A stretch of DNA of 64,000 bases from Rhodospirillales bacterium. GTDB taxonomy: Bacteria > Pseudomonadota > Alphaproteobacteria > SP197. Below the pieces are notes generated by a model. The model ran no database searches, was not told the origin of the DNA, and saw only the letters and a program-made list of their open reading frames with translations. The position numbers were made by a program, and so were the translations under genes. The DNA lies in assembly GCA_014323865.1 (NCBI GenBank), contig JACONG010000016.1:732523-796522 (forward strand). Reading direction: 5' to 3'. This document shows, in pieces, positions 1 to 64,000 of this stretch (its first letter is position 1; each line of letters begins with the position of its first letter).

Positions 1-2
1 TC

Positions 3-68
3 GGCGGCCTGCTCGACGCCCTCGTCACCCTGGAGTCCGCCGTCCGCACCGACACGGGAGCGCCCTGA
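3..68 (+). CDS. C-terminal tail of a gene truncated by the window edge
   Basis: An open frame entering from the left edge encodes about 21 residues ending ...TDTGAP and stops with TGA. The GC-rich third positions look coding. Too little is visible to name a family. It is the only plus-strand coding sign in the first 3.9 kb, so it may belong to a different transcription unit from the island genes that follow on the other strand. Confidence 0.4.
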   Translation, partial: GGLLDALVTLESAVRTDTGAP

Positions 69-539
69 CCGTGGCCGACGCCGATCAGCGCCGGGCCGCC
101 ATCTCCGCGCGCTCGCGGGCGCCGACGCCACTGACAAACACCGTGAAAACTGGCGCCAGCTTCTCGCCGTCATCGACAACCGTGAACTGCGCCCGGGACA
201 CATGCGGCACGGAAGGCGGGGTGAAGCTGCAAGGCGCATCGGTGGAATGATGGCGGAGTGAGCGTCCGTCGCCAAAGAATATCAACTGGATGCTTCAAGA
301 TTTAGAAACACCGATCGACACATTTTTCATCCCACATTTTGTACCACACTGAGTCAGGGATGGAGTTTGATGGGCCGTCCCAATTGATCTCAGGGATCCG
401 CCCGTTCAAAGACTCGGCTAAGGCTCGATTTGTTGGCCATGATTGACTTCCAGATTGAACACGTTGGCACTGCTTGGGCTGTAGGACCACACAGGTCAGC
501 AACCGAACGGGGGCCAGTTACTTGACCTTCGCCTTTGGT
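69..539. other. Gene-poor stretch at island left part
   Basis: I see no convincing gene here. Around 109-261 one plus-strand frame reads like protein (ADATDKHRENW...), but it has no start and looks like a remnant. On the minus strand 302-502 a 66-codon frame is open (ending ...WDEKCVDRCF). It is unusually rich in Trp and Cys, has lower GC than its neighbours and shows no ribosome binding site. I treat it as an unsupported hypothetical. Confidence 0.35.
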
Positions 540-857
540 CTATCTCGACCTCTGGTGCCGTATCGGACGCCTCCTCGTGTTGTGATAGGCGGTAATGACC
601 CGCCCGTCTGCAATGATGATCGCCTTGCCCCTCAGCCGTTCGGCCGTGGCGATCATGAGCTTGCGTTTCTTGATCCCCAGCCCGGCGCGCGGCTCCTTGA
701 GTCCCTTGATCACCCGTCGTGCGTCCCGGTCTGTCAGCATGATCTTCTCGGCATCCACCTCTGTGCCTTGCGTGAGAATGAAGTCGATATCCGCCTGCTT
801 CATGCCTCGCTGCTGCAGTCGCCTGGAGGCGTGATTGGTGATGGTGAGATTGGACAT
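540..857 (-). CDS. DUF4258-like small protein (possible toxin) paired with HTH regulator
   Basis: This 105-residue protein begins MSNLTITNHASRRLQQRG. A His followed shortly by an RLQQRG-type motif near residues 9-18 is the hallmark of DUF4258-like small RNase/toxin folds. A basic strand (KKRKLM) and a terminal VITAYH strand follow, as in that family. Its start overlaps the stop of the upstream HTH gene by one base (TGATG), so translation is probably coupled. Regulator-first order with coupled translation suggests an antitoxin-toxin or regulator-effector pair. The toxin role is inferred from family and context. Confidence 0.55.
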   Translation of the reverse strand: MSNLTITNHASRRLQQRGMKQADIDFILTQGTEVDAEKIMLTDRDARRVIKGLKEPRAGLGIKKRKLMIATAERLRGKAIIIADGRVITAYHNTRRRPIRHQRSR

Positions 858-1783
858 CAGTCGATCTCCCCATCATCATCGCCTCCAAGCCCAAGCAGCT
901 GGTCAAGCTCCATACGAGCTAGGCGCATCACCTCAGCGGCTCGATCCGAGAGCCACGCTTTGTAAGTCGGCTCATCGTGTTCACGGCGCTTTCGGCAACA
1001 CTCCTCCAAGTCGATATCGCCAGACTGGATCCACTTGATTGCATCGTGCCCTTCCTCAAGCCCCGTCAACTCGCAGAGCGCGGCGTCAGGCAGGCTATAG
1101 GAGACCTCGCCGGGACCAAAATCAGCCAAAGCTGGCCTTCGTTCTTTGGGCAGCTGAATGCAGAACTCGCGAAGCCAGGTGACAAACGGACCAGGGAGAT
1201 CGGCATACGTTGCAGGCAGAAGCCGGCCGAACACGTCGCGCTTCTCCAGGGAGTCATATTCGCATACCAGTGGATCGCCGTCGGAGTCTATCACCTTCAG
1301 CCCAACCTCAAGATGTGAGAGCTGAGAACTGGCGGTCTGCTCAGCCTGATCGAACGCCTCTTCGAACTTGTCAAGCTGCCGTTGCCGCGATGCCAAGCTT
1401 GTTTCAGCAAGCAGCCAAAACAGGAGCGGTGCCATATCCAGGACCTGAGAGCGCTCCACATCAAATCGCTGGCAAACAAGGTCGAGATTGTTCTTGGTGG
1501 ATGACGAAACGCGTTCGTTGAGCCTGGTCGTCCCAGGATCCCTGGGTGCAGGGTCCCCCGACATCGGTCGGGTCAGGTCGTCCCAGGAAACGCCGAGTGC
1601 CCTGGCCAATGGCTCTCGAAGGTGGCTCCGCACGTTGCCGCTTTCGCCGCGCTCCCAGCGGCTGACGGTGTCTTTCCTGCACCGGATACGGTCTGCGAGC
1701 TGCTGCTGGGTAAGGCGGCGCCGCTTGCGCAGGGTTTGGAGCGTTTCAGGATTGATCGGGTCAGATTTGATCGGGGTGTGCAT
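857..1783 (-). CDS. XRE-family helix-turn-helix regulator with unknown C-terminal domain
   Basis: This protein has 308 residues. Residues 13-70 form a Cro/C1-type HTH (LTQQQLADRI...DTVSRWERGES). The remaining 240 residues are acidic and helix-rich with no motif I recognise, and it ends GGDDDGEID. A strong GAGGAGA ribosome binding site lies just upstream of the ATG. An inverted repeat 31-75 bp upstream of the start is a plausible autoregulatory operator. It is coupled to the DUF4258-like gene. It lies in the tRNA-Ser island, so it is probably acquired DNA. Confidence 0.75.
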   Translation of the reverse strand: MHTPIKSDPINPETLQTLRKRRRLTQQQLADRIRCRKDTVSRWERGESGNVRSHLREPLARALGVSWDDLTRPMSGDPAPRDPGTTRLNERVSSSTKNNLDLVCQRFDVERSQVLDMAPLLFWLLAETSLASRQRQLDKFEEAFDQAEQTASSQLSHLEVGLKVIDSDGDPLVCEYDSLEKRDVFGRLLPATYADLPGPFVTWLREFCIQLPKERRPALADFGPGEVSYSLPDAALCELTGLEEGHDAIKWIQSGDIDLEECCRKRREHDEPTYKAWLSDRAAEVMRLARMELDQLLGLGGDDDGEID

Positions 1784-1813
1784 GGCAATCTCCTCGTTGA
1801 TGAAGATATTGTC

Positions 1814-1858
1814 GCATCAAACAAGTCTCGCAATCGACATAGGGTCATCATTTGATGC
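1814..1858. promoter_or_regulatory. Putative operator: GCATCAAA / TTTGATGC inverted repeat
   Basis: GCATCAAA at 1814-1821 and its exact reverse complement TTTGATGC at 1851-1858 flank an AT-rich stretch just upstream of the HTH gene start. Dyads of this size in front of a Cro/C1-type regulator are typical self-binding sites. No footprint data exist, so the operator call is inference. Confidence 0.45.
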
Positions 1859-1914
1859 TAATTCAGCCAGTTCTTATCGTCAATAACTCGGGCTTTGCGC
1901 GAAAAGTCGACAAT

Positions 1915-2956
1915 TCACCTGCTGGCCGCCAAGGCTATCTGCTTGCAGCAATCTGCGAGTTCAAGAAGGCCTCTGGATGGGGCACCGTAGCTGACAACAC
2001 GAACATCCAAATCGGAACTGGATGTGATCGTCAGGGCTCGACGCAAGGCATCTAGGATCCAATCGCCTCGGTTGCCGAAAGCACCACCACCCGGCAGTGT
2101 GAGAAAAACCAGGTTCGAGGTGCCGCGCGGCGCGTTGATCGCTGCCGCCCAGAGCGTGGCCTCGTAGGCAGCCTCCAGCACGAGCCTTGCAAACGCCTGC
2201 CAGCTATCACGAGCAACGTCGTGGACGTAGCTTACGGGGAGCGCGGAACAGAACGCCTGAGAGACATGCGGACGTTGGCCTTCCTCTGCTTGCGTGACCT
2301 CGACGTCCCAGTGCAATCCGATGCGAAGCTGTGCCCGAAGAGCGTCAACCTGCCCTTCCGGCAAGCCGTTGAGGTGTCGCGATATGGCATCGAGACCAGC
2401 CTGGCTGCACATCGCGTAGCCATTCCGCATTGACCAGAGTTCCCCGACCTGCATGTCGAGAGCCTTGCTCAATGCGGTTCCGAGATCGCGAAGGCCGTCC
2501 AGCTGGGACGTGGCGGTCTGTCCCGTTTGGCCGTTCACCTCGGCAAAGTGGTTGCGGTAGATCGTCGCCGTGCCCGCCGCGATGGCACAGGCCGGACTCT
2601 GTTGTGTGATCCCACTGGTAACGGGCCACGCCGTCCTCGGGTGTTATGCTGTCCGATGTCATCTCGAGCAGGTTGAACTGCGATGCGACCTGGAAGATGG
2701 CGCCGGCGTTTGCCACATCCCGATGCATCTGTCCGACGTCGCCCGATACGACGCCAAGGCGCAACTGGCCGGAAGGAACCGGTTGTTCCATGGCTCGGGC
2801 GCGCAACTCCGACAGCGAAACCAGTTCGAGTGTTCCTATTCCGTAGGACGCACCGTTCACGCGTGAGCACAGGCGATTGCCAGAGACCTCCAGCCTGGCG
2901 CGGGTCGCCTCGTAAGTCGTCTCCTGGAACCCCGTGAGCCGTTCAAACCAGTCCAT
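1915..2956 (-). pseudogene. Frameshifted gene of an MDWFERLTGF family with macrodomain/PARG-like C-terminal half
   Basis: The start is strong: a GGGGGAG site precedes ATG at 2956. The protein reads MDWFERLTGF... through ...EDGVARYQWDHTTESG, then the frame breaks near 2595. The neighbouring frame carries the continuation (CAIAAGTATIYRNHFAEVNG), then reads on to 1915. Joined, it is about 345 residues. The C-terminal half has SNLVFLTLPGGGAFGN followed by an acidic-Trp helix and DVRVVSYG, which resembles macrodomain or PARG-type ADP-ribose-binding folds, though I cannot see the classic PARG double Glu. It lies 14 bp behind the phosphatase gene, probably in one operon. The break could be a real mutation or a sequencing indel. 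Confidence 0.6.
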
Positions 2957-2970
2957 GACATTCTCCCCCT

Positions 2971-3525
2971 TCAGCCCCGCCCGACGGTCATGGAGAGGAG
3001 GTATTCCTCCTGCTCCATCGTCTCGATCGCGTTCCTTCGAGCCTCTCGCACTTGTCGTATCGCGGTTTCAGGAACCGTGCCGAGTTCGATCAGGAGTCGG
3101 GCTCCAATCATACCGGCGCGGCCGAGGCCGCCCCTGCAGTGGACGACGATGTCCTTCCCGTTATGCAACATCGCGTGCAACGTGCTGCCCGACGATCGCC
3201 ATTCGGCCTCGAAACGCTCGTCTGGCACCGAGCCATCGACGATCGGGAGGTGGAACCATGTCATGCCCTGTCGGGCCACTTCCGCCCCAAGGGACTCGAC
3301 CCGCAGGGTTACCAGTTCATGCTGTTCGACGAGGGTTACGACCGCCGAGGCACCCCAATCGGAAATGGCATCAAGATCGATGGCAAGATCTCGATGCCAT
3401 GCCCCAGTCAAGGCGTGGTCGTCATGCTTGCCCGGGCAGAAGGTTATCCCGATTCTCCCATGGGACGGAGAGGCCCGAACCTCTGCAATCTGGAGTGGGT
3501 CAGTCGAGGATGTCCTGATGGTCAT
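2971..3525 (-). CDS. Dual-specificity/CDKN3-type protein phosphatase
   Basis: This 184-residue protein has the Cys-phosphatase signature VHCRGGLGRAG (CX5R) near residue 129, preceded by an Asp-containing loop (LPIVDGSVPD, near residue 94) expected to supply the general acid. The N-terminal GRIGITFCPGK motif matches the bacterial CDKN3-like family. The ATG at 3525 is chosen because GGAG lies seven bases upstream; a longer reading into the integrase remnant has no such site. It is intact, unlike its neighbour, and probably cotranscribed with the macrodomain-like gene. Related phosphatases are found beside ADP-ribose-processing genes, so a role in nucleotide or ADP-ribose conflict metabolism is possible but inferred. 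Confidence 0.8.
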   Translation of the reverse strand: MTIRTSSTDPLQIAEVRASPSHGRIGITFCPGKHDDHALTGAWHRDLAIDLDAISDWGASAVVTLVEQHELVTLRVESLGAEVARQGMTWFHLPIVDGSVPDERFEAEWRSSGSTLHAMLHNGKDIVVHCRGGLGRAGMIGARLLIELGTVPETAIRQVREARRNAIETMEQEEYLLSMTVGRG

Positions 3526-3916
3526 TTTGACTCCAGTTCGGAAACGAGCCGCTCCCAGTGAACGAACAACGCCAGCCCTTGCCGTGTCCTGCATGAACGC
3601 GCTCGGCCGCTTCTCGAAACGTCGGCCTTGCCTGCTTGGCACGACGCTGCGCCAAAGGGTCGCCACCGTTGTGCGCAACACGCCGGTCGGACGCCGCCTT
3701 TTCCCGCGCGTCTGCAAGTGAGACGAGTTTTACACTGCCAAGCCCCGTGTCTCGGTGCCTGCCCCGAACGACCCTTCTGAGCACCCGGCGCCTTGCTCCG
3801 GACGAATTGACGACGAGATGGAGCCCGTTGTCGTCAGTATATCGGTCTGGCTTCTTGAGATTCCGGCCCTTGACCGCCGAAAGCGCCTGATCGGGGCGTT
3901 GGTTGCGCGGTTTCAT
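3500..3916 (-). pseudogene. Truncated tyrosine-type integrase (N-terminal arm-binding part)
   Basis: MKPRNQRPDQALSAVKGRNL, then YTDDNGLHLVV and GLGSVKLVSLADAREKA, is the N-terminal arm-DNA-binding domain (DUF4102) of P4-type integrases. Similarity ends near codon 115 (HAGHGKGW). Beyond that the frame runs into the leader of the phosphatase gene, so the core-binding and catalytic domains are lost. It begins about 140 bp past the 3' end of tRNA-Ser and points away from it, the classic position of an island integrase. The truncation leaves the element unable to move by itself. Confidence 0.8.
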
Positions 3917-4052
3917 GCCATCCCTCAATTCATCACACAAAACAGTCGGGATGGTGCTGGATGACAGTGCGCCTCAGAGGACAATACCGTGCGCACAATT
4001 CTCACAGCATAGGGGATTCCTGGACAACTCCAGACAATGATGGACAACGGAA

Positions 4053-4140
4053 TGGCGGAGGGAGCGGGATTCGAACCCGCGAGGGCTTGCACCCAACACG
4101 CTTTCCAAGCGTGCGCCTTAAACCGCTCGGCCATCCCTCC
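4053..4140 (-). tRNA. tRNA-Ser (anticodon GGA)
   Basis: On the minus strand the gene starts GGAGGGATGGCCGAG at 4140. It has a long variable arm typical of class II tRNAs, anticodon GGA at 4104-4106, T-loop GGTTCGAATCC, and a TCCCTCC acceptor strand pairing perfectly with GGAGGGA. The discriminator G is followed by an encoded CCA at 4053-4055. Its 3' end faces the truncated integrase, so it was probably the attachment site of the island to the left. Just past the CCA, TGGACAAC occurs twice (4021 and 4041). Confidence 0.95.
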
Positions 4141-4191
4141 GGAAGGGCGAGACCCTAACGGCGGGATCGCACGGAAGCAACCTTGCCCGCG

Positions 4192-5994
4192 TCAGTCGCC
4201 AAGCTTCAGCGCGGCCAGAAACGCGTCCTGCGGAATCTCGACATTGCCGAACTGGCGCATGCGTTTCTTGCCCTTCTTCTGCTTGTCGAGCAGCTTGCGC
4301 TTGCGGCTGACGTCGCCGCCATAGCACTTGGCGAGCACGTCCTTGCGCAGGGCCGAGAGCGTCTCGCGGGCGACGATCTTGCCGCCGATCGCGGCCTGGA
4401 TCGGAATCTTGAAGAGCTGGCGCGGGATTGCATCCTTGAGCTTCTCGCACACCGCCCGGCCCCGGCTTTCGGAGAACGAACGTTCGACGATCAGGCTGAG
4501 GCCGTCGACCATCTCGGCGTTCACGAGGATGTCGAGGCGCACCAGATCGCCGGCCATGAAGCCATCCATCTGGTAGTCGAAGCTGGCGTAGCCGCGGGTG
4601 GCCGATTTCAGGCGGTCATAAAAGTCGAACACCACCTCGGCAAGGGGCAGGCGGTAGACCACCATGGCACGCCCGCCGACATAGGTCAGCTCGATCTGCG
4701 CACCGCGCTTGTCGGTACAGAGCTGCAGCACAGCGCCGAGATATTCGCCGGGCACCAGGATGGTCGCGCGGATCCACGGCTCCTCGATCGTCTCGATCTG
4801 GCTGGGATCGGGCAGATCGGCGGGATTGTGGAGCTCGAATGGCTCGCCGCCCTTCTTCGTGATGCGATAGACCACGCTGGGTGCGGTCGCCAGGAGATCG
4901 AGGTTGAACTCACGTTCGAGCCGCTCCTGGATGATCTCGAGATGCAGCAGACCGAGGAAACCGCAGCGGAAACCGAGGCCCAGCGCTACCGAGTTCTCGG
5001 GCTCGAAGTGGAAGCTGGCGTCGTTCAGGCGCAGCTTGCCGAGGCTCTCGCGCAGATCGTTGTAGTCGGCCGCATCGGTCGGATAGAGGCCACAGAAGAC
5101 CACTGGCACGCTGGGCTTGAAGCCCGGCATCACGTCTTCAGTGCGGTTGCGGTCATCGGTGATCGTGTCGCCGACACGGCACTCGGCAATGTCCTTGATG
5201 GCGCCGGTGAAGAAGCCGATCTCGCCCGGCCCCAGCTCGTCCACCAGCACGGCCTTGGGTGTCATGATGCCGACCCGGTCGATCTCGCGCACCGCGCCCG
5301 TGCCCATCATGCGCACGCGCTGGCCCTTGCGGATCCGCCCGTCGATGACACGCATCAGAATCACGACACCGAGATAGGGGTCGTACCAGGAATCGACGAG
5401 TAGCGCCTTGAGCGGTGCGTCGTCGCCCTTGCTCTCGGGCGGCGGCAGCAGGTCAACGATGCCCTGCAGCACGGCCGGAACATTCTCGCCGGTCTTGGCG
5501 GAGACGCCGATGGCCTCAGTCGCATCGATGCCGACCGATTCCTCAATGTCCTCGCGCGCCTTGTCGGCCTCGGCAGCGACCAGATCGATCTTGTTGAGCA
5601 CCGGCAGGATCTCGTGATCGGCCTCGACCGCGAGATAGGCGTTGGCCACGGTTTGCGCCTCGACACCCTGGGTCGCATCGACAATCAGCAGCGACCCCTC
5701 GCAGGCGCGCAGGCTGCGGCTGACCTCGTAGGTGAAGTCGACATGGCCGGGCGTGTCGATGATGTTGATCAGATAGGTCTCACCGTCCCCGGCCATGAAG
5801 TTCAGACGCACGGTCTGCGCCTTGATCGTGATGCCGCGCTCGCGCTCGATATCCATGGCATCGAGCACCTGGCCGCGCATCTCGCGCTGATCGAGCCCGC
5901 CGCACAGCTCGATCAGCCGGTCGGCCAGGGTCGACTTGCCGTGGTCGATATGGGCAACGATGGCGACGTTGCGAATGTGATCAAGAGCGATCAT
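4192..5994 (-). CDS. lepA: Elongation factor 4 (LepA)
   Basis: At 600 residues it has the standard length. G1 AHIDHGKST is at 14-22, G3 DTPGH at 80-84 and NKID at 134-137. Domains II, III and V follow, and the LepA-specific C-terminal domain ends in a basic tail ([19 protein letters not shown]). EF4 is a ribosomal GTPase that back-translocates or remodels stalled ribosomes. It is intact and of normal composition, and marks the return to core chromosome beside the tRNA. Confidence 0.97.
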
Positions 5995-6070
5995 GGCTCG
6001 GTCAACAGGTCCTCTCGGAGCAGGACCCGGACCCTAATGGAGAGCGCCCCCTGCAAGCAATGACTTGCGG

Positions 6071-8473
6071 TCAGCCCCGGAGCTCGCCGCCCGTCTGCTT
6101 CGTGACCGCGGCAACGATCCTGGCGGAGACAGCCTCGAGTTCTTCGTCGGTCATGGTCGCCCTGGTCGGCTGCAACGTCACCGCAACGGCGAGCGACTTG
6201 CGGTTCTCGCCAAGGTTGGCACCTTCATAGAGGTCGAAGACGCTGACCTCGCGGATCAGCGCCTTGTCGGCACCCTTCACGGCGCGCACCAGCTTCCCGG
6301 CAGGCACATCGGCGTCGAGCACGAAGGCGAAATCGCGGTGGACCGGCTGGTAGGGCGAGACATCGAGTCGCGGACGCGCGACGGTCTTCGCCTTGGGTTC
6401 AGGCACGTCCTCGAACAGGATCTCGAAAGCCGCCACCGGCCCCCGGGCTTCCATGTCGGCGACGACCTGGGGGTGCAGTTCGCCGAAGGTAGCGAGCACC
6501 TTTGGCCCGAGACACAGAACACCCGAACGGCCGGGGTGGTACCAGCCCGGCGCATCCGGCAATGCCTGCAGGTTGTCGATCGGCGCTCCGATCGCTTCCA
6601 GCACGGCCAGGGCATCGGCCTTGGCGTCGAAGACATCGGCCGGACGGTCTGCCTGGTTCCAGTGACGCGGACCGGAACGGCCGACCCGCAACCCGGCAAC
6701 CGACGTCTTCTGGTCCTCTGACCCAATGCCGCCGTAGACCGGGCCGATCTCGAACAGTCCGAAGTCGGCCATGTCACGCGCTTGGTTGCGCGCAGCGGCC
6801 TGCAGCAGTGACGGAAGGCCCGAGGGACGCATCATGTCCATGTCCGACGAGATCGGATTGACAAGCGTGAGGCCCTGATTGCCGCCACCGAAATCCCATG
6901 CGGCGTCCGATGAAATGAACGAGTACGTGACCGCTTCGTTCAGACCGCGCGCCGCCAGGGTACGACGAGCCCAGCGCGACCGCTTCTGCCGCGTGGTCAG
7001 GACGGGGCGCGTGACCGCGATCTCGCGCGGCAACGAAACCATCGACACCGCGTCGAAGCCGTGGATGCGCAGGACCTCCTCGATGACGTCAGCCTCGCAC
7101 TGCATGTCGTGGCGCCATGTCGGCACCGTGACGGTCCAGCTGTCGTCACCGGCGTCCGACGTTTCGTAACCGAGGTCGGCGAGAATGGCCTCGGCGCGCA
7201 CCTTCCCGATCGCAATGCCGCCGAGGCTCTCGACTCGCGAGGGGCGCACCGCCATGGTCTGACGCTCGGTCGGGATCTCGCCGTCGCCGACGACATCGCT
7301 CGCCTCACCGCCGCAGATCTCCAGCACCAGGCGAGTGGCGATCTCCATGCCTTCGGGTGCGAAGGCGTTGTCGATGCCGCGCTCGAAGCGCTGCCGCGCA
7401 TCGGTGACAAGCTCCAGCTTGCGGCCCGTGGCTGCGGTGCGAATGGGATCGAACAGCGCGATTTCGAGGAAACCGTTCGTCGTCCCCTCGTCAGCACCCG
7501 TGGACTCGCCGCCGATCACGCCGCCCAGACCCAGCATACCGGAGTCATCGAAGATAACCGTCATCTCGCCGTCGGTTTCGTAGGTCTTGTCGTTGAGTGC
7601 ATCGAAGGTCTCGCCGGGTTCGGCGATGCGTGCACCGATCGTGCCCTTGACCTTGTCGGCGTCATAGATGTGCGCCGGACGGCCGAGATCCATGGTCAGC
7701 CAGTTGGTGATGTCGACCAGCGCCGAGATCGGCCGCAGGCCCACCGCCTTCAGCTTCTGTTGCATCCAGACGGGGCTCGGACCGTTCCTGAGGCCCTTGA
7801 AGTGGCGGCCGAGAAACGCCGGACAGGCATTCCCGTGCGCCTCGTCGAAGCGCAACTCGATGGTGATCGGGCTCTCGTGGCCACCCTTGACAGGCGACGT
7901 GTCAAGCGGCTTGAGCGTGCCGAGACCGGCCGCGGCAAGGTCGCGCGCGATGCCACGGATACTGAAACAGTCCCCGCGATCGGGCGTGATACCCATATCG
8001 AGCACGGGATCGTCGAGCCCCGCCAGAGCGGCGTAGGACGAACCGACTTCAGCATCCGCGGGCAGGTCGATGATGCCTTCATGATCGTCGGAGAGACCCA
8101 TCTCACGCTCGGAACAGAGCATGCCGCGGCTGGCGACGCCGCGAATCTCGCTCTCCTTGAGATCGACCCCGGTGCCCGGGATGTGGCTTCCGGACGGTGC
8201 GAAGACGCCCTTCATGCCGGTCCGCGCGTTGGGGGCACCACAGACAACCTGCACCTCGCCGGAGCCGGTCTCGACCATGCAGACGCGCAGGCGGTCGGCA
8301 TTGGGATGCTGTTCGGCCTTCACGACGTAGCCGACCGTGAAGGGCGCGAGCTCCTCGCTTCGGTCCTCGACCTCCTCGACCTCGAGACCGATACGGTTAA
8401 GCGCATCGACGATCTCACCGAGTGAGGCCTCGGTCTCCAGATGGCGCTTGAGCCAATCGAGCGTGATCTTCAT
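6071..8473 (-). CDS. pheT: Phenylalanyl-tRNA synthetase beta subunit
   Basis: At 800 residues it is the usual length. An N-terminal EMAP/OB tRNA-binding domain lies at about 40-150 ([10 protein letters not shown]). The B3/B4 editing region and B5 follow, then a catalytic-like core. The FDX-ACB anticodon-binding domain occupies the last 95 residues ([17 protein letters not shown]). The start overlaps the pheS stop (ATGA), so the two subunits of the alpha2-beta2 enzyme are translationally coupled. Confidence 0.97.
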
Positions 8474-9552
8474 CGCGCCAGCCCTCCGTAGAGCGTCGGC
8501 ACATCAAGCGCGCGGAATCCGTAGTGACGCAGCCAGCGCAGGTCGGCGTCGAAGAAGCTGCGGAGATCGGGGATGCCGTACTTCAGCATGGCGACCCGGT
8601 CGATACCGAGACCGAATGCGAAGCCCTGGTACCTGTCGGGATCGATGCCGCCGTTCCTGAGCACATTGGGATGAACCATGCCGCTGCCGAGAATCTCGAG
8701 CCACTCGTCGCCGGCACCGATCTTCAGCTCACCGCCTTCGAAGGAGCAGCCGATATCGACCTCCATCGACGGCGACGTGAACGGGAAGTAGCTCGGCCGG
8801 AAGCGCATCGGCACGTTGTCGACCTGGAAGAAGGCCTCGACAAAGTCGCGCAGGCAACCCTTGAGGTGGCCGAGGTGTGTCGTCTCGTCGATCACCAGGC
8901 CCTCGACCTGATGGAACATGGGCGTATGTGTCATGTCGCTGTCGGAGCGATAGGTTCGGCCCGGTGCGATGATGCGCAGCGGCGGTTCCGAATCCAGCAT
9001 GTGGCGTATCTGCACCGGCGAGGTGTGCGTGCGCAGCACCGGTCGCCCGCTCTGCTCACGCGTGGCCGGCAGGTAGAAGGTGTCATGCTCCTGGCGCGCC
9101 GGGTGCTCGTCGGGAATGTTGAGAGCGCCGAAGTTGTACCAGTCGTCCTCGATGTCGGGCCCCTCGGCCACGGCGAAGCCCATCTCGCAGAAGACAGCGA
9201 TGATCTCGTCCATGACCTGGCTGACCGGATGCACGGTGCCCTGCATCTCAGGCCTCGGCGGCAGCGAGATATCGATCCGCTCCGCCTCAAGCCGGCGCTC
9301 CATCTCGGCGCGTTCGAGGTCCGTCTTGCGCGCCTCGATCGCGGCCTGCACGGCATCCTTCACAAGGTTGAGTTTCTGACCGACGTCGCGGCGCTGGTCG
9401 GGATCGAGCCCGCCGAGCTGCTTCATCAGCCCGGTGATCGCGCCCTTCTTGCCGAGCGCGCCGACACGGATGTCGTCGAGGCTCTCGAGGTTGGCAGCGC
9501 CAGCCACGGCGGCCAGCGTGTCGTTCTTGATGGTGTTGATCTGTTCCTGCAT
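8470..9552 (-). CDS. pheS: Phenylalanyl-tRNA synthetase alpha subunit
   Basis: This is the 360-residue class II catalytic subunit: N-terminal coiled coil (1-90), motif 2 ([20 protein letters not shown]) and motif 3 ([18 protein letters not shown]). It charges tRNA-Phe together with PheT. It is downstream of rplT, separated by 90 bp that contain a strong GC hairpin which may limit read-through. Confidence 0.97.
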
Positions 9553-9574
9553 CTCAGGGGTCCAAACATGACAA

Positions 9575-9595
9575 AGGGGGGCTCAAGGCCCCCCT
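9575..9595 (-). terminator. GC hairpin between rplT and pheS (terminator or attenuator)
   Basis: GGGGGGC at 9576-9582 pairs with GCCCCCC at 9588-9594 across a 5-base loop, extended by an A-T pair. On the minus strand it is followed by TTTG. It sits just after rplT and 23 bp before the pheS start. It could end or attenuate ribosomal-protein transcription before pheST. No phenylalanine-rich leader peptide is visible. Confidence 0.55.
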
Positions 9596-9641
9596 CGTCG
9601 GTCTTAAAGTCGGTCGAGATCAGCGGCGCGACGGAAACGTC

Positions 9642-10007
9642 TTACGCAGCCTTCTCGACAGCCGAGCGGGCCTGGTCGCAAAGCTGCGCAAATGTGGCGG
9701 GCTCGCGCGCCGCGAGATCCGCGAGGATCTTGCGATCGAGCCCAACCTCCGCGAGCTTCATCCCATGCATGAACTGGGAGTAGGTGAGGCCGTTCAGGCG
9801 TGCACCGGCATTGATCCTCTGGATCCACAGGCTGCGGAAGTCGCGCTTGCGGGTGCGGCGATCGCGATAGGCGTACTGAAGCGCCTTCTCGACCCGCTCC
9901 AGGGCGATCGTGTAGCAGCTGTTGGCACGGCCGCGGTAACCCTTGGCCAGCTTCAGCACCTTCTTGTGACGGGCTCGAGACGTGGTCCCGCGTTTCACTC
10001 GCGCCAT
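9642..10007 (-). CDS. rplT: 50S ribosomal protein L20
   Basis: At 121 residues it starts [16 protein letters not shown] and contains the L20 signature [14 protein letters not shown] and [18 protein letters not shown]20 nucleates assembly of the large subunit and in many bacteria represses its own operon. It is the third gene of the infC-rpmI-rplT cluster. A small C-terminal Ala/Lys extension is normal for alphaproteobacteria. Confidence 0.98.
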
Positions 10008-10030
10008 CGTTTCAACTCACGTTTGGGGCG

Positions 10031-10228
10031 TCAGCCGTTCGGCAGCAGACGCTTGATCATCGGGGTATCCACTGCCGCCACCGTGGTCGTACCACGGGTG
10101 CCGCGGATGAAACGCTTGGTGCGGCGGCGCATGAAGTGGCGCTTGCCGGCATGGTTGCGCTTCAGCTTGCCGCTGCCGGTGAAGGAAAAGCGCTTCTTCA
10201 CCGAACTCTTTGATTTCAGCTTCGGCAT
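10031..10228 (-). CDS. rpmI: 50S ribosomal protein L35
   Basis: This 65-residue, very basic protein begins [21 protein letters not shown] and ends ...MIKRLLPNG. It matches the alphaproteobacterial L35 pattern. A longer upstream reading lacks L35 similarity, so the ATG at 10228 is chosen. It lies between infC and rplT in the conserved order. Confidence 0.97.
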
Positions 10229-10278
10229 GGATCCATCCGAACGTCATTGTTGACAAAAATCGGCACCAGGAATGGGCA

Positions 10279-10296
10279 CCGGGCGTCACCGCCCGG
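10279..10296. other. Perfect 7-bp GC hairpin in rpmI leader
   Basis: CCGGGCG, a four-base loop, then CGCCCGG lies in the 145-bp gap between infC and rpmI. The gap also holds TATGCAAGGG twice (10330-10339 and 10345-10354). There is no T-run on the minus strand, so a terminator is unlikely. A structured leader used for L20 autoregulation is possible but unproven. Confidence 0.35.
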
Positions 10297-10373
10297 AACA
10301 GGGCGTGCGTTATATCCGTGCCCCAACCGTTATGCAAGGGCCGCTATGCAAGGGGGCGTACGACCGGACATGG

Positions 10374-10913
10374 CTACTTCGGTGCCATCACCATGATCAT
10401 CTGACGGCCTTCCATCTTGGGCATCGATTCGACCTTGGCGATCTCATCAGAATCGTCCCGGATACGCTCCAGGAGCCGCCGGCCTATCTCGGGATGGGCC
10501 AGTTCGCGCCCGCGGAAGCGGATCGTGACCTTCACCTTGTCGCCCTCACCCAGAAACTTGTTCATCGCACGCATTTTCACGTCGTAGTCGTGATCGTCGA
10601 TGCTCGGCCGCATCTTGACCTCCTTGACGTCGAAGGTCTTCTGGCGCTTGCGCGCCTCGTTCGCCTTCTTCTGCGCCTCGTACTTGTACTTGCCGTAATC
10701 AAGCAGCTTGCAGACCGGCGGGTCGGCGTTGGGCGAGACCTCGACCAGATCGAGACCCGAATCCTCGGCCGCGCGAAGTGCGGCCTGGATGTTGACAACT
10801 CCGACCTGCGAACCGTCGGCGCCGATCAGGCGCACCTGCGGTACATGGATGTCCTCGTTGGCGCGCGGCCCGGTCTTCTCGGGCGGCGCCATGCTTTGTC
10901 TTGGACGGGCTAT
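10374..10913 (-). CDS. infC: Translation initiation factor IF-3 with apparent AUA start
   Basis: This 179-residue IF-3 has an N-terminal domain ([19 protein letters not shown]), a linker ([16 protein letters not shown]) and a C-terminal domain ([18 protein letters not shown]). No ATG is well placed. A perfect AGGAGG sits seven bases before an ATA codon at 10911-10913, giving the expected [17 protein letters not shown]-terminus. The first ATG is seven codons later with no ribosome site. IF-3 genes are known for rare start codons (AUU, AUC, AUA) that make their own translation IF-3-sensitive. Confidence 0.95.
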
Positions 10914-10920
10914 GTACTGA

Positions 10921-10926
10921 CCTCCT
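10921..10926 (-). promoter_or_regulatory. Shine-Dalgarno deciding the infC AUA start
   Basis: AGGAGG on the minus strand is spaced seven bases from ATA and 28 from the first ATG. This spacing selects the non-canonical start and supports discrimination by IF-3 as autoregulation. Confidence 0.7.
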
Positions 10927-10947
10927 TTTGCTGGCAGCCGAGACGTA

Positions 10948-12885
10948 TCACGCCGGCGGCTGCGATTCGGTTGCGAGTCTATGAATGGCGTCGTCAAGTG
11001 CAAGGGATTGCTGTTCCTTGCTGCCGAGGCGGCGAATCGACACCGTCTCTTCCTCGGCCTCTCTCTTCCCTACGGCGATGATCACGGGGACCTTCGCCAT
11101 CGAGTGCAGACGCACCTTGTAGCCAATCTTGTCGGCGCTCGTGTCAAGGACACCATGCAATCCGGCCTTGGCCAGCTTTGCATGGACTTCGGTGGCATAG
11201 GCGTCGGCCTCGTTCGTGACCGTCGCCACGGCGAACTGCACCGGTGCCAGCCAGAGCGGGAAGTTTCCGGCGTAATGCTCGATCAGCACCGCCAGAAACC
11301 GCTCGAACGAGCCGAGGATCGCGCGATGCAGCATGACCGGGCGCTTCCTGTCGCCGCTCTCGGCGACGTAGCTCGCATCGAGTCGCTCAGGCAGCACGAA
11401 GTCGACCTGCAGGGTGCCGCACTGCCAGTCACGACCGATCGCGTCGCGCAGTACGAACTCCAGCTTCGGCCCGTAGAAGGCGCCCTCACCCGGATTGAGC
11501 TCGAGATTGAGACCCGCAGCATCGGCCGCCGCCTTGAGTGCGCCTTCGGACTGATCCCAAACCGAATCGTCGCCGGCGCGCACCTCGGGCCGGTCGGAAA
11601 ACTTCACGACAAAGTCGTCGAAACCGAGATCGCGATAGATTGAGGCCAGAAGCTCGCAGAAACGAATCGTCTCCGACGTGATCTGTTCCTCGGTGCAGAA
11701 GATGTGGGCATCGTCCTGCGTGAACGAGCGCACGCGCATCAGGCCGTGGAGCGCGCCCGAGGGCTCGTAGCGCAGGCACGAACCGAACTCGGCCATGCGT
11801 AGCGGCAGGTCGCGGTAGCTCTTGATACCCTGCCGGAAGATCTGCACGTGGCAGGGACAGTTCATCGGCTTCATCGCCCAGATGCGCTCGTCCTCGGTCT
11901 GGGCCGTAAACATGTTCTCGCGGAACTTCTCCCAGTGGCCCGAGGCCTCCCAAAGGCTGCGGTCGACCATCTGAGGCGTGTTGACCTCCTTGTAGTCCGC
12001 CGCATCAAGCCGGCGGCGCATGTAATTCTGTACCGTCTGGTAGAGACGCCAGCCGTTTGGGTGCCAAAACGTCGAGCCGACGGCCTCGTCCTGGAAATGG
12101 AACAGGTCCATCTCGCGGCCGAGCCGGCGGTGGTCGCGCTTCTCGGCCTCCTCCAGCCGCGTCAGGTGGGCCTGCAACTGCTTCTTGTCGAGCCAGGCCG
12201 TGCCGTAGACGCGTTGCAGCATCTCGTTGCGGCTGTCGCCGCGCCAGTAGGCACCGGCCAGCTTCATGAGTTTGAAGGCCTGAGGCAGCTTGCCCGTGGA
12301 CGGCAGGTGCGGTCCGCGGCAGAGGTCGATCCAGTCGCCCTGGCGATAGAGCGTGATCGTCTCGCCCGCCGGCAGATCGCGGATGATCTCGGCCTTGTAG
12401 TGCTCGCCGATGCTCTCGAAGAAGGCTGCAGCCTCGTCGCGGTCCCAGACCTCGCGCGTGATCGGCTCGTCGCGCTGGACGATCTCGGCCATGCGCTTTT
12501 CCATAGCCTCGAGGTCATCGGGCGTGAACGGCTTGGAACGCGAGAAATCGTAATAGAAGCCGTCCTCGATTACCGGGCCGATCGTGATCTCAACGTCGGG
12601 AAAGAGTTCCTTGGTGGCCTGGGCCAGGACATGGGCGGCATCGTGCCGGACGAGCTCCAGCGCTTCATCCGACCTTGCCGTGATGATTTCGAGGTTGGCG
12701 TCGTGTTCGATCTCGCGATCGAGATCCCACAATTCGCCGTCGACCTTGACCGCGAGCGCGGCCTTGGCGAGCCCGGCACCGATCGAGGCAGCCACATCCG
12801 CACCGGTGGTCGTGGCGTGAAACACACGCACGGAGCCATCGGGCAGTGTGATCGCCACAGTGGCGGCTTGCGCTTCGGCGCTCAT
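10948..12885 (-). CDS. thrS: Threonyl-tRNA synthetase
   Basis: This 645-residue class II synthetase has a TGS domain at 8-70 and an editing domain with [10 protein letters not shown] (HxxxH) near 83. The catalytic core carries the zinc site ([10 protein letters not shown] and downstream His) and motif 3 region ([13 protein letters not shown]), with an anticodon-binding domain over the last 110 residues. It precedes infC by 34 bp, a frequent arrangement. Confidence 0.98.
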
Positions 12886-12967
12886 GATCGGTCAACTCCA
12901 GTTTGGGGTCGGGTTTGGATAGAGGCCCGTCTCGGGCGCGCGCAACCTAGTGAGGCGTGGTCCGGTG

Positions 12968-13894
12968 TCAAGCCAGCGCCTGCCGTGTGGCATGTGCCAC
13001 CTCATCCACGCTGAGGTCGCCAAGGTCGTGACGTTGCAGCACCGCGACCGATCGACCACGAGGCGCGCTCAGCGCCGGGTCGGACACGCGGGAGAACAGC
13101 ACCACCGACGGACATCCCGCCGTGGCGGCGAGGTGCATCGGTCCGGTGTCATTACCCACGGCCAGTCGCGCGCCCCGGGCGAGCTCCGCAATCTGCTCGA
13201 AGCCGGTCTGGCCGCAGAGATCGACGACATCGCCGCAGATTGTCTTGATCACCTCGACCACCTCGCGCTCGGCGGGGCCTCCGATCACGACCGATCGAAG
13301 GCCCAGCCCCTTCAGGCGATGGCACAACTCGCCGTAGCGTTCGGCAGGCCAGCGTTTTTCCGTCCTGTGCGGCGCGCTGCCGGGGACGACCAGCGCATGG
13401 TCCTGCGGCAGGTCGAAACCGGAGACATCGGCCGTCACCATCGAGAGATCGGGCGGCGGGACGTCATCGATGCCTGCCATGCGGAGCTGATCGGCCTGCC
13501 GCTCGACCGTGTGCATGGCATCGCGCTTCGGGTTGGCCTGGGGGTGGGAACAGCCCCGCGCGATGCCCGACCACTGCGGTCGCGGCCGCTTGAAGAGGCG
13601 GTGGTAGGCGCATGAACGGTCCGAGGTCTGCAGGTCGTAGACGCGATCGAAGCGGCCCTCGTTGAGCCGCCGGCCGAGCTCCCGAACGGCGCCGACCTGC
13701 CACCAGCCCGGCTTCTCGTCGAGCCAGATCTCATCGAACCAACCTCCCGCCCGCGCCAGGCTCTCATAGGGTGCCGTGGTCAGGAGGACGATATGGGCAT
13801 CCCCGTGGTGCTCGCGGATCGCCCGAAACGGGCCCGAGGACAGGACGACGTCGCCCAGCGCACCGAGCCGGATCACGAGCACCCGGGCGATCAT
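12968..13894 (-). CDS. Glycosyltransferase family 9 (heptosyltransferase-like)
   Basis: This 308-residue protein starts MIARVLVIRLGALGDVVLSSGP, the typical GT9 N-terminus. It contains LVVPGSAPHRTEKRWPAERYGEL and the nucleotide-binding end AVGNDTGPMHLAAT. GT9 enzymes transfer ADP-heptose or related sugars onto lipopolysaccharide core at the inner membrane. The ATG at 13894 overlaps the stop of the GT4 gene (ATGA), which fixes the start and indicates coupled synthesis. Donor and acceptor cannot be told from sequence. Confidence 0.9.
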   Translation of the reverse strand: MIARVLVIRLGALGDVVLSSGPFRAIREHHGDAHIVLLTTAPYESLARAGGWFDEIWLDEKPGWWQVGAVRELGRRLNEGRFDRVYDLQTSDRSCAYHRLFKRPRPQWSGIARGCSHPQANPKRDAMHTVERQADQLRMAGIDDVPPPDLSMVTADVSGFDLPQDHALVVPGSAPHRTEKRWPAERYGELCHRLKGLGLRSVVIGGPAEREVVEVIKTICGDVVDLCGQTGFEQIAELARGARLAVGNDTGPMHLAATAGCPSVVLFSRVSDPALSAPRGRSVAVLQRHDLGDLSVDEVAHATRQALA

Positions 13895-15042
13895 CGCCAG
13901 GCAACCAACTCCCGATAGACATCGAGAGTTGCCGCGCACATGGCGGTCCGGCTGAAGCGTTCGACCGCGCGGGCGCGCGCCACGGCCGCCAGCTTGACGC
14001 GGGCCTCCTCGTCGAGATCGAGACCGGCCGCAACCGCCTGGGCGAGTGCGGAGGGATCGTTGGGCCGGACGAGCCAGCCGGTCGCGCCCGGCTCCACGGT
14101 TTCCTGTGCACCGCCGTGATTGGTCGCAACCACCGGAACGCCCATGGCCTGGGCCTCGACGACGGTGCGCCCGAACCCCTCCGGTTCGATCGAGGCGGAG
14201 ACGACGACATCTGCGAGACGATAGGCCGCCGGCATGTCCTGGGCGCCGTCGATCAGGACGACACGGCCCTCAAGCCCGCGTTCGGTGATCGCCTTCTCAA
14301 GCTGGCGCCGGAGGCCTTTGCGCCCGGCACCGACGCCCACCAGAAGGCAGATCGCATCCCGTTCCAGCAGCGCCATCGCCTCGATCATGACGTGCTGGCC
14401 CTTCCAGCGTGCCAGACGGCCCGGCAGCATGACGATCGGCACGCCGTCGGGCAGGTTCCAGCGCGCCGCGAGACTCGCGATGCGCTCGGAACTGACCGCG
14501 GCGGGGTTGAAGGTCACGACATCAATGCCACGATGGATGCGACGCAGGCGATCGTCGCCGATACCATAGTTCTCTCGCACATGGGTCGCGACGTAGTCGG
14601 AGATCGCGATGACACGATCGCCCTTGGCCATGACCGCGTTGTAGGCCTTCTTGATGCCGTTCGAGATGTTGTAGGGCGCGTGGAAGGTCGTGACGAAGGG
14701 AATGCCGGTGCGCCGCGCGGCCTTCAGTGCCGACCATGCGGGCGCGCGCGAGCGGACATGGATCAGATCGACGCCCTGGTCCCGGATGATGTCGGCGAGG
14801 CGACTGGCGTTGCGTTGGATCGTCAGCGGGGACTTCGAGGCCACACCCATCGGAATGTGGGTCGCCTTGGTGCGCAGCAACTCCGGTTCCAGATCGCCGC
14901 CCTCGGAAACCGCAAGGGCGCGGCCGCCGGCAGCGATGATCGCACGTGACACATCGATCACCGCGCGTTCGGCACCGCCCATCTCGAGACGTGGGATCAC
15001 CTGGAGGATCGCAGGACCGCGGACTTCCGCTTCGTCATTCAT
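13891..15042 (-). CDS. Glycosyltransferase family 4
   Basis: This 383-residue GT-B fold enzyme has an N-terminal acceptor domain (PRLEMGGAERAVIDVSRAI) and a C-terminal nucleotide-sugar domain with MLPGRLARWKGQHVMIEA and the EPEGFGRTVVEAQAMGVPVVAT motif carrying the conserved EX7E. It is probably involved in lipopolysaccharide or capsule core assembly with the coupled GT9 gene. It is divergently arranged to the hydrolase gene, with about 45 bp between starts. Confidence 0.9.
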   Translation of the reverse strand: MNDEAEVRGPAILQVIPRLEMGGAERAVIDVSRAIIAAGGRALAVSEGGDLEPELLRTKATHIPMGVASKSPLTIQRNASRLADIIRDQGVDLIHVRSRAPAWSALKAARRTGIPFVTTFHAPYNISNGIKKAYNAVMAKGDRVIAISDYVATHVRENYGIGDDRLRRIHRGIDVVTFNPAAVSSERIASLAARWNLPDGVPIVMLPGRLARWKGQHVMIEAMALLERDAICLLVGVGAGRKGLRRQLEKAITERGLEGRVVLIDGAQDMPAAYRLADVVVSASIEPEGFGRTVVEAQAMGVPVVATNHGGAQETVEPGATGWLVRPNDPSALAQAVAAGLDLDEEARVKLAAVARARAVERFSRTAMCAATLDVYRELVAWR

Positions 15043-15086
15043 GGTATGAGAGGTTCATCCTTCCACCTTCATGGACCCTATACTCC

Positions 15087-15848
15087 ATGTCTCAGGCCGA
15101 CACGACCGCACAATGGTTCGACCACCCCTCGGGCTACCGGCTCGCCTGCAATGTCGTTCCGGGCAGCGGAACGGGCGTGGTATTTCTGGGCGGCTATGCC
15201 TCGGACATGACCGGCACCAAGGCGACCTTCCTCGATCAGTGGTGCCGGGAGCGCGGCTGCCCCTATCTGCGTTTCGACTACCGCGGCCACGGCCAGTCCG
15301 ACGGCACCTTCGAGGATGGCACCATCGGTGCCTGGTCCGATGATGCACTGGCCGTGTTCGATGCCATGACCGAAGGGCCGCAGGTGCTGGTCGGCTCCAG
15401 CATGGGCGGATGGATCATGCTCAATCTGGCGCTGAAGCGGCCCGAGCGTATCGCGGGTCTGGTCGGGATCGCCGCGGCCCCTGATTTCAGCCAGGGTATC
15501 TGGTGGAATCTCAGCGACGAACAGCGTGAGACCGTCATGCGCGAGGGCGGAATCACGCTCGATGAGGGCGGCAGCAACTACGGCTTCAGCCGCGCCTTCT
15601 TCGAGGACGGCCGCGACCACCTGCGCCTGCAGGGCCCGCTCGCCCTCGATTCCCCTGTCCGCCTGCTCCAGGGCATGCGGGACGACGCCGTGCCGTGGGA
15701 GACCGCTCTCACAATCGCCCGCTGCCTGACGACCGACGATGTCGTCGTCGATCTAGTCAAGGACGGCGACCACCGTCTGTCGAGGGATGAGGATCTGGCG
15801 CGGCTGGGACGGACGATCGCGGAAACGCTCGACCGTCAAGAATCCTGA
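15087..15848 (+). CDS. Alpha/beta hydrolase
   Basis: This 253-residue single-domain hydrolase has oxyanion-region GGYASDM, nucleophile elbow GSSMGGW (Ser near residue 110), acid in MRDDAVPWE and catalytic His in DGDHRLSR near the end. It resembles the ABHD10-type thioesterase group, but the substrate is unknown. ATG 15087 is chosen because homology begins there (QWFDHPSGYRLA). Its 3' end overlaps the convergent SDR gene by 13 bp. Confidence 0.85.
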   Translation: MSQADTTAQWFDHPSGYRLACNVVPGSGTGVVFLGGYASDMTGTKATFLDQWCRERGCPYLRFDYRGHGQSDGTFEDGTIGAWSDDALAVFDAMTEGPQVLVGSSMGGWIMLNLALKRPERIAGLVGIAAAPDFSQGIWWNLSDEQRETVMREGGITLDEGGSNYGFSRAFFEDGRDHLRLQGPLALDSPVRLLQGMRDDAVPWETALTIARCLTTDDVVVDLVKDGDHRLSRDEDLARLGRTIAETLDRQES

Positions 15849-16711
15849 GCGGCCAGGTCAGCGGCCATGCCCAAGCGGTAGCTCGGATGCCTCAGCACCA
15901 CGCCCAGCTCGTCCTTGATGCGGTCGTTCCGCACCCGCTTGCTGTCGGCATAGAAGCTCTTCGCCATGTCTGACAGCTCGGCCTCCTCGAACGGGATCGG
16001 CTCGGGCGGTTTCACACCCAGCAGCTCGCAGGCATAACCGACCACCTTGTCGGGCGCTTCGGGTTCGTCGTCGCAGAGGTTGTAGGCGGCACCGGGATTG
16101 GGCCGGTCCATCGAGGCGCGCAGGACCTGGACGATGTCGTCGACATGGATACGCGAGAAAACCTGGCCCGGCTTGACGATGCGCCGGGCGCGGCCCTCGC
16201 GCACCTGCTCCAGCACGCCACGACCGGGTCCGTAAATGCCTGCCAGGCGGAAGATGTGGATCGGCAGGCCGTAGCGTTCGTGCATGACCAGCCAGGCCTC
16301 TTCGGCCGCCACGCGGCGAGCGCTGCGTTCCAGGTTGGGCACCAGCGGTGTCGACTCGTCGATCCAGGCACCGCCGTGATCGCCGTAGACGCCGGTGGTG
16401 GAAAGATAACCGGCCCATTCCAGATTCTCGGAGCGCGACAGAACGCTGGCAAAATGGTCGAGCGGCGGGCAGATGCTCTCATCGCGCGGTGGGATCGAAT
16501 CCATCACATGGGTCACGCCATCAAGAGCGGCAGCAACCTCGGCGCCGGCCTGCGCACCATCGAACACGACGGTATGTATGCCGTCCTTGCGGAGTGCGTC
16601 GGCCTTGTCGGCGGAGCGCACCGTGCCCCTGACATCCCAGCCTTCGCTCTGGAGCGTTCTGGCCAGCGCCAACGCGCTGAAGCCCAGTCCAAAACAAAAC
16701 AACCTCGTCAC
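15836..16711 (-). CDS. NAD(P)-binding SDR-family epimerase-like protein
   Basis: This protein of about 291 residues starts at a GTG (VTRLFCFGLGFSALALA) that overlaps the queG stop (GTGA) and has GGGAGG upstream. The Rossmann glycine motif is GLGFSALA. Family features include YLSTTGVYGDHGG, with Tyr and Gly of an atypical extended SDR, and FRLAGIYGPGRG. It is often found beside queG-like or GST genes in alphaproteobacteria. Substrate unknown. Confidence 0.85.
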   Translation of the reverse strand: MTRLFCFGLGFSALALARTLQSEGWDVRGTVRSADKADALRKDGIHTVVFDGAQAGAEVAAALDGVTHVMDSIPPRDESICPPLDHFASVLSRSENLEWAGYLSTTGVYGDHGGAWIDESTPLVPNLERSARRVAAEEAWLVMHERYGLPIHIFRLAGIYGPGRGVLEQVREGRARRIVKPGQVFSRIHVDDIVQVLRASMDRPNPGAAYNLCDDEPEAPDKVVGYACELLGVKPPEPIPFEEAELSDMAKSFYADSKRVRNDRIKDELGVVLRHPSYRLGMAADLAAQDS

Positions 16712-17859
16712 GCAGCCTCCCGGTCCCATTCGCGCCGCACGGCGGCGTCGGTTTCCCCGTCATAATGCCTCGCACGGTGCGCCGCAAAGGTCGATTCGTC
16801 GACCAGCCGGTCAAGCGCCCAGACCGCCATGGCGCGCACAAGCGCCGAGGTGTCGTCGAGACGCGCGACGACGGCCTCGCGTGCCACCTCACCATGGCTA
16901 TTGCCGAGCGCGATCATGACGTTGCGGACGAAGCGGTCGCGCCCGGTCCGCTTGATCGGGCTGCCGCTGAAGAAGGATCGGAACGCCGCGTCGTCCAGTT
17001 CAGCCAGGTTGGCGAGGCGGGGGGCTGTCAGTTCAGCGCGCGGGAGAAAGGCGGTTTCCCGCGTTACCGCGGCGAACTTGTTCCACGGGCAGACGGCGAG
17101 GCAATCGTCGCAGCCGTAGATGCGGTTGCCCATCGGCACCCGGAACGTGCGATCGATATGACCCTTGTGCTCGATCGTGAGGTAGGAGATGCAGCGCCGG
17201 GGATCGAGCCTGTAGGACTCCGGGAACGCGTCGGTGGGGCAGATGTCCTGGCACGCCCGGCAGGAACCACAGTGGTCGACCTCGGCCGTGGACGGTTCCA
17301 GATCGAGCGTGGTGTAGATCACACCGAGAAAGAGCCAGGAGCCGTGGTCACGCGACACCAGGTTGGTGTGTTTCCCCTGCCAGCCGATCCCGGCACGCTG
17401 GGCCAGCGGCTTTTCCATCACAGGCGCGGTGTCGACAAAGACCTTCATCTCACCGCTTGCGGTCTCGACCAGCCAGCGGGCCAGCTGCTTGAGGCGCTTC
17501 TTGAAGACATCGTGGTAATCGCGGCCGCGTGCGTAGACCGAGATCGTGCCGCAGTCGGATCGTGCAAGATCGTCGAGCGGATCGTGCGCGGGGCCATAGC
17601 TCATTCCGGCGACGATCGCGCTTCGCGCATCCGGCCACAGGTCCTTGGGGCTGCTGCGCGCCGCGACACGATCGGCGAGCCAGCCCATGTCGCCCTGAAA
17701 CTCCGCGGCGAGGAATTGGTCCAGACGGGCCCGCAGCACCGGATCGGTCTCGGCCGAAACGACTCCAAGCGCCGAAAGGCCGAGTTCCTCAGCCTTCTGA
17801 TGGAGACCATTGGACGTGAGAGCTTCTCGGTGCGGGCTCGTATGCGTTGTGGATGTCAC
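16708..17859 (-). CDS. queG: Epoxyqueuosine reductase QueG
   Basis: This 383-residue enzyme has an N-terminal cobalamin-binding DUF1730 region (WPDARSAIVAGMSYGP). It has two 4Fe-4S clusters, CGSCRACQDICPTDAF and CDDCLAVCPWNKF, and a C-terminal HEAT-like repeat. It performs the last step of queuosine synthesis in tRNA and depends on cobalamin. The B12 adenosyltransferase in the window fits a B12-using organism. A few N-terminal residues (MTSTTHTSPHREALT) may precede the true start. Confidence 0.95.
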   Translation of the reverse strand: MTSTTHTSPHREALTSNGLHQKAEELGLSALGVVSAETDPVLRARLDQFLAAEFQGDMGWLADRVAARSSPKDLWPDARSAIVAGMSYGPAHDPLDDLARSDCGTISVYARGRDYHDVFKKRLKQLARWLVETASGEMKVFVDTAPVMEKPLAQRAGIGWQGKHTNLVSRDHGSWLFLGVIYTTLDLEPSTAEVDHCGSCRACQDICPTDAFPESYRLDPRRCISYLTIEHKGHIDRTFRVPMGNRIYGCDDCLAVCPWNKFAAVTRETAFLPRAELTAPRLANLAELDDAAFRSFFSGSPIKRTGRDRFVRNVMIALGNSHGEVAREAVVARLDDTSALVRAMAVWALDRLVDESTFAAHRARHYDGETDAAVRREWDREAA

Positions 17860-17907
17860 GTCGCCGCGCCGTCATGAGAAGCGTTGGATGTGCCGGTTGG
17901 AGCCCTC

Positions 17908-18222
17908 ATGTCGCCACTCTTGCGCAGGATCACAGGCCTTGTCATGACCTGCCTCGTCCTGTCGGCCTGCGCCTGCGGTCAGATCGACCGTTCCGACGGG
18001 TTCGGACCGAAGAATCCGCAAGGCTTGGTCGTCGTCGGCCTGCCCCCGGAGGTTGCCCGCGACTGCTCCACACTCTGGCTGATTTTCTCCCGGGTCGACC
18101 GCGACGAGAGCACACTGCCGGAGCCTTGCGAGGAGGTCCGCAAGCGGAGCGACGAGGCAGTCGTCAACGATCTCAATACAATGAATTCAGAGTCGGTGAC
18201 AGCACACTGCGCACCGACGTAA
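17908..18222 (+). CDS. Small putative lipoprotein
   Basis: MSPLLRRITGLVMTCLVLSACACG shows a short basic N-region, a hydrophobic core and a lipobox (LSAC, Cys near residue 22). A GGAG site lies seven bases before ATG 17908. The mature part of about 80 residues contains VVVGLPPEVARDCSTLWLIF and has no domain I know. The last 25 residues look less natural, so the gene may be shortened by a frameshift. It is divergent from queG. Confidence 0.55.
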   Translation: MSPLLRRITGLVMTCLVLSACACGQIDRSDGFGPKNPQGLVVVGLPPEVARDCSTLWLIFSRVDRDESTLPEPCEEVRKRSDEAVVNDLNTMNSESVTAHCAPT

Positions 18223-18257
18223 CCCCAGCCGCTGCCGTAGGTGTCTGCGTCGGTTGA

Positions 18258-18926
18258 TCAGAAGTCGAGGTCGTCGTAGAGCCTGACCGGGCGCAGGCCC
18301 GGCAAGCGGTCGTCCAGGATGGATTGGAAAGATGGCCGGGACTTGACCCGGGCGTACCAGTCGCGCGCACCCTCCTGGTGGGACCAGGGTACGTCGCCAA
18401 TGTAGTCGATGCAGGAGAACTGCGCTGCCGCCGCGATGTCGGCGAGGCCGAAGCGGTCACCGGCGAGCCAGGTTCGCCGTTCCACAAGCCAGGCAATGTA
18501 GTTCAGGTGAACGCGGACGTTCGCGAGGCCCGCTCGCACCGTTGCCGAGTCCGGTTCGCCGAGGCCCAGGAAACGCTTCCGAACCTTCTCGCCGAAGATG
18601 TTGACCGTCGCCTCGCGGTACATCTTCTCGTCGAACCAGGCCATCAGGCGACGGGTCTCCGCACGCTGCGCGGGCGTGCCGCCCAGCAAGTCAGGCTGCG
18701 GCTGAATCTCCTGCAGATATTCAACAATCGCGCGGCTGTCGGCGAGCTCTGTGCCGTCGGCCTCGATCAGCACCGGCACAGTTCCGGCCGGATTGATCGC
18801 CAGGAACTCCTCACGCCGCTCCCACACGTTCTCGACTGTCAACGCGAAGGGCAGCCCCTTCTCCTTGAGGACGATGCGAACCTTGCGACAGAAGGGAGAG
18901 AGAGGGACGTGATAGAGCTCGCGCAT
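18258..18926 (-). CDS. Glutathione S-transferase family protein
   Basis: This 222-residue protein has an N-terminal thioredoxin fold (MRELYHVPLSPFCRKVRIVLKEKGLPF) and the conserved GTVPVLIEADGTELADS segment contacting glutathione. The C-terminal domain is all-helical, with AGDRFGLADIAAAAQFSCIDY containing the N-capping box. A Ser-Pro-Phe-Cys active loop suggests a Ser/Cys-type GST. Substrate unknown. Confidence 0.88.
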   Translation of the reverse strand: MRELYHVPLSPFCRKVRIVLKEKGLPFALTVENVWERREEFLAINPAGTVPVLIEADGTELADSRAIVEYLQEIQPQPDLLGGTPAQRAETRRLMAWFDEKMYREATVNIFGEKVRKRFLGLGEPDSATVRAGLANVRVHLNYIAWLVERRTWLAGDRFGLADIAAAAQFSCIDYIGDVPWSHQEGARDWYARVKSRPSFQSILDDRLPGLRPVRLYDDLDF

Positions 18927-18989
18927 GGGACGCGTTTAGAGCGGATCGTACCCGAATGGAACCGCATACGGCCTTATCCGGGATGCACG

Positions 18990-19429
18990 AATCCTCACGC
19001 CATGACCCCAAGGCGATGCAGAGCGTGTCTCGGTCGTGGGCCGCCGGCACCGCCTTGAGGTCCATATGGTCGACGTCGAGGCGCAGACGCTGGGTGCCCC
19101 CTGGCACGATCGACACCGACGCCGAGTGCAACGGTGCAGGGCACCGCGGCACCGGACTCGTCCCGCAGAACGAAGTCGTGGCCGGCATCGCTCAGCGCGA
19201 TGACAGACGATCACCGCGCCATATCGGCGATGACGGTCCGCCGGGCGCGCACCGGTAGCTCGACCATCTTCAGGCGCTCGTCGGGTTCGGACCTGGTCAG
19301 CGTCACGGCGAAACTGGACCATCCACGCAATCGGTCCTCAAGTTCAACACTGCGATCGCCTATGCCCAGGTCCCGGGCGCGACACAGCGCTCGACGTGGC
19401 CAGATGATCGCATGTGGACAACAAAGCAC
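18990..19429 (-). pseudogene. Possible decayed gene between GST and gltB
   Basis: The 570-bp gap (18927-19496) has no intact gene. Coding-like segments occur on the minus strand in different frames: LRGWSSFAVTLTRSEPDERL to MAR* (19211-19340), LSDAGHDFVLRDESGAAVPC (about 19100-19180) and VPGGTQRLRLDVDHMDLKAV (about 19030-19100). Together they look like one frameshifted gene, perhaps a secreted protein. I cannot name the family. The rest of the gap shows nothing. Confidence 0.3.
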
Positions 19430-19496
19430 GTGACGGTCAGCACGGTGCGGGACAACTCCGCGGGTGGGAGCGCCGGAATCGCCGACACGGCGGGTC

Positions 19497-22400
19497 TCAG
19501 GCGGTTTTTCGGCTCTGACCGTCGTCGAGCGGGTGTGCCAGGCGCTCGATCATCTCCTTCGGGCAGACCTGCCAGACGTGACCGACCTGCAGGTCCCATT
19601 CGCGCAAAATGCGCGCGGCGTAGGCCGATTGCGTCTCGCGTGCATGAAGCGCCACCAGCGAGTTCACCACACTCTCCCAATAGGCGCTCGCGAGCCGCTG
19701 ATGGATCACGCTGTCGGCGTTGATGTAACCCGGCAGGAGGTTATCGGGATCGATGACGAAGGCCATGCCGCCAGTCATGCCGGCACCAAAGTTCGCCCCG
19801 ACACCGCCCAGGATCACCGCAGTGCCGCCGGTCATGTATTCGCAACCGTTGGAACCGCAGCCCTCGACAACGACGTCGGCGCCCGAGTTGCGCACGGCGA
19901 AGCGCTCGCCTGCCTGACCAGCGGCGAAGAGCTGCCCGGCCGTCGCACCGTAAAGGACAGTGTTGCCGATGATCGTGTTGTGCTGCGACTGGCGTTCGCT
20001 CGAGGCTGGCGGACGGATCACGATGGAGCCGCCCGAGAGCCCCTTGCCGACATAGTCGTTAGCGTCACCGAAGACCTCGAGTTTCAGGCCCTGAACCGCG
20101 AAGGCACCAAGTGACTGTCCGGCCGAGCCGCGCAGACGCACCGTGATGTGACCGGGCGCCAACCCCTTCATGCCGAAACGCCGGGTGATCTCCGACGAGA
20201 GCCGTGTGCCCACAGCCCGGTGCGTGTTCCGGACGTTGTAGGCGAGCTGCATCTTCTCGCGCTCGTCCAGCGCGGCACGCGCATCGGCGATCATCCGGGC
20301 ATCGAGCGTATCGGGCACCTCGTTGCGCCCCTCGGTGATGCAGTAACGCGGCGCATCCCCGGAATCGGCCTGGACGAGCAAAGGGTTGAGATCAAGATCG
20401 TCGAGGTCGTCACTGCCGCGACTGATCTGGGTCAGGAGGTCGGTGCGCCCGATGATCTCGTTGAGTGAACGCACGCCGAGCGAGGCCAGAATTTCGCGCA
20501 CCTCTTCGGCGATGAAGGAGAACAGGTTCACGACCTTCTCGGGCGTGCCGTCGAACTTCGCGCGCAGCGAATCCTTCTGCGTGCAAATCCCGACCGGACA
20601 GGTGTTGGAGTGGCACTGCCGCACCAGGATGCAGCCCATCGCGACCAGCGAGGCCGTGCCGACGCCGAACTCCTCGGCACCCATCATGGCGGCGATGACG
20701 ACATCGCGACCGGTGCGGATGCCGCCGTCGGTGCGCAGACGGACGGTATGGCGGAGGCGGTTGAGCGTGAGCACCTGATTGGCTTCGGCGAGCCCCATCT
20801 CCCACGGCGACCCGGCGAACTTGATGCTGGTCTGCGGACTGGCGCCCGTGCCGCCGACATGGCCGGAGATCAGGATCACATCGGCCTTGGCCTTGGCGAC
20901 ACCAGCCGCCACGGTGCCGACGCCGGCCTGGCTGACCAGCTTGACGCAGACACGCGCCGTCGGATTGATCTGCTTGAGGTCGTAAATCAGCTGCGCCAGG
21001 TCCTCAATGGAATAGATGTCGTGGTGCGGCGGCGGCGAGATCAGCATCACACCCGGCGTGGCGTGGCGTAGCTTCGCGATCATCTCGGTCACCTTGAAGC
21101 CCGGCAGCTGACCGCCCTCGCCCGGCTTGGCGCCTTGGGCGATCTTGATCTCGAGTTCGCGGCAGTTGGTCAGGTACTGCGCCGTGACGCCGAAGCGGCC
21201 CGAGGCGACCTGCTTGATCGGCGAGTTCGGATTATCGCCGTTGGGTCGGGGCTGGAACCGCTCGGGGTCCTCGCCGCCCTCGCCGGAATCCGACAGTGCG
21301 CCGATCCGGTTCATGGCGATGGTCAGTGTCTCATGAGCCTCGGGGGAGAGTGCGCCCATCGACATGCCCGGCGTCACGAAGCGCTTGCGGATCTCCGTGA
21401 TCGATTCGACTTCGTCGATGCCGACGGGCTCGTGGCGTGGCGTGAAGTCGAGCAGATCGCGCAGGTCGAACGGCGGCCGCCTGTCCATGCCCTGAGCGTA
21501 CCGCTTGTAGAGCTGATAGCTGTCGGTTGCCACAGCGGTCTGGAGCGTATGGATCAGGCCCGCCTCGTAGGCATGGGACTCGCCGCCTCGGCGATAGCGG
21601 TAGATGCCGCCGATCGGCAGCGCGATGACCTCCTTGGCAAAGGCCTCGGCATGGAGACTCAGCGAACGGCGCTGGATACCCGTGAGGCCGATGCCTGAGA
21701 TACGCGACGGCATCCCGGGGAAGAACTCGGCGACGAGCGTGCGGGAGAGTCCGATGGTCTCGAAATTGTAGCCGCCGCGATAGGAAGAGATCACCGAGAT
21801 GCCCATCTTGGACATGATCTTGAGCAGGCCGTCGTCGACTGCCTTCTTGTAGCGCGCCACACATTCGGTGAGCGGGCGGTCGCCGAACAGGCCCTTGTGG
21901 TGGCGTTCGGCGATGCTCTCCTCGGCGAGATAGGCGTTGATCGCCGTTGCGCCGACACCGACCAGAACGGCGAAAAAGTGCACGTCCAGGCACTCGGCCG
22001 TGCGTGCATGGAGCGAGATGAAGGTGCGCAGGGACTGCCGCACGAGATGGCTGTGCACCGCGCCGACCGCCAGAATCATGGGGATCGCGACACGCCCCCG
22101 ACCCTGGGACTCGTCGGTCAGGATGATGTGCTCACAGCCGCCACGCACAGCGTCCTCGGTCTCGCACCTGACCCGGGTGATCGCCTCGTTCAGGGCGTCA
22201 GGACCGGCACCGGACGCCGCATAGGTGCAATCGATCTCGGTTGCCGATGTGCCGAGGTAGCGCCGCATCGCGGCGTACTGGGCGTTGGTCAGCACCGGTG
22301 ACTGGAGCTGCAGAATGCGCGTCTGGCTCTCGTCCTGATCGAGAATGTTCGAGAGGTTGCCCAGGCGCGTGGCGAGCGTCATCACCCGCCGCTCACGCAG

Positions 22401-24020
22401 CGAGTCGATCGGCGGGTTCGTGACTTGGCTGAAGTTCTGCCGGAAGAAGTGATGCAGGCCGCGATAGTGGTTCGACAGCACGGCAAGCGGCGTGTCGTCG
22501 CCCATCGAACCGATCGCTTCCTTGGCCTCCTCGACCATTGGCTGGAGGATCAGTTCGAGGTCCTCGATCGAATAGCTCGCGGCACGCTGCGCCGTCTTGA
22601 GCGCAGCGAGCTCGAACATGCGGTCGGCCCCGTCGTTCGCTTCGACCAGATCGTCGAGATGGGTGATGTTACCGACCCAGTTGCTGTAGGGCTGTTCGGC
22701 GGCCAGCATCTCCTTGATCTCAACGTCCTTGTAGAGACGGCCCTCGGCGAGATCGACGGCGATCATCTCGCCCGGACCAAGCCGCCCGCTGTGACGCAGA
22801 TTCTGTTCGGACAGGGGCACCATGCCCGTCTCCGAGCCAACGAAGAGCAGGCCGTCGCGGGTCTCCGAGTAGCGCATGGGGCGAAGGCCGTTGCGGTCCA
22901 TACCAGCGAGCACCCAGCGTCCGTCGGACGCCGCGATGGCGGCCGGCCCGTCCCACGGCTCCATCACCGTGTTGCAATAGAGATAGAGCGCGCGCACCTC
23001 CTCGGAGAGGTCGGCATTGCCGCCCCAAGCCTCGGGGATCAGCATGCACTTGACCAGCGGCACCGAACGATTGCCCTGAACGAGCAGTTCGAACACCGCA
23101 TCGAGCGCCGCCGAATCCGAACTGCCCGAGGGAATAACAGGCTTGATGACGTCGAGGTGGTCGGCAAAGGCATCGTGGTCGATGCGCGCCTCGTGGCTTT
23201 TCATCCAGTTCGTGTTGCCGCGCACAGTGTTGATCTCGCCGTTGTGGGCGAGCATGCGGAACGGCTGGGCCAGCTTCCAGGTCGGGAAGGTGTTGGTCGA
23301 ATAACGCTGATGGAAGATCGCGAAGCTCGAGACGAAACGCTCGTCGAGCAGATCAGGATAGAACGCCGAGAGCTGCTCTGCGAGAAACATGCCCTTGTAG
23401 ACGATCGAACGGCAGCTCAGAGAGCAGATGAAGAAGTCCGCGACCTGGGCCTCTCGCACCCGCGCCTCGATCTTGCGTCGGATGATGTAGAGATCGCATT
23501 CGAAGCGCTCGTCGGCCGAGCGCTCGTCGGCGATCATGATCTGCTCGATCTCGGGCCGGGTCGCGTTCGCCTTCTCGCCGATGATCGAGCTGTCGATCGG
23601 CACCTGGCGCCAGCCGAAGATTCTGTAGCCGAAGTTCAGGATCTCGGACTCGACGATCGCACGGCAGACCTCAGCCGCACCGAGATCGGTCTTCGGCAGG
23701 AAGATCATGCCCACGGCCAGCCGCCCCCTGTCCGGCTCGTGGCCGGTGCGCTCGACGTGCTTTTTGAAGAAGTCCTGCGGAATCTGAACCTGGATGCCCG
23801 CACCGTCACCGGTCTTGCCATCGGCATCGACGGCGCCGCGGTGCCAGACCGCCTTCAGCGCATCGACGCCGGCGACAACCACCTCGCGGCGCGGACGGCC
23901 ATCGAGCGCAGCGACAAGACCGACGCCGCAGGCATCGTGCTCGAAGGCCGGATCGTACATACCGTCACGGTCGAGCCGGCGGGCGTCGACAATGCGGTTG
24001 CGGAGGTCCTGTGCGGTCAT
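19497..24020 (-). CDS. gltB: Glutamate synthase large subunit
   Basis: This 1507-residue protein has an N-terminal type-II glutaminase with nucleophile Cys31 (FEHDACGVG), so maturation removes about 30 residues. The central domain is followed by an FMN-binding synthase barrel. The 3Fe-4S ligand run QCHSNTCPVGIC lies near residues 1128-1143, and a C-terminal right-handed beta helix carries repeated G-x-G motifs. It makes two glutamates from glutamine and 2-oxoglutarate with GltD. It follows gltD by 10 bp in one operon. Confidence 0.98.
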   Translation of the reverse strand: MTAQDLRNRIVDARRLDRDGMYDPAFEHDACGVGLVAALDGRPRREVVVAGVDALKAVWHRGAVDADGKTGDGAGIQVQIPQDFFKKHVERTGHEPDRGRLAVGMIFLPKTDLGAAEVCRAIVESEILNFGYRIFGWRQVPIDSSIIGEKANATRPEIEQIMIADERSADERFECDLYIIRRKIEARVREAQVADFFICSLSCRSIVYKGMFLAEQLSAFYPDLLDERFVSSFAIFHQRYSTNTFPTWKLAQPFRMLAHNGEINTVRGNTNWMKSHEARIDHDAFADHLDVIKPVIPSGSSDSAALDAVFELLVQGNRSVPLVKCMLIPEAWGGNADLSEEVRALYLYCNTVMEPWDGPAAIAASDGRWVLAGMDRNGLRPMRYSETRDGLLFVGSETGMVPLSEQNLRHSGRLGPGEMIAVDLAEGRLYKDVEIKEMLAAEQPYSNWVGNITHLDDLVEANDGADRMFELAALKTAQRAASYSIEDLELILQPMVEEAKEAIGSMGDDTPLAVLSNHYRGLHHFFRQNFSQVTNPPIDSLRERRVMTLATRLGNLSNILDQDESQTRILQLQSPVLTNAQYAAMRRYLGTSATEIDCTYAASGAGPDALNEAITRVRCETEDAVRGGCEHIILTDESQGRGRVAIPMILAVGAVHSHLVRQSLRTFISLHARTAECLDVHFFAVLVGVGATAINAYLAEESIAERHHKGLFGDRPLTECVARYKKAVDDGLLKIMSKMGISVISSYRGGYNFETIGLSRTLVAEFFPGMPSRISGIGLTGIQRRSLSLHAEAFAKEVIALPIGGIYRYRRGGESHAYEAGLIHTLQTAVATDSYQLYKRYAQGMDRRPPFDLRDLLDFTPRHEPVGIDEVESITEIRKRFVTPGMSMGALSPEAHETLTIAMNRIGALSDSGEGGEDPERFQPRPNGDNPNSPIKQVASGRFGVTAQYLTNCRELEIKIAQGAKPGEGGQLPGFKVTEMIAKLRHATPGVMLISPPPHHDIYSIEDLAQLIYDLKQINPTARVCVKLVSQAGVGTVAAGVAKAKADVILISGHVGGTGASPQTSIKFAGSPWEMGLAEANQVLTLNRLRHTVRLRTDGGIRTGRDVVIAAMMGAEEFGVGTASLVAMGCILVRQCHSNTCPVGICTQKDSLRAKFDGTPEKVVNLFSFIAEEVREILASLGVRSLNEIIGRTDLLTQISRGSDDLDDLDLNPLLVQADSGDAPRYCITEGRNEVPDTLDARMIADARAALDEREKMQLAYNVRNTHRAVGTRLSSEITRRFGMKGLAPGHITVRLRGSAGQSLGAFAVQGLKLEVFGDANDYVGKGLSGGSIVIRPPASSERQSQHNTIIGNTVLYGATAGQLFAAGQAGERFAVRNSGADVVVEGCGSNGCEYMTGGTAVILGGVGANFGAGMTGGMAFVIDPDNLLPGYINADSVIHQRLASAYWESVVNSLVALHARETQSAYAARILREWDLQVGHVWQVCPKEMIERLAHPLDDGQSRKTA

Positions 24021-24030
24021 CGTCCCCTCC

Positions 24031-25470
24031 TCAGCTCACAGCCCGCAGCGGTTCGACCGCCCCGATTTCCAGCTCACGGTGGATCGCCTCGGCCGCGTCG
24101 CGCCCATCACGGATGGCCCAGACGACAAGCGATGCGCCGCGCACGATGTCGCCTGCTGCGTAGATGCCGGGCAGGTTGGTGCGACCGGTCAGCATGTCGG
24201 CCTTGAGCGTGCCCCAGCGCGTCATGGCGATGTCGGACAGCGCGAAGTGCTCGGCAATCGGCTCGGGATCGAAGCCGAGCGCCTTGAGCACGAGATCAGC
24301 CTTGATGCGGTGCTCGGAGCCGGGCACGACCTGCGGCGTCAGGCGGCCGGTTCCATCAGGTTCCCCGAGACGCATCTTTACCGAACGGACGGCCTCGACA
24401 CGGTCGTCGCCGAGGAACGCCTTGGGCGCCAACAGGAACTCGAAGCGGGCACCCTCTTCCATGGCATAGGAGACCTCACGTTGACTACCCGGCATGTTGT
24501 TGCGGTCGCGGCGATAGAGGCAGGTCACGGCCTTCGCGCCCTGACGCACAGCGGTGCGGACGCAGTCCATGGCCGTGTCACCGCCGCCCAACACGACGAC
24601 GTGCTTGTCGTGTGCATTGAGTTCGCCGGACTCAAAGGCGGGAACCTGGTCGCCGAGACCGTGGCGGTTGCTGGCGATGAGGTAATCGAGCGCGGGGACG
24701 ATGCCGTCGAGGCCGACGCCCGGCACCTTAATGTCACGCACTCCGTAGACGCCCGTCGCAATCAGGACGGCGTCGTGGCGTGCACGCAGGTCCGCGAAGG
24801 AGATGTCGCGACCGACGTCCGTCGACGTGTGGAAGACCACACCGCTCTCGACCATGAGCTCGGAGCGCCGCTCGACGATGCTCTTCTTGAGCTTGAAACC
24901 GGGAATGCCGTAGATCAACAGACCGCCGATCCGATCGTGCCGGTCATAGACCTCAATCTTGTAGCCGTAGCGCCGCAGCAGATCGGCGGCCGCAAGGCCG
25001 GCCGGTCCACCGCCGACGATGCCGATCGACTGGGACCGTTCGATCGCCGGGTTGGGTCCGGTGACCCAGCCGTTCTCGAATGCCGTCTCGGTGATGTAGC
25101 GCTCGACCGCCCCGATCGTGACGGACTCGAACCCCTTCTCGATCACGCAGTTGCCTTCGCAGAGCCGGTCCTGTGGACAGATACGCCCGCAGATTTCCGG
25201 GAACGTGTTGGTCGCCGACGAGAGTTCGTAGGCCTCTTGCATGCGGCCTTCGGCCGTCAGCTTCAGCCAATCCGGGATGTTGTTGTGGAGCGGACAATGG
25301 ACTTGGCAGAACGGAATGCCGCACTGCGAACAGCGCGAGGCCTGCTCGCGCGCATGGTCGGCGATGTACTCGTTGAAAATCTCTTCGAAGTCCTGACTGC
25401 GCATGTCAGCCGCCCGCTTCTCGGGACGACGCTGAGGCACATCAACGAAGGTCAGAAGATTCGCTGTCAT
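24031..25470 (-). CDS. gltD: Glutamate synthase small subunit
   Basis: This 479-residue protein starts at MTANLLTFVDVPQ. Cysteines of the Fe-S domain lie at 47, 50, 55 and 59 (CSQCGIPFCQVHC), with a second set in CGRICPQDRLCEGNC. An FAD Rossmann motif GGGPAGLAAA follows, then an NADPH motif GGGDTAMDCVRTA. It feeds electrons from NADPH to GltB. An eight-codon-longer start exists, but the family begins at this ATG. Confidence 0.97.
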   Translation of the reverse strand: MTANLLTFVDVPQRRPEKRAADMRSQDFEEIFNEYIADHAREQASRCSQCGIPFCQVHCPLHNNIPDWLKLTAEGRMQEAYELSSATNTFPEICGRICPQDRLCEGNCVIEKGFESVTIGAVERYITETAFENGWVTGPNPAIERSQSIGIVGGGPAGLAAADLLRRYGYKIEVYDRHDRIGGLLIYGIPGFKLKKSIVERRSELMVESGVVFHTSTDVGRDISFADLRARHDAVLIATGVYGVRDIKVPGVGLDGIVPALDYLIASNRHGLGDQVPAFESGELNAHDKHVVVLGGGDTAMDCVRTAVRQGAKAVTCLYRRDRNNMPGSQREVSYAMEEGARFEFLLAPKAFLGDDRVEAVRSVKMRLGEPDGTGRLTPQVVPGSEHRIKADLVLKALGFDPEPIAEHFALSDIAMTRWGTLKADMLTGRTNLPGIYAAGDIVRGASLVVWAIRDGRDAAEAIHRELEIGAVEPLRAVS

Positions 25471-25733
25471 GACTGTTTCCCACCCACCTCGCACATGCGG
25501 GGGCAGGACCCATAGCCGAAAGGCCCGGTGAGGGCGAGCGAAATCGACACGAAAGGTCAGTATTCATGATCAATCTTGAATCAAGTTGCTTTGAGACCGA
25601 TCATTCATGCGTCTGCAGACGGTGTGTCACGGAAAACAATGTAAGCTTTTTTGACCTAAATTTGGCTAAATTTAGCAAGGGCTAACCGGATGACCGTGGT
25701 AATATCACGACACCACGCCGGAGTATCGTTCAC
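25471..25733. promoter_or_regulatory. AT-rich divergent promoter region gltD / uppP
   Basis: This is one of the few AT-rich stretches. On the minus strand a TTGATT...TACTGA pair with 16-bp spacing (about 25562-25589) could drive gltDB. On the plus side the direct repeat CTAAATTTGGCTAAATTT (about 25657-25674) lies 60 bp before uppP. Both assignments come from composition and spacing only. Confidence 0.35.
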
Positions 25734-26522
25734 GTGACGCTGTTGCAGCTGGCCGTACTGGCCCTGGTTCAGGGCATCACCGAGTTTCTGCCCATCAGTT
25801 CCTCCGGCCATCTCATCCTGACCTCCCAGGTTCTCGACTGGCCCGACCAGGGTCTCGCCGTCGACGTGGCGGTCCATGCCGGCACGCTGCTTGCCGTCAT
25901 CGTCTACTTCTGGCGCGACATCATACGGATCCTGGGTGGACTCACCGAAAGCGGCAGTGCGAGCACACGGCCGCTGGCCGGCATGATCGTCGTCGCCACC
26001 ATTCCGGCCGGCGCTGCCGGCTATGCGCTCCACGCGATCGACGAAAACATGTTCCGCGATCCCGCGGTGATCGCCTGGGCCACGCTCGGCTTCGGCTTGC
26101 TTCTTCTGGTGGCGGATCTCTTCGGCATGACGCTGCGGCGGCTCGAGCACATGACCTGGACCGCGGCCATCATGATCGGGCTTGCTCAGATCCTCTCCTT
26201 GATCCCGGGCACCAGCCGATCAGGCATCACGATGACCGCAGCACGCTTCATGGGCTTCGAACGCGACGCGGCTGCGAGGTTCTCGCTCCTGCTCTCCATC
26301 CCGCTGATCTCCGCGGCTACTCTGCTCAAGGGACTGGATGTTTACGAAGCCAGTGATGTCGAGCTGTCGCGATCCATGCTGATCGCCGGTTTCCTGGCCT
26401 TCCTCTCCGCCATCGTGGCCATCTGGCTCATGATGGCCTGGCTCAAGCGCGCCACGTTCACACCCTTCGTCATCTACCGGATCGCCTTGGGACTGGGCCT
26501 TCTGGCGTGGATCTACATCTGA
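25734..26522 (+). CDS. uppP: Undecaprenyl-diphosphatase
   Basis: This 262-residue polytopic membrane protein has both BacA/UppP catalytic motifs: LVQGITEFLPISSSGHL near residues 11-27 and LSLIPGTSRSGITMTAAR near 153-170. It dephosphorylates the C55 carrier lipid at the periplasmic face and confers bacitracin tolerance. It begins with GTG at 25734. Shorter starts would lose the first helix. Confidence 0.96.
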   Translation: MTLLQLAVLALVQGITEFLPISSSGHLILTSQVLDWPDQGLAVDVAVHAGTLLAVIVYFWRDIIRILGGLTESGSASTRPLAGMIVVATIPAGAAGYALHAIDENMFRDPAVIAWATLGFGLLLLVADLFGMTLRRLEHMTWTAAIMIGLAQILSLIPGTSRSGITMTAARFMGFERDAAARFSLLLSIPLISAATLLKGLDVYEASDVELSRSMLIAGFLAFLSAIVAIWLMMAWLKRATFTPFVIYRIALGLGLLAWIYI

Positions 26523-26684
26523 GGACTTTGCGTCCGATCGCAAGCCGGCCTCACCGAACACTGAGATCATCGTGATTTGCATCACTGCGTGAACAGGCCA
26601 CGTTGGCGGCAGTGGATTCGCTCGGGTGCCGTTTCCTCTGGCCTTTGCGTTTCCCAACATCGTCACGCACCGAAAGGCTTCACC

Positions 26685-28088
26685 ATGGCGCCTGCCGAGA
26701 GCTTGAACCCTCGCAATCTGGCGATCGCCCTGCTGGTCTCGGTGACATTCCTGTGGGTCGGCCCCTTGTCGGCCGAGGAGACACCGATCCTCTCCGACTA
26801 CGCGATCGCCCAGTTTGGTGAACCGCCGGCCATTTCCGAGGGACCACTCCCGGAGGACCTCGCAACGGCGGTGCAGGTGGCCCTGGTCGACAGTTTGGTT
26901 GAGAGCAAGTGGGGAGACGAACAACTGGCGGCGCTCGAACAGATCGCAGCGTCGGGCGATCCGCGCATCGCGTGGATTATCAGCGACATGATGCGGTTCG
27001 TGACCGGATGGGAGCTCCATCTGAGACTGGGCGACGTGGCCGCCACTCTGCTTGGCATCGAGACCAATGGACAGAACGACTGGGGCACGATCACCAATCG
27101 TCTCATCGCCTGGAACATCCCCGCTCCACCCGATTACCTCGAGGCCAAACGCGCCATCTTCACCAGCGTGATCCCCGGCTGGGACGGCATTTTCGTCGAG
27201 GGCGACATCGACTGGCGGCTGGTGTCCTGGGGTGGCGTGCTGGTCGACGACCGCGCCTACGACACGACCGATCGCATGTGCAATTGCATCCCGGCAGCAG
27301 ACAATCCGGAGGTGAGCAGCATCGAAGATGCCACCTGGCTTCAGGATGACGACATTGTCTTCGGCATCGCGATCAACGGCGAGGCGCGTGCCTATCCGCG
27401 CCGCATCATGGAGGTTCGCGAGATGGTCAACGACACGCTGGGCGGGCGTGACCTGGCCATTCCCTACTGCACGCTCTGCGGAGCTGCGCAGGCCTACTAC
27501 ACCGACGTTCTGCCCGCAGGCGTCGAGCGCCCGGTCCTGCGCACCTCCGGCCTGCTTATCCGTTCCAACAAGGTGATGTATGACATCACCACCCTGTCGG
27601 TCTTCGACACCTTCAAGGGCCATGCCGTGACCGGACCGCTGGCGGACATCGACTTTCAGCTCGATCAGGCCAGCGTCATCACCACCGACTGGGGTTCCTG
27701 GAAGGAAGCGCACCCCGAAACAACCGTCCTGGTGGAGGCCCTCGCGCTTGGCCGTGACTTCGACTTTCGCAACAACCGGGACGCCGACGGCCCGATCTTT
27801 CCAGTCGGCGATGTCGATCCGCGTCTGCCGGTTCACGAAGACATCGTCGGCGTGATCACGGCATCAGGTACGCCGATAGCGTTCCAGCGAAGCACGGCCT
27901 TCATTGCGTTGCAGAACGGCGAGGAGATCAACTTCGAGAACGTGCGCCTGGAGCTCGATGCCGGTGGAATCAGGGCGGTCGATGCGGACGGCTCCGATCT
28001 CGGCAGCCATCAGGCGTTCTGGTTCGCCTGGTCGCAGTTCCATCCGGAGACCGAACTCTGGCCCTGGAAGGGTGGTTCCGGCAGCTAG
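26685..28088 (+). CDS. DUF3179 domain protein, exported
   Basis: This 467-residue protein starts at ATG 26685 (AAAGG upstream) with a signal peptide ending near LSAEETP. The DUF3179 core has RAYPRRIMEVREMVND, IPYCTLCGAAQAYY (CxxC) and a terminal AFWFAWSQFHPETELW. DUF3179 proteins are periplasmic with unknown function; the CxxC pair suggests metal or redox chemistry. The TAG stop is formed at the junction with an IS630 remnant, so the natural C-terminus may be altered. Confidence 0.88.
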   Translation: MAPAESLNPRNLAIALLVSVTFLWVGPLSAEETPILSDYAIAQFGEPPAISEGPLPEDLATAVQVALVDSLVESKWGDEQLAALEQIAASGDPRIAWIISDMMRFVTGWELHLRLGDVAATLLGIETNGQNDWGTITNRLIAWNIPAPPDYLEAKRAIFTSVIPGWDGIFVEGDIDWRLVSWGGVLVDDRAYDTTDRMCNCIPAADNPEVSSIEDATWLQDDDIVFGIAINGEARAYPRRIMEVREMVNDTLGGRDLAIPYCTLCGAAQAYYTDVLPAGVERPVLRTSGLLIRSNKVMYDITTLSVFDTFKGHAVTGPLADIDFQLDQASVITTDWGSWKEAHPETTVLVEALALGRDFDFRNNRDADGPIFPVGDVDPRLPVHEDIVGVITASGTPIAFQRSTAFIALQNGEEINFENVRLELDAGGIRAVDADGSDLGSHQAFWFAWSQFHPETELWPWKGGSGS

Positions 28089-28590
28089 AGCGTAATCAAT
28101 TTCATCGGGACGATATTCTGCGGCGGCGAAGACGTTCGTGCAGTACTCTGGCGTGAAGCTATCGATGATCGTTGCGATGGCGTCCCAGAGGTCATCGACG
28201 GTTCTGGCAGCGACCTTTCGGAGCAGGGCCTTGAGCCCGGAGAACGACATCCCGAACGACATCCCGATGGGGTTCAAGTCCGGGCTCTGGGGCGGCAGGT
28301 CAAGCAGCCTGGTACAGGCGGCTTCGATGGCGTGGCGGACACCCGCTGCCTCATGGGCCGGAAGATTGTCCATCACCACGATATCGCCGGGGCTCAACTC
28401 CGGCACCGGGACCTGCTCCACACAGGTGCGCAAGGCGGTGCCGTTCATCGGTCCGTCGAGGAACATCGGCGCGGCCATACCGCCCAACCGCAGACCGGCG
28501 GTGAAGGTGCCGGTGGTGAAGATGGTTGTCTTCCAGTGTCCGTGTGGGACCGGCTGGGGGTCTTTCTGGATGTCAGCCTCCGGCTCTCAA
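28088..28590 (-). mobile_element. Truncated IS630-family element (transposase C-terminal part)
   Basis: In one minus-strand frame, HGHWKTTIFTTGTF...FLDGPMNGTAL, then DIVVMDNLPAHEA and LPPQSPDLNPI, give two parts of the DDE domain. The 5' half is missing: the frame meets a stop near 28590 and merges with MFS remnants. A short duplication (GMSFGMSF) interrupts the segment after DLNPI. No stop ends the frame where IS630 transposases normally stop (near YRPDEID). The element end GAGCGT abuts a TA dinucleotide at 28086-28087, the target used by this family. It is non-functional. Confidence 0.8.
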
Positions 28591-29173
28591 TGACCGGAAG
28601 CGAGGCTTGGTTCTGGGTGCGCTTCGGCACCTTCCTGACCATGGGGCCTGTGCGGCTTCGTCTGGTGTCTTGCGGGCGGAATGCTGGCCGACCGGTGGGG
28701 CCACACGACACTGAACCATGACCGCGATGGCGGCGAGCAGAACCTATGCGGTCGCGGCCGGGTTCCTGTTCGGCGGCGTACCATGGTTGCTGCTTGTGCT
28801 CTGCACGATCTGGGGCATCACGGTCATTGCCGATTCTACCCAGTTCTCCGCCTCGATCACCGAACTCTCCGAAAAGAACACCGTCGGCACCATGCTGACG
28901 TTGCAGACCTGTCTGGGTTTCCTGCTGACCGTGGTGACCATTCATCTTATGTCTGTGCTGGTGGAAAGCCGCGGCTGGCCCCTGGCGTTCTCCGTGCTCA
29001 CGCTTGGCCCCATCGCCGGTGTCGTCCTATGGTGCGGCTGCGTACCCATCCCGAAAGCGTCCGGCTGGCGGCAGGCGCTGATCGTCCCATCGGATCGGTT
29101 TTCTTGGTGCCAGAGCCCGATTTTCGGCCAGTCTCTCTGGACTCGTCGTCCGCGAATCGATACACGCCCGTGA
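28591..29173 (+). pseudogene. MFS transporter remnant (middle and C-terminal helices)
   Basis: Pieces of one transporter lie in successive frames. FWVRFGTFLTMG (about 28610) is followed by CGFVWCLAGGMLADRWGHTTL (about 28651-28715). From 28718, MTAMAASRTYAVAAGFLFGG runs to ADSTQFSASITELSEKN and further hydrophobic helices. At least two frameshifts (near 28648 and 28716) break it, and its N-terminal half was lost where the IS630 fragment sits. Confidence 0.7.
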
Positions 29174-29256
29174 CCTTCTCGACATAGGGGAGCGGTTAAA
29201 CGGAGCGGCACAACGGTCGCCTCATCTTTCATTACGTTCGATCGGAGAATCAGACT

Positions 29257-29979
29257 ATGGGTCGTATCGCCCTTGTCACCGGAGGCAGCCGTGGAATTGG
29301 TGCCGCCATTTCAACCGGCCTCAAGGATGCCGGCTATAACGTTGCCGCGAACTACGCCGGCAACGACGAGGCCGCCCGCGCCTTCAGTGCGGAAACCGGC
29401 ATTCCTGTGTTCAAGTGGGACGTCTCCGATCACGCCGCCTGCGCCGCGGGTGTCGCCCAGGTCGAAGAGAAGGTCGGCCCGATCGAGGTGCTGATCAACA
29501 ACGCCGGCATCAGCCGCGACGGCTTCCTGCACAAGATGTCCGAAGAGAACTGGAACCAGGTGATCGACGTCGATCTCAACTCCTGCTTCCACATGAGCCA
29601 TGCGGTGCTGAACGGCATGCGCGGCCGCGGCTTCGGGCGGATCGTCAACATCAGCTCGATCAACGGCCAAGCCGGCATGATGGGTGTGGTAAACTATGCT
29701 GCCGCAAAGGCCGGCATGCTGGGCTTCACCAAGGCGCTGGCGCTTGAGAACGCCTTCAAGGGCATTACCGTCAACGCAATCTGCCCAGGCTACGTGAAGA
29801 CCGACCTTATCGCGCACGTCAGCGACGAGGTCATGGCCAGCATCGTGAAGGGTATCCCCGTGGGCCGCATCGGCGAGCCCGAGGAAATCGCCCGCTGCGT
29901 GACCTTCCTGACGGCCGATGACGCCGGCTTCATCACCGGCTCGACCCTCTCGGTCAACGGCGGCGCCTACATGGCGTGA
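29257..29979 (+). CDS. phaB: Acetoacetyl-CoA reductase
   Basis: This 240-residue SDR has cofactor motif TGGSRGIG at 8-15, NNAG near 86-89, catalytic Ser (NISSING), and YAAAKAG carrying Tyr and Lys. The sequence matches the PhaB/PhbB group (INNAGISRDGFLHKM, GITVNAICPGYVKTDLI), which makes (R)-3-hydroxybutyryl-CoA for polyhydroxybutyrate. A GGAGAA site precedes the ATG. No phaA or phaC lies beside it. It survives between two decayed segments. Confidence 0.92.
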   Translation: MGRIALVTGGSRGIGAAISTGLKDAGYNVAANYAGNDEAARAFSAETGIPVFKWDVSDHAACAAGVAQVEEKVGPIEVLINNAGISRDGFLHKMSEENWNQVIDVDLNSCFHMSHAVLNGMRGRGFGRIVNISSINGQAGMMGVVNYAAAKAGMLGFTKALALENAFKGITVNAICPGYVKTDLIAHVSDEVMASIVKGIPVGRIGEPEEIARCVTFLTADDAGFITGSTLSVNGGAYMA

Positions 29980-29982
29980 GGG

Positions 29983-30270
29983 TCACGCTGCACGTGGCGT
30001 GATTCGTTCGATCTCGTCGCCAGCGCGATCGCGCGCCAGGTCGAGTTCATAGCGCGCCTGAAGGTTCAGCCACAGTTCAGGCGTCGTCCCGAAGTAACGT
30101 GCCAGCCGCAGCGCCGTATCGCCTGTCATGCCGCGGCGTGCACGCACCAGATCGCTGATGCGATTGGCCGGGACTCCCAGCGACCGGGCCAGCGATCGCG
30201 CGCTCAATCCGAGCGGTTCAAGGAACTCGGCTTCCAGGACCTCGCCTGGGTGAATCGGAACCAGCATCAT
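29983..30270 (-). CDS. higA: HigA-type antitoxin
   Basis: This 95-residue protein begins with IHPGEVLEAEFLEPLGLSARSLARSL, the HigA/VapI N-terminus. An HTH follows (VPANRISDLVRARRGMTGDTALRLARYFGT) and then the WLNLQARYELDLA tail. It should bind and neutralise HigB and repress the pair. It follows higB by nine bases. Confidence 0.93.
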   Translation of the reverse strand: MMLVPIHPGEVLEAEFLEPLGLSARSLARSLGVPANRISDLVRARRGMTGDTALRLARYFGTTPELWLNLQARYELDLARDRAGDEIERITPRAA

Positions 30271-30279
30271 GTCCTTCTC

Positions 30280-30561
30280 CTAGTCGTGGTAGTCGACGAT
30301 CTCGACGTCCCATGCTTCGTTCTCGTGCCACCGAAAACACACACGCCGCTGCCTGTTGACTCGAATCGAGCAGCTACCTTGACGGTCTCCCCTGAGGGCT
30401 TCGAGCCGGTTGCCCGGTGGTGACGCCAGATCATGGAGCATCGTTGCGGCGTCGAGATAGCGCAGCTTGATTAGCGCCTGCCGCTCGGACGCGCGGTAGC
30501 GTCGGACGGACTGCCGGTTGAACAGCCGTTCTGTATCCTGGTCTGCGAACGATCGAATCAT
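30280..30561 (-). CDS. higB: HigB-type ribosome-dependent toxin
   Basis: This 93-residue RelE/HigB-family protein opens MIRSFADQDTERLFN. Conserved features are RYLDAATMLHDLASPPGNRLEAL, GSCSIRVNRQRRVCFRW and WDVEIVDYHD, with the basic patch expected for mRNA cleavage on the ribosome. Toxin-first gene order is diagnostic of higBA. The pair is intact, consistent with addiction. Confidence 0.92.
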   Translation of the reverse strand: MIRSFADQDTERLFNRQSVRRYRASERQALIKLRYLDAATMLHDLASPPGNRLEALRGDRQGSCSIRVNRQRRVCFRWHENEAWDVEIVDYHD

Positions 30562-30643
30562 CGAAAGTACGTGTTGCGTATCACATCATAAGACGCAACA
30601 TGCCGCCTTGCCAAGGCGTGCGAGCTCGCATCCCCCGCGCGCC

Positions 30644-31788
30644 ATGGATGGTCTGTTCGACCCCCGGCACTACGAGGCCGTGCGCCGTCCCGTGATGGAG
30701 GCGGCGACACTGCCGGCGCGGTGCTACACGGCCTGGGCCTTCTTCGCCCGCGAGAAGGAACGATCTTCGCCCGAGGCTGGCAGTTCGTCGGCCGCGTCGA
30801 AGAGATGCCAGAAGGCGGCTACCATGCCGTCGAGAGCGTCGGAGGGCCAGTTCTTCTGGTCCGGAATCGCGCGACGGTTTCCCGTGTGCCTTCACCAACA
30901 CCTGCCGCCATCGCGGTGCGCACCTTGCCACGGGAACCTGCACCTGCGCGCGTATCGTCTGCTCCTATCATGCTTGGAATTATCGCTTGGACGACGCCTT
31001 GGCCGGTGCGCCCGGCATGGAGGCGACAGCTGACTTCTCACCTGATGAGAACGGACTGATCCCGATTCGCATGGAGACTTGGGCCGGATTCGTCTTCATC
31101 TGCTACAGCCACGAAACGCCGCCGCTCACCGACTGTCTCGGCGACCTTGACCGAACGGCTCGCTAGCCACCGCTTCGTGGATTTCGTTTGTGTGCGTCGT
31201 CTCGAGTGCCAAGTTCCCGAGAACTGGAAGCTGATCGCCGAAAATGCCATGGAGGCCTACCACACCGGCACCGTGCACGGTGCTTCGCTGGGCCAGCAGG
31301 CTACCCGCGAGCTCGCGATACGGGGTCACTGGGATGCGATTCAGGTTTTGCAGAAAACCTCGATCGCCGTGCTGCCGGGCGAGACCATCCCCTTCGCTCC
31401 GGTCAAGGGCCTGAGCGAGGAGGCTCGTGCGGGCACCTTCTTCACCACGCTGCACCCCAACACTCAGCTCGCCTGTGTCCGGGACTGCATGTGGTGGATG
31501 ACCTACCGACCGGTCGTGTCCGACCACACTGTGCTCAAGGTCGGCCAGTGCTTCCCGCGCGCAACCACCGAACGCGACGACTTCGAAACCGGAGCGGTGC
31601 CCTACTTCCACCGTTGGGACACCGGGATCGACGAGGACAAAGCTATCTGCGAGGCGCAGCAGGCTGGCCTGTCGTCGCGGCTCCACCGCCAGGGCCGGTT
31701 TTCGGCCAACGAACAGGCGGTCTACCGCTTCAACAACCGGGTATTCGACCAGGTTCTCAACGACGGCACCCCGCAACGGCGCATCTGA
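30644..31788 (+). pseudogene. Rieske-type aromatic-ring hydroxylating oxygenase alpha subunit, frameshifted
   Basis: MDGLFDPRHYEAVRRPVMEA starts the gene, but the frame changes near 30758, 30868 and 31145. Following the frames recovers ARGWQFVGRVEEMPEGGY, the Rieske ligands CRHRG and CSYHAW, then METWAGFVFICY. Next comes the non-haem iron motif ENAMEAYHTGTVHG and an intact C-terminus (residues from LTERLASHRF to TPQRRI). The joined length of about 375 residues is normal. All ligands survive, so decay is recent or the indels are sequencing errors. Confidence 0.8.
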
Positions 31789-31818
31789 AGCGGTCCTGCG
31801 CCCGTTGGCTGAAACCGG

Positions 31819-32475
31819 TCAGCGCGACCCGAGAAACGCCGTCATGTGGAACGCGGCCTGCTCCGGCAGATAGTCCGTGTCCTGTCCGGCGGGACAGGAA
31901 CGGCGCGCGCGACATCCGAGCGCCATGCAATCAGCCCCCTCCGGTGTGCTCAAGTGATCGGCACATGTCGGAACGTCATAGCGCTCGCCTGAAAAGGCGT
32001 TAACGGGACAGGTCACGAGACACGGCTTGTCGGCGCATATCTCACAGGGGCTCGGGCGGTCGTCGGGTCGGGGCAGTCCCTCGACGGCACGATCGAACAC
32101 GAGTGCGCCACGATAGGCGTGCCAGAGGCCATAGTCCGGATGGATCAGCATGCCGATGGGCGACGGATACACCGGCTCGGCGCGTTGCGCCCAGCGCTGG
32201 AACGGGAACCACGGCGGTCCGTCGAAGGGATAGATGGCGCGCGCGGCGAATCGCTCGGCGATCGGGTCGATCACCCGCCTGCTCCAGCGGTTCATGGCGT
32301 CTGGCTCGTCGCGGCGCTGGTCGGCAAAGAAACGCCAGAGGCCGGAACCGACGTTGCCCACCATGACCAAGCACCGCGCCGCATCGCCGAGACCGTCTTC
32401 GGCATCGGCAGCGAAGGCGCCGCGCGCCAGCAACCCGTGGGATGCGAGCGCAGTCTCGATGTCGCTGTAGTGCAA
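31819..32475 (-). CDS. 4Fe-4S ferredoxin-type protein, QueG-like fold
   Basis: This protein has about 218 residues from a TTG start (LHYSDIETALASHG); no ATG fits before the homologous region. A cluster motif CEICADKPCLVTCP lies near residue 147, followed by three further Cys (CADHLS..., CMALGC..., SCPAGQ) that could ligate a second cluster. The N-terminal half (VMVGNVGSGLWRFF) resembles the epoxyqueuosine-reductase-like family without cobalamin residues I can assign. It lies nine bases past the GST gene, probably in one operon. Confidence 0.7.
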   Translation of the reverse strand: MHYSDIETALASHGLLARGAFAADAEDGLGDAARCLVMVGNVGSGLWRFFADQRRDEPDAMNRWSRRVIDPIAERFAARAIYPFDGPPWFPFQRWAQRAEPVYPSPIGMLIHPDYGLWHAYRGALVFDRAVEGLPRPDDRPSPCEICADKPCLVTCPVNAFSGERYDVPTCADHLSTPEGADCMALGCRARRSCPAGQDTDYLPEQAAFHMTAFLGSR

Positions 32476-32483
32476 GCGCGTGC

Positions 32484-33083
32484 TCAGGCTGGCGGGGCAG
32501 TGCCGACCATCGACGGCCGCTGCGAGAACTCCGCATACCAAGCGGCCAGCTTCGGGCAGGTCTCACGCCAACCGAAATCGCCAAGACGGAAGTCAATGTA
32601 GCCCAGGGCCACACCGATCGAGATCGTCGCGAGATCGACGTGCCCGCCGATGACATCGATCTCGCCTTCGATCACCGCCAGACCGCGGCTGACCCGGCCA
32701 TGTTCCTTATGGATGAAATCGCTCCAGATCTTGTCGTCCGGGCGGCGCGTCTCCATCACGCTGGCGACCGCAGCCTGCATCATGCCGTCCGCCAGAGCGT
32801 GTCGACGCAAGACTGCGACACGGGTTGCGGCATCAACGGGCATCATGCGGGGGCCACTGCCCATGGTGTCGAGCAGGGTCACGATCACAAGGCTGTCGTA
32901 GATCGCTTCGCCGTCGTCGGTGACAAGCGCCGGTACCTTGGCCAGCGGATTGTCGGTCGCCAGTTCGCCCGATGCCATCGTCGACGTTGGCAGCAGTTCG
33001 ATCCGGTTGGCAAGGCCGCGTTCGTGGGCGGCGACCAGCACCTTGCGGACAAAGGGCGAGGTCGGGCTCTGGTGCAGTTTCAT
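32484..33083 (-). CDS. Glutathione S-transferase family protein
   Basis: This 199-residue protein starts MKLHQSPTSPFVRKVLVAAHERGL. It has the thioredoxin-fold glutathione site (NPLAKVPALVTDDGEAIYDS) and the C-terminal helical domain (GGHVDLATISIGVALGYIDFR). It belongs to the Ser-Pro-Phe-Val active-loop GST group common in proteobacteria. It is divergent from the methyltransferase gene. Confidence 0.88.
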   Translation of the reverse strand: MKLHQSPTSPFVRKVLVAAHERGLANRIELLPTSTMASGELATDNPLAKVPALVTDDGEAIYDSLVIVTLLDTMGSGPRMMPVDAATRVAVLRRHALADGMMQAAVASVMETRRPDDKIWSDFIHKEHGRVSRGLAVIEGEIDVIGGHVDLATISIGVALGYIDFRLGDFGWRETCPKLAAWYAEFSQRPSMVGTAPPA

Positions 33084-33125
33084 GAGTCTATCAGGTCCTT
33101 GGGTAAGATCGTTAGGATGGGATTG

Positions 33126-33959
33126 ATGTACCAGGATGTCGCCGATCTCAACGCGTTTTATCGCACCCGGCTGGGCCAGGTTGCGCGCCGGGTGATGCTC
33201 GCCCGCGTCCGGTCGATGTGGCCAGACGTAAAGGGCCAGCGGATCATGGGTCTCGGTTACGCCACGCCCTATCTGAGGGTCTTTCAGGACGAGGCCGATC
33301 GCGTGATGTCGTTTGCGCCGGCGCCGCAGGGCGTGATCCGCTGGCCCGATGACGAGCCGGCACAGGTCTGCCTGACCGACGATTTCGCCCTGCCGCTGCC
33401 CGACGAGTCGGTCGAACGCATTCTCATGGTCCATGCCCTTGAGCACAGCGAGACGCGCTCGGCCCTGCTGCGCGAGGCCTGGCGCGTTCTCGCCGCCCGC
33501 GGCCGGCTACTCGTCGCCGTCGGCAATCGGCGCGGCCTGTGGGCACGCGCCGATCACACCCCGTTCGGCCATGGCTATCCCTTCAACGAAGGGCAGATCG
33601 ACAAGCTATTGCGCGACAGCATGTTCACACCGCTGGCCACCGAGTTCACTCTCTACGTACCGCCGACCCAACGCGGGCTTTCTCTCTGGTCCGCGCCAGC
33701 ATGGGAACGCATCGGCCGGCGCTGGGGCCTGCCCCTTCCAGGCGTGGTGCTGGTCGAAGCGTCAAAGCAGATGTATGGCGCCCTGCCCACGGCCGGCCGA
33801 CGGAGCCTGCGACAACGGATTTTCGTGCCCGGCCATCCTTCGGCCGTCGAATCGTTCAGGAACGACGACGACGACGCAATTTCGGATCGGCGGGACGGTA
33901 GAGCTCGAACACCGCCTGCTCGGCGAACAGGTTCGCCTGGCCCTCGAACCCCGACTTGA
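33126..33959 (+). CDS. SAM-dependent methyltransferase-like protein
   Basis: This 277-residue protein starts MYQDVADLNAFYRTRLGQVARR. The second ATG of a close pair is chosen: AGGA lies eight bases upstream and the family begins MY.DV.DL..FY. It has a class I methyltransferase region (VKGQRIMGLGYATPYL, then LPDESVERILMVHALEH). The last 35 residues are Arg/Pro-rich and lie antisense to metW. The 104-bp convergent overlap suggests the native stop was lost. Substrate unknown. Confidence 0.75.
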   Translation: MYQDVADLNAFYRTRLGQVARRVMLARVRSMWPDVKGQRIMGLGYATPYLRVFQDEADRVMSFAPAPQGVIRWPDDEPAQVCLTDDFALPLPDESVERILMVHALEHSETRSALLREAWRVLAARGRLLVAVGNRRGLWARADHTPFGHGYPFNEGQIDKLLRDSMFTPLATEFTLYVPPTQRGLSLWSAPAWERIGRRWGLPLPGVVLVEASKQMYGALPTAGRRSLRQRIFVPGHPSAVESFRNDDDDAISDRRDGRARTPPARRTGSPGPRTPT

Positions 33960-34548
33960 TGACGGTGACCTCACGCTCCTTGGCAATGCCGTAGGCGCGA
34001 TCAATCTTCAGGCCTTCGATACGGACAAGATCGAGAAAGTCGCACACGGTGCAGGGTCGAATTCTGGTGGTCTGGAACCAAGGCTGCGAGAGGGTCCTCG
34101 TATGTGGCATCCGGCCGCGCGTCACCATCGACCAGCGTGCCCGCCAGTGGCCGTAGTTCTGGATCGAGACGATGGCCGTATCGGCGATCCGCAACATCTG
34201 GTGCAGGACCTCCTGCGGCTTGTGCACGGCCTGCAACGTATGGCTCAGAATCGCGTAATCGAAGGTTTCGTCGGGGTAGTCCACGAGATGGCGGTCGGCA
34301 TCGCCTTGGACCACCGGAAGGCCCCGGGCCACGCAGGCGTTCGCGCCGGCCTGACTTATCTCCATGCCACGCCCGTCGCAGCCCTGCTCCTTGTCGAGGT
34401 ATTCGAGCAGCGCGCCGTCGTCGCAGCCGATATCGAGCAGCCGCGAACCCGGCTCGATCATGCTGGCGACCAGCGCCAGATCGGGTCGGAGGCCGAAGGC
34501 GTTGTCGCCGAGGTTGAAGCGATCACGGGCGCCGGAGAGCAGAGACAT
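33856..34548 (-). CDS. metW: Methionine biosynthesis protein MetW
   Basis: This 230-residue class I methyltransferase-like protein carries SRLLDIGCDDGALLEYL, YAILSHTLQAVHKP and the MetW-typical YGHWRARWSMVTRGRMPHT. It pairs with MetX, which it follows by four bases, and is needed for full homoserine acetyl- or succinyltransferase activity in related bacteria. It ends in an Arg-rich tail. Confidence 0.93.
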   Translation of the reverse strand: MSLLSGARDRFNLGDNAFGLRPDLALVASMIEPGSRLLDIGCDDGALLEYLDKEQGCDGRGMEISQAGANACVARGLPVVQGDADRHLVDYPDETFDYAILSHTLQAVHKPQEVLHQMLRIADTAIVSIQNYGHWRARWSMVTRGRMPHTRTLSQPWFQTTRIRPCTVCDFLDLVRIEGLKIDRAYGIAKEREVTVIKSGFEGQANLFAEQAVFELYRPADPKLRRRRRS

Positions 34549-34552
34549 GAGC

Positions 34553-35713
34553 CTATATTCCCTGCTCGCGCGCGACGCTGTCGAGGAAGCCGCCCGTTGT
34601 TGCGAAGAGATCGGGTTCCTCGAGCAGGAAGGCGTCGTGGCCCTTGTCGCTCTCGATTTCGACGAAACTCACGTTCGCGCCGGCACGGTTCAGCGAGCGC
34701 ACGACCTCCTTGCTCTCGGAGGTCGGGAACAGCCAGTCGCTTGTGAAGCTGACCAGGAGGAAGCGGGTCGACGTGTTCTTCCAGGCATTCGCGAGGTCGC
34801 CGTCGTACTCCGCCTCCAAGTCGAAGTAGTCCATCGCCCGGGTGATGTAGAGGTAAGCGTTGGCATCAAAGCGCTCGACGAAGCTGGCACCCTGATAGCG
34901 AAGGTAACTCTCGACCTGGAAATCGGCCTCGAAGCCGAACGACTTGGCGTAGCGGTCCTGCAGCGAACGGCCGAACTTGCGCCACAGGGCAGGTTCGGAG
35001 AGGTAGGTGATGTGGGCCGCCATGCGGGCGACCGAGAGCCCTGCCTCGGGCCTCTTGCCTTCCTTGTAGTAGAAGCCGCCGCACCAGTCGGGATCGGCCA
35101 TGATCGCCTGGCGTCCGACCTCGTGGAACGCGATGTTCTGGGCGGAGTGACGGGCAGCACCCGCAATCGGAACCGCGCTGACGACACGATCGCTGTGGCG
35201 GGCCGCCCACTCCAGAACCTGCATGCCGCCCATGGAACCGCCCACGACGCACATGATCTTCTCGATCCCGAGCTGATCGAGAAGACGCGCCTGAACCTCC
35301 ACCATGTCGCGGATGGTGATCACCGGAAACGACGTGCCGTAGAGCTCGCCGGTTTCGGGATCGACAGCGGCCGGGCCGGTTGTCCCCATGCATCCGCCTA
35401 GGCAATTCGGGCAGATCACGAAGAAACGGTCGGCGTCGAGCGGCTTACCGGGACCGACCATGCGCTCCCACCAGCCCGGCTTGCCTGTCACCGGATGATT
35501 GCCCAAGGCGTACTGATCGCCGGTCAACGCATGGCAGATTAGCACCGCATTGGTCCGGTCGGCGTTGAGCTCGCCCCATGTCTGGTAGGCTACGGTGACC
35601 GGGCCAAGCGTCGCGCCCGATTCCAGCGTGATCGGCGCACCGCCGGCGAGCACTTCCCGCGGCCCGGGAAGCGCCTCCTGCATCTCATGTACGGACTTGC
35701 CCGCGAGCGTCAT
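34553..35713 (-). CDS. metX: Homoserine O-acyltransferase MetX
   Basis: This 386-residue alpha/beta-hydrolase-fold enzyme has nucleophile GGSMGGMQ, Asp in SDWLFP and His in [21 protein letters not shown] and [13 protein letters not shown] complete the family signature. It acylates homoserine in methionine synthesis. ATG 35713 ([12 protein letters not shown]) is taken rather than an upstream one that lies in the leader. Confidence 0.95.
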
Positions 35714-35780
35714 CGTGCAAGGGCCCCGCTGCAATTGGGTTTTCTAAAGGTCGTTGTTCAGGCGGAGCACGCCTTGGGTA

Positions 35781-35822
35781 GGGAAAGGGACATTCTATGT
35801 CAATGTTTTCTTTGCCTTTCCC
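35781..35822. promoter_or_regulatory. Nested hairpin between divergent metX and hisC
   Basis: Outer arms GGGAAAGG (35781-35788) and CCTTTCCC (35815-35822) enclose a second perfect dyad GACAT-TCT-ATGTC (35789-35801). On the minus strand TTGACA (35798-35803) overlaps the inner arm as a possible metX -35 box. I do not see a known SAM riboswitch consensus. It could be an operator or an RNA element. Confidence 0.4.
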
Positions 35823-35869
35823 GGGCCCGTCACCTAAACATCCGAGCTTTCCACGGACAGCAGCAGACC

Positions 35870-36967
35870 ATGACCGTGCCCGTTCCCCGCTCGGGGATTC
35901 TCGATATCAAGCCCTATGTGCCCGGTAAGAACGGGACAAGCGACGGCGGCGACCGACCGGTCATCAAGCTGTCGTCGAACGAGTCGGCGCTCGGGCCCAG
36001 CTCGCTCGCCGTCGCGGCGGCCAAGGCAGCGACCGAGACGGTCGTGCGCTATCCCGACGGCAGTGCCAGCGACCTGCGCGAGGCGATCGGACGGCGCTGG
36101 GGCATCGATCCCGCGCGCATTGTCTGCGGCAACGGTTCGGACGAGCTTCTGGAGATGCTGCCCTCGCTCTACTGCGGAGAGGGCGATGAGGTGCTCTACA
36201 GCCAGTACGGTTTCGCGATCTATCCCATCGCCACCAGAGCGGCAGGCGCCACACCGGTGACCGCCCCCGAGGCTGCCTACCGGACGGACGTCGATGCCCT
36301 GCTTGCGGCCGTGACGGGGCGGACCAAGCTGGTCTTCGTCGCCAACCCGAACAACCCGACCGGCAGCTACATCCCGACCTCGGAGATCGCGCGCCTGCGC
36401 GCGGGCCTGCCCAAGCACGTCCTGCTGGTGATCGATTCCGCCTATGCCGAGTTCGTCAGCCGGGACGACTACAGCGCCGGGGCGGAGCTGGTCCACGACT
36501 GTAACAACACGGTCATGACGCGGACCTTCTCGAAGATCTATTCGCTCGCGGGTCTGCGGGTGGGCTGGCTCTACGGCCCCGAAGGCGTGGTCGACGCGAT
36601 CAACCGGGTGCGCGGTCCTTTCAACGTCAACAGCATCGCACTCGCGGCGGCCGGTGCAGCCATTGAGGACGACGACCATGTCGCCCGCGCACGCGAGCAC
36701 AACGAACACTGGCTACCGCGCCTGACCCAGTCCCTGCGCAGCATGGGGCTCACCGTGCACGACAGCGTGGTGAACTTCCTTCTGGTGCGGTTCCCGGGTG
36801 GCGCGGAGCAGGCGAAGGCGGCCGAGCGCTTCCTCATCGAGAACCGCATCTTCGTGCGCAATCTCGAGGCCTACGGCATTCTGGACGGTCTGCGCATCAA
36901 CATCGGACTCGGTCACGAGATGGATGCGCTGACCGAATGCCTGGCGCGGTTCATGGGGCGGCCATGA
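35870..36967 (+). CDS. hisC: Histidinol-phosphate aminotransferase
   Basis: This 365-residue fold-type I PLP enzyme has KLSSNESALGPS, VFVANPNNPTGSY, and the PLP lysine in TRTFSKIYSLAGLRVGW. A C-terminal Arg contacts substrate (LRINIG). In alphaproteobacteria such enzymes next to tyrA often also transaminate aromatic amino acids. The stop overlaps the next gene by ATGA. Confidence 0.93.
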   Translation: MTVPVPRSGILDIKPYVPGKNGTSDGGDRPVIKLSSNESALGPSSLAVAAAKAATETVVRYPDGSASDLREAIGRRWGIDPARIVCGNGSDELLEMLPSLYCGEGDEVLYSQYGFAIYPIATRAAGATPVTAPEAAYRTDVDALLAAVTGRTKLVFVANPNNPTGSYIPTSEIARLRAGLPKHVLLVIDSAYAEFVSRDDYSAGAELVHDCNNTVMTRTFSKIYSLAGLRVGWLYGPEGVVDAINRVRGPFNVNSIALAAAGAAIEDDDHVARAREHNEHWLPRLTQSLRSMGLTVHDSVVNFLLVRFPGGAEQAKAAERFLIENRIFVRNLEAYGILDGLRINIGLGHEMDALTECLARFMGRP

Positions 36968-37851
36968 GCACAGACCGTCCCTTCGGCACGATCGCCTTCA
37001 TCGGCATCGGCCTCATCGGCTCCTCGCTGGCGCGTGTGATCAAGCGCGACAACCTTGCCGAACGCGTCGTCGCCTGCGCCCGCCGTGATGAGACACTCAA
37101 GACCGTGATGGATCTCGGGATCGCCGATCACGTTACCAAGGATCCGGCAGAAACCGCCGACGGCGCCGATATCACGTTGATCTGCACGCCGATCGGCACC
37201 AACGGCGCCATCGCTCAGGCTATCGCACCCGTGCTCAAGCCCGGCCAGATCGTGACGGACGTCGGCTCGGTCAAGCAGGCTGTGATCAATGCCGTTGTTC
37301 CGCACATGCCCGAAGGCGTCCATTTCGTGCCGGCCCATCCGCTGGCTGGTACCGAGAAGAACGGTCCCGAGAACGGATTCGACACGCTGTTCGAGGACCG
37401 CTGGACCGTCCTGACGCCGCCCGAGGGCACCGATGAGACGGCGATTGCCCGGGTGACCAAGCTCTGGGAAGCGGCCGGTTCGACCGTCGATGTACTCGAT
37501 CCCGCGCACCACGACTGGATCCTCGCGATCACATCGCACTTGCCCACGCTGATCGCCTTCAACATCGTCGGCACGGTCGACGAACTCGAGAGCAGCACTC
37601 GGCAGGAGGTCATCAAGTATTCGGCCACCGGCTTCCGCGACATGACGCGGCTGGCCGCGCAGGACCCGATCATGTGGCGCGACGTCTACCTCAACAACCG
37701 CGAAGCCGTGCTGGAGATGCTGCAGCGCTTCAGCGAGGACCTGACCCGCCTGCAACGGGCCATTCGCTGGGGCGAGGGTGAGGTGCTGGAGGATCTCTTC
37801 CGCCGCAGCCGCGACGTCCGCAGCGGCGTCATCGACGCCGGTCAGGCCTAG
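36964..37851 (+). CDS. tyrA: Prephenate/arogenate dehydrogenase
   Basis: This 295-residue protein has NAD motif GIGLIGSSLARVI, VTDVGSVKQAV, the substrate-binding HPLAGTEKNGPENG and conserved AHHDWILAITSHLPTLIAF. It oxidatively decarboxylates prephenate or arogenate toward tyrosine. It is coupled to hisC, forming an aromatic branch with the nearby chorismate mutase. Confidence 0.94.
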   Translation: MSTDRPFGTIAFIGIGLIGSSLARVIKRDNLAERVVACARRDETLKTVMDLGIADHVTKDPAETADGADITLICTPIGTNGAIAQAIAPVLKPGQIVTDVGSVKQAVINAVVPHMPEGVHFVPAHPLAGTEKNGPENGFDTLFEDRWTVLTPPEGTDETAIARVTKLWEAAGSTVDVLDPAHHDWILAITSHLPTLIAFNIVGTVDELESSTRQEVIKYSATGFRDMTRLAAQDPIMWRDVYLNNREAVLEMLQRFSEDLTRLQRAIRWGEGEVLEDLFRRSRDVRSGVIDAGQA

Positions 37852-38873
37852 AACCCAGCTTCTGCGGGCAGCACCGGGGCAACCGGCATCACCGGGATCG
37901 GTCCCACGGACAACAGGCCGTGCTGGATCGAGACATCGACGGCCAGCTGCATGCGGCCGTCCGCCTGGCGTACGGCCATGAAGTCGAGCGCTGCGCCGGC
38001 GACGGTCGCTTGGCCGCGATCGAGACCACCGCCTTTTCCCATGGCATCGAGCAGATCTCTGTAGCCGATGATCTCCGTGCGAAAGGCACCGATCGGCCGC
38101 AGTTCGCCGTCGAGTGCCAGAGTGCCGGCGGCCGTGACATCCAGCGGTGGCCAATCGACGGCGAACGCGGTGACGTCGACGGTGCCACCCGCAACGCGCC
38201 ACGCTTCCAGACGCTGGGCCAGCGATCCGCTTCCCATCAGGGCGCCGTTCCAGCGCAACGAAGTTTCGACCCTGGGCACCACGGCGTCGAACGGCGGCAC
38301 AACCTGGCCCGCGAGACCGAGGTTGTGGATCACGACCCCGGCTTCGAAAGCACTGCTGTCGTCGAGCGCGGTGACGGAGATATCGAGCTGGTCGGCGGTG
38401 ACCGGCGGCCGGCCGTCTTCGTAGTGCACGACCACGCGCCGGAAGAGGCCCGCGAGACCGTCCGCCTGCCCGTCGTCCATCGTGACCGTTGCGGTGCCCG
38501 AGGCCATGCTGACACCGATGCTGCGGACCAGGACGCCGTCGTCGATCAGCACCGTCTGCTCTGGCGGCAGATCGAAATCGAGCGAGGCGAAGGTCCAGGG
38601 CTTGAAGCTGGCGACCAGCCAGGGTCCGCGCCAAACGGCCGCACCCGCGCTGCCCTGCCAGGTCACGGTGGGGTCGGTGATGCGGATGTCGAGCGAGAAA
38701 GGGAACCCCGAGACCTCGCTCTCGCCAAAGGACCCGTGCCAGGACTTGCCCGGCTGCGGTGCCGCCCAGTAGGCGACCCATTCTCCCGAGCGCGAGGCCA
38801 TGACGTGCCAGTAAGCCGAGTAGGCGACGACGAGCACGAAGACGGCGATAGCGGCAATCAGGATGCGGCGCAT
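37848..38873 (-). CDS. DUF2125 domain protein
   Basis: This 341-residue protein begins with a signal-anchor (RRILIAAIAVFVLVVAYSAYWHV) and continues with beta-rich segments (WHGSFGESEVSGFPFSLDIRI) typical of alphaproteobacterial DUF2125. These are envelope proteins of unknown role. It overlaps the tyrA 3' end by 4 bp, convergent, and is divergent to the cyclotransferase gene. Confidence 0.88.
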   Translation of the reverse strand: MRRILIAAIAVFVLVVAYSAYWHVMASRSGEWVAYWAAPQPGKSWHGSFGESEVSGFPFSLDIRITDPTVTWQGSAGAAVWRGPWLVASFKPWTFASLDFDLPPEQTVLIDDGVLVRSIGVSMASGTATVTMDDGQADGLAGLFRRVVVHYEDGRPPVTADQLDISVTALDDSSAFEAGVVIHNLGLAGQVVPPFDAVVPRVETSLRWNGALMGSGSLAQRLEAWRVAGGTVDVTAFAVDWPPLDVTAAGTLALDGELRPIGAFRTEIIGYRDLLDAMGKGGGLDRGQATVAGAALDFMAVRQADGRMQLAVDVSIQHGLLSVGPIPVMPVAPVLPAEAGF

Positions 38874-38961
38874 GACCGAGGTTATAGCCCTCCAATCGGG
38901 GCGCGGAAATGGCGTTCAGCACCATTGAATCGCTTGGCGCGGGTGCGTACATCACGGAGCC

Positions 38962-39540
38962 ATGAAGGCCGTCGGTCCGCCCTCCCCCATCCTGCACACC
39001 GAAGCCAATGGAGACATCTGGGTCTTCGGCTACGGTTCACTCATGTGGAAGCCCGGCTTCGCGGTGCTGAAGCGCCGTTCCGCCTGCATCCACGGCTTTC
39101 ACCGCGCCTTCTGCGTCTATTCCCACTGGCACAGGGGATCGCCCGAAGAGCCGGGTCTTGTGCTGGGCCTGCATCCCGGTGGCTCGTGCCGGGGGGCGGC
39201 CTATCGGATCGCCGCCGGCAAGGCCCGCGCCGTGGTCGACTATCTCGACGCTCGCGAGCGGGTGACCGATATCTACAGCCCTCATTGGGTGACAGCCCGG
39301 ACCGAGGACAGCGAGGTCACCGCCATAACCTACGTTCCGGGACCGAAGGGACACATACAGTTCGCCGGCAAGCTCCCTCCCGAGACCGCCGCCCAACTGC
39401 TGGCCCACGGCAAGGGCAATTCGGGTGAAGGCTGGGAGTACCTCGAAAACACCGTCGCCCATCTGCTCGATGAAGGCATCCACGATTCGCATCTCCTGGA
39501 GCTGCGTGATCGGGTGCGCGCGATCAGAGGGGGCGCCTAG
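38962..39540 (+). CDS. Gamma-glutamylcyclotransferase (ChaC-like)
   Basis: This 192-residue protein has glycine-rich substrate loop VFGYGSLMWKPGF near residue 23 and HRAFCVYSHWHRGSPEEPGLV, followed by the LDARE segment of the ChaC family. It degrades glutathione to 5-oxoproline and Cys-Gly in the cytosol. The chosen start begins MKAVGPPSPI. Confidence 0.9.
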   Translation: MKAVGPPSPILHTEANGDIWVFGYGSLMWKPGFAVLKRRSACIHGFHRAFCVYSHWHRGSPEEPGLVLGLHPGGSCRGAAYRIAAGKARAVVDYLDARERVTDIYSPHWVTARTEDSEVTAITYVPGPKGHIQFAGKLPPETAAQLLAHGKGNSGEGWEYLENTVAHLLDEGIHDSHLLELRDRVRAIRGGA

Positions 39541-39872
39541 CCTGCGGCGGTGGGAGTATCGTCGAGCGAACGGAAGACCTGCCAGCCCCGCTGCGCGAAC
39601 GTGGCAATCTCGCGATCGGCGATGGGCCACCAATGCGGAGCAAGGCATCGCAGCATTCTGCAAGCGCCAACGAGACCGGCATTCATGAGGGCGTCAAACT
39701 TGTCCGTGCCCGCCGCCGCGATCATGGGCAACGTCATGTTCACACCGATCACGGGCATATGACCTTTGCTCCAGACGGCAAGCGCCGCGCTGTTCATGGC
39801 GTCGGGATTGCGTTGACGTCGGGAAGAGTCCGCACTGCCGGAAGTGTAGGGACCGGCAATCATGATCCACAT
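39537..39872 (-). CDS. DUF4406-like protein with an internal out-of-frame segment
   Basis: This 111-residue protein opens MWIMIAGPYTSGSADSSRRQRNPDAMN and ends FAQRGWQVFRSLDDTP, matching DUF4406 (nucleoside 2-deoxyribosyltransferase-like). Between them (about 39623-39692) the reading frame gives GACRMLRCLAPHWW. The adjacent frame gives MPVSLALAECCDALLRIGGPS, the family-like sequence. Two opposite indels therefore appear to leave the ends in frame but replace about 20 residues. Function is probably lost unless these are sequencing errors. Confidence 0.6.
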   Translation of the reverse strand: MWIMIAGPYTSGSADSSRRQRNPDAMNSAALAVWSKGHMPVIGVNMTLPMIAAAGTDKFDALMNAGLVGACRMLRCLAPHWWPIADREIATFAQRGWQVFRSLDDTPTAAG

Positions 39873-39883
39873 CGGTCGGGTGG

Positions 39884-40207
39884 TCAGACGCCCCCCGCCT
39901 TAGATTCCGCGATGGCCTCGTGGTGGCGGATGACCTCGGCGATGACGAAGGCGAGAAATTTCTCCGCGAACTCGGGCTCCAGGCCCGCATCGGCGGCAAG
40001 CTTGCGTATGCGCTCGACCTGGCGCGCCTCACGTCCGGGGTCCGACGGCGGCAGGGTCTGCTCGGCCTTCAAGTGCCCGACCTCACGAGTCAGTTTGAAG
40101 CGCTCGGCGAGCAGATGAATGATCGCCGCATCGAGATTGTCGATGCTGGCTCGCAGGCGGAGCAGCTCCTCGGGCGGCTCGATACCGGTGTTGTCGTTGT
40201 TGGCCAT
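39884..40207 (-). CDS. aroQ: Chorismate mutase, AroQ class
   Basis: This 107-residue all-helical protein has LLRLRASIDNLDAAIIHLLAERFKLTREVGHLKAE and a second segment with VERIRKLAADAGLEPEFAEKF. The conserved Arg, Lys and Glu/Asp of the active site are in place. It converts chorismate to prephenate, feeding the nearby tyrA. It is monofunctional, with no fused PheA. Confidence 0.92.
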   Translation of the reverse strand: MANNDNTGIEPPEELLRLRASIDNLDAAIIHLLAERFKLTREVGHLKAEQTLPPSDPGREARQVERIRKLAADAGLEPEFAEKFLAFVIAEVIRHHEAIAESKAGGV

Positions 40208-40245
40208 GGCGACCTCGTTTCCAGCGCTGAAAGGCGTTTACCCGA

Positions 40246-41440
40246 TCACGCGCACTTGGAGAAGCCGCAGGATGTGCGGAGGTTGCAGCCCTCCTGGTGG
40301 ATCAGGCTGGGCTGACCACAGCGCGGGCAATTGTCCGGCGCGCGGCCCCCGGCGCGGGCAAAGACCTCGACGTTCTTGCCTCTGCGCCTCCAGAAAGCCA
40401 ATCGACACCATATGCTCTTCCAGCACCTCGCCGATGGCCGCAAGCAGGGATGGCACGTACTGGCCGCCCATCCACTGGCCGCCGCGCGGGTCGAATACGG
40501 CCTTCAGTTGCTCGACCACGAAGCTCACGTCCCCGCCTCGCCGAAACACGGCGCTGATCATGCGCGTGAGGCCGACGCTGGCCGTCGTGCACGGTCAGGT
40601 AAATCGCGTGAGCGCTCTCGAGCCAGCGTAGCTTGTTATGTCTGGCCGGGCAAGGCTTCTGGCCTGTCGATTGGCGCTGCCGTGTCGGCGGGCTTCGCGG
40701 GCTCGACCGACAGCACCGATCCGGTCACGTCGTTCAGGCGGTACGTTGTGCAGCCTATGTTCCAGGCCTGCATGTGCACGTCCTTGAACGCCTCGAAGTT
40801 GATGTTCTCAGGCACGTTGATTGTCTTCGATATGGCGCTGTCGCTGTCCGGCTGCGCGGCTGCCTGCATCCGAACGTGATCGGCAGGTTGCAGCGTTTGC
40901 GCGGTGACGAAATAGTCGGTGGAGCGGCGCATGGTGGCCATCATCGCGCCGCGCCGGTGGCCGGCACTCATGACCGTGCGGCACATGCTGTCCCACACGT
41001 CCATGAAGGTCAGGGGGCCGGAGGCGTCAGCACCGACGCCCCGGGCCGGGGCACCCTTGGGGCGGAGCGTCGAGAAGTCATAACCGATACCACCGCCCGC
41101 CTGCATGGTGAGGGCGGCTTCCTTCAGGTGCTCGAAGATGCCGCTCATGTCATCGGGGATCGTGCCCATGACGAAGCAGTTGAAGAGCGTGACGTTCCGT
41201 CCGGTCCCCGCGCCTGCGAGGATGCGGCCTGCGGGGATGAATTTGTGGCCCGACATGGCCTCGAAGAACGCCGCCTCCTGCTCAGGGCAGACGCTCTCAT
41301 CCTCCACGGAGGCCAGGGAAAGCGGCAATACGCTACTGGCTCGCCTCGACATCACCATCCACAGGTGCCCTATCGGCGTCCTTCAGGCGATACTTCATAT
41401 CCCAGATTTGAAGCGCAACCGGAGAAGGCGACTCGGTCAT
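40246..41440 (-). pseudogene. nrdJ: Adenosylcobalamin-dependent ribonucleotide reductase remnant
   Basis: N-terminal MTESPSPVALQIWDMKYRL (start 41440) stops after 34 codons. Another frame gives IPAGRILAGAGTGRNVTLFNC through GHRRGAMMATMR. Near 40923 this jumps directly to TDYFVTAQTLQPADHVRMQAA, skipping several hundred residues of the catalytic barrel. The C-terminal zinc-ribbon region is in two further frames (MISAVFRRGGDVSFVVEQL and PRCGQPSLIHQEG...CGFSKC). Normal NrdJ is about 1000 residues. This is a deletion plus frameshifts. Confidence 0.85.
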
Positions 41441-41548
41441 GGTGGTCGTCCAATGGTCCTGCATTCGGGAAAGGATCATGTTACCGCAACGGACCTGGAG
41501 ACGAAAGCGCCTGTTCCCATTTTGTTTCGCAAGGACAGGTGGTAGGCA

Positions 41549-41582
41549 GCCGGGAAATCCCCGTAATTCAGGCTTTCCCGGC
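41549..41582 (-). terminator. Hairpin overlapping the plsC stop
   Basis: GCCGGGAAA (41549-41557) and TTTCCCGGC (41574-41582) form a perfect 9-bp inverted repeat with a 16-base loop spanning the plsC stop codon. There is no T-run, so Rho-independent termination is uncertain. Confidence 0.35.
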
Positions 41583-42287
41583 CTCTTCCAGCAACGCTGT
41601 GGACGCCGTTTCGATGCGTTGCGACAGCGCATCCATGAACGCCTTGCGGTTCATGCCCGGCGGGATCGGCTCCAGCAACGCGATCACCGCGGTGCCGGGC
41701 CGCTTGCGCAGACCGCGCCGCTGCCAGAAGACGCCGGTGTTGACCGCGACCGGAACCACAGGCAGCCCGAGGTCGCTATAGAGCGCGGCCACACCGGGGT
41801 GATAGCGGCGCTGCTCGCCCGGCGACGTGCGGGTACCTTCCGGGAAGATCACCACGGAGTGACCCTGCGCGACGGCGGCTTGTGCCCGTTTCAGCATGTC
41901 CTTCAGGGCCGAGGCGCCGGCCGAACGGTCGACGGTGATCGGCCCCATCGCCGCGATGTACCAGCCGACGATCGGGATCAGCACAAGCTCGCACTTTAGC
42001 ACGAACCGCGCCATCGGAAGGCACGAACAGAGCGCATAGGTCTCCAGCGAGGACTGGTGCTTTACCGCAAGGATGACCGGCTTGTCAGGCAGGGTATCGA
42101 GACCGCGCAGTTCGTGATCAAGGCCCGTCGTCGCCCGGAGCAGGCGGAGCTGGAAGCCCGCGAACCAGCGGGTCAGATCACCGGCCCGGTCACGCGCCAC
42201 AAGCAGGAGGGGCAACCCGGGAATACTGATCACCAGGAGCGCGGTGATGGACGCGACCAGGAACAACAGGGAGCGCAGCAGGATCAT
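41568..42287 (-). CDS. plsC: 1-acyl-sn-glycerol-3-phosphate acyltransferase
   Basis: This 239-residue protein has an N-terminal membrane helix (SLLFLVASITALLVISIPGL). The acyltransferase block I is KHQSSLET (HX4E in place of the common HX4D), and block III is VIFPEGTRTSPGE. It makes phosphatidic acid at the inner membrane. Its start overlaps the upstream YdcF gene (ATGA). Confidence 0.92.
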   Translation of the reverse strand: MILLRSLLFLVASITALLVISIPGLPLLLVARDRAGDLTRWFAGFQLRLLRATTGLDHELRGLDTLPDKPVILAVKHQSSLETYALCSCLPMARFVLKCELVLIPIVGWYIAAMGPITVDRSAGASALKDMLKRAQAAVAQGHSVVIFPEGTRTSPGEQRRYHPGVAALYSDLGLPVVPVAVNTGVFWQRRGLRKRPGTAVIALLEPIPPGMNRKAFMDALSQRIETASTALLEEAGKA

Positions 42288-42874
42288 GGCGGCGGCCAGA
42301 TCAGACTGACGAGGTACTTCGTGTACTCGTCGGCCAGCAGGGCGAAAGTGCGGGGGTGGCTCCACCACGAATCGATCCGGACCGAATCCGGAAAGACGGG
42401 GTGGGGCACGATCTCGATCTCCGGCATGGCACGCCGAAACAGGTTCAGGCTGCGCGGCATGTGGTAGTTGGCCGTGACGAGCCGCATCGACGTGCGGTCG
42501 CCCGAGGCTATCCAGATCGCCGTCTCGCGCGCATTGCCGATCGTGTGGCGGGCATCGTGGCCGAGGTCGATGCAGCAAGCCAGCGTCGTCCGCGCCTGGT
42601 CGTTGACGTCGAGGATCGTCGCCACATCGACCCTGGAGTAGACGCCAGAGACGAACAGACGCTCTGCAAGATCGGCTTCGAGCAGAGCCAGGCCGACCGG
42701 CAGACGTTCGCTGCCGCCGGTCAGGACAACGATGGCGTCGGTCCGCGTCGTTTCATCCTCAACCGCCTCGGGAATGCGGTCGACGAACCACAGGAACCCG
42801 GCCGCCCAGGCCAGGAACAACAGGCCGAGCAGCCCGCCGAGCCGGCGAATCGTCGAGCGTTTGCGCCGCTTCAT
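42284..42874 (-). CDS. YdcF-like DUF218 membrane protein
   Basis: This 196-residue protein has a basic N-terminus, one helix (GGLLGLLFLAWAAGFLWFV), then TDAIVVLTGGSERL, RLFVSGV and LVTANYHMPRSLNLF, the DUF218 signature. The family acts in the envelope, with ElyC as its best-known member. It is coupled to plsC downstream and ftsX upstream. Confidence 0.88.
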   Translation of the reverse strand: MKRRKRSTIRRLGGLLGLLFLAWAAGFLWFVDRIPEAVEDETTRTDAIVVLTGGSERLPVGLALLEADLAERLFVSGVYSRVDVATILDVNDQARTTLACCIDLGHDARHTIGNARETAIWIASGDRTSMRLVTANYHMPRSLNLFRRAMPEIEIVPHPVFPDSVRIDSWWSHPRTFALLADEYTKYLVSLIWPPP

Positions 42875-43749
42875 GGCATGCGCGCCAGCGTGGCGAGGAC
42901 CGTGATGCGGGCGGTCAGCATGGCGATGACGGCCGCCACCAGCGGCAGAATCAGAAGCGGAATCCAGTCATCGGCACCGAACGCGACCTGAGGCAGGAGC
43001 GGCGCTTCGAGCCGCGCCGCCAGCGAACTCACGATGGTCAGACAGATGGCCGCCAGCCCGAGGCCGGGGACCCCGCCCAGCAGGGCTAGGACAAAGGCCT
43101 GGTTCTGGAACAGGCTCGCGACGTAGCGGTCGCGCGCGCCGACCTGGTGCAGGACCGCGATCGTGTCCTTGTGCACCGCAAGGCCGGTTCGCGTCATGAA
43201 GATCACGGTCGCGATGGATGCCAGGCCGATCAGGATAAGGATCACACCGGCAATGAGCTGCAGCGATCCTGCGGTCGTACGGACCGGCTCGAGCCAGCGC
43301 CGGCCATCGTCGACCCGGACGCCAGGCACGATCTCGTACAGCAGGCGTTCGGTCGCCACGGGATCGAGCGCGCCGGGCGTGACGATTTCCACATCCAGCA
43401 GGCGCGGCAGCGGCAACACCGAAAGGTCGAGATCGTCGCCGACCCAGGGCGCAAGCAACGCGTTCATCTGTGCGTCGTCGACCGGTGCGACGGAGACGAC
43501 CCCGGAAAGGCCCGACAGGCGCATGATCACCGCATCGACCGCTTCATCGTGATTGCGGGCGGCGGGTATCTCCACGGTCAACCGCACGCTGTGACTCAGG
43601 CGCCAGTGCTCAATGGCACTGTCGAGCACCAGGGCGACCGCCAGCACGAGCGCCGAGAGGAACACCATGGTGCCGATGATCCAGGGCACGAACCGCGCCG
43701 AGGAATCGGATGCCAGCGGGACATCGTTCGATCCACTCCAGAACCTCAC
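42871..43749 (-). CDS. ftsX: Cell division protein FtsX
   Basis: This 292-residue permease-like protein has four predicted helices, the first at about 26-46 (IIGTMVFLSALVLAVALVL). A periplasmic loop follows, then the FtsX core (GLASIATVIFMTRTGLAVHKDTIAVLHQVGA). With FtsE it couples the divisome to peptidoglycan hydrolases. It overlaps ftsE and the YdcF gene by four bases on each side. Confidence 0.92.
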   Translation of the reverse strand: MRFWSGSNDVPLASDSSARFVPWIIGTMVFLSALVLAVALVLDSAIEHWRLSHSVRLTVEIPAARNHDEAVDAVIMRLSGLSGVVSVAPVDDAQMNALLAPWVGDDLDLSVLPLPRLLDVEIVTPGALDPVATERLLYEIVPGVRVDDGRRWLEPVRTTAGSLQLIAGVILILIGLASIATVIFMTRTGLAVHKDTIAVLHQVGARDRYVASLFQNQAFVLALLGGVPGLGLAAICLTIVSSLAARLEAPLLPQVAFGADDWIPLLILPLVAAVIAMLTARITVLATLARMP

Positions 43750-44411
43750 GACGACGCCACCGGCCAGAGCCGTCCTTCTTCCAGTCGCAGAACAGAATGG
43801 GGAAAGCGCTGGGGCAGGCTGGTGTCGTGGGTGGCGATCATCAGCGTCGTGCCCTGACGGTTGAGCTCCTCGAAGAGCCGCATCAGACGTTCCGCCATCG
43901 CTTCGTCGAGGTTGCCGGTGGGTTCGTCGGCGAGCAACAGATCGGGCTGGCCTATCACCGCACGCGCGACTGCAACCCGCTGCTTTTCGCCACCCGACAT
44001 GAAGGGCGGCTGGGCGTCGACCTTGTCGCCGAGACCGACCCAGTTGAGCAATTCCAGCACGTGGGAACGAATCCGGCCGGGCCCCGCCCCGGCCACGCGC
44101 AACGGCAGGGCCACATTGTCGAAGGCGGTGAGGTGGTCGAGCAGGTGGTAGTCTTGGAAGACGACACCGATCTTGCGCCGCAAACCGGGAAAGCGGCTGC
44201 GCGGCGCGCTGACGATGTCCTCACCGAACATGGTCACCAACCCGCGCGTCGGTCGCCGTGCGAGATAGAGCAGGCTCAGAAGCGATGACTTGCCGGCACC
44301 GCTCTGCCCGACCAGGAAATGATACGACCCCGACTCAAGCAACAGCCCGACGTCCTTCAGGACCTCCGGTCCGCTGCCATAGCGAAGTCCGACGTTTTCG
44401 AAGCGAATCAC
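43746..44411 (-). CDS. ftsE: Cell division ATP-binding protein FtsE
   Basis: This 221-residue ABC ATPase has Walker A GQSGAGKSS, signature MSGGEKQRVAVARAV, Walker B LLLADEPTGNLDE and H-loop IATHD. It is the cytosolic partner of FtsX. First gene of the ftsE-ftsX-YdcF-plsC operon, divergent from the broken zinc-ribbon gene. Confidence 0.95.
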   Translation of the reverse strand: MIRFENVGLRYGSGPEVLKDVGLLLESGSYHFLVGQSGAGKSSLLSLLYLARRPTRGLVTMFGEDIVSAPRSRFPGLRRKIGVVFQDYHLLDHLTAFDNVALPLRVAGAGPGRIRSHVLELLNWVGLGDKVDAQPPFMSGGEKQRVAVARAVIGQPDLLLADEPTGNLDEAMAERLMRLFEELNRQGTTLMIATHDTSLPQRFPHSVLRLEEGRLWPVASS

Positions 44412-44527
44412 GCCTGCCGATCCCGTTCCAGCGCAGTCTGACGGGCAGGTCCGGCCTCCCTCGCCACGTTCACCGTCCCCGCCTGTTGAACATAACAGCT
44501 AGGGCGCGTGACGCCACGCGAAGGGGC

Positions 44528-45163
44528 ATGAATCTCGATTGTCCGTCCTGTGGAACCACATTCTGGCTGCCCGAGGGCGTATTGGGGGAGTATTGGGGGA
44601 TAAGGGGCGCAAGCTGCGTTGCGCCATGTGCAAGTACGTCTGGTTCCAGGAACCGCTTGATAAACCCCTTGAGGCCTATCCCATGCCGTAGGCACCCGCG
44701 CCGGAAGAGCCTGAACCGCAATCGGGTGGAAGCTGGGGTCTCAAGATCTTCCTGCTGCTTGTCATCGGCAGCATCCTCTTTGCCGGGTTCGAGTGGCGAA
44801 CGGCGGTCATGAAAATGGCGACATGGATGATCCCGGTCTACGAGACAGCGGGCCTCGTGGGCCACGGACTTCGGCCAGACTCGACTATCGGGATGTCGCC
44901 TTCTCGGTCGAGCAGCAGAACGGCCATACGTTGTTCATCGTCAGCGGACAGGTGGTCAACATCAGCGATGAGATCGTTCGGATGCCGTCGCTACGCGCCG
45001 AGATCCTCGATCCCGCGTATCGCACCCTTCGAGACTGGAGTTTTTGGCCAACGCGATCGTGCTTGGCCCCGGTGACTGGACGCTGTTTCGGAACAGCTAC
45101 CCGAACCCGCCCCTTTCGCACGATACGACCAACCTGTTCCTCACCTTCGAGGATCAGCGGTAG
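44528..45163 (+). pseudogene. MJ0042 zinc-ribbon / DUF3426 membrane protein, disrupted
   Basis: MNLDCPSCGTTFWLPEGVL begins the usual zinc ribbon. A frameshift near 44595 moves the rest (GDKGRKLRCAMCKYVWFQEP) to another frame. A TAG interrupts after AYPMP (about 44690). The membrane helix (IFLLLVIGSILFAGF) and DUF3426 domain (LDYRDVAFSVEQQNGHTLF...SGQVVNISDEIV) follow with shifts near 44880 and 45050, ending LFLTFEDQR. The gene normally sits divergent to ftsE in alphaproteobacteria, as here. Confidence 0.82.
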
Positions 45164-45176
45164 CGAGAAGGACGCG

Positions 45177-45677
45177 TCAGCGCGGGTCCAGAGAACGCTG
45201 CATGATGACACTGTCGAGCCAGCGTTCGTGCTTGAATCCGACATTCCGCAGGGTGCCGACCATCACGAAACCGAGCGCGGCGTGAAGCGCGATCGAAGCC
45301 TGATTGCCGGAATCGCCGATGATGGCCACCATCTCGTGCCGCCCGGCGGCTTCGCAGCGCTCGATCAGGGCCGCGAGCAAAAGCCGGCCTGCACCCCGGC
45401 CCTGAAACCGCCCGTCGACGTAGACCGAGTTCTCCACCGTGTGGCGGTAGGCGGGCCGGGTCCGGTAGGGGCCGGCATAGGCGTAGCCGGCGATCTTGCC
45501 GTCCGCTTCGGCAACCAGATACGGCAGGCCCGCGGCAAGGATGGCCTCGCGCCGCCCCGCCATTTCGGACTTTGTCGGCGGCTCGACCTCGAACGAGGCC
45601 AGGCCGTGCAGCACGCTGTGGGCGTAAATTGTCGTGATCGCCGGAACGTCATCCGGCGTGGAATCCCTGACCAACAT
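45177..45677 (-). CDS. GNAT-family N-acetyltransferase (phosphinothricin/MnaT-like)
   Basis: This 166-residue protein starts MLVRDSTPDDVPAITTIYAHSV. The Y-G-L-A-S-F-E-type segment (HGLASFEVEPP), AGYAYAGPYRTRPAYRHTVENSVYV and acetyl-CoA loop GRFQGRGAGRLLL match the phosphinothricin acetyltransferase-like group, whose natural substrates include methionine derivatives. It follows the DUF4175 gene by 16 bp. Confidence 0.87.
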   Translation of the reverse strand: MLVRDSTPDDVPAITTIYAHSVLHGLASFEVEPPTKSEMAGRREAILAAGLPYLVAEADGKIAGYAYAGPYRTRPAYRHTVENSVYVDGRFQGRGAGRLLLAALIERCEAAGRHEMVAIIGDSGNQASIALHAALGFVMVGTLRNVGFKHERWLDSVIMQRSLDPR

Positions 45678-45693
45678 CGGCACCTTGCCCGGT

Positions 45694-48105
45694 TCAGAAG
45701 CGGCGCAGAAGCCTTTGCAGATACTCCTGTTCGTCAAGCGGACGGTGCTGTTCGCCGGCACGCTTGTAGAGCTCGTCGAGGATCTCCCGCGCCTTGATGA
45801 TCGCACCGCGATCAGGCAGCGAGAAATCGGTGTTATCGACCTCGCCCTGACCACCGAGCTGGCGACCGATGGGATCACGCGGCGCCGAGAAGTAGTTCTG
45901 CCCGGCCGTCGCATCCTCGCCGGCCTGCTCCAGCATCTCCTGCATCACCGAATCGGCGCCGGCGCGAAGATACTCGATCGCCTCGGTCTGGTGGTCGACC
46001 GCCTGGCTCGGACGATCCGCATCGAGCTGACGCACGGCCCGTCCCATCGAACGGTCGGCGCGGGAGAACGCGCGCACGGTGCCGAAGCCGAACTCCTCCA
46101 TGCGATCCATCAGGGTCTGCAGGACGCCCTGGATTTCACCTTGGCTGAGCGCCTGTTTGGCCGTTTCGAATGCGCCGGTGTCGTTCTCGCGCAGCATCTC
46201 GAACGTCTCGTCGAGCAATTCCTGCTGGTTGGCCATGAGCTGACGGATCGTGTGGATCACTTCGGCCGCCTCGGCGCTGACGCTACCGGTCAGGTCTGAG
46301 AGGTTGCCGACCGAGATGTTCTCCATGATCTCCTGCAGACGTGTCAGCAGGGTCTGGGCCTGGTCCGTCGAACCCGTACGGACCAGTTCTCGAATCTGTT
46401 CGACGAGACTGGTCAACTCGCGGCTGCCGACCGCCTTGAGCGCATCGGTCGGGTCGAAGAGGTCGCCCGGATCGGTGCGCAGCCGGTTGGAGAGCGCGCG
46501 CATGTAGTCGTCCATCGCGACCCGCAGCTCCTCAAGCAGGCGTTCGATCTCCTCCTCGGAGGCACCGTCCGACAGAGCCTGCAGCAACTCGTCCTGCAGT
46601 TCCCGGACGCGCTGTTCAGCAAAGGCGAGTGGGCCTTCCTCAATGGCGAGCGCGGTATCCCACATCAGCTCGACGACGTCGGTCCGCGCCCGCTCGGGAT
46701 CATGGGAGTAGAACAGCCGCTTGGCACCGCTCACCAGCGCCAGATGAACGCCGGCATCATCAAGATAGGCCGAGGGATCGAGCGTGAGCGCCTCAAGCAT
46801 GACAGCCGTCATTTCGGCCATGTCAGGGGTCTGGACGAGCAGCTTGCGCTGATCGTTCAGATGGCGCGCCACCGGATGCATGAAGTAGCGCTCCGGCATC
46901 TTGAAGAAATACTCCTGGCTCACGGTCTCCTGGCCGATTACGTCCGTCGCCATCAGGACGAGACTGACGTCCATGCCGGCCCAAGGGTGTGCCATGAAGT
47001 TGTAGAAGGCCGGCGCCCTGACCTCACGCACGCCGCTCTGCGCAAGCGGGAAGCTGATGTCGAGCGACTCGCCCGAGGTATCGCCGGTCCGCTTGATCGA
47101 GCCGGTGATCGTGGCGATGCCGTAGTCATCCTGCGCCAGCACATCGAGCCGCAGGCTGGTCCTGAGCGTCTCTGTGGGATCGTCGGTCAGCGTGATGATG
47201 GGTTCGTTGTCGCCGATGACATCGATCGGCCACCCGGCGATCTCGCGGCTGGACTGCACGACGGCGAAATGGTCACCGGCCTTGAAGGTGTGCACGATCT
47301 GGTAGCTGCCCGGACCGGCAGGCTCGAAGGCGATGGCGTCCTCGTCGACCACCAGAACCGGTGGCTCGGTACCGCCGCGGACCTGCGCCACAAGCTCGCT
47401 GCCAGCCGGGATCGCAATCGGCGTGCCGTCAGTATTCTCGCGCAGGGCATCAAGCCAGAGCGGCGGAATGCCGGTGTAGGCCGGGGGCGTGATCCAGAGC
47501 GTTAGCTTACCGGTCTCGCCTTCGACGGCGGCGACAGAGAAATCGGGGGCCAGGATCGCCGCGAAGCTCTCGCGTGCCACGGACCAGCCGACAACGAGAC
47601 CGGCGGCGAGGATCAGGACCGCGATACTGCGCAGCGCCAGCCGGTCGTGGTGCGAAACGTCCGACAGCGGCCGCCCGACACGAACCGCACGAATGCGCTC
47701 GACCATGCGCTTGCGATGCGCCTCGAAGAGCGCCTGGCTACCACTGTCCATGCGGTCGCCCGCGAAATCATCGTCGATTGCGAGCAGGGGACGATGATCA
47801 AAGCCGCTCTTGAGTTCCAGACGGCGCTGGGCGGCCGCTTCGTCGGGCCATGAGAGCCCGCGAAGATCGCGCCACAAGATGACCGGGATCGCAATTGCAA
47901 AGGCCACCAGCAGCACCACGTGCAGGACACCGGGCAGCCAGGTCCAGAGGCCCAGCAGCGTAAGGCCGACAAAAAAACCGATAAGGGAGACGCCGCGCCA
48001 CAGGCGCGTCAACATGTCTTCCCAGAAGATCGCCATACGGGCGAGGGAGATGCGCCGCTCAATGGCGGCAGGCCGCTTGTTCTGTCCCGGCTCGGGTAAG
48101 GCCAT
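45694..48105 (-). CDS. DUF4175 (TIGR02302-type) membrane protein
   Basis: This protein has about 803 residues from ATG 48105, chosen because GGGAG lies eight bases upstream; an earlier ATG overlapping lysA lacks a good site. Two N-terminal helices (GVSLIGFFVGLTLLGLWTWL and HVVLLVAFAIAIPVILW) and a third near 190 precede a long periplasmic-like part. The C-terminal half is rich in Gln/Glu helices (RVRELQDELLQALSDGAS, EMLEQAGEDATAGQ). Conserved after lysA in alphaproteobacteria; function unknown, probably envelope-related. Confidence 0.85.
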   Translation of the reverse strand: MALPEPGQNKRPAAIERRISLARMAIFWEDMLTRLWRGVSLIGFFVGLTLLGLWTWLPGVLHVVLLVAFAIAIPVILWRDLRGLSWPDEAAAQRRLELKSGFDHRPLLAIDDDFAGDRMDSGSQALFEAHRKRMVERIRAVRVGRPLSDVSHHDRLALRSIAVLILAAGLVVGWSVARESFAAILAPDFSVAAVEGETGKLTLWITPPAYTGIPPLWLDALRENTDGTPIAIPAGSELVAQVRGGTEPPVLVVDEDAIAFEPAGPGSYQIVHTFKAGDHFAVVQSSREIAGWPIDVIGDNEPIITLTDDPTETLRTSLRLDVLAQDDYGIATITGSIKRTGDTSGESLDISFPLAQSGVREVRAPAFYNFMAHPWAGMDVSLVLMATDVIGQETVSQEYFFKMPERYFMHPVARHLNDQRKLLVQTPDMAEMTAVMLEALTLDPSAYLDDAGVHLALVSGAKRLFYSHDPERARTDVVELMWDTALAIEEGPLAFAEQRVRELQDELLQALSDGASEEEIERLLEELRVAMDDYMRALSNRLRTDPGDLFDPTDALKAVGSRELTSLVEQIRELVRTGSTDQAQTLLTRLQEIMENISVGNLSDLTGSVSAEAAEVIHTIRQLMANQQELLDETFEMLRENDTGAFETAKQALSQGEIQGVLQTLMDRMEEFGFGTVRAFSRADRSMGRAVRQLDADRPSQAVDHQTEAIEYLRAGADSVMQEMLEQAGEDATAGQNYFSAPRDPIGRQLGGQGEVDNTDFSLPDRGAIIKAREILDELYKRAGEQHRPLDEQEYLQRLLRRF

Positions 48106-48143
48106 GCTTCGGGCTCCCAGGCTCCGGCACCTGTACCGAAACC

Positions 48144-49421
48144 TCATGCGGCGTCGGCGGCTGAGCTCCAGGTTGGAAGACTCTCCAGCGCCATCGCTTC
48201 ACCGTGGCTGGGCCTGCGGCGGATGACGGCGTGTTGCGAACCTCGCACCAGCACCTCGGGCACCAGCAGCCTGCCATTGTAGCCCGACGACATCACCGCG
48301 CCATAGGCACCGGCATGACCGATGGTCACAAGATCGCCAGCCGCCAGATCGGGCAGCGGAGCATCGATCGCCAGGATATCGCCGGATTCGCAGATCGGAC
48401 CGGCCACCGTGGACGGATGAACCGACGACTCGTTGCTACAAACAACCGGCCAGACCGGATGATGGGCATCGTAGAGGGTCGGGCGGATCAGATCGTTCAT
48501 GGCGGCATCGACGATCACGATTCGCCGATCACCGGCCTGCTTGACGGTGTTCACGGCGCAGACGAGCACGCCCGCGCCTGCCACCAGCCAGCGGCCCGGC
48601 TCGATGGTGAGTGCGGCACCCGAGCGGCGGCCGATATCGGCCAGCAGGTCGCCGTAGGACTCCACGGGCAGTTCCTGTTCGTTGTCGTGATAGGCGATAC
48701 CCAAGCCACCGCCGAGATCGAGACGGCTGACCTCGCGTCCCTCGGCGAGTAACCGGTTCATGAGGTCGATCAACCGTTCGTAAGCCGCGGCGAAAGCGCT
48801 GACATCCTTGATCTGGGAGCCGATGTGAACTGCCAGGCCGACCGGCTCGACATGCGAAGACTCAGCAGCGGCGTGGTAGAGTTGCTCGACCTCATCGGGC
48901 GCGAGGCCGAACTTGTCGGTTTTGCGCCCGGTACTGATCTTCTCGTGCCCGCCGGCGGAGACGTCGGGATTGACCCGGAAGGCAACCCGGACGTTCCTGC
49001 CCATTTCCGAAGAGATCGCGGCGATACGGCCAAGTTCGGCTTCGCTCTCGATATTGATCTGGTGCAGGCCCGCCTTGATCGCGAAGGCGAGTTCGGCAGG
49101 TGACTTACCGACACCGGAAAAGACGATGCGATCGGCCGGCACACCGGCGGCGAGCGCGCGGCGAATCTCGCCTTCGGAGACCACGTCGGCGCCGGCACCG
49201 AGCGCACGGAAGAGTGCGATCACGGCGAGATTGCTGTTGGCCTTCACGGCATAGGCGATCTCGGTGCCGCTTGCGGCGATGGCATCGGCGAGCCGGTTGT
49301 AGCGCGCCTCGAGCGCCGCTGCGCTGTAGCAATAGAAGGGCGTGCCGACCTCGTGCGCAAGGTCGGTCAGGCAGACACTCTCACAATGGAGCCGTCCGTT
49401 CTCATTATCGAAGGCGCTCAA
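48144..49421 (-). CDS. lysA: Diaminopimelate decarboxylase
   Basis: This 425-residue fold-type III PLP enzyme has the PLP lysine in YAVKANSN, the His in AVHIGSQI, a glycine loop (DLGGGLGI) and EPGRWLVAGAG. The catalytic Cys region is present near the C-terminus (GPICESGD). It starts with TTG at 49421 overlapping the lptM stop (TTGA). It makes lysine from meso-diaminopimelate. Confidence 0.96.
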   Translation of the reverse strand: MSAFDNENGRLHCESVCLTDLAHEVGTPFYCYSAAALEARYNRLADAIAASGTEIAYAVKANSNLAVIALFRALGAGADVVSEGEIRRALAAGVPADRIVFSGVGKSPAELAFAIKAGLHQINIESEAELGRIAAISSEMGRNVRVAFRVNPDVSAGGHEKISTGRKTDKFGLAPDEVEQLYHAAAESSHVEPVGLAVHIGSQIKDVSAFAAAYERLIDLMNRLLAEGREVSRLDLGGGLGIAYHDNEQELPVESYGDLLADIGRRSGAALTIEPGRWLVAGAGVLVCAVNTVKQAGDRRIVIVDAAMNDLIRPTLYDAHHPVWPVVCSNESSVHPSTVAGPICESGDILAIDAPLPDLAAGDLVTIGHAGAYGAVMSSGYNGRLLVPEVLVRGSQHAVIRRRPSHGEAMALESLPTWSSAADAA

Positions 49422-49537
49422 TAGTTTCGCCCCTCGTCCTCGTCGTCATCCTGCGACGGCGACTCAAGCGGGCCCTTGCGTCCGCAGGCCGCCATGGTGG
49501 CCGCCAGCGCCATCATCAGGACCACGCGGCGTGTCAT
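49418..49537 (-). CDS. lptM: Small lipoprotein LptM (LPS translocon maturation)
   Basis: This 39-residue gene starts at ATG 49537 with AGGAGG eight bases upstream. [19 protein letters not shown] is a lipoprotein signal with lipobox MAAC. The mature part starts CGRKGPLE, the LptM/YifL signature, followed by an acidic tail ([10 protein letters not shown]). LptM assists oxidative maturation of LptD in the outer membrane. It overlaps argH and lysA by short ATGA/TTGA junctions, the conserved order. Confidence 0.9.
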
Positions 49538-50943
49538 CCCAGATACCTCCTGCGCGCCTCGGCGGCCGCCTCGGCGACTCGATCCGGTGCGGTCCCGCCG
49601 AAACTCGTGCGACTGGACACCGAGGCCTCCACGGCCAGCACATCATAGACGCCGGCGTGCATGCGCGGCTCAACCGCCTGCATGGCCTGGAGCGACAGAT
49701 CAGCGAGATCGCAACCCGCATCCTCTGCCGCCTTCACAAGGCTACCGGAGACATGATGGGCTTCCCGAAACGGCAGGCCGAATTCGCGCACCAGCCAGTC
49801 GGCCAGATCGGTTGCTGTCAGGAAGCCCTTCGACGTCATGGCGCGCATGGCGGCGGCATCAACCGTGAGCCCCGCGATCATCGCGGTCGTGGCGGGGATT
49901 GCCAGCATCAGGGTTTCAGCGGCATCGAAGACCGGTTCCTTGTCCTCCTGCATGTCCTTTCCATAGGTCATCGGAAGACCCTTCAGCATGGTGAGCAGTG
50001 CGACCAGTGCACCGGTGACACGACCGGCCTTGCCGCGCACCAGTTCGGCGGCATCGGCATTGCGCTTCTGCGGCATGATCGACGAACCGGTGGTCAACCC
50101 GTCAGGCAGGCGCATCAGGCCATAGGCCGGACTGGTCCAGAGCACGAGTTCCTCGGCCAGACGCGAGAGATGGACCGCGGTGATGGAACCCGCGGAGAGG
50201 AACTCCAGGCAGAAATCGCGATCGGAGACGGCATCCATCGAGTTCGCGGCGGGGCGGTCGAAATCGAGCGCTTCAGCGGTCATCGCCCGGTCGATGGGGA
50301 AGGACGTTCCGGCCAGCGCAGCCGCACCCAGCGGCGATTCGTTCATGCGCGCGCGGCAATCGGCCAAGCGACCGCGATCCCGGCCGAGCATCTCGACATA
50401 GGCTAACAGGTGATGACCGAAGGTGACCGGCTGTGCGGGCTGAAGGTGTGTGAAGCCCGGCATCACCGTGCCGGCATGCTGTTCGGCCTGTCCGATGAGC
50501 GCTTCCTGGAGGTCGCGCAGACCGACCTCGACCGCATCCAATGTGTCGCGCAGCCAGAGACGCATGTCAGTCGCGACCTGGTCGTTGCGCGAACGCCCTG
50601 TGTGAAGCCTGCCGGCCGGCTCGCCGATCAAGGCCTTCAGGCGTGCCTCGACGTTCATGTGAACGTCCTCGAGCGCCGGATCGAAGGTGAAGCTGCCGGC
50701 CTCGATTTCACCCGCGATCCGGTCGAGTCCGTCCTGGATCGCCGCGTTGTCGGCGTCGCTGATGATGCCGCTCGCCGCGAGCATGGCGGCATGCGCCTTG
50801 GAGCCACGGATATCGTGCAGGGCCAGGCGATGGTCGAAGGTCACGGACGCGTTGATGCGTTCCATGATCTCCGATGGCCCCTCGACGAAACGCCCGCCCC
50901 ACAGCGGGTTCGCAGCGGCCTTGCTGTCGTTCGATGACGTCAT
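49534..50943 (-). CDS. argH: Argininosuccinate lyase
   Basis: This 469-residue fumarase-superfamily enzyme has [13 protein letters not shown] and catalytic-Ser loop [15 protein letters not shown], with conserved [18 protein letters not shown]. It cleaves argininosuccinate to arginine and fumarate. ATG 50943 is the family start; an upstream in-frame extension has no similarity. First gene of the argH-lptM-lysA-DUF4175-GNAT run. Confidence 0.96.
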
Positions 50944-51026
50944 GGCGCGGGCCTTAGAGCAAAGCGTGCCCGGATGGAAGCCTTGACGCACCGCCAATCG
51001 GGGCTAGAGAGGCGGCGACTTTCCAA

Positions 51027-52280
51027 TTGTCCGATCTTCCCGTGACCCAATCGGCCTCCACCATGCCCGCACCGGGTTTCGTCTTCGTCGCTGGCAGGAT
51101 CTTCCTGCCGTTCGCGCTGGGCTACTTCCTGTCCTACCTCTACCGCACGGTGAACGCCGTTCTGGGACCGGTTCTGGGCGAAGAGCTGGGGATCGACGCG
51201 GCAGCGGTCGGCCTGCTGACCGGTGCCTACTTTTTCGCCTTTGCGGCGGTGCAGATCCCGCTCGGCATGGCGCTCGACAAGTTCGGCCCACGGCGGACCC
51301 AGGTTGTGCTGCTGGCCGTTGCAGCGATCGGCGCCTTCCTGTTCGGGCTGGGCGACGACACGCTCTCGCTCGCCATCGCGCGCGGCATCATCGGCGCCGG
51401 GGTCTCGGGCTGCCTGCTAGCCTCGTTCAAGATCTTCGCGCTCTGGATGCCCAAGCAGAAGCTGCCGCTGGTCAACGGTCTTCTGATGGCCTGCGGCGGA
51501 GCGGGTGTGATGGCGTCATCGTCACCGGTCCAGGCGGCGGTCGAGGCCATCGGCTGGCGCGGCATGTTCCAGCTGATCGCGGCGATCACCATGGCGGTGG
51601 CTTGCATCATCTTCTTCGTCGTACCCGAACGGCGCGCCGAGGGGGAGCCGAGGAACCTGCGGGAGCAGCTCAGCGGTCTCGGCTTCATCTTCCGCTCGCG
51701 CCTGTTCTGGTCAATCGCACCGCTGGTGATGACGGCCCAGGCCGCCTGGATGTCGACCCAGGCTCTGTGGTTCGGCCCCTGGCTGCGCGACATGGCGGGA
51801 CTCTCGCCCCAGGCGGCCGCCGAGGTGCTCTTCATCGGCGGTGTCGGCATGGTTCTGGGTTATGCCTCGCTCGGCTGGCTGACCGAGCGGCTTAGCCGGA
51901 TCGGCATCGGTGTCGGCATGGTGGCCGGCGTCGCGACGGCCGTGTTCATCGCGGTCCAGGTCCTGCTGGCGACGGGCACCCTTCTGCCCGCCTGGCTGCT
52001 GACGGCTGCCTTCGCGTACACGGGCGGGGCCCCGACGATCTTCTACGCTGGCCTGACCCAGAAGTTCCCGGTCGCCATGGCCGGGAGGGTCAACACGTCG
52101 CTGGCACTCTTTACCTTCACGCTGGCTGGACTCTTGCAGCTCGCCATGGGCGCGGTGCTCGATTTCTTCCCGGCCGACAGCGGCGGTTACACGTCCACCG
52201 GTTACCTTGTCGCGTTTGGCGGCTGGGCGCTGGTGCAGGCGGTGTGCTTCGTCTGGTTCCTGGCCCGGCGCAACGCCTGA
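51027..52280 (+). CDS. MFS transporter
   Basis: This 417-residue protein has 12 predicted helices and the MFS loop motif GMALDKFGPRRTQ between helices 2 and 3. A TTG start at 51027 is possible. ATG at 51063 (MPAPGFVFVAGRIFLPFALGYFLSY) is the alternative and gives 405 residues. The substrate cannot be told; the family resembles nitrate/sialate-type sugar-acid porters only loosely. Confidence 0.85.
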   Translation: MSDLPVTQSASTMPAPGFVFVAGRIFLPFALGYFLSYLYRTVNAVLGPVLGEELGIDAAAVGLLTGAYFFAFAAVQIPLGMALDKFGPRRTQVVLLAVAAIGAFLFGLGDDTLSLAIARGIIGAGVSGCLLASFKIFALWMPKQKLPLVNGLLMACGGAGVMASSSPVQAAVEAIGWRGMFQLIAAITMAVACIIFFVVPERRAEGEPRNLREQLSGLGFIFRSRLFWSIAPLVMTAQAAWMSTQALWFGPWLRDMAGLSPQAAAEVLFIGGVGMVLGYASLGWLTERLSRIGIGVGMVAGVATAVFIAVQVLLATGTLLPAWLLTAAFAYTGGAPTIFYAGLTQKFPVAMAGRVNTSLALFTFTLAGLLQLAMGAVLDFFPADSGGYTSTGYLVAFGGWALVQAVCFVWFLARRNA

Positions 52281-52404
52281 CCGCCGAAGAGTGTGTTCGA
52301 GACGTGTGACGGCCATCGCGTTCAGCCGACGACGGCCCGCGATCCCAGCCGCCCTTCCGGCTCGTGCGGAAGCTGATCTGCCACACCAGGTTTGTTCGCC
52401 TGAG

Positions 52405-52803
52405 ATGTCCGGGGACAACCTGCCGGGTGCCTTCGTCTTCTTCAACAACGAGATCGCCATCATCAACCTGCTCGCGAGCCGGATATTAGAACATGCCATG
52501 GGGGACGATCTGACGCTGTCCCAGTTCGGTGTCCTCAACAACCTGATCAGGGTGCATCCCGAGTCGTCGCCTCTCCGGCTCATGGAAGGAAGGGGTTACG
52601 TAACCGTCCCACCCGATTCGAAGGGCAGACGGGGTAAGCTGGTTCGGATCACACCTGCGGGCCGCGAGGCGCACGATCGGGCCGTGGCGGCCGTCGCCCC
52701 TCCAATTGCGGACGTCTGGTCGGTGATCGGATCGGATGACCTGGGGAGCGTGCTCCCGTCCTTGCGCGCCGTTCGACGTCATCTCGACAAGGCGCGCTCC
52801 TGA
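52405..52803 (+). pseudogene. MarR-family regulator lacking the recognition-helix segment
   Basis: This 132-residue frame runs from MSGDNLPGAFVFFNNEIAI to RRHLDKARS. LTLSQFGVLNNLIRVHPESSPLRL is followed directly by MEGRGYVTV, although MarR proteins have about 18-20 residues of helix and recognition helix between them. The wing (GKLVRITPAGREAHD) and dimerisation helices remain. An in-frame deletion near 52580 has removed the DNA-reading helix, so it should dimerise but not bind DNA specifically. Confidence 0.7.
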
Positions 52804-53421
52804 CCTGATATACGCGGTTGAGTCCATCAACTGACCGACGTCGCAGAGACGTCCGGTCCCATCGCTGACTCCGCATTCCTGATCGCTCTGCCGATCGGGG
52901 ATGGTGCCCGTCGCCAGGCCCTTGAGATCGCCCGCGATCAGCTCTTGCGGGACCATGAGGTCGGCCATGGTCTTTTCCTGCTTGGCATCGTCGATCACGA
53001 CACGGTCGGTCCGCGCGATGGTCTCGGCGTTCTTGCGCCCCAAGTGGTGCGCCTCTGTGGCCGAGAGGGCCGCCGTACGCACACCGGTGGTCCGGTCGCT
53101 GTCCATGATGCCGAGCGGCAGGCCGCTTTCGCTGTCGGGCACCGTGATCAGCGCACCGATGGTCTCCTGCCCCTTCTCGGGGTTGGCGGGGTTCTTGCCA
53201 AGCGACTTGACCGCCATCAACGGCGGCTCCGTCGCGGATGCCAGCATCGACATGTAGAGCCGGCTCTGGCCCGGCAGGATCTGCGCCTTGGGGGTGTTCC
53301 AGGCGGTTCCTGCATCGACCTGCCGCAGAAGATTCCCGATCGTCGCAACGATGTCGTGGGTCGTGATGCCGAGCGCCTGAACGTTCAGCCGGCGCAGATA
53401 GAGAAGCGATTCGTCGGTCAT
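52800..53421 (-). pseudogene. Ornithine cyclodeaminase / mu-crystallin family gene with internal deletion
   Basis: MTDESLLYLRRLNVQALGITTHDI, AWNTPKAQILPG, PPLMAVKSLG and GVRTAALSATEAHHLGRKNAETIA are the N-terminal part. Near 53010 it jumps in frame to TDRVVIDDAKQEKTMADLMVPQEL, skipping the Rossmann NAD-binding segment (about 100-130 residues). The C-terminus (SDQECGVSDGTGRLCDVG...) is also degraded. NAD cannot be bound. Confidence 0.75.
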
Positions 53422-53424
53422 GGT

Positions 53425-53712
53425 CTACTCCGTCTGCGCCACAAGTCCGGCGGCCTCAATACCCAGAAGCGCCAGGGCTTCATCCTGATGACCCGCATCA
53501 CCCGAAACGCCGAGCGCACCCAGCAAGAAATCGTCGCCGCCTGGATGATCGTCTCCGTCTGCTGGCGGGTTGGCTGTGTCATGCCGTCGATCCAATCGTG
53601 CGTGGATGAAACGGGCGAAACCGGCCAGATTGTCGCCGGTGGGTTGGTACGCAAACAGCGCTCTGTCGTCGTCTTCCCGACAATGCGGAGTGATGCGAAA
53701 CTCTTTGTGCAA
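53425..53712 (-). pseudogene. Fragment ending like a GlcG/HbpS-type domain
   Basis: The last 35 residues (LLGALGVSGDAGHQDEALALLGIEAAGLV) resemble the C-terminus of GlcG/HbpS-like small proteins (VIGAIGVSG...DE). The preceding 60 residues (charged, Asp/His-rich) do not, so the gene is probably frameshifted. It ends four bases before the cyclodeaminase remnant start and decays with it. Confidence 0.4.
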
Positions 53713-53809
53713 ACGGTGGGATGATCCGGGTTTATCCGGGTTTTTCAGGGACGTGTTGATTGTTTCAGCACCGCGCCGGGGTTGGGATCAGAGTGTTGTT
53801 GTGGCGGTG

Positions 53810-54808
53810 TCAACGGGATATGCTCCGGTCCTCCGATATCTTCACGATGATCGTCGGATTGTCCTCGCGCAGCCCAGCGCCGTCCATCGGACGGAGATCG
53901 TTGGTGCGGATGATGCTGCGCAGGCTTTCGACATAACCCTCGCCGCGTTCGGAATAGGACGAGAGACCGGCGGCGAGGTTGGTGCCCGACGGCAGGTCAC
54001 CACTTTCGCGTGCCTTGCTGCGAAGGTCGCGCAGGGCGCTGTAGGCGTTGTGGCTGTTGACGTTCAGAAGATAGGCCTCGACGGAATCGAGCGGCGTGTC
54101 GAAGGCGGCGATCTTGTAGTCGCCCAGGCTGCTGCGCTGCTCGCCGGGCGTGATGCCGTCACGACCCCAGGTCCATTGGCCGAAGAGTGCATTGCCCTCT
54201 GTCGCAAAGCGCGACGTGCCCCACCCGCTCTCCTCCGCCCCCTGGGCCAGGATGAGCGAGAGCGGCAGGGCGTCGACCCGGTCGACAAGCGCATCGAGCA
54301 CATCGTCGGTGACGGGCGCATCGGTGTCGTCGGACACGCGGTAGCGCACGGCAAGGTCGGCGAGCCAGCTTTGCTCATCGCTGCTCAGCCGGGCCAGGTT
54401 CCTGAGTTCGAGCAGTCGTTCGCGGTCCTTGAGGATATGTTCGTTGGCGACCAGGCCCAGCGGGGCCATGAACATAAGGAAGACGGATTTCTTCTGGTCG
54501 ACCGTGATGGAGTCGGCCAGCGCCGCCCCCAGGGAGGGCGATATCTCCGAGAGCAGGAGACGGGGCACGCCCGGCTTCGGCGCAGACCAGTTGTCGCGGC
54601 TGTAGTCGAGGCGTTTGAAGAGAGCGGTGACATCCTTGATCGAGCCGACCGAAACGACCATACGATCGTCGACCACGATCCGCGACACGATCAACGCCGA
54701 GGCGGAGCAGACAACGAGCAGTGCCGCGAGAACGAGAACCCGGCTGTTGCGGGCGACGGCCAGGGCGGGCCTAGCGGGTCGGGACGGGCTCGTCGCCGGC
54801 GTAATCAT
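53810..54808 (-). CDS. Bax-like glucosaminidase
   Basis: This 332-residue protein has a signal-anchor (NSRVLVLAALLVVCSASALIV). The glucosaminidase domain has LILAQGAEESGWGTSRFATEGNALFGQWTW, with the catalytic Glu in AEESGWG, followed by IAAFDTPLDSVEAYLLNVNSH. It probably cuts peptidoglycan in the periplasm. Its start at 54808 overlaps the 3' end of the dehydrogenase gene by 38 bp. Confidence 0.85.
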   Translation of the reverse strand: MITPATSPSRPARPALAVARNSRVLVLAALLVVCSASALIVSRIVVDDRMVVSVGSIKDVTALFKRLDYSRDNWSAPKPGVPRLLLSEISPSLGAALADSITVDQKKSVFLMFMAPLGLVANEHILKDRERLLELRNLARLSSDEQSWLADLAVRYRVSDDTDAPVTDDVLDALVDRVDALPLSLILAQGAEESGWGTSRFATEGNALFGQWTWGRDGITPGEQRSSLGDYKIAAFDTPLDSVEAYLLNVNSHNAYSALRDLRSKARESGDLPSGTNLAAGLSSYSERGEGYVESLRSIIRTNDLRPMDGAGLREDNPTIIVKISEDRSISR

Positions 54809-55646
54809 AGAAGCCCTTACCGGACTTGCGACCAAGCCAGCCCGCCTCGACGTACTTGGCGAGCAACGGACACGGCCGGTACTTCGTGTCGGCCAGACCG
54901 TCGTAGAGCACCTGCATCACCGAATAGCAGACATCGAGTCCGATGAAATCGGCCAGCTCAAGCGGGCCCATCGGGTGGTTCGCACCGAGCTTCATCGCCG
55001 TATCGATCGATTCGACCGTGCCCACGCCCTCGTAGAGGGCATAGACCGCCTCGTTGATCATCGGCAGCAGGATGCGGTTCACGATGAAGGCGGGGAAGTC
55101 CTCGGCGTTCGCCGGCACCTTCTCGAGCGTCAGCGTCAGCTCGCGGATCGTGTCGAAGGTCTCGGCATCGGTCGCCAGACCGCGGATCAGCTCGACCAGC
55201 TTCATGACCGGCACCGGGTTCATGAAGTGCATGCCCATGAACTTCCCGGGCCGGTCGGTCGCGGCAGCGAGCCTGGTGATCGGGATCGAGGAGGTGTTCG
55301 AGCAAATGATCGCGTCGGCTTTCAGCGTCTCCGTGAGCCTGGCGAAGATATCCTTCTTGACCGCCTCGTTCTCCGTGGCAGCCTCGATCACGCAGTCGCA
55401 ATCCCTGAGGTCGTGATAGCCGTCGACGACCGAAATGCGGGAGAGGCCCGCCGTCATGTCCTCGTCCGAGATGCGGCCGCGGCGCACCTGGCGTTCCATG
55501 TTGCCGCCGATCACCTCGAGCGCGGCGTCGGCACAGGCCCGGTTCACATCGACAAGAGACACGTCATAACCGGCCAGCGCGCAGACATGGGCAATGCCCG
55601 ATCCCATCGCGCCCGCACCGATCACGCCAATGCTCTTGATCTCCAT
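54771..55646 (-). CDS. hbdA: 3-hydroxybutyryl-CoA dehydrogenase
   Basis: This 291-residue enzyme has NAD motif IGAGAMGSGIAHVCAL, Ser/Asn/His catalytic region (NTSSIPIT, MHFMNPVPVMKLVE) and C-terminal helical domain (FPAFIVNRILLPMINEAVYALYEGVG). It oxidises (S)-3-hydroxybutyryl-CoA. ATG 55646 is chosen with GGGA ten bases upstream. It follows etfBA, so electrons from acyl-CoA oxidation can pass to ETF. Confidence 0.93.
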   Translation of the reverse strand: MEIKSIGVIGAGAMGSGIAHVCALAGYDVSLVDVNRACADAALEVIGGNMERQVRRGRISDEDMTAGLSRISVVDGYHDLRDCDCVIEAATENEAVKKDIFARLTETLKADAIICSNTSSIPITRLAAATDRPGKFMGMHFMNPVPVMKLVELIRGLATDAETFDTIRELTLTLEKVPANAEDFPAFIVNRILLPMINEAVYALYEGVGTVESIDTAMKLGANHPMGPLELADFIGLDVCYSVMQVLYDGLADTKYRPCPLLAKYVEAGWLGRKSGKGFYDYAGDEPVPTR

Positions 55647-55725
55647 GAGGAACACTTCCCTTCAAAGACTTGCAGCGGAGGTTTGGACTTGCGGCGGAGG
55701 CCTGGGCACCCGCTGCCTGTCCTGA

Positions 55726-56679
55726 TCAGCGGGCCTGAATGCCCTGGTTCTGCAACTCGGTCTTCAACTCCGGCACAGCCGCGAAAAGGTCGGCCACGAG
55801 GCCGAAGTCGGCGACCTGGAAGATCGGCGCCTCTTCATCCTTGTTGATGCAGGCGATGACCTTGCTGTCCTTCATGCCCGCCAGATGCTGAATCGCGCCG
55901 GAGATACCGACGGCGATGTAGAGCTCGGGCGCGACGACCTTGCCGGTCTGGCCGACCTGGTAGTCGTTCGGCACGTAGCCGGCATCAACCGCCGCACGCG
56001 ACGCACCGACGGCGGCGCCGAGGATATCGGCGACCTCCTCGAGCATGGCGAAGTTCTCGCCCGATTGCATGCCACGACCACCGGAGATCACGACGCGCGC
56101 CGTGGTCAGCTCCGGACGCTCGTTTTCACTGAGTGCGGCACCTTCGAAGCTCGAAAGGCCGGCATCGGCAGCACCCGAGACGGCTTCGACGGCGGCGGAT
56201 CCGCCCTCGGCCTCGGCCGGCTCGAACGCCGTGGTGCGCACGGTGACGATCTTCGTCTCGTCGGTCGACTGCACGGTCGCCATCGCGTTGCCGGCGTAGA
56301 TCGGACGCACGAAGGTGTCGGCCGAGACGACCTCGGTGATGTCGGAGACCTGCTGGGTATCGATCAGGGCGGCGGCACGCGGCATGACGTTCTTGCCGGT
56401 GGTGGTCGCCGCGGCGACGATGTGGCTGTAGCCCGAGGCCATGCCCGCGATCAGCGGCGCAACATTCTCGGCAAGCTGGGCACCCAGCGCGGTATCGTCG
56501 GCCACAAGGACCTTCGAGACGCCCTGGATCCTGGCCGCGGCCTCACCGACGGCACCGCAGCCGGAACCGGCCACGAGCACGGTGACATCGCCACCCATCC
56601 GGTTCGCGGCCGTGACCGCATTCAGCGTCGCCGAGGAGAGCTCGCTGTTGTCATGATCGGCATAAACGAGGATCGCCAT
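55726..56679 (-). CDS. etfA: Electron transfer flavoprotein alpha subunit
   Basis: This 317-residue protein has a C-terminal FAD domain with SGGRGMQSGENF, GASRAAVDAGYVPNDYQVGQTGKVV and GISGAIQHLAGMKDSKVI, all diagnostic. It carries electrons from acyl-CoA dehydrogenases toward ETF-quinone oxidoreductase. It follows etfB by two bases. Confidence 0.97.
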   Translation of the reverse strand: MAILVYADHDNSELSSATLNAVTAANRMGGDVTVLVAGSGCGAVGEAAARIQGVSKVLVADDTALGAQLAENVAPLIAGMASGYSHIVAAATTTGKNVMPRAAALIDTQQVSDITEVVSADTFVRPIYAGNAMATVQSTDETKIVTVRTTAFEPAEAEGGSAAVEAVSGAADAGLSSFEGAALSENERPELTTARVVISGGRGMQSGENFAMLEEVADILGAAVGASRAAVDAGYVPNDYQVGQTGKVVAPELYIAVGISGAIQHLAGMKDSKVIACINKDEEAPIFQVADFGLVADLFAAVPELKTELQNQGIQAR

Positions 56680-56681
56680 CG

Positions 56682-57431
56682 TCAGATTACTCCGGAATCG
56701 GTGTGAAGCTTGTCGATGAGTTCGGCGACCGAACCCACCTTGATGCCACCCTGACGCTTCGGTGGCTCTTCCACCTTCAGCGTGTTGAGGCGCGGGGTCG
56801 TGTCGACGCCAAGCTCGTCCGGCGTCTTCCTGGCGATCTCCTTCTTGCGCGCCTTCATGATGTTCGGCAGCGACGCATAGCGCGGCTCGTTCAGGCGCAG
56901 GTCGACCGTCAGGATCGCCGGCATCCTGAGCGCCACGGTCTCGAGACCGCCGTCGACCTCGCGGGTCACTTTGATGCTGTCGCCGCCGGCCTCGATCCTG
57001 GAAACGAAGGTGCCTTGGGACCAGCCCAGCAGGCCCGACAGCATCTGGCCGGTCTGGTTGGCGTCATCGTCGATCGCCTGCTTGCCCAGGATGACGATAT
57101 CGGGGGTCTCTTCAGCGACCACCCTGGCCAGCATTCTGGCGACCGCGAGCGGCTCCAGGTCGCCGTCGTGGACGACATGGATGGCGCGGTCCGCACCCAT
57201 GGCCAGCGCGGTACGCAGAGTTTCCTGGCTCTGGTCCGGACCGAGAGAGATCGCAACGACTTCCGTGGCCGTGCCGGCTTCCTTCATGCGCACGGCCTCT
57301 TCGACCGCGATTTCGTCGAAGGGGTTCATCGACATCTTGACGTTGGCGAGATCGACGCCGCTCCGGTCCGGTTTGACGCGGACCTTCACGTTGTAGTCGA
57401 TGACCCGCTTGACCGGGACGAGTACCTTCAT
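56682..57431 (-). CDS. etfB: Electron transfer flavoprotein beta subunit
   Basis: This 249-residue protein has [33 protein letters not shown]-binding [22 protein letters not shown] and [13 protein letters not shown], the ETF-beta signature. It is the partner of EtfA. The 187 bp upstream (57432-57618) hold no gene and should contain the promoter. Confidence 0.97.
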
Positions 57432-57618
57432 CGCATCCGACTCCAGGCGACTGCTGTTTCAGGGATTACAGGGAACCGGGTCGCTGAAAGACGGCCCATT
57501 TCGCAGGTGCGAAAACTAGGACCGCGCCAAGGTCCGTGTCAACGCACCAAGTGTGCAAAATCGTCGCATTTGCGTCAGAACCGGCCATGTTCGCGGCTGC
57601 AGCGATCAAGGCGATCAA

Positions 57619-58191
57619 TCAGGCCGACTGGCGCGTTGCGCCGGGTTCCCAGAGCACATCGGTGGCCCCCTTGTCGTTGAGCCAGCGGGCCATGACGAAG
57701 AGGTGGTCGGAGAGCCGGTTGGCGTATTTCACCGCCTCGGGATTGACCTTCTCGGAGACCGATAGCTCGGTCATCAGGCGCTCGGCGCGTCGGATCACGG
57801 TGCGGGCATGATGGAGCCGGGCCGAGGCCGGCGATCCGCCGGGCAGGATGAACGAGGCAAGCGGTGCCAGATCGCCGTTCATGGTGTCGATCTCGTCCTC
57901 CAGACGCTGGACCTGTTCAGGCGTGATACGCAGCGCACCCGACGCGCGGCGACCGTCATGCGGCGTGCAGAGGTCGGCACCGAGATCGAACAGGTCGTTC
58001 TGGATGCGGGCCAGCATGGCGTCGTCATCGCTGTCTGTATGGAGCCGAGCGAGACCCAGGATCGCATTGGCCTCGTCGGCCGTGCCATAGGCGGCCACGC
58101 GGGTGTCGTGCTTGGGCACCCGCTTGCCGTCACCCAGCGACGTCTCGCCGTTGTCCCCGCCGCGCGTGTAGATCCTGTCAAGTTTCACCAT
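57619..58191 (-). CDS. Cob(I)alamin adenosyltransferase, PduO type
   Basis: This 190-residue helical-bundle protein has the ATP site KLDRIYTRGGDNGETSLGDG, and the conserved Arg/Glu segment ARTVIRRAERLM and KYANRLSDHLFVMAR. It makes adenosylcobalamin. It is syntenic with etfBA in alphaproteobacteria. It is intact although the adenosylcobalamin-dependent NrdJ in this window is destroyed. Confidence 0.95.
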   Translation of the reverse strand: MVKLDRIYTRGGDNGETSLGDGKRVPKHDTRVAAYGTADEANAILGLARLHTDSDDDAMLARIQNDLFDLGADLCTPHDGRRASGALRITPEQVQRLEDEIDTMNGDLAPLASFILPGGSPASARLHHARTVIRRAERLMTELSVSEKVNPEAVKYANRLSDHLFVMARWLNDKGATDVLWEPGATRQSA

Positions 58192-58195
58192 GGCG

Positions 58196-58393
58196 TCAGT
58201 GCCGATCCGCAAGCAGGAACATCAGGGCGAGAAGGATGATCGCAGCGAACTGGAAGATGACGCGGAAGCGCATCAGCCTGTTGCCGTGCTTGCGGTTGAA
58301 CGCGCCGCCCTTCACGAAGCTGCCGATGCCCATGAAGAGCGCCGCGGCGGTGAGGATGACAAAGGTCAGAACGACAAAGAAGAGCCAGCTCAT
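58196..58393 (-). CDS. HIG1-domain twin-helix membrane protein
   Basis: This 65-residue protein has two helices (MSWLFFVVLTFVILTAAALFMGIG and FRVIFQFAAIILLALMFLL) joined by a basic loop FNRKHGNRLMR, the HIG1/twin-transmembrane layout. ATG 58393 is chosen as the family start. Four bases separate it from the adenosyltransferase gene. Bacterial HIG1 proteins associate with cytochrome oxidase; the role here is inferred. Confidence 0.85.
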   Translation of the reverse strand: MSWLFFVVLTFVILTAAALFMGIGSFVKGGAFNRKHGNRLMRFRVIFQFAAIILLALMFLLADRH

Positions 58394-58499
58394 GAGCGAG
58401 CCTTTCCGACCGGGAACCCGGCATGAAGGACGATGGTTGCAGAGATTAGGTACGTTCGCTGTCCTACGCCAGACCAGAGGGCGACTCAATCCGGCGAAT

Positions 58500-58721
58500 C
58501 GGCGATCTGCGCAAATGTTGAATCCCGATGCGATCGGACCATGGTCAGCCAGGCCTTGCAGCGCGGCCTTGCTGTCCTCAACGCTCGGAAGCGTACCCGC
58601 CGGGATTCACCGGAGGGCGAGGCGCATTCCCGCATGATCGTCGAACCACGCCTTGCGCCGTTTCGAGGCTCTCGTCACGCATGCGCCCGATGTTGATCTG
58701 CGCCACATGCCATTTGCTCAT
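58500..58721 (-). pseudogene. DUF3291 gene remnant
   Basis: MSKWHVAQINIGRMRDE starts at 58721, overlapping the HD gene stop (ATGA). In another frame KAWFDDHAGMRLAL, an interrupting stop, then IPAGTLPSVEDSKAALQGLADHGP is the C-terminal part of DUF3291. The middle is deleted. It shows the HD operon once continued into DUF3291. Confidence 0.55.
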
Positions 58722-59305
58722 CGCGTGTGCGCGTTCACGAGCGCCGCAAGCATGGCGCGGTAGCGATTGAAGCCGGGGACATTGGCGTCGGGGGCCTTGC
58801 CCTCTTCGTCCCAGCGCCGCACGCGCACGGCGTCGGCACAGTGGGGGTGCGCGGCGAACCGCTCCGCCTCGTCCTTCTCCATCATGCCCCCCTGAAGCGA
58901 CATGGTGTGGATCGAGGCCTCCGAGAGCTTGTCGCGGTAGTCGGGCTCGACGCTGCAGAGATAGCGCTTGGCATCGACATGGAGCCCGATCGGTTCTGTC
59001 ACCGCCGCCGGGAAAAACGGTTCCAGGGCACGCGGGGCAGCACGGTCATGCCGCTTGTCGGCGACGGTTTCGTTGAGATTGTCGGGATCGGGATCGACGT
59101 AGTAACCGACGTCGTGGAGCAGCGCCGCGGCCACCAGCGCATCGGGCGCGCCGTCGCGCCGGGCGCAGGCAGCGCACTGCAGCATGTGTTCGCCGATCGT
59201 CACCTTCTCGCCCAGATAGCTCGACTCCATGATCGCCGCGAAGAGGTCGCCGAGCCGATCGATCACGTTGTCGCGGGTGAGATCGGAAAGAAGCGCCCCG
59301 GTCAT
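58718..59305 (-). CDS. HD-domain oxygenase-like protein (PhnZ/TmpB-type)
   Basis: This 195-residue HD protein has the first His in KVTIGEHMLQCAACA, the HD pair in ALLHDVGYY and additional His in KRHDRA and GLHVDAKRYLC. SLQGGMMEKDEAERF and VRRWDEEGKAPD match the PhnZ/TmpB group. Those are mixed-valence diiron oxygenases cleaving C-P bonds after a 2-oxoglutarate oxygenase has hydroxylated the substrate. The start overlaps the TauD-like stop (ATGA), fixing the pair as an operon. Substrate inferred. Confidence 0.8.
   Translation of the reverse strand: MTGALLSDLTRDNVIDRLGDLFAAIMESSYLGEKVTIGEHMLQCAACARRDGAPDALVAAALLHDVGYYVDPDPDNLNETVADKRHDRAAPRALEPFFPAAVTEPIGLHVDAKRYLCSVEPDYRDKLSEASIHTMSLQGGMMEKDEAERFAAHPHCADAVRVRRWDEEGKAPDANVPGFNRYRAMLAALVNAHTR
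58831..59050 (-). repeat. Direct-repeat copy inside the HD gene
   Basis: This 220-bp part of the HD gene reappears, strongly conserved and in the same orientation, at 60447-60664. It is the parent copy because it lies in the intact gene. Confidence 0.85.
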
Positions 59306-60405
59306 GCCGTTTCCCGTTCCAGAACGCGCAGCGTGCTCAGCAACGAGTCCTTGTCGGCGTAGCAACCCTGCAGGTGGCGGCGGCCCGATCCGCCGACGGT
59401 CTTGCGGCCGTGCAGCACACGCTGGTTGTCGACGATGAAGAGATCGCCGGGACCTGCCTTGAACGTCACCTCGAGCGCCGGGCGTTGCAGCACCTCCGCG
59501 AACCGCCGATAGGCGCGATAGAATGCCGGCATGATCCCGGGATCGAGGTCGAAAGTGCCAATCGAACGGTTGTTGAAGCGAACCTCGCGGACGTCGCCAC
59601 GGTCGTCGAGGCTGATAAGCCGGGCGCGGGTTTCGAGATGGGTGTCGGCGCTTGTGAAGCGGAACGGCACCGCATGGCCGGTCAGCAGCGCGAAGTCGGC
59701 GGGCGCTTCCTCGGCCAGCAGCCGCGCCGCCTGGAAACCGTCGACCACGACCGATTCACCGCCGTCGTTCTCGCTCACCAGGCAATGCAAGAACTGCATG
59801 CCCGGCACCGGGTCGCGATAGGGGTTGTCGGTGTGACATGAGAGACCCATCGGCGTGTAGGCGAGGTTGATCGGCTGCGGTTCCGTGCGGACCTCGAAGC
59901 AGGGCCCGTAGTTCGTCTCGCGCACGTATCCGAAACTGCGGACGACCTTCAGCAGCGTGCCGGGCTCGGTCGGAACGTTCTTCAGCAGGGTGAAGCCGAG
60001 ATCGCGCTGATCGACCAGCCAGGCCCGCCTGGACGCGCTGTCGGCAAGGGTCGCGGGCCAGTCGTGGACCGGCATCGCCTCGGCAAGGTCCGCGCCCCAC
60101 AATCGGCGTTCCGAGCCTTTCTGTCCTGCAGCGTGCTCGCGCAGCCATTCGAGACCGTAGGCCGCATGGTGGCCGTCGGGTACGAACCGCACCTGGAGCG
60201 CGCCGTATTCGCTGGTGACCTCGCCGATTGCGATGTCGGACGGCAGATCGGTGATGTCGAACAGCTTCTGGCCGTTGGCATGGCGCGCCTCTGGCGACGG
60301 CGAATTGTCGCGCAGCCAGATGGCGAACACGCGATCGCGACGTCCGTCGTCCCACTGCAGGTCCAGATGGTCACCGTTGTTGTGAAACCGGGCGAGTCCG
60401 ACCAT
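59302..60405 (-). CDS. TauD/TfdA-family Fe(II)/2-oxoglutarate dioxygenase (TmpA/gamma-butyrobetaine hydroxylase-like)
   Basis: This 367-residue protein has the N-terminal DUF971-like domain (VFAIWLRDNSP). The catalytic domain has iron ligands in SCHTDNPYRDP (HxD) and a distal His in NQRVLHGRK, with 2-oxoglutarate-binding Arg near GRRHLQGCY. It resembles gamma-butyrobetaine hydroxylase and TmpA, which hydroxylates 2-trimethylaminoethylphosphonate. The coupled HD gene supports the TmpA/TmpB reading. ATG 60405 (MVGLARF) is chosen over one five codons upstream. Confidence 0.82.
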   Translation of the reverse strand: MVGLARFHNNGDHLDLQWDDGRRDRVFAIWLRDNSPSPEARHANGQKLFDITDLPSDIAIGEVTSEYGALQVRFVPDGHHAAYGLEWLREHAAGQKGSERRLWGADLAEAMPVHDWPATLADSASRRAWLVDQRDLGFTLLKNVPTEPGTLLKVVRSFGYVRETNYGPCFEVRTEPQPINLAYTPMGLSCHTDNPYRDPVPGMQFLHCLVSENDGGESVVVDGFQAARLLAEEAPADFALLTGHAVPFRFTSADTHLETRARLISLDDRGDVREVRFNNRSIGTFDLDPGIMPAFYRAYRRFAEVLQRPALEVTFKAGPGDLFIVDNQRVLHGRKTVGGSGRRHLQGCYADKDSLLSTLRVLERETA

Positions 60406-60432
60406 GGCGTCTCTCCCCATCGGGTTGGTGTG

Positions 60433-60451
60433 GCATCATTGCGCCGCGTCG
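60433..60451. repeat. Exact 19-bp direct repeat, left copy
   Basis: GCATCATTGCGCCGCGTCG occurs here and again at 63976-63994. The two copies bracket the GTPase operon. This copy lies at the edge of the duplicated HD segment. Confidence 0.85.
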
Positions 60452-60664
60452 GCACAGTGGGGGTGCGCGGCGAACCGCTCCGCCTCGCCCTTCTCCATGA
60501 TGCCTCCCTGAAGCGACATGGTGTGGATCGAAGCCTCCGAGAGCTTGTCGTGGTCGTCGGGCTCGACGGTGCAGGGGTAACGCTTGGCATCGTCATGGAG
60601 CCCGGTCGGTTCTGTCACCGACGCCGGACGGCTCCAAGACACGCGGGGCGGCACGGTGATCATG
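60436..60664 (-). pseudogene. Duplicated fragment of the HD-domain gene
   Basis: Minus-strand residues TEPTGLHDDAKRYPC, SEASIHTMSLQGG and ERFAAHPHCADAAQ copy the C-terminal third of the HD protein encoded at 58718-59305. There is no start or HD core, and it stops at AAQ. The nucleotide match runs over 60447-60664. Confidence 0.85.
60447..60664 (-). repeat. Direct-repeat copy upstream of the dioxygenase gene
   Basis: This second copy of the 220-bp HD segment shows scattered substitutions and a two-base length difference. The two copies are in direct orientation and flank the dioxygenase gene, consistent with tandem duplication followed by decay. Confidence 0.85.
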
Positions 60665-60688
60665 GGCCCGCACCGTTTTACCCTCATA

Positions 60689-61729
60689 CTACAATACCCA
60701 GTCCACCACAAGAATCATGCCCACCACGACGAACATTACCATGGCAAAAATGAGAATGGCGCGCATCCAGGGTTTTCTCTTTCTCTTTCGCCAAAAATTG
60801 CGGAATGAGCGCAAAAATTCGTCGAACACATGGGGCTGATTTTGCTCATCCGCGTCATCCGGTGTCACATCGCCATGCCTTGATGTGTATGCGAAACGAT
60901 CAAGATGACCATCGACGTGATCAACGTGATCAAGTCGGTCATTGACGTTGTCGATCTCTTTCACCAAGTCCTCCACTATCTCCTCCAATGCATTGATCCG
61001 GTCCCGGAGGTTCCCCGTCCCGGATCCCTGCGGTGTTTTCGCTGGGGAGCTTGCGGTGGATGATGCCTGACTCCTCGCCTTATCGAAGGCGGAGATGGAC
61101 CGGAGCACCCTTTCGTCATCAAGAGGCACCGAGTTTGGGGTCGGTTCTTTGAAGACCAGAAGCGTTTCGTGAGAGCCGGCATACTCGAACGTAAGCGCCT
61201 GAAGTATTTTCGGCACCTCGTCTTCCTGCTCGGCACAGGACAGGTGAAACTCCAGAACCTGCCCTTCGACGACCTGCCATTGTGCCGGGCGCTCCTGCAC
61301 ATCCTGCTGGATGATGCTCCGCCATTCAAGAATCCTGTTGTCCGTAACGAGTTCCCTCGCATGGTCCATGAGGGTGTTGACGGGCCCCTCGATCTTGGAC
61401 CAGTCAGTACAGATGACACTGTCGCGGGGATTATCAATCTGGACCGCAACCGCCACGCCGAAAAAGCCTGGTCGACTCTGCACATCACGGCACGGAGAGA
61501 TGGCACCGAACAGATTGATTGCCTTGCGGAGCCGGACGTTCTGAAGTCTGCGGGCGAAGAACGCGGTTTCACCTTCGCGGATATGATGATGGATTACGCC
61601 GTCGTGCTGACGGTCAAATTCATAACAGTGAACAGGCACCCTGGAGAGAATGCCGTTGCCCTGCACCTTGAGGCCACGCTCCGTCCCGAATATGACTTCT
61701 CCCTGGATTGTTGTCTCGGTGGCCATCAT
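60689..61729 (-). CDS. Unknown protein: N-terminal soluble domain, coiled coil and C-terminal membrane anchor
   Basis: This 346-residue protein overlaps the GTPase stop (ATGA), so translation is coupled. Residues 1-205 form a compact domain (IFGTERGLKVQGNGILSRVP, then SRPGFFGVAVAVQ) I cannot assign; weak likeness to GTPase-associated N-terminal domains is only an impression. A Ser/Thr/Pro linker (about 225-245) and a coiled coil (NLRDRINALEEIVEDLVKEI) follow, then a His/Asp-rich stretch. A basic collar (WRKRKRKPW) precedes a final helix (MRAILIFAMVMFVVVGMIL). This predicts a tail-anchored cytosolic protein. Confidence 0.7.
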   Translation of the reverse strand: MMATETTIQGEVIFGTERGLKVQGNGILSRVPVHCYEFDRQHDGVIHHHIREGETAFFARRLQNVRLRKAINLFGAISPCRDVQSRPGFFGVAVAVQIDNPRDSVICTDWSKIEGPVNTLMDHARELVTDNRILEWRSIIQQDVQERPAQWQVVEGQVLEFHLSCAEQEDEVPKILQALTFEYAGSHETLLVFKEPTPNSVPLDDERVLRSISAFDKARSQASSTASSPAKTPQGSGTGNLRDRINALEEIVEDLVKEIDNVNDRLDHVDHVDGHLDRFAYTSRHGDVTPDDADEQNQPHVFDEFLRSFRNFWRKRKRKPWMRAILIFAMVMFVVVGMILVVDWVL

Positions 61730-62715
61730 TTCCAACGATTGACACGCCCCAGAATCCGCTGAAACAGGGTTGGCCCCGGCCGCTTGCCCTCGAATTGTTC
61801 GATCAGCCAGAACAATATCTCTTCAATATGCCTGAAAGACGGCTTAACGAGTCGCAGTTCTCCGCCGCTCATGTCAAGCTCGCCAAGATGGAGGGGCGAC
61901 AGGAGTGTCTTTTTGGGCTCCGGCCAATGATCCCAGATCTGGTAGGTCTCACCACAGAATCTGTTCAAGTAGTCCAGCAGCGCATCTTTGTCAAGCTTGT
62001 CATAGACGGTTTGCCCGTCGCTTGCTCCAAACTCCCGCAGACGCTCAAGGGACTCTTTCGGTTTAGAGATGACGACCGCAAGCGAGATGCGGTCCAGCAA
62101 GCCCCGGAAATTTTTTTTCAGGTATGTCATGAAGGACGCGAAGAGCTTGTCGTTTTCCTCGATATCGGGGCTCAGCATCAGAACGACACAAAACCTGAGG
62201 TTGGGATTGTCCAGATAAGCGTGCAGAAGAGGCGCCATGACCGGTGGCGGAGCGCCGGGTTTTACCAGAACCTCCTGCAATAGCTCTCCCGACATCTCGA
62301 GAAAGCCGAACTTTGAATGTATTTTCCTCCCGTTTGTTGTACGGGTATCGATCATGACCTCGCGCACGGCGTTTTCGCCAGTGGCATTCGGGTCCGGCAA
62401 CCGGCCTTCGATCCACTGGTCTTTCCACATATTGATGATGGCCCTGCCTTCCCAGTCCTGACCTTCAGGCCCATCAGGAACCGATATTTCCGTCCGGAAG
62501 GGACCTTCATTCATCAAGTAGTTCATCAACATCCATTGAAAGGTGGTTTTTCCGGAACCGGGGAACCCGAAAGAGAAAATGTAATTGCCGGACTTCTTCG
62601 CTCTGATATCGTCAATCGCAAGGCCATCCCTCTGCTTGGGACGGTAGCGCTTGATTTCATCGATACGATTGGGGAAAGAGGTGCCCTGGTTCATTTTCTG
62701 GTCCATGGTCGTCAC
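61726..62715 (-). CDS. P-loop GTPase with atypical switch motifs (double-GTPase-like)
   Basis: This 329-residue protein opens with GTG; an ATG three codons in is possible. Walker A GFPGSGKTT lies near 50-58. WIEGRLPDPNAT precedes a strand ending in FLEMSGE near 140, which sits where DxxG normally lies. LAVVISKPKE near 215 sits in the NKxD position. The layout resembles bacterial double-GTPase-type NTPases of conflict systems rather than translation or Ras GTPases. No second full P-loop is visible. It is coupled to the membrane and anchor proteins around it. Confidence 0.7.
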   Translation of the reverse strand: MTTMDQKMNQGTSFPNRIDEIKRYRPKQRDGLAIDDIRAKKSGNYIFSFGFPGSGKTTFQWMLMNYLMNEGPFRTEISVPDGPEGQDWEGRAIINMWKDQWIEGRLPDPNATGENAVREVMIDTRTTNGRKIHSKFGFLEMSGELLQEVLVKPGAPPPVMAPLLHAYLDNPNLRFCVVLMLSPDIEENDKLFASFMTYLKKNFRGLLDRISLAVVISKPKESLERLREFGASDGQTVYDKLDKDALLDYLNRFCGETYQIWDHWPEPKKTLLSPLHLGELDMSGGELRLVKPSFRHIEEILFWLIEQFEGKRPGPTLFQRILGRVNRWK

Positions 62716-62720
62716 TTGTC

Positions 62721-63764
62721 CTAGCCGTCGATGACGCGGCGCTTGCCGCCGCCACGCGGTGTGGCGGGCTTTGCGTCACGTTCGAGCCGACCGCGGCCGA
62801 AGAGGGCAAAAGACAGAAGCAGGGGCAGAACGTCGGTGACAGAAGCAAGGACGAGGGAAACCCATGTCGCAAGCGGGTTCGGCATTTCGCCGAAGCCATT
62901 CTGGAAGGCATAAACAATTTCACCCAAGCGACCGAGGCCCGGATCAATCTTCTGATGGGAGACGGCCTCATCTTCAGGCAGAAGGGCGTTCGCCGCGCGC
63001 TCGACGTCAAGGGAAATCGTGGATATCTCGCCGAGAGCATCCAGCCCGCCTTTTGTCAAGAGAACCCGCTCCGGGCTGTCGTATTCGAGAAGTGTCGCAT
63101 CAATGAGGCGAACAAGGTTTTCGATTGCCGGGGCTGCGGTCGTTTCGAGCGTAACACTCAGGATATCCTCAGCGGCCGCGCTGTAACGGGCATACCAATC
63201 ATTGACCAAGGCCATGTCTGATCCGATCCCCGGAACGGCCAGATTGGTGATCTCACGCCCGAGAATGCGCTCAATTCGCTCCATATGCAAGCGACATTCC
63301 TGGCCGCAGCCGGGGCGTAGCGGATCGTTGATTTGATCCCGGAGGTTCTCGATCTCGACCCGGAGATCCGTTTCCAGAGCACGGGCGAAAGACAGTTCTT
63401 CCATGCCATCGAGGGATGCCCGTGTCATGACGAGGTCGTCCCGGAAGACCGCGAGTTTCTCGGTGACCGTGCTCTCCGTCACGTCTTCGCGCATGAAATT
63501 GGAATAGAGGAAGTTGAAGTTGGACGCGATCGAGAAGAATGCCGCCACCATCCAGATGAACAGAGGCAGAAGGAAGCGCCGCTCGGTGGACCGGAAATAG
63601 CTGATCGTGGCATCCATCATCAGGATGATCATCATCAGCAGAACCACCAGGGGCAATGTAATCTCGCCTGCTGTGCGCAACAGGCCTCCATAGGAAAGAT
63701 AGCCTGAGATGCCCACCGCCAGAAAGAGTGTGAGCGCGTAAGCTGGAACCAGGAGAGTGGTCAA
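62721..63764 (-). CDS. Four-helix membrane protein with large periplasmic domain
   Basis: This 347-residue protein starts at TTG 63764 with GGAGG six bases upstream, overlapping the previous stop (TTGA). Helices lie at about 8-26, 35-55, 64-84 and 301-321. Basic segments FRSTERRF and the GGGKRR tail place both ends in the cytosol, so residues 88-298 face the periplasm. That loop is helical and acidic with a Cys pair (GCGQECRLH). The topology suits a sensor or receptor for the downstream GTPase. Family not recognised. Confidence 0.7.
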   Translation of the reverse strand: MTTLLVPAYALTLFLAVGISGYLSYGGLLRTAGEITLPLVVLLMMIILMMDATISYFRSTERRFLLPLFIWMVAAFFSIASNFNFLYSNFMREDVTESTVTEKLAVFRDDLVMTRASLDGMEELSFARALETDLRVEIENLRDQINDPLRPGCGQECRLHMERIERILGREITNLAVPGIGSDMALVNDWYARYSAAAEDILSVTLETTAAPAIENLVRLIDATLLEYDSPERVLLTKGGLDALGEISTISLDVERAANALLPEDEAVSHQKIDPGLGRLGEIVYAFQNGFGEMPNPLATWVSLVLASVTDVLPLLLSFALFGRGRLERDAKPATPRGGGKRRVIDG

Positions 63765-64000
63765 TTCATTCCTCCAAACATACCATGCTGACCAATTCCG
63801 ACTATAGGCACTCTCGCAACGTGGTTGAACAGGGTTTCGTGAAAAATTGCGATGACCGTGCCCGCCAACCGGAATCCAGAAGCCGGACCGCCCGCCATAT
63901 TGCCGGACAAAGACGCCAGTCCATTCCGGGCCACATGGCTGGAACCGGCCCTGTCCTTCACCATCGTGTCGATGTGCATCATTGCGCCGCGTCGTTCGTG
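63761..64000 (-). CDS. C-terminal part of an unknown protein, open at window edge
   Basis: The frame is open from the right edge (HERRGAMMHIDTMVKDRAG...) and ends GIGQHGMFGGMN. Two ATGs lie inside the 19-bp repeat, so a 73-residue protein starting at 63982 is possible, but no ribosome site is visible and a longer gene is more likely. No motif recognised. Its stop overlaps the membrane-protein start, making it the first visible gene of the operon. Confidence 0.5.
   Translation of the reverse strand, partial: HERRGAMMHIDTMVKDRAGSSHVARNGLASLSGNMAGGPASGFRLAGTVIAIFHETLFNHVARVPIVGIGQHGMFGGMN
63976..63994. repeat. Exact 19-bp direct repeat, right copy
   Basis: This copy is identical to 60433-60451. 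It lies within or just upstream of the coding part of the first operon gene. Confidence 0.85.

What the first reader, a model, noticed from the sequence alone, without database searches (positions are those of the whole stretch)
60689..64000. Membrane-linked GTPase operon of unknown function
At least four coupled minus-strand genes (all junctions overlap or are within 6 bp) encode an unknown C-terminal fragment, a 4-helix protein with a 210-residue periplasmic loop, a P-loop GTPase and a tail-anchored coiled-coil protein. Composition is visibly lower in GC than the flanking genes. None belongs to a metabolic family. The combination of receptor-like membrane protein, switch NTPase and anchored partner suggests envelope sensing or a conflict/defence system of the GTPase-associated type.
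Basis: partly seen in the sequence, partly recalled or inferred. Interest (0 to 1): 0.78.

Follow-up and report, generated by a model that had tools for sequence, protein, structure and literature searches.

The report
Rare three-gene membrane GTPase-like cassette
A rare, horizontally acquired set of three coupled bacterial genes (a four-helix membrane protein, a nucleotide-switch protein distantly like the "double GTPases" of predicted bacterial immune systems, and a membrane-anchored partner) looks like a stripped-down relative of those predicted systems, but no function has been shown.

Summary
The operon is real but has three genes, not four. On the minus strand: P3 (347 aa, 4 TM, ~207-residue periplasmic loop), P2 (329 aa P-loop NTPase), P1 (348 aa, C-terminal tail anchor). 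The same trio, in the same order and with the same ATGA overlap between P2 and P1, lies in an unrelated place (miaB/ybeZ) in a Rhodobacteraceae MAG. All three genes are under purifying selection (dN/dS 0.19, 0.20, 0.41). The window copy is an insertion: a relative has tmpA and the sulfatase 148 bp apart, against 3.65 kb here, with a duplicated leader at both edges. P2 is best read as a distant double-GTPase (DO-GTPase): HHalign aligns 112-124 columns from P-loop to the "GE" switch motif, 0/200 shuffles reach the score, and ordinary GTPases and ABC ATPases align only at the P-loop. P1 sits where GAP1 sits, but its similarity to GAP1-N is suggestive only. GASH, GAP1-M/C, a second GTPase and known effectors are absent. 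Best reading: a compact membrane-tethered DO-GTPase-like switch cassette, probably a conflict/defence module. Function is inferred.

The parts
60689..61735 (-). P1: tail-anchored protein, 348 aa (ATG 61729 likely start): conserved, probably beta-rich N-terminal ~210 aa, linker and coiled coil, C-terminal TM (326-344)
61726..62715 (-). P2: P-loop NTPase, 329 aa, GFPGSGKTTF Walker A, FLEMSGE switch motif; DO-GTPase-like
62721..63764 (-). P3: 4-TM membrane protein, 347 aa, TTG start with GGAGGA upstream; ~207-aa extracytoplasmic loop with CxxxC; basic cytoplasmic tail
63765..63957 (-). Upstream region of the cassette (putative promoter; no sigma-70 match above chance)
63958..63994 (-). Right junction: duplicate of the tmpA leader (38 nt, 87% to 60414-60451; 19 nt identical), on the sulfatase side of the insert
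60414..60451 (-). Left junction: original tmpA leader, partner of the right direct repeat
60446..60660 (-). tmpB fragment, 90% identical to the resident tmpB at 58830-59049, between the cassette and the tmpA leader: scar of a tandem duplication
63761..64000 (-).

Best explanation
A horizontally acquired, self-contained three-gene cassette that encodes a membrane-tethered nucleotide switch, most likely a compact offshoot of the DO-GTPase/GAP1 type of predicted conflict systems. Shown: gene order, translational coupling, selection on all three proteins, insertion at two unrelated sites, and profile similarity of P2 to DO-GTPases. Inferred: P2 cycles between nucleotide states. P1, anchored in the inner membrane by its tail with its N-terminal domain in the cytoplasm, stands in for GAP1: it reads the trigger (it is the fastest-evolving part) and holds P2 at the membrane. 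P3, the most conserved part and the only possible output module, is the membrane effector (a gated pore or permeabiliser) or a fixed envelope sensor. On infection or envelope damage, P1 would release P2's brake and P2 would switch P3, arresting the cell. The effector role of P3 (about 0.5) is only slightly preferred over sensor (about 0.4).
For: P2 against a DO-GTPase1 profile built here: HHalign probability 89%, E 2.3e-6, 112 columns from P-loop to the GE motif. Against DO-GTPase2: E 1.9e-5, 124 columns, including a shared W-x-x-G-x-x-P stretch. Era-type GTPases (22 columns), ABC ATPases (38 columns) and YcjX (36 columns) match only at the P-loop; 0 of 200 column shuffles reach either DO-GTPase score. 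Pfam hits to both DO-GTPase families are in register but below cut-off. The P1 gene follows directly downstream of the GTPase gene, as GAP1 genes do in L010 and L014-L025. P1 N-terminus against GAP1-N1: score 19.3, 0 of 200 shuffles, in register, but only 21 columns. Conserved trio at an unrelated site in L004. dN/dS 0.19/0.20/0.41. Found in 1 of 16 genomes of its family. Empty site in G004, and flanking repeats.
Against: No curated family model is passed. The P2 profile rests on two sequences. Its usual Asp of DxxG is Glu (EMSG), and its G4 equivalent (SKPK/SKPE) is not canonical, so GTP preference is not established. P1/GAP1-N similarity is not significant by E-value (0.014 in a single comparison). 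No GASH, second GTPase or recognisable effector. Neither insertion site is a clear defence island. Both structure predictions are too poor to use (mean pLDDT 34-35).
Confidence: 0.5

Rival explanations
1. An envelope-homeostasis module: P3 senses membrane or periplasmic stress through its extracytoplasmic loop and signals through P2 and P1, with no role in conflict (as DO-GTPase-family genes next to PspF operons are thought to act in membrane stress).
For: P1 and P3 are tied to the inner membrane; the P3 loop is well conserved (71%) with a paired Cys motif; DO-GTPase-family genes occur with PspF operons (PMC11237479).
Against: Sporadic and acquired by insertion at unrelated sites, absent from 15 of 16 family genomes, so not a standing homeostasis function; no stress genes recognised next to either copy.
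Confidence: 0.25
2. A membrane AAA/STAND/ABC-like ATPase complex (transport or polysaccharide-type) in which P2 is an ATPase and P3 a permease; the GTPase reading is wrong.
For: The best single Pfam hit is the P-loop of nSTAND3 (E 0.005-0.014, about 27 residues), and ABC ATPases score well at the P-loop. P2 lacks a canonical NKxD.
Against: Those matches cover only the P-loop, whereas DO-GTPase profiles align through the following ~80 residues; the low-confidence model gives the hairpin-then-GE order of TRAFAC GTPases, for what it is worth.
Confidence: 0.15
3. Passenger genes of a mobile element without a host-level role.
For: Insertion footprint and low GC; L004 P2 is frame-broken and carries a 66-nt repeat expansion.
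Against: No transposase, integrase or relaxase in the insert; purifying selection on all three proteins.
Confidence: 0.1

Closest known systems
DO-GTPase / GAP1-N1 system (Kaur et al. 2020, PMC7159879; Pfam PF19975, PF19993, PF20012, PF19994)
   Same: P-loop protein with the GE switch motif and profile-level similarity; gene directly downstream in the GAP1 position; coupled operon, sporadic in Proteobacteria
   Different: One P-loop gene rather than two, no Zn ribbon, no GASH, no GAP1-M/C length (348 aa against about 600-880 aa), no metallophosphoesterase/TIR/EAD effector; P1 and P3 are membrane proteins
DO-GTPase / GAP1-N2 system (same paper; PF20013)
   Same: Membrane ties: GAP1 with C-terminal TMs and multi-TM partners are described there
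   Different: PF20013 has no match in G000 or in a scan of P1; no FNIII component; that type is mainly found outside Proteobacteria. No GAP1-N2 sequences were available for a profile-profile test
YcjX (DUF463) / PspF-associated DO-GTPase family
   Same: P-loop region aligns (36 columns)
   Different: No alignment beyond the P-loop; different gene company

Membership tests
DO-GTPase/GAP1 systems | TRAFAC P-loop GTPase of the DO-GTPase family with conserved Glu in Walker B (G-E) | tested here: inconclusive
   Profile-profile similarity is real (E 2e-6 / 2e-5, 0 of 200 shuffles) but Pfam scores (11-13 bits) are below the 27-bit cut-off; GTP specificity unknown
DO-GTPase/GAP1 systems | Three-domain GAP1 (N, M, C) encoded downstream of the GTPase | tested here: not met
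   P1 is 348 aa with no GAP1 hit; position fits; N-terminal similarity in register but weak
DO-GTPase/GAP1 systems (N1 type) | GASH all-helical protein | tested here: not met
   No Pfam hit to GASH in P3 or P1; HHalign of P3 to GASH at noise
DO-GTPase/GAP1 systems (N1 type) | Two DO-GTPase genes, one with a Zn ribbon | tested here: not met
   One P-loop gene, no Zn ribbon in it; the upstream gene is P3
DO-GTPase/GAP1 systems | Variable effector component | tested here: not met
   Same three genes in both copies, no recognised effector domain; P3 could be an unrecognised membrane effector
DO-GTPase/GAP1-N2 systems | GAP1-N2 domain and FNIII-repeat protein | tested here: not met
   No PF20013 match in P1 or in G000; no FNIII hit in the trio. 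Only HMM scans, no profile-profile test
Anti-phage defence system in general | Protection from phage | not testable with these tools
   Needs the experiment
Anti-phage defence system in general | Location in a defence neighbourhood | tested here: inconclusive
   Direct neighbours are metabolic or housekeeping at both sites; an MTase-HNH protein and a TnpB/Cas12-like gene with a CRISPR-like array lie about 8-14 kb away

The most novel reading that the evidence does not exclude
A previously undescribed minimal conflict system in which a single DO-GTPase-like switch, a GAP1-like adaptor moved onto the membrane by a tail anchor, and a dedicated four-TM membrane effector make up the whole machine, replacing GASH, the second GTPase and the exchangeable effectors.
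Probability: 0.3. Interest if true: 0.7.

Novelty: new variant of a known kind. Interest (0 to 1): 0.5.

Why it matters
If right, this is a very small version of a predicted immune-type GTPase switch: three genes with no optional parts, which would make it a tractable model for testing how DO-GTPase/GAP1 pairs sense and fire, a question so far resting on genomic prediction (PMC7159879). It would also add a membrane output to that group.

Tried and rejected
(1) Whole-family search for relatives: pattern scan of 84,980 species genomes (one hit, L004), 385 class genomes, 388-398 phylum genomes with two- or three-row profiles, plasmids and viral contigs: no further relative; the borderline hits (L029-L033) were P-loop-only or short chance matches. 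(2) Structure prediction of P2 (single sequence) and the P1 N-terminal domain (two sequences): mean pLDDT 34-35, so no fold search was run. (3) PADLOC 'mad8' hit of P2 (E 6.5e-4): not reproduced with the L004 homologue pieces and judged a P-loop match. (4) GP41, synaptobrevin, LapA and DUF3604 hits of P1: below cut-offs, attributed to coiled-coil/TM composition or chance. (5) A query written as a rough GAP1-N2 consensus from memory found nothing in plasmids and is not used; attempts to reach actinobacterial genomes for GAP1-N2 sequences were not possible. (6) Sigma-70 promoter and terminator scan: no more than chance. (7) Flanking direct repeats around the L004 copy: none found beyond coding repeats.

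Full report
WHAT IS THERE. The right-hand edge of the window carries three minus-strand genes: P3 (62721-63764, 347 aa), P2 (61726-62715, 329 aa) and P1 (60689-61735, 348 aa). The P3/P2 gap is 5 bp. The P2 stop and the P1 start overlap as ATGA, and the relative L004 shows the same ATGA overlap. GC is 0.554 against about 0.65 on both sides, and third-position GC is 0.65-0.69 against 0.80-0.82 in the neighbouring tmpA/tmpB.

THE FOURTH GENE IS NOT A GENE. Extending the contig to the right shows that the frame ending at 63761 opens at window-equivalent 64333, antisense to a sulfatase whose start is at 64069. It crosses the insertion junction described below, and L004 has no similarity upstream of P3.

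THE UNIT IS CONSERVED AND MOBILE. A scan of one genome for each of 84,980 species gave one relative, L004, a Rhodobacteraceae MAG; that scan finds close relatives only. There the same three genes in the same order sit between miaB and a phoH/ybeZ gene (gene names read from the protein sequences and the familiar miaB-ybeZ-ybeY-lnt order; established knowledge, not tested). Identity is 76% (P3), about 70% (P2) and 43% (P1; 49% for its N-terminal 210 residues). The L004 P2 is broken by one frame change and has a 66-nt coding repeat at its N-terminus; its two pieces were compared apart. Nei-Gojobori dN/dS is 0.19 for P3, 0.20-0.21 for the two parts of P2 and 0.41 for P1, so all three are real proteins under constraint and P1 evolves fastest. 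The other 15 genomes of the family lack the cassette, as do 384 other genomes of the class for P2 and nearly 400 of the phylum for P2 and for P3.

HOW IT GOT HERE. In relative G004 (L097), tmpA and the sulfatase are divergent neighbours 148 bp apart; in the window 3.65 kb separate them. A 38-nt stretch of the tmpA leader occurs at both edges of the insert (60414-60451 and 63958-63994; 87% identical, 19 nt exact). The right copy keeps the ancestral sequence on the sulfatase side, and the left copy keeps the tmpA side. Between P1 and tmpA lies a 215-nt fragment of tmpB, 90% identical to the resident gene. The simplest history is a tandem duplication of leader-tmpA-tmpB with most of one copy replaced by the cassette (inference). 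The acquired part is then about 60661-63957: three genes and 190 bp upstream. This independently gives three genes as the unit. In G003 the same tmpA-sulfatase interval holds unrelated genes.

WHAT THE PROTEINS ARE. P2 has a Walker A motif GFPGSGKTTF and a later FLEMSGE. It passes no curated model, but Pfam DO-GTPase1 and DO-GTPase2 both hit in register (E 0.055 and 0.31). I collected canonical systems (L010, L014-L025), built profiles, and compared them by HHalign. P2 aligns with DO-GTPase1 over 112 columns (E 2.3e-6) and DO-GTPase2 over 124 columns (E 1.9e-5), from P-loop to the GE motif, including a W-x-x-G-x-x-P stretch with DO-GTPase2. Era-type GTPases, ABC ATPases and YcjX align only at the P-loop (22, 38 and 36 columns). 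None of 200 column shuffles reaches either DO-GTPase score. Two cautions: the Asp of DxxG is Glu here, and the G4-like SKPK/SKPE is not canonical, so GTP use is not established. P1 has a conserved N-terminal region (beta-rich in a low-confidence model), a coiled coil and a tail anchor. Its position directly after the GTPase gene is that of GAP1. Its N-terminal motif order (FGTERGL ... R-x-GF-x-G-x-AVAV-x-ID) resembles GAP1-N1 (GYxxGH ... RPGxVxTHxLLI), but the HHalign match covers only 21 columns (score 19.3; shuffles mean 11.4, maximum 18.4). I rate it suggestive. P3 has three N-terminal TMs, a 207-residue acidic loop with CGQEC and a fourth TM with a basic tail, which by the positive-inside rule puts both ends in the cytoplasm. 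No family is known for it.

MECHANISM. Shown: order, coupling, constraint, mobility, distant DO-GTPase relationship of P2. Inferred: P2 is the switch; P1 tethers and regulates it from the cytoplasmic face of the membrane; P3 is either the membrane effector or an envelope sensor. I lean to effector because it is the most conserved protein (loop 71%, TMs 83-84%) and because DO-GTPase systems need an output component that is otherwise missing; P1, at dN/dS 0.41, is the better candidate for the part that faces a changing trigger. This is a preference, not a result.

COMPARISON WITH WHAT IS KNOWN. Kaur et al. (PMC7159879) define the GAP1-N1 type by GAP1, GASH and two DO-GTPases with variable effectors; the 12 systems whose genes were located here show the order effector-GASH-GTPase-GTPase-GAP1, one (L018) with an EAD1 effector in place of the metallophosphoesterase, and L024 is interrupted by an IS30 element (L015 has no annotation and was not used). 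The cassette lacks GASH, GAP1-M/C, the second GTPase and the effectors, so it is not filed as a member. It works, at most, like one. No experimental test of this group was found in the papers searched.

NOVELTY. I rate it a new variant of a known kind, on the strength of P2. If P2's relationship is refuted the trio would be an orphan system.

Noticed in passing
L002:13914-15724 (G000:C16:808913-810723), about 12-14 kb right of the window's end: A TnpB/Cas12-like gene (PADLOC best match Cas12u4 2.6e-67; NCBIfam guided_TnpB 2e-75) directly next to a CRISPR-like array: six identical 36-nt repeats and one decayed terminal repeat with unique ~30-nt spacers. The ORF runs on into the array. A candidate TnpB-like type V system worth its own look.
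   Followed up: partly
L002:9517-11304 (minus): DNA adenine methyltransferase fused to an HNH domain similar to that of IscB/Cas9, about 8-10 kb right of the window.
   Followed up: partly
window 58718-60420 and 60446-60660: tmpA/tmpB (2-trimethylaminoethylphosphonate catabolism; NCBIfam; tmpB is below its equivalog cut-off) with a 215-nt tmpB fragment duplicated upstream, the scar of a tandem duplication.
   Followed up: yes
L004:7797-8030: In-frame 66-nt (22-aa) repeats extend the N-terminus of the L004 P2 homologue, which also has a frame change near 8300.
   Followed up: no
L098:2985-7110: In G003 the same tmpA-sulfatase interval holds a different insert (an ABC substrate-binding protein, a TauD-like dioxygenase and a TetR-type regulator by inspection), so the interval may be a recurrent insertion place.
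   Followed up: no
L024 (Aliivibrio salmonicida plasmid pVSAL840): A canonical DO-GTPase/GAP1-N1 system, interrupted by an IS30 transposase gene, lies directly next to RADAR (rdrA/rdrB), which supports the defence reading of that family.
   Followed up: no
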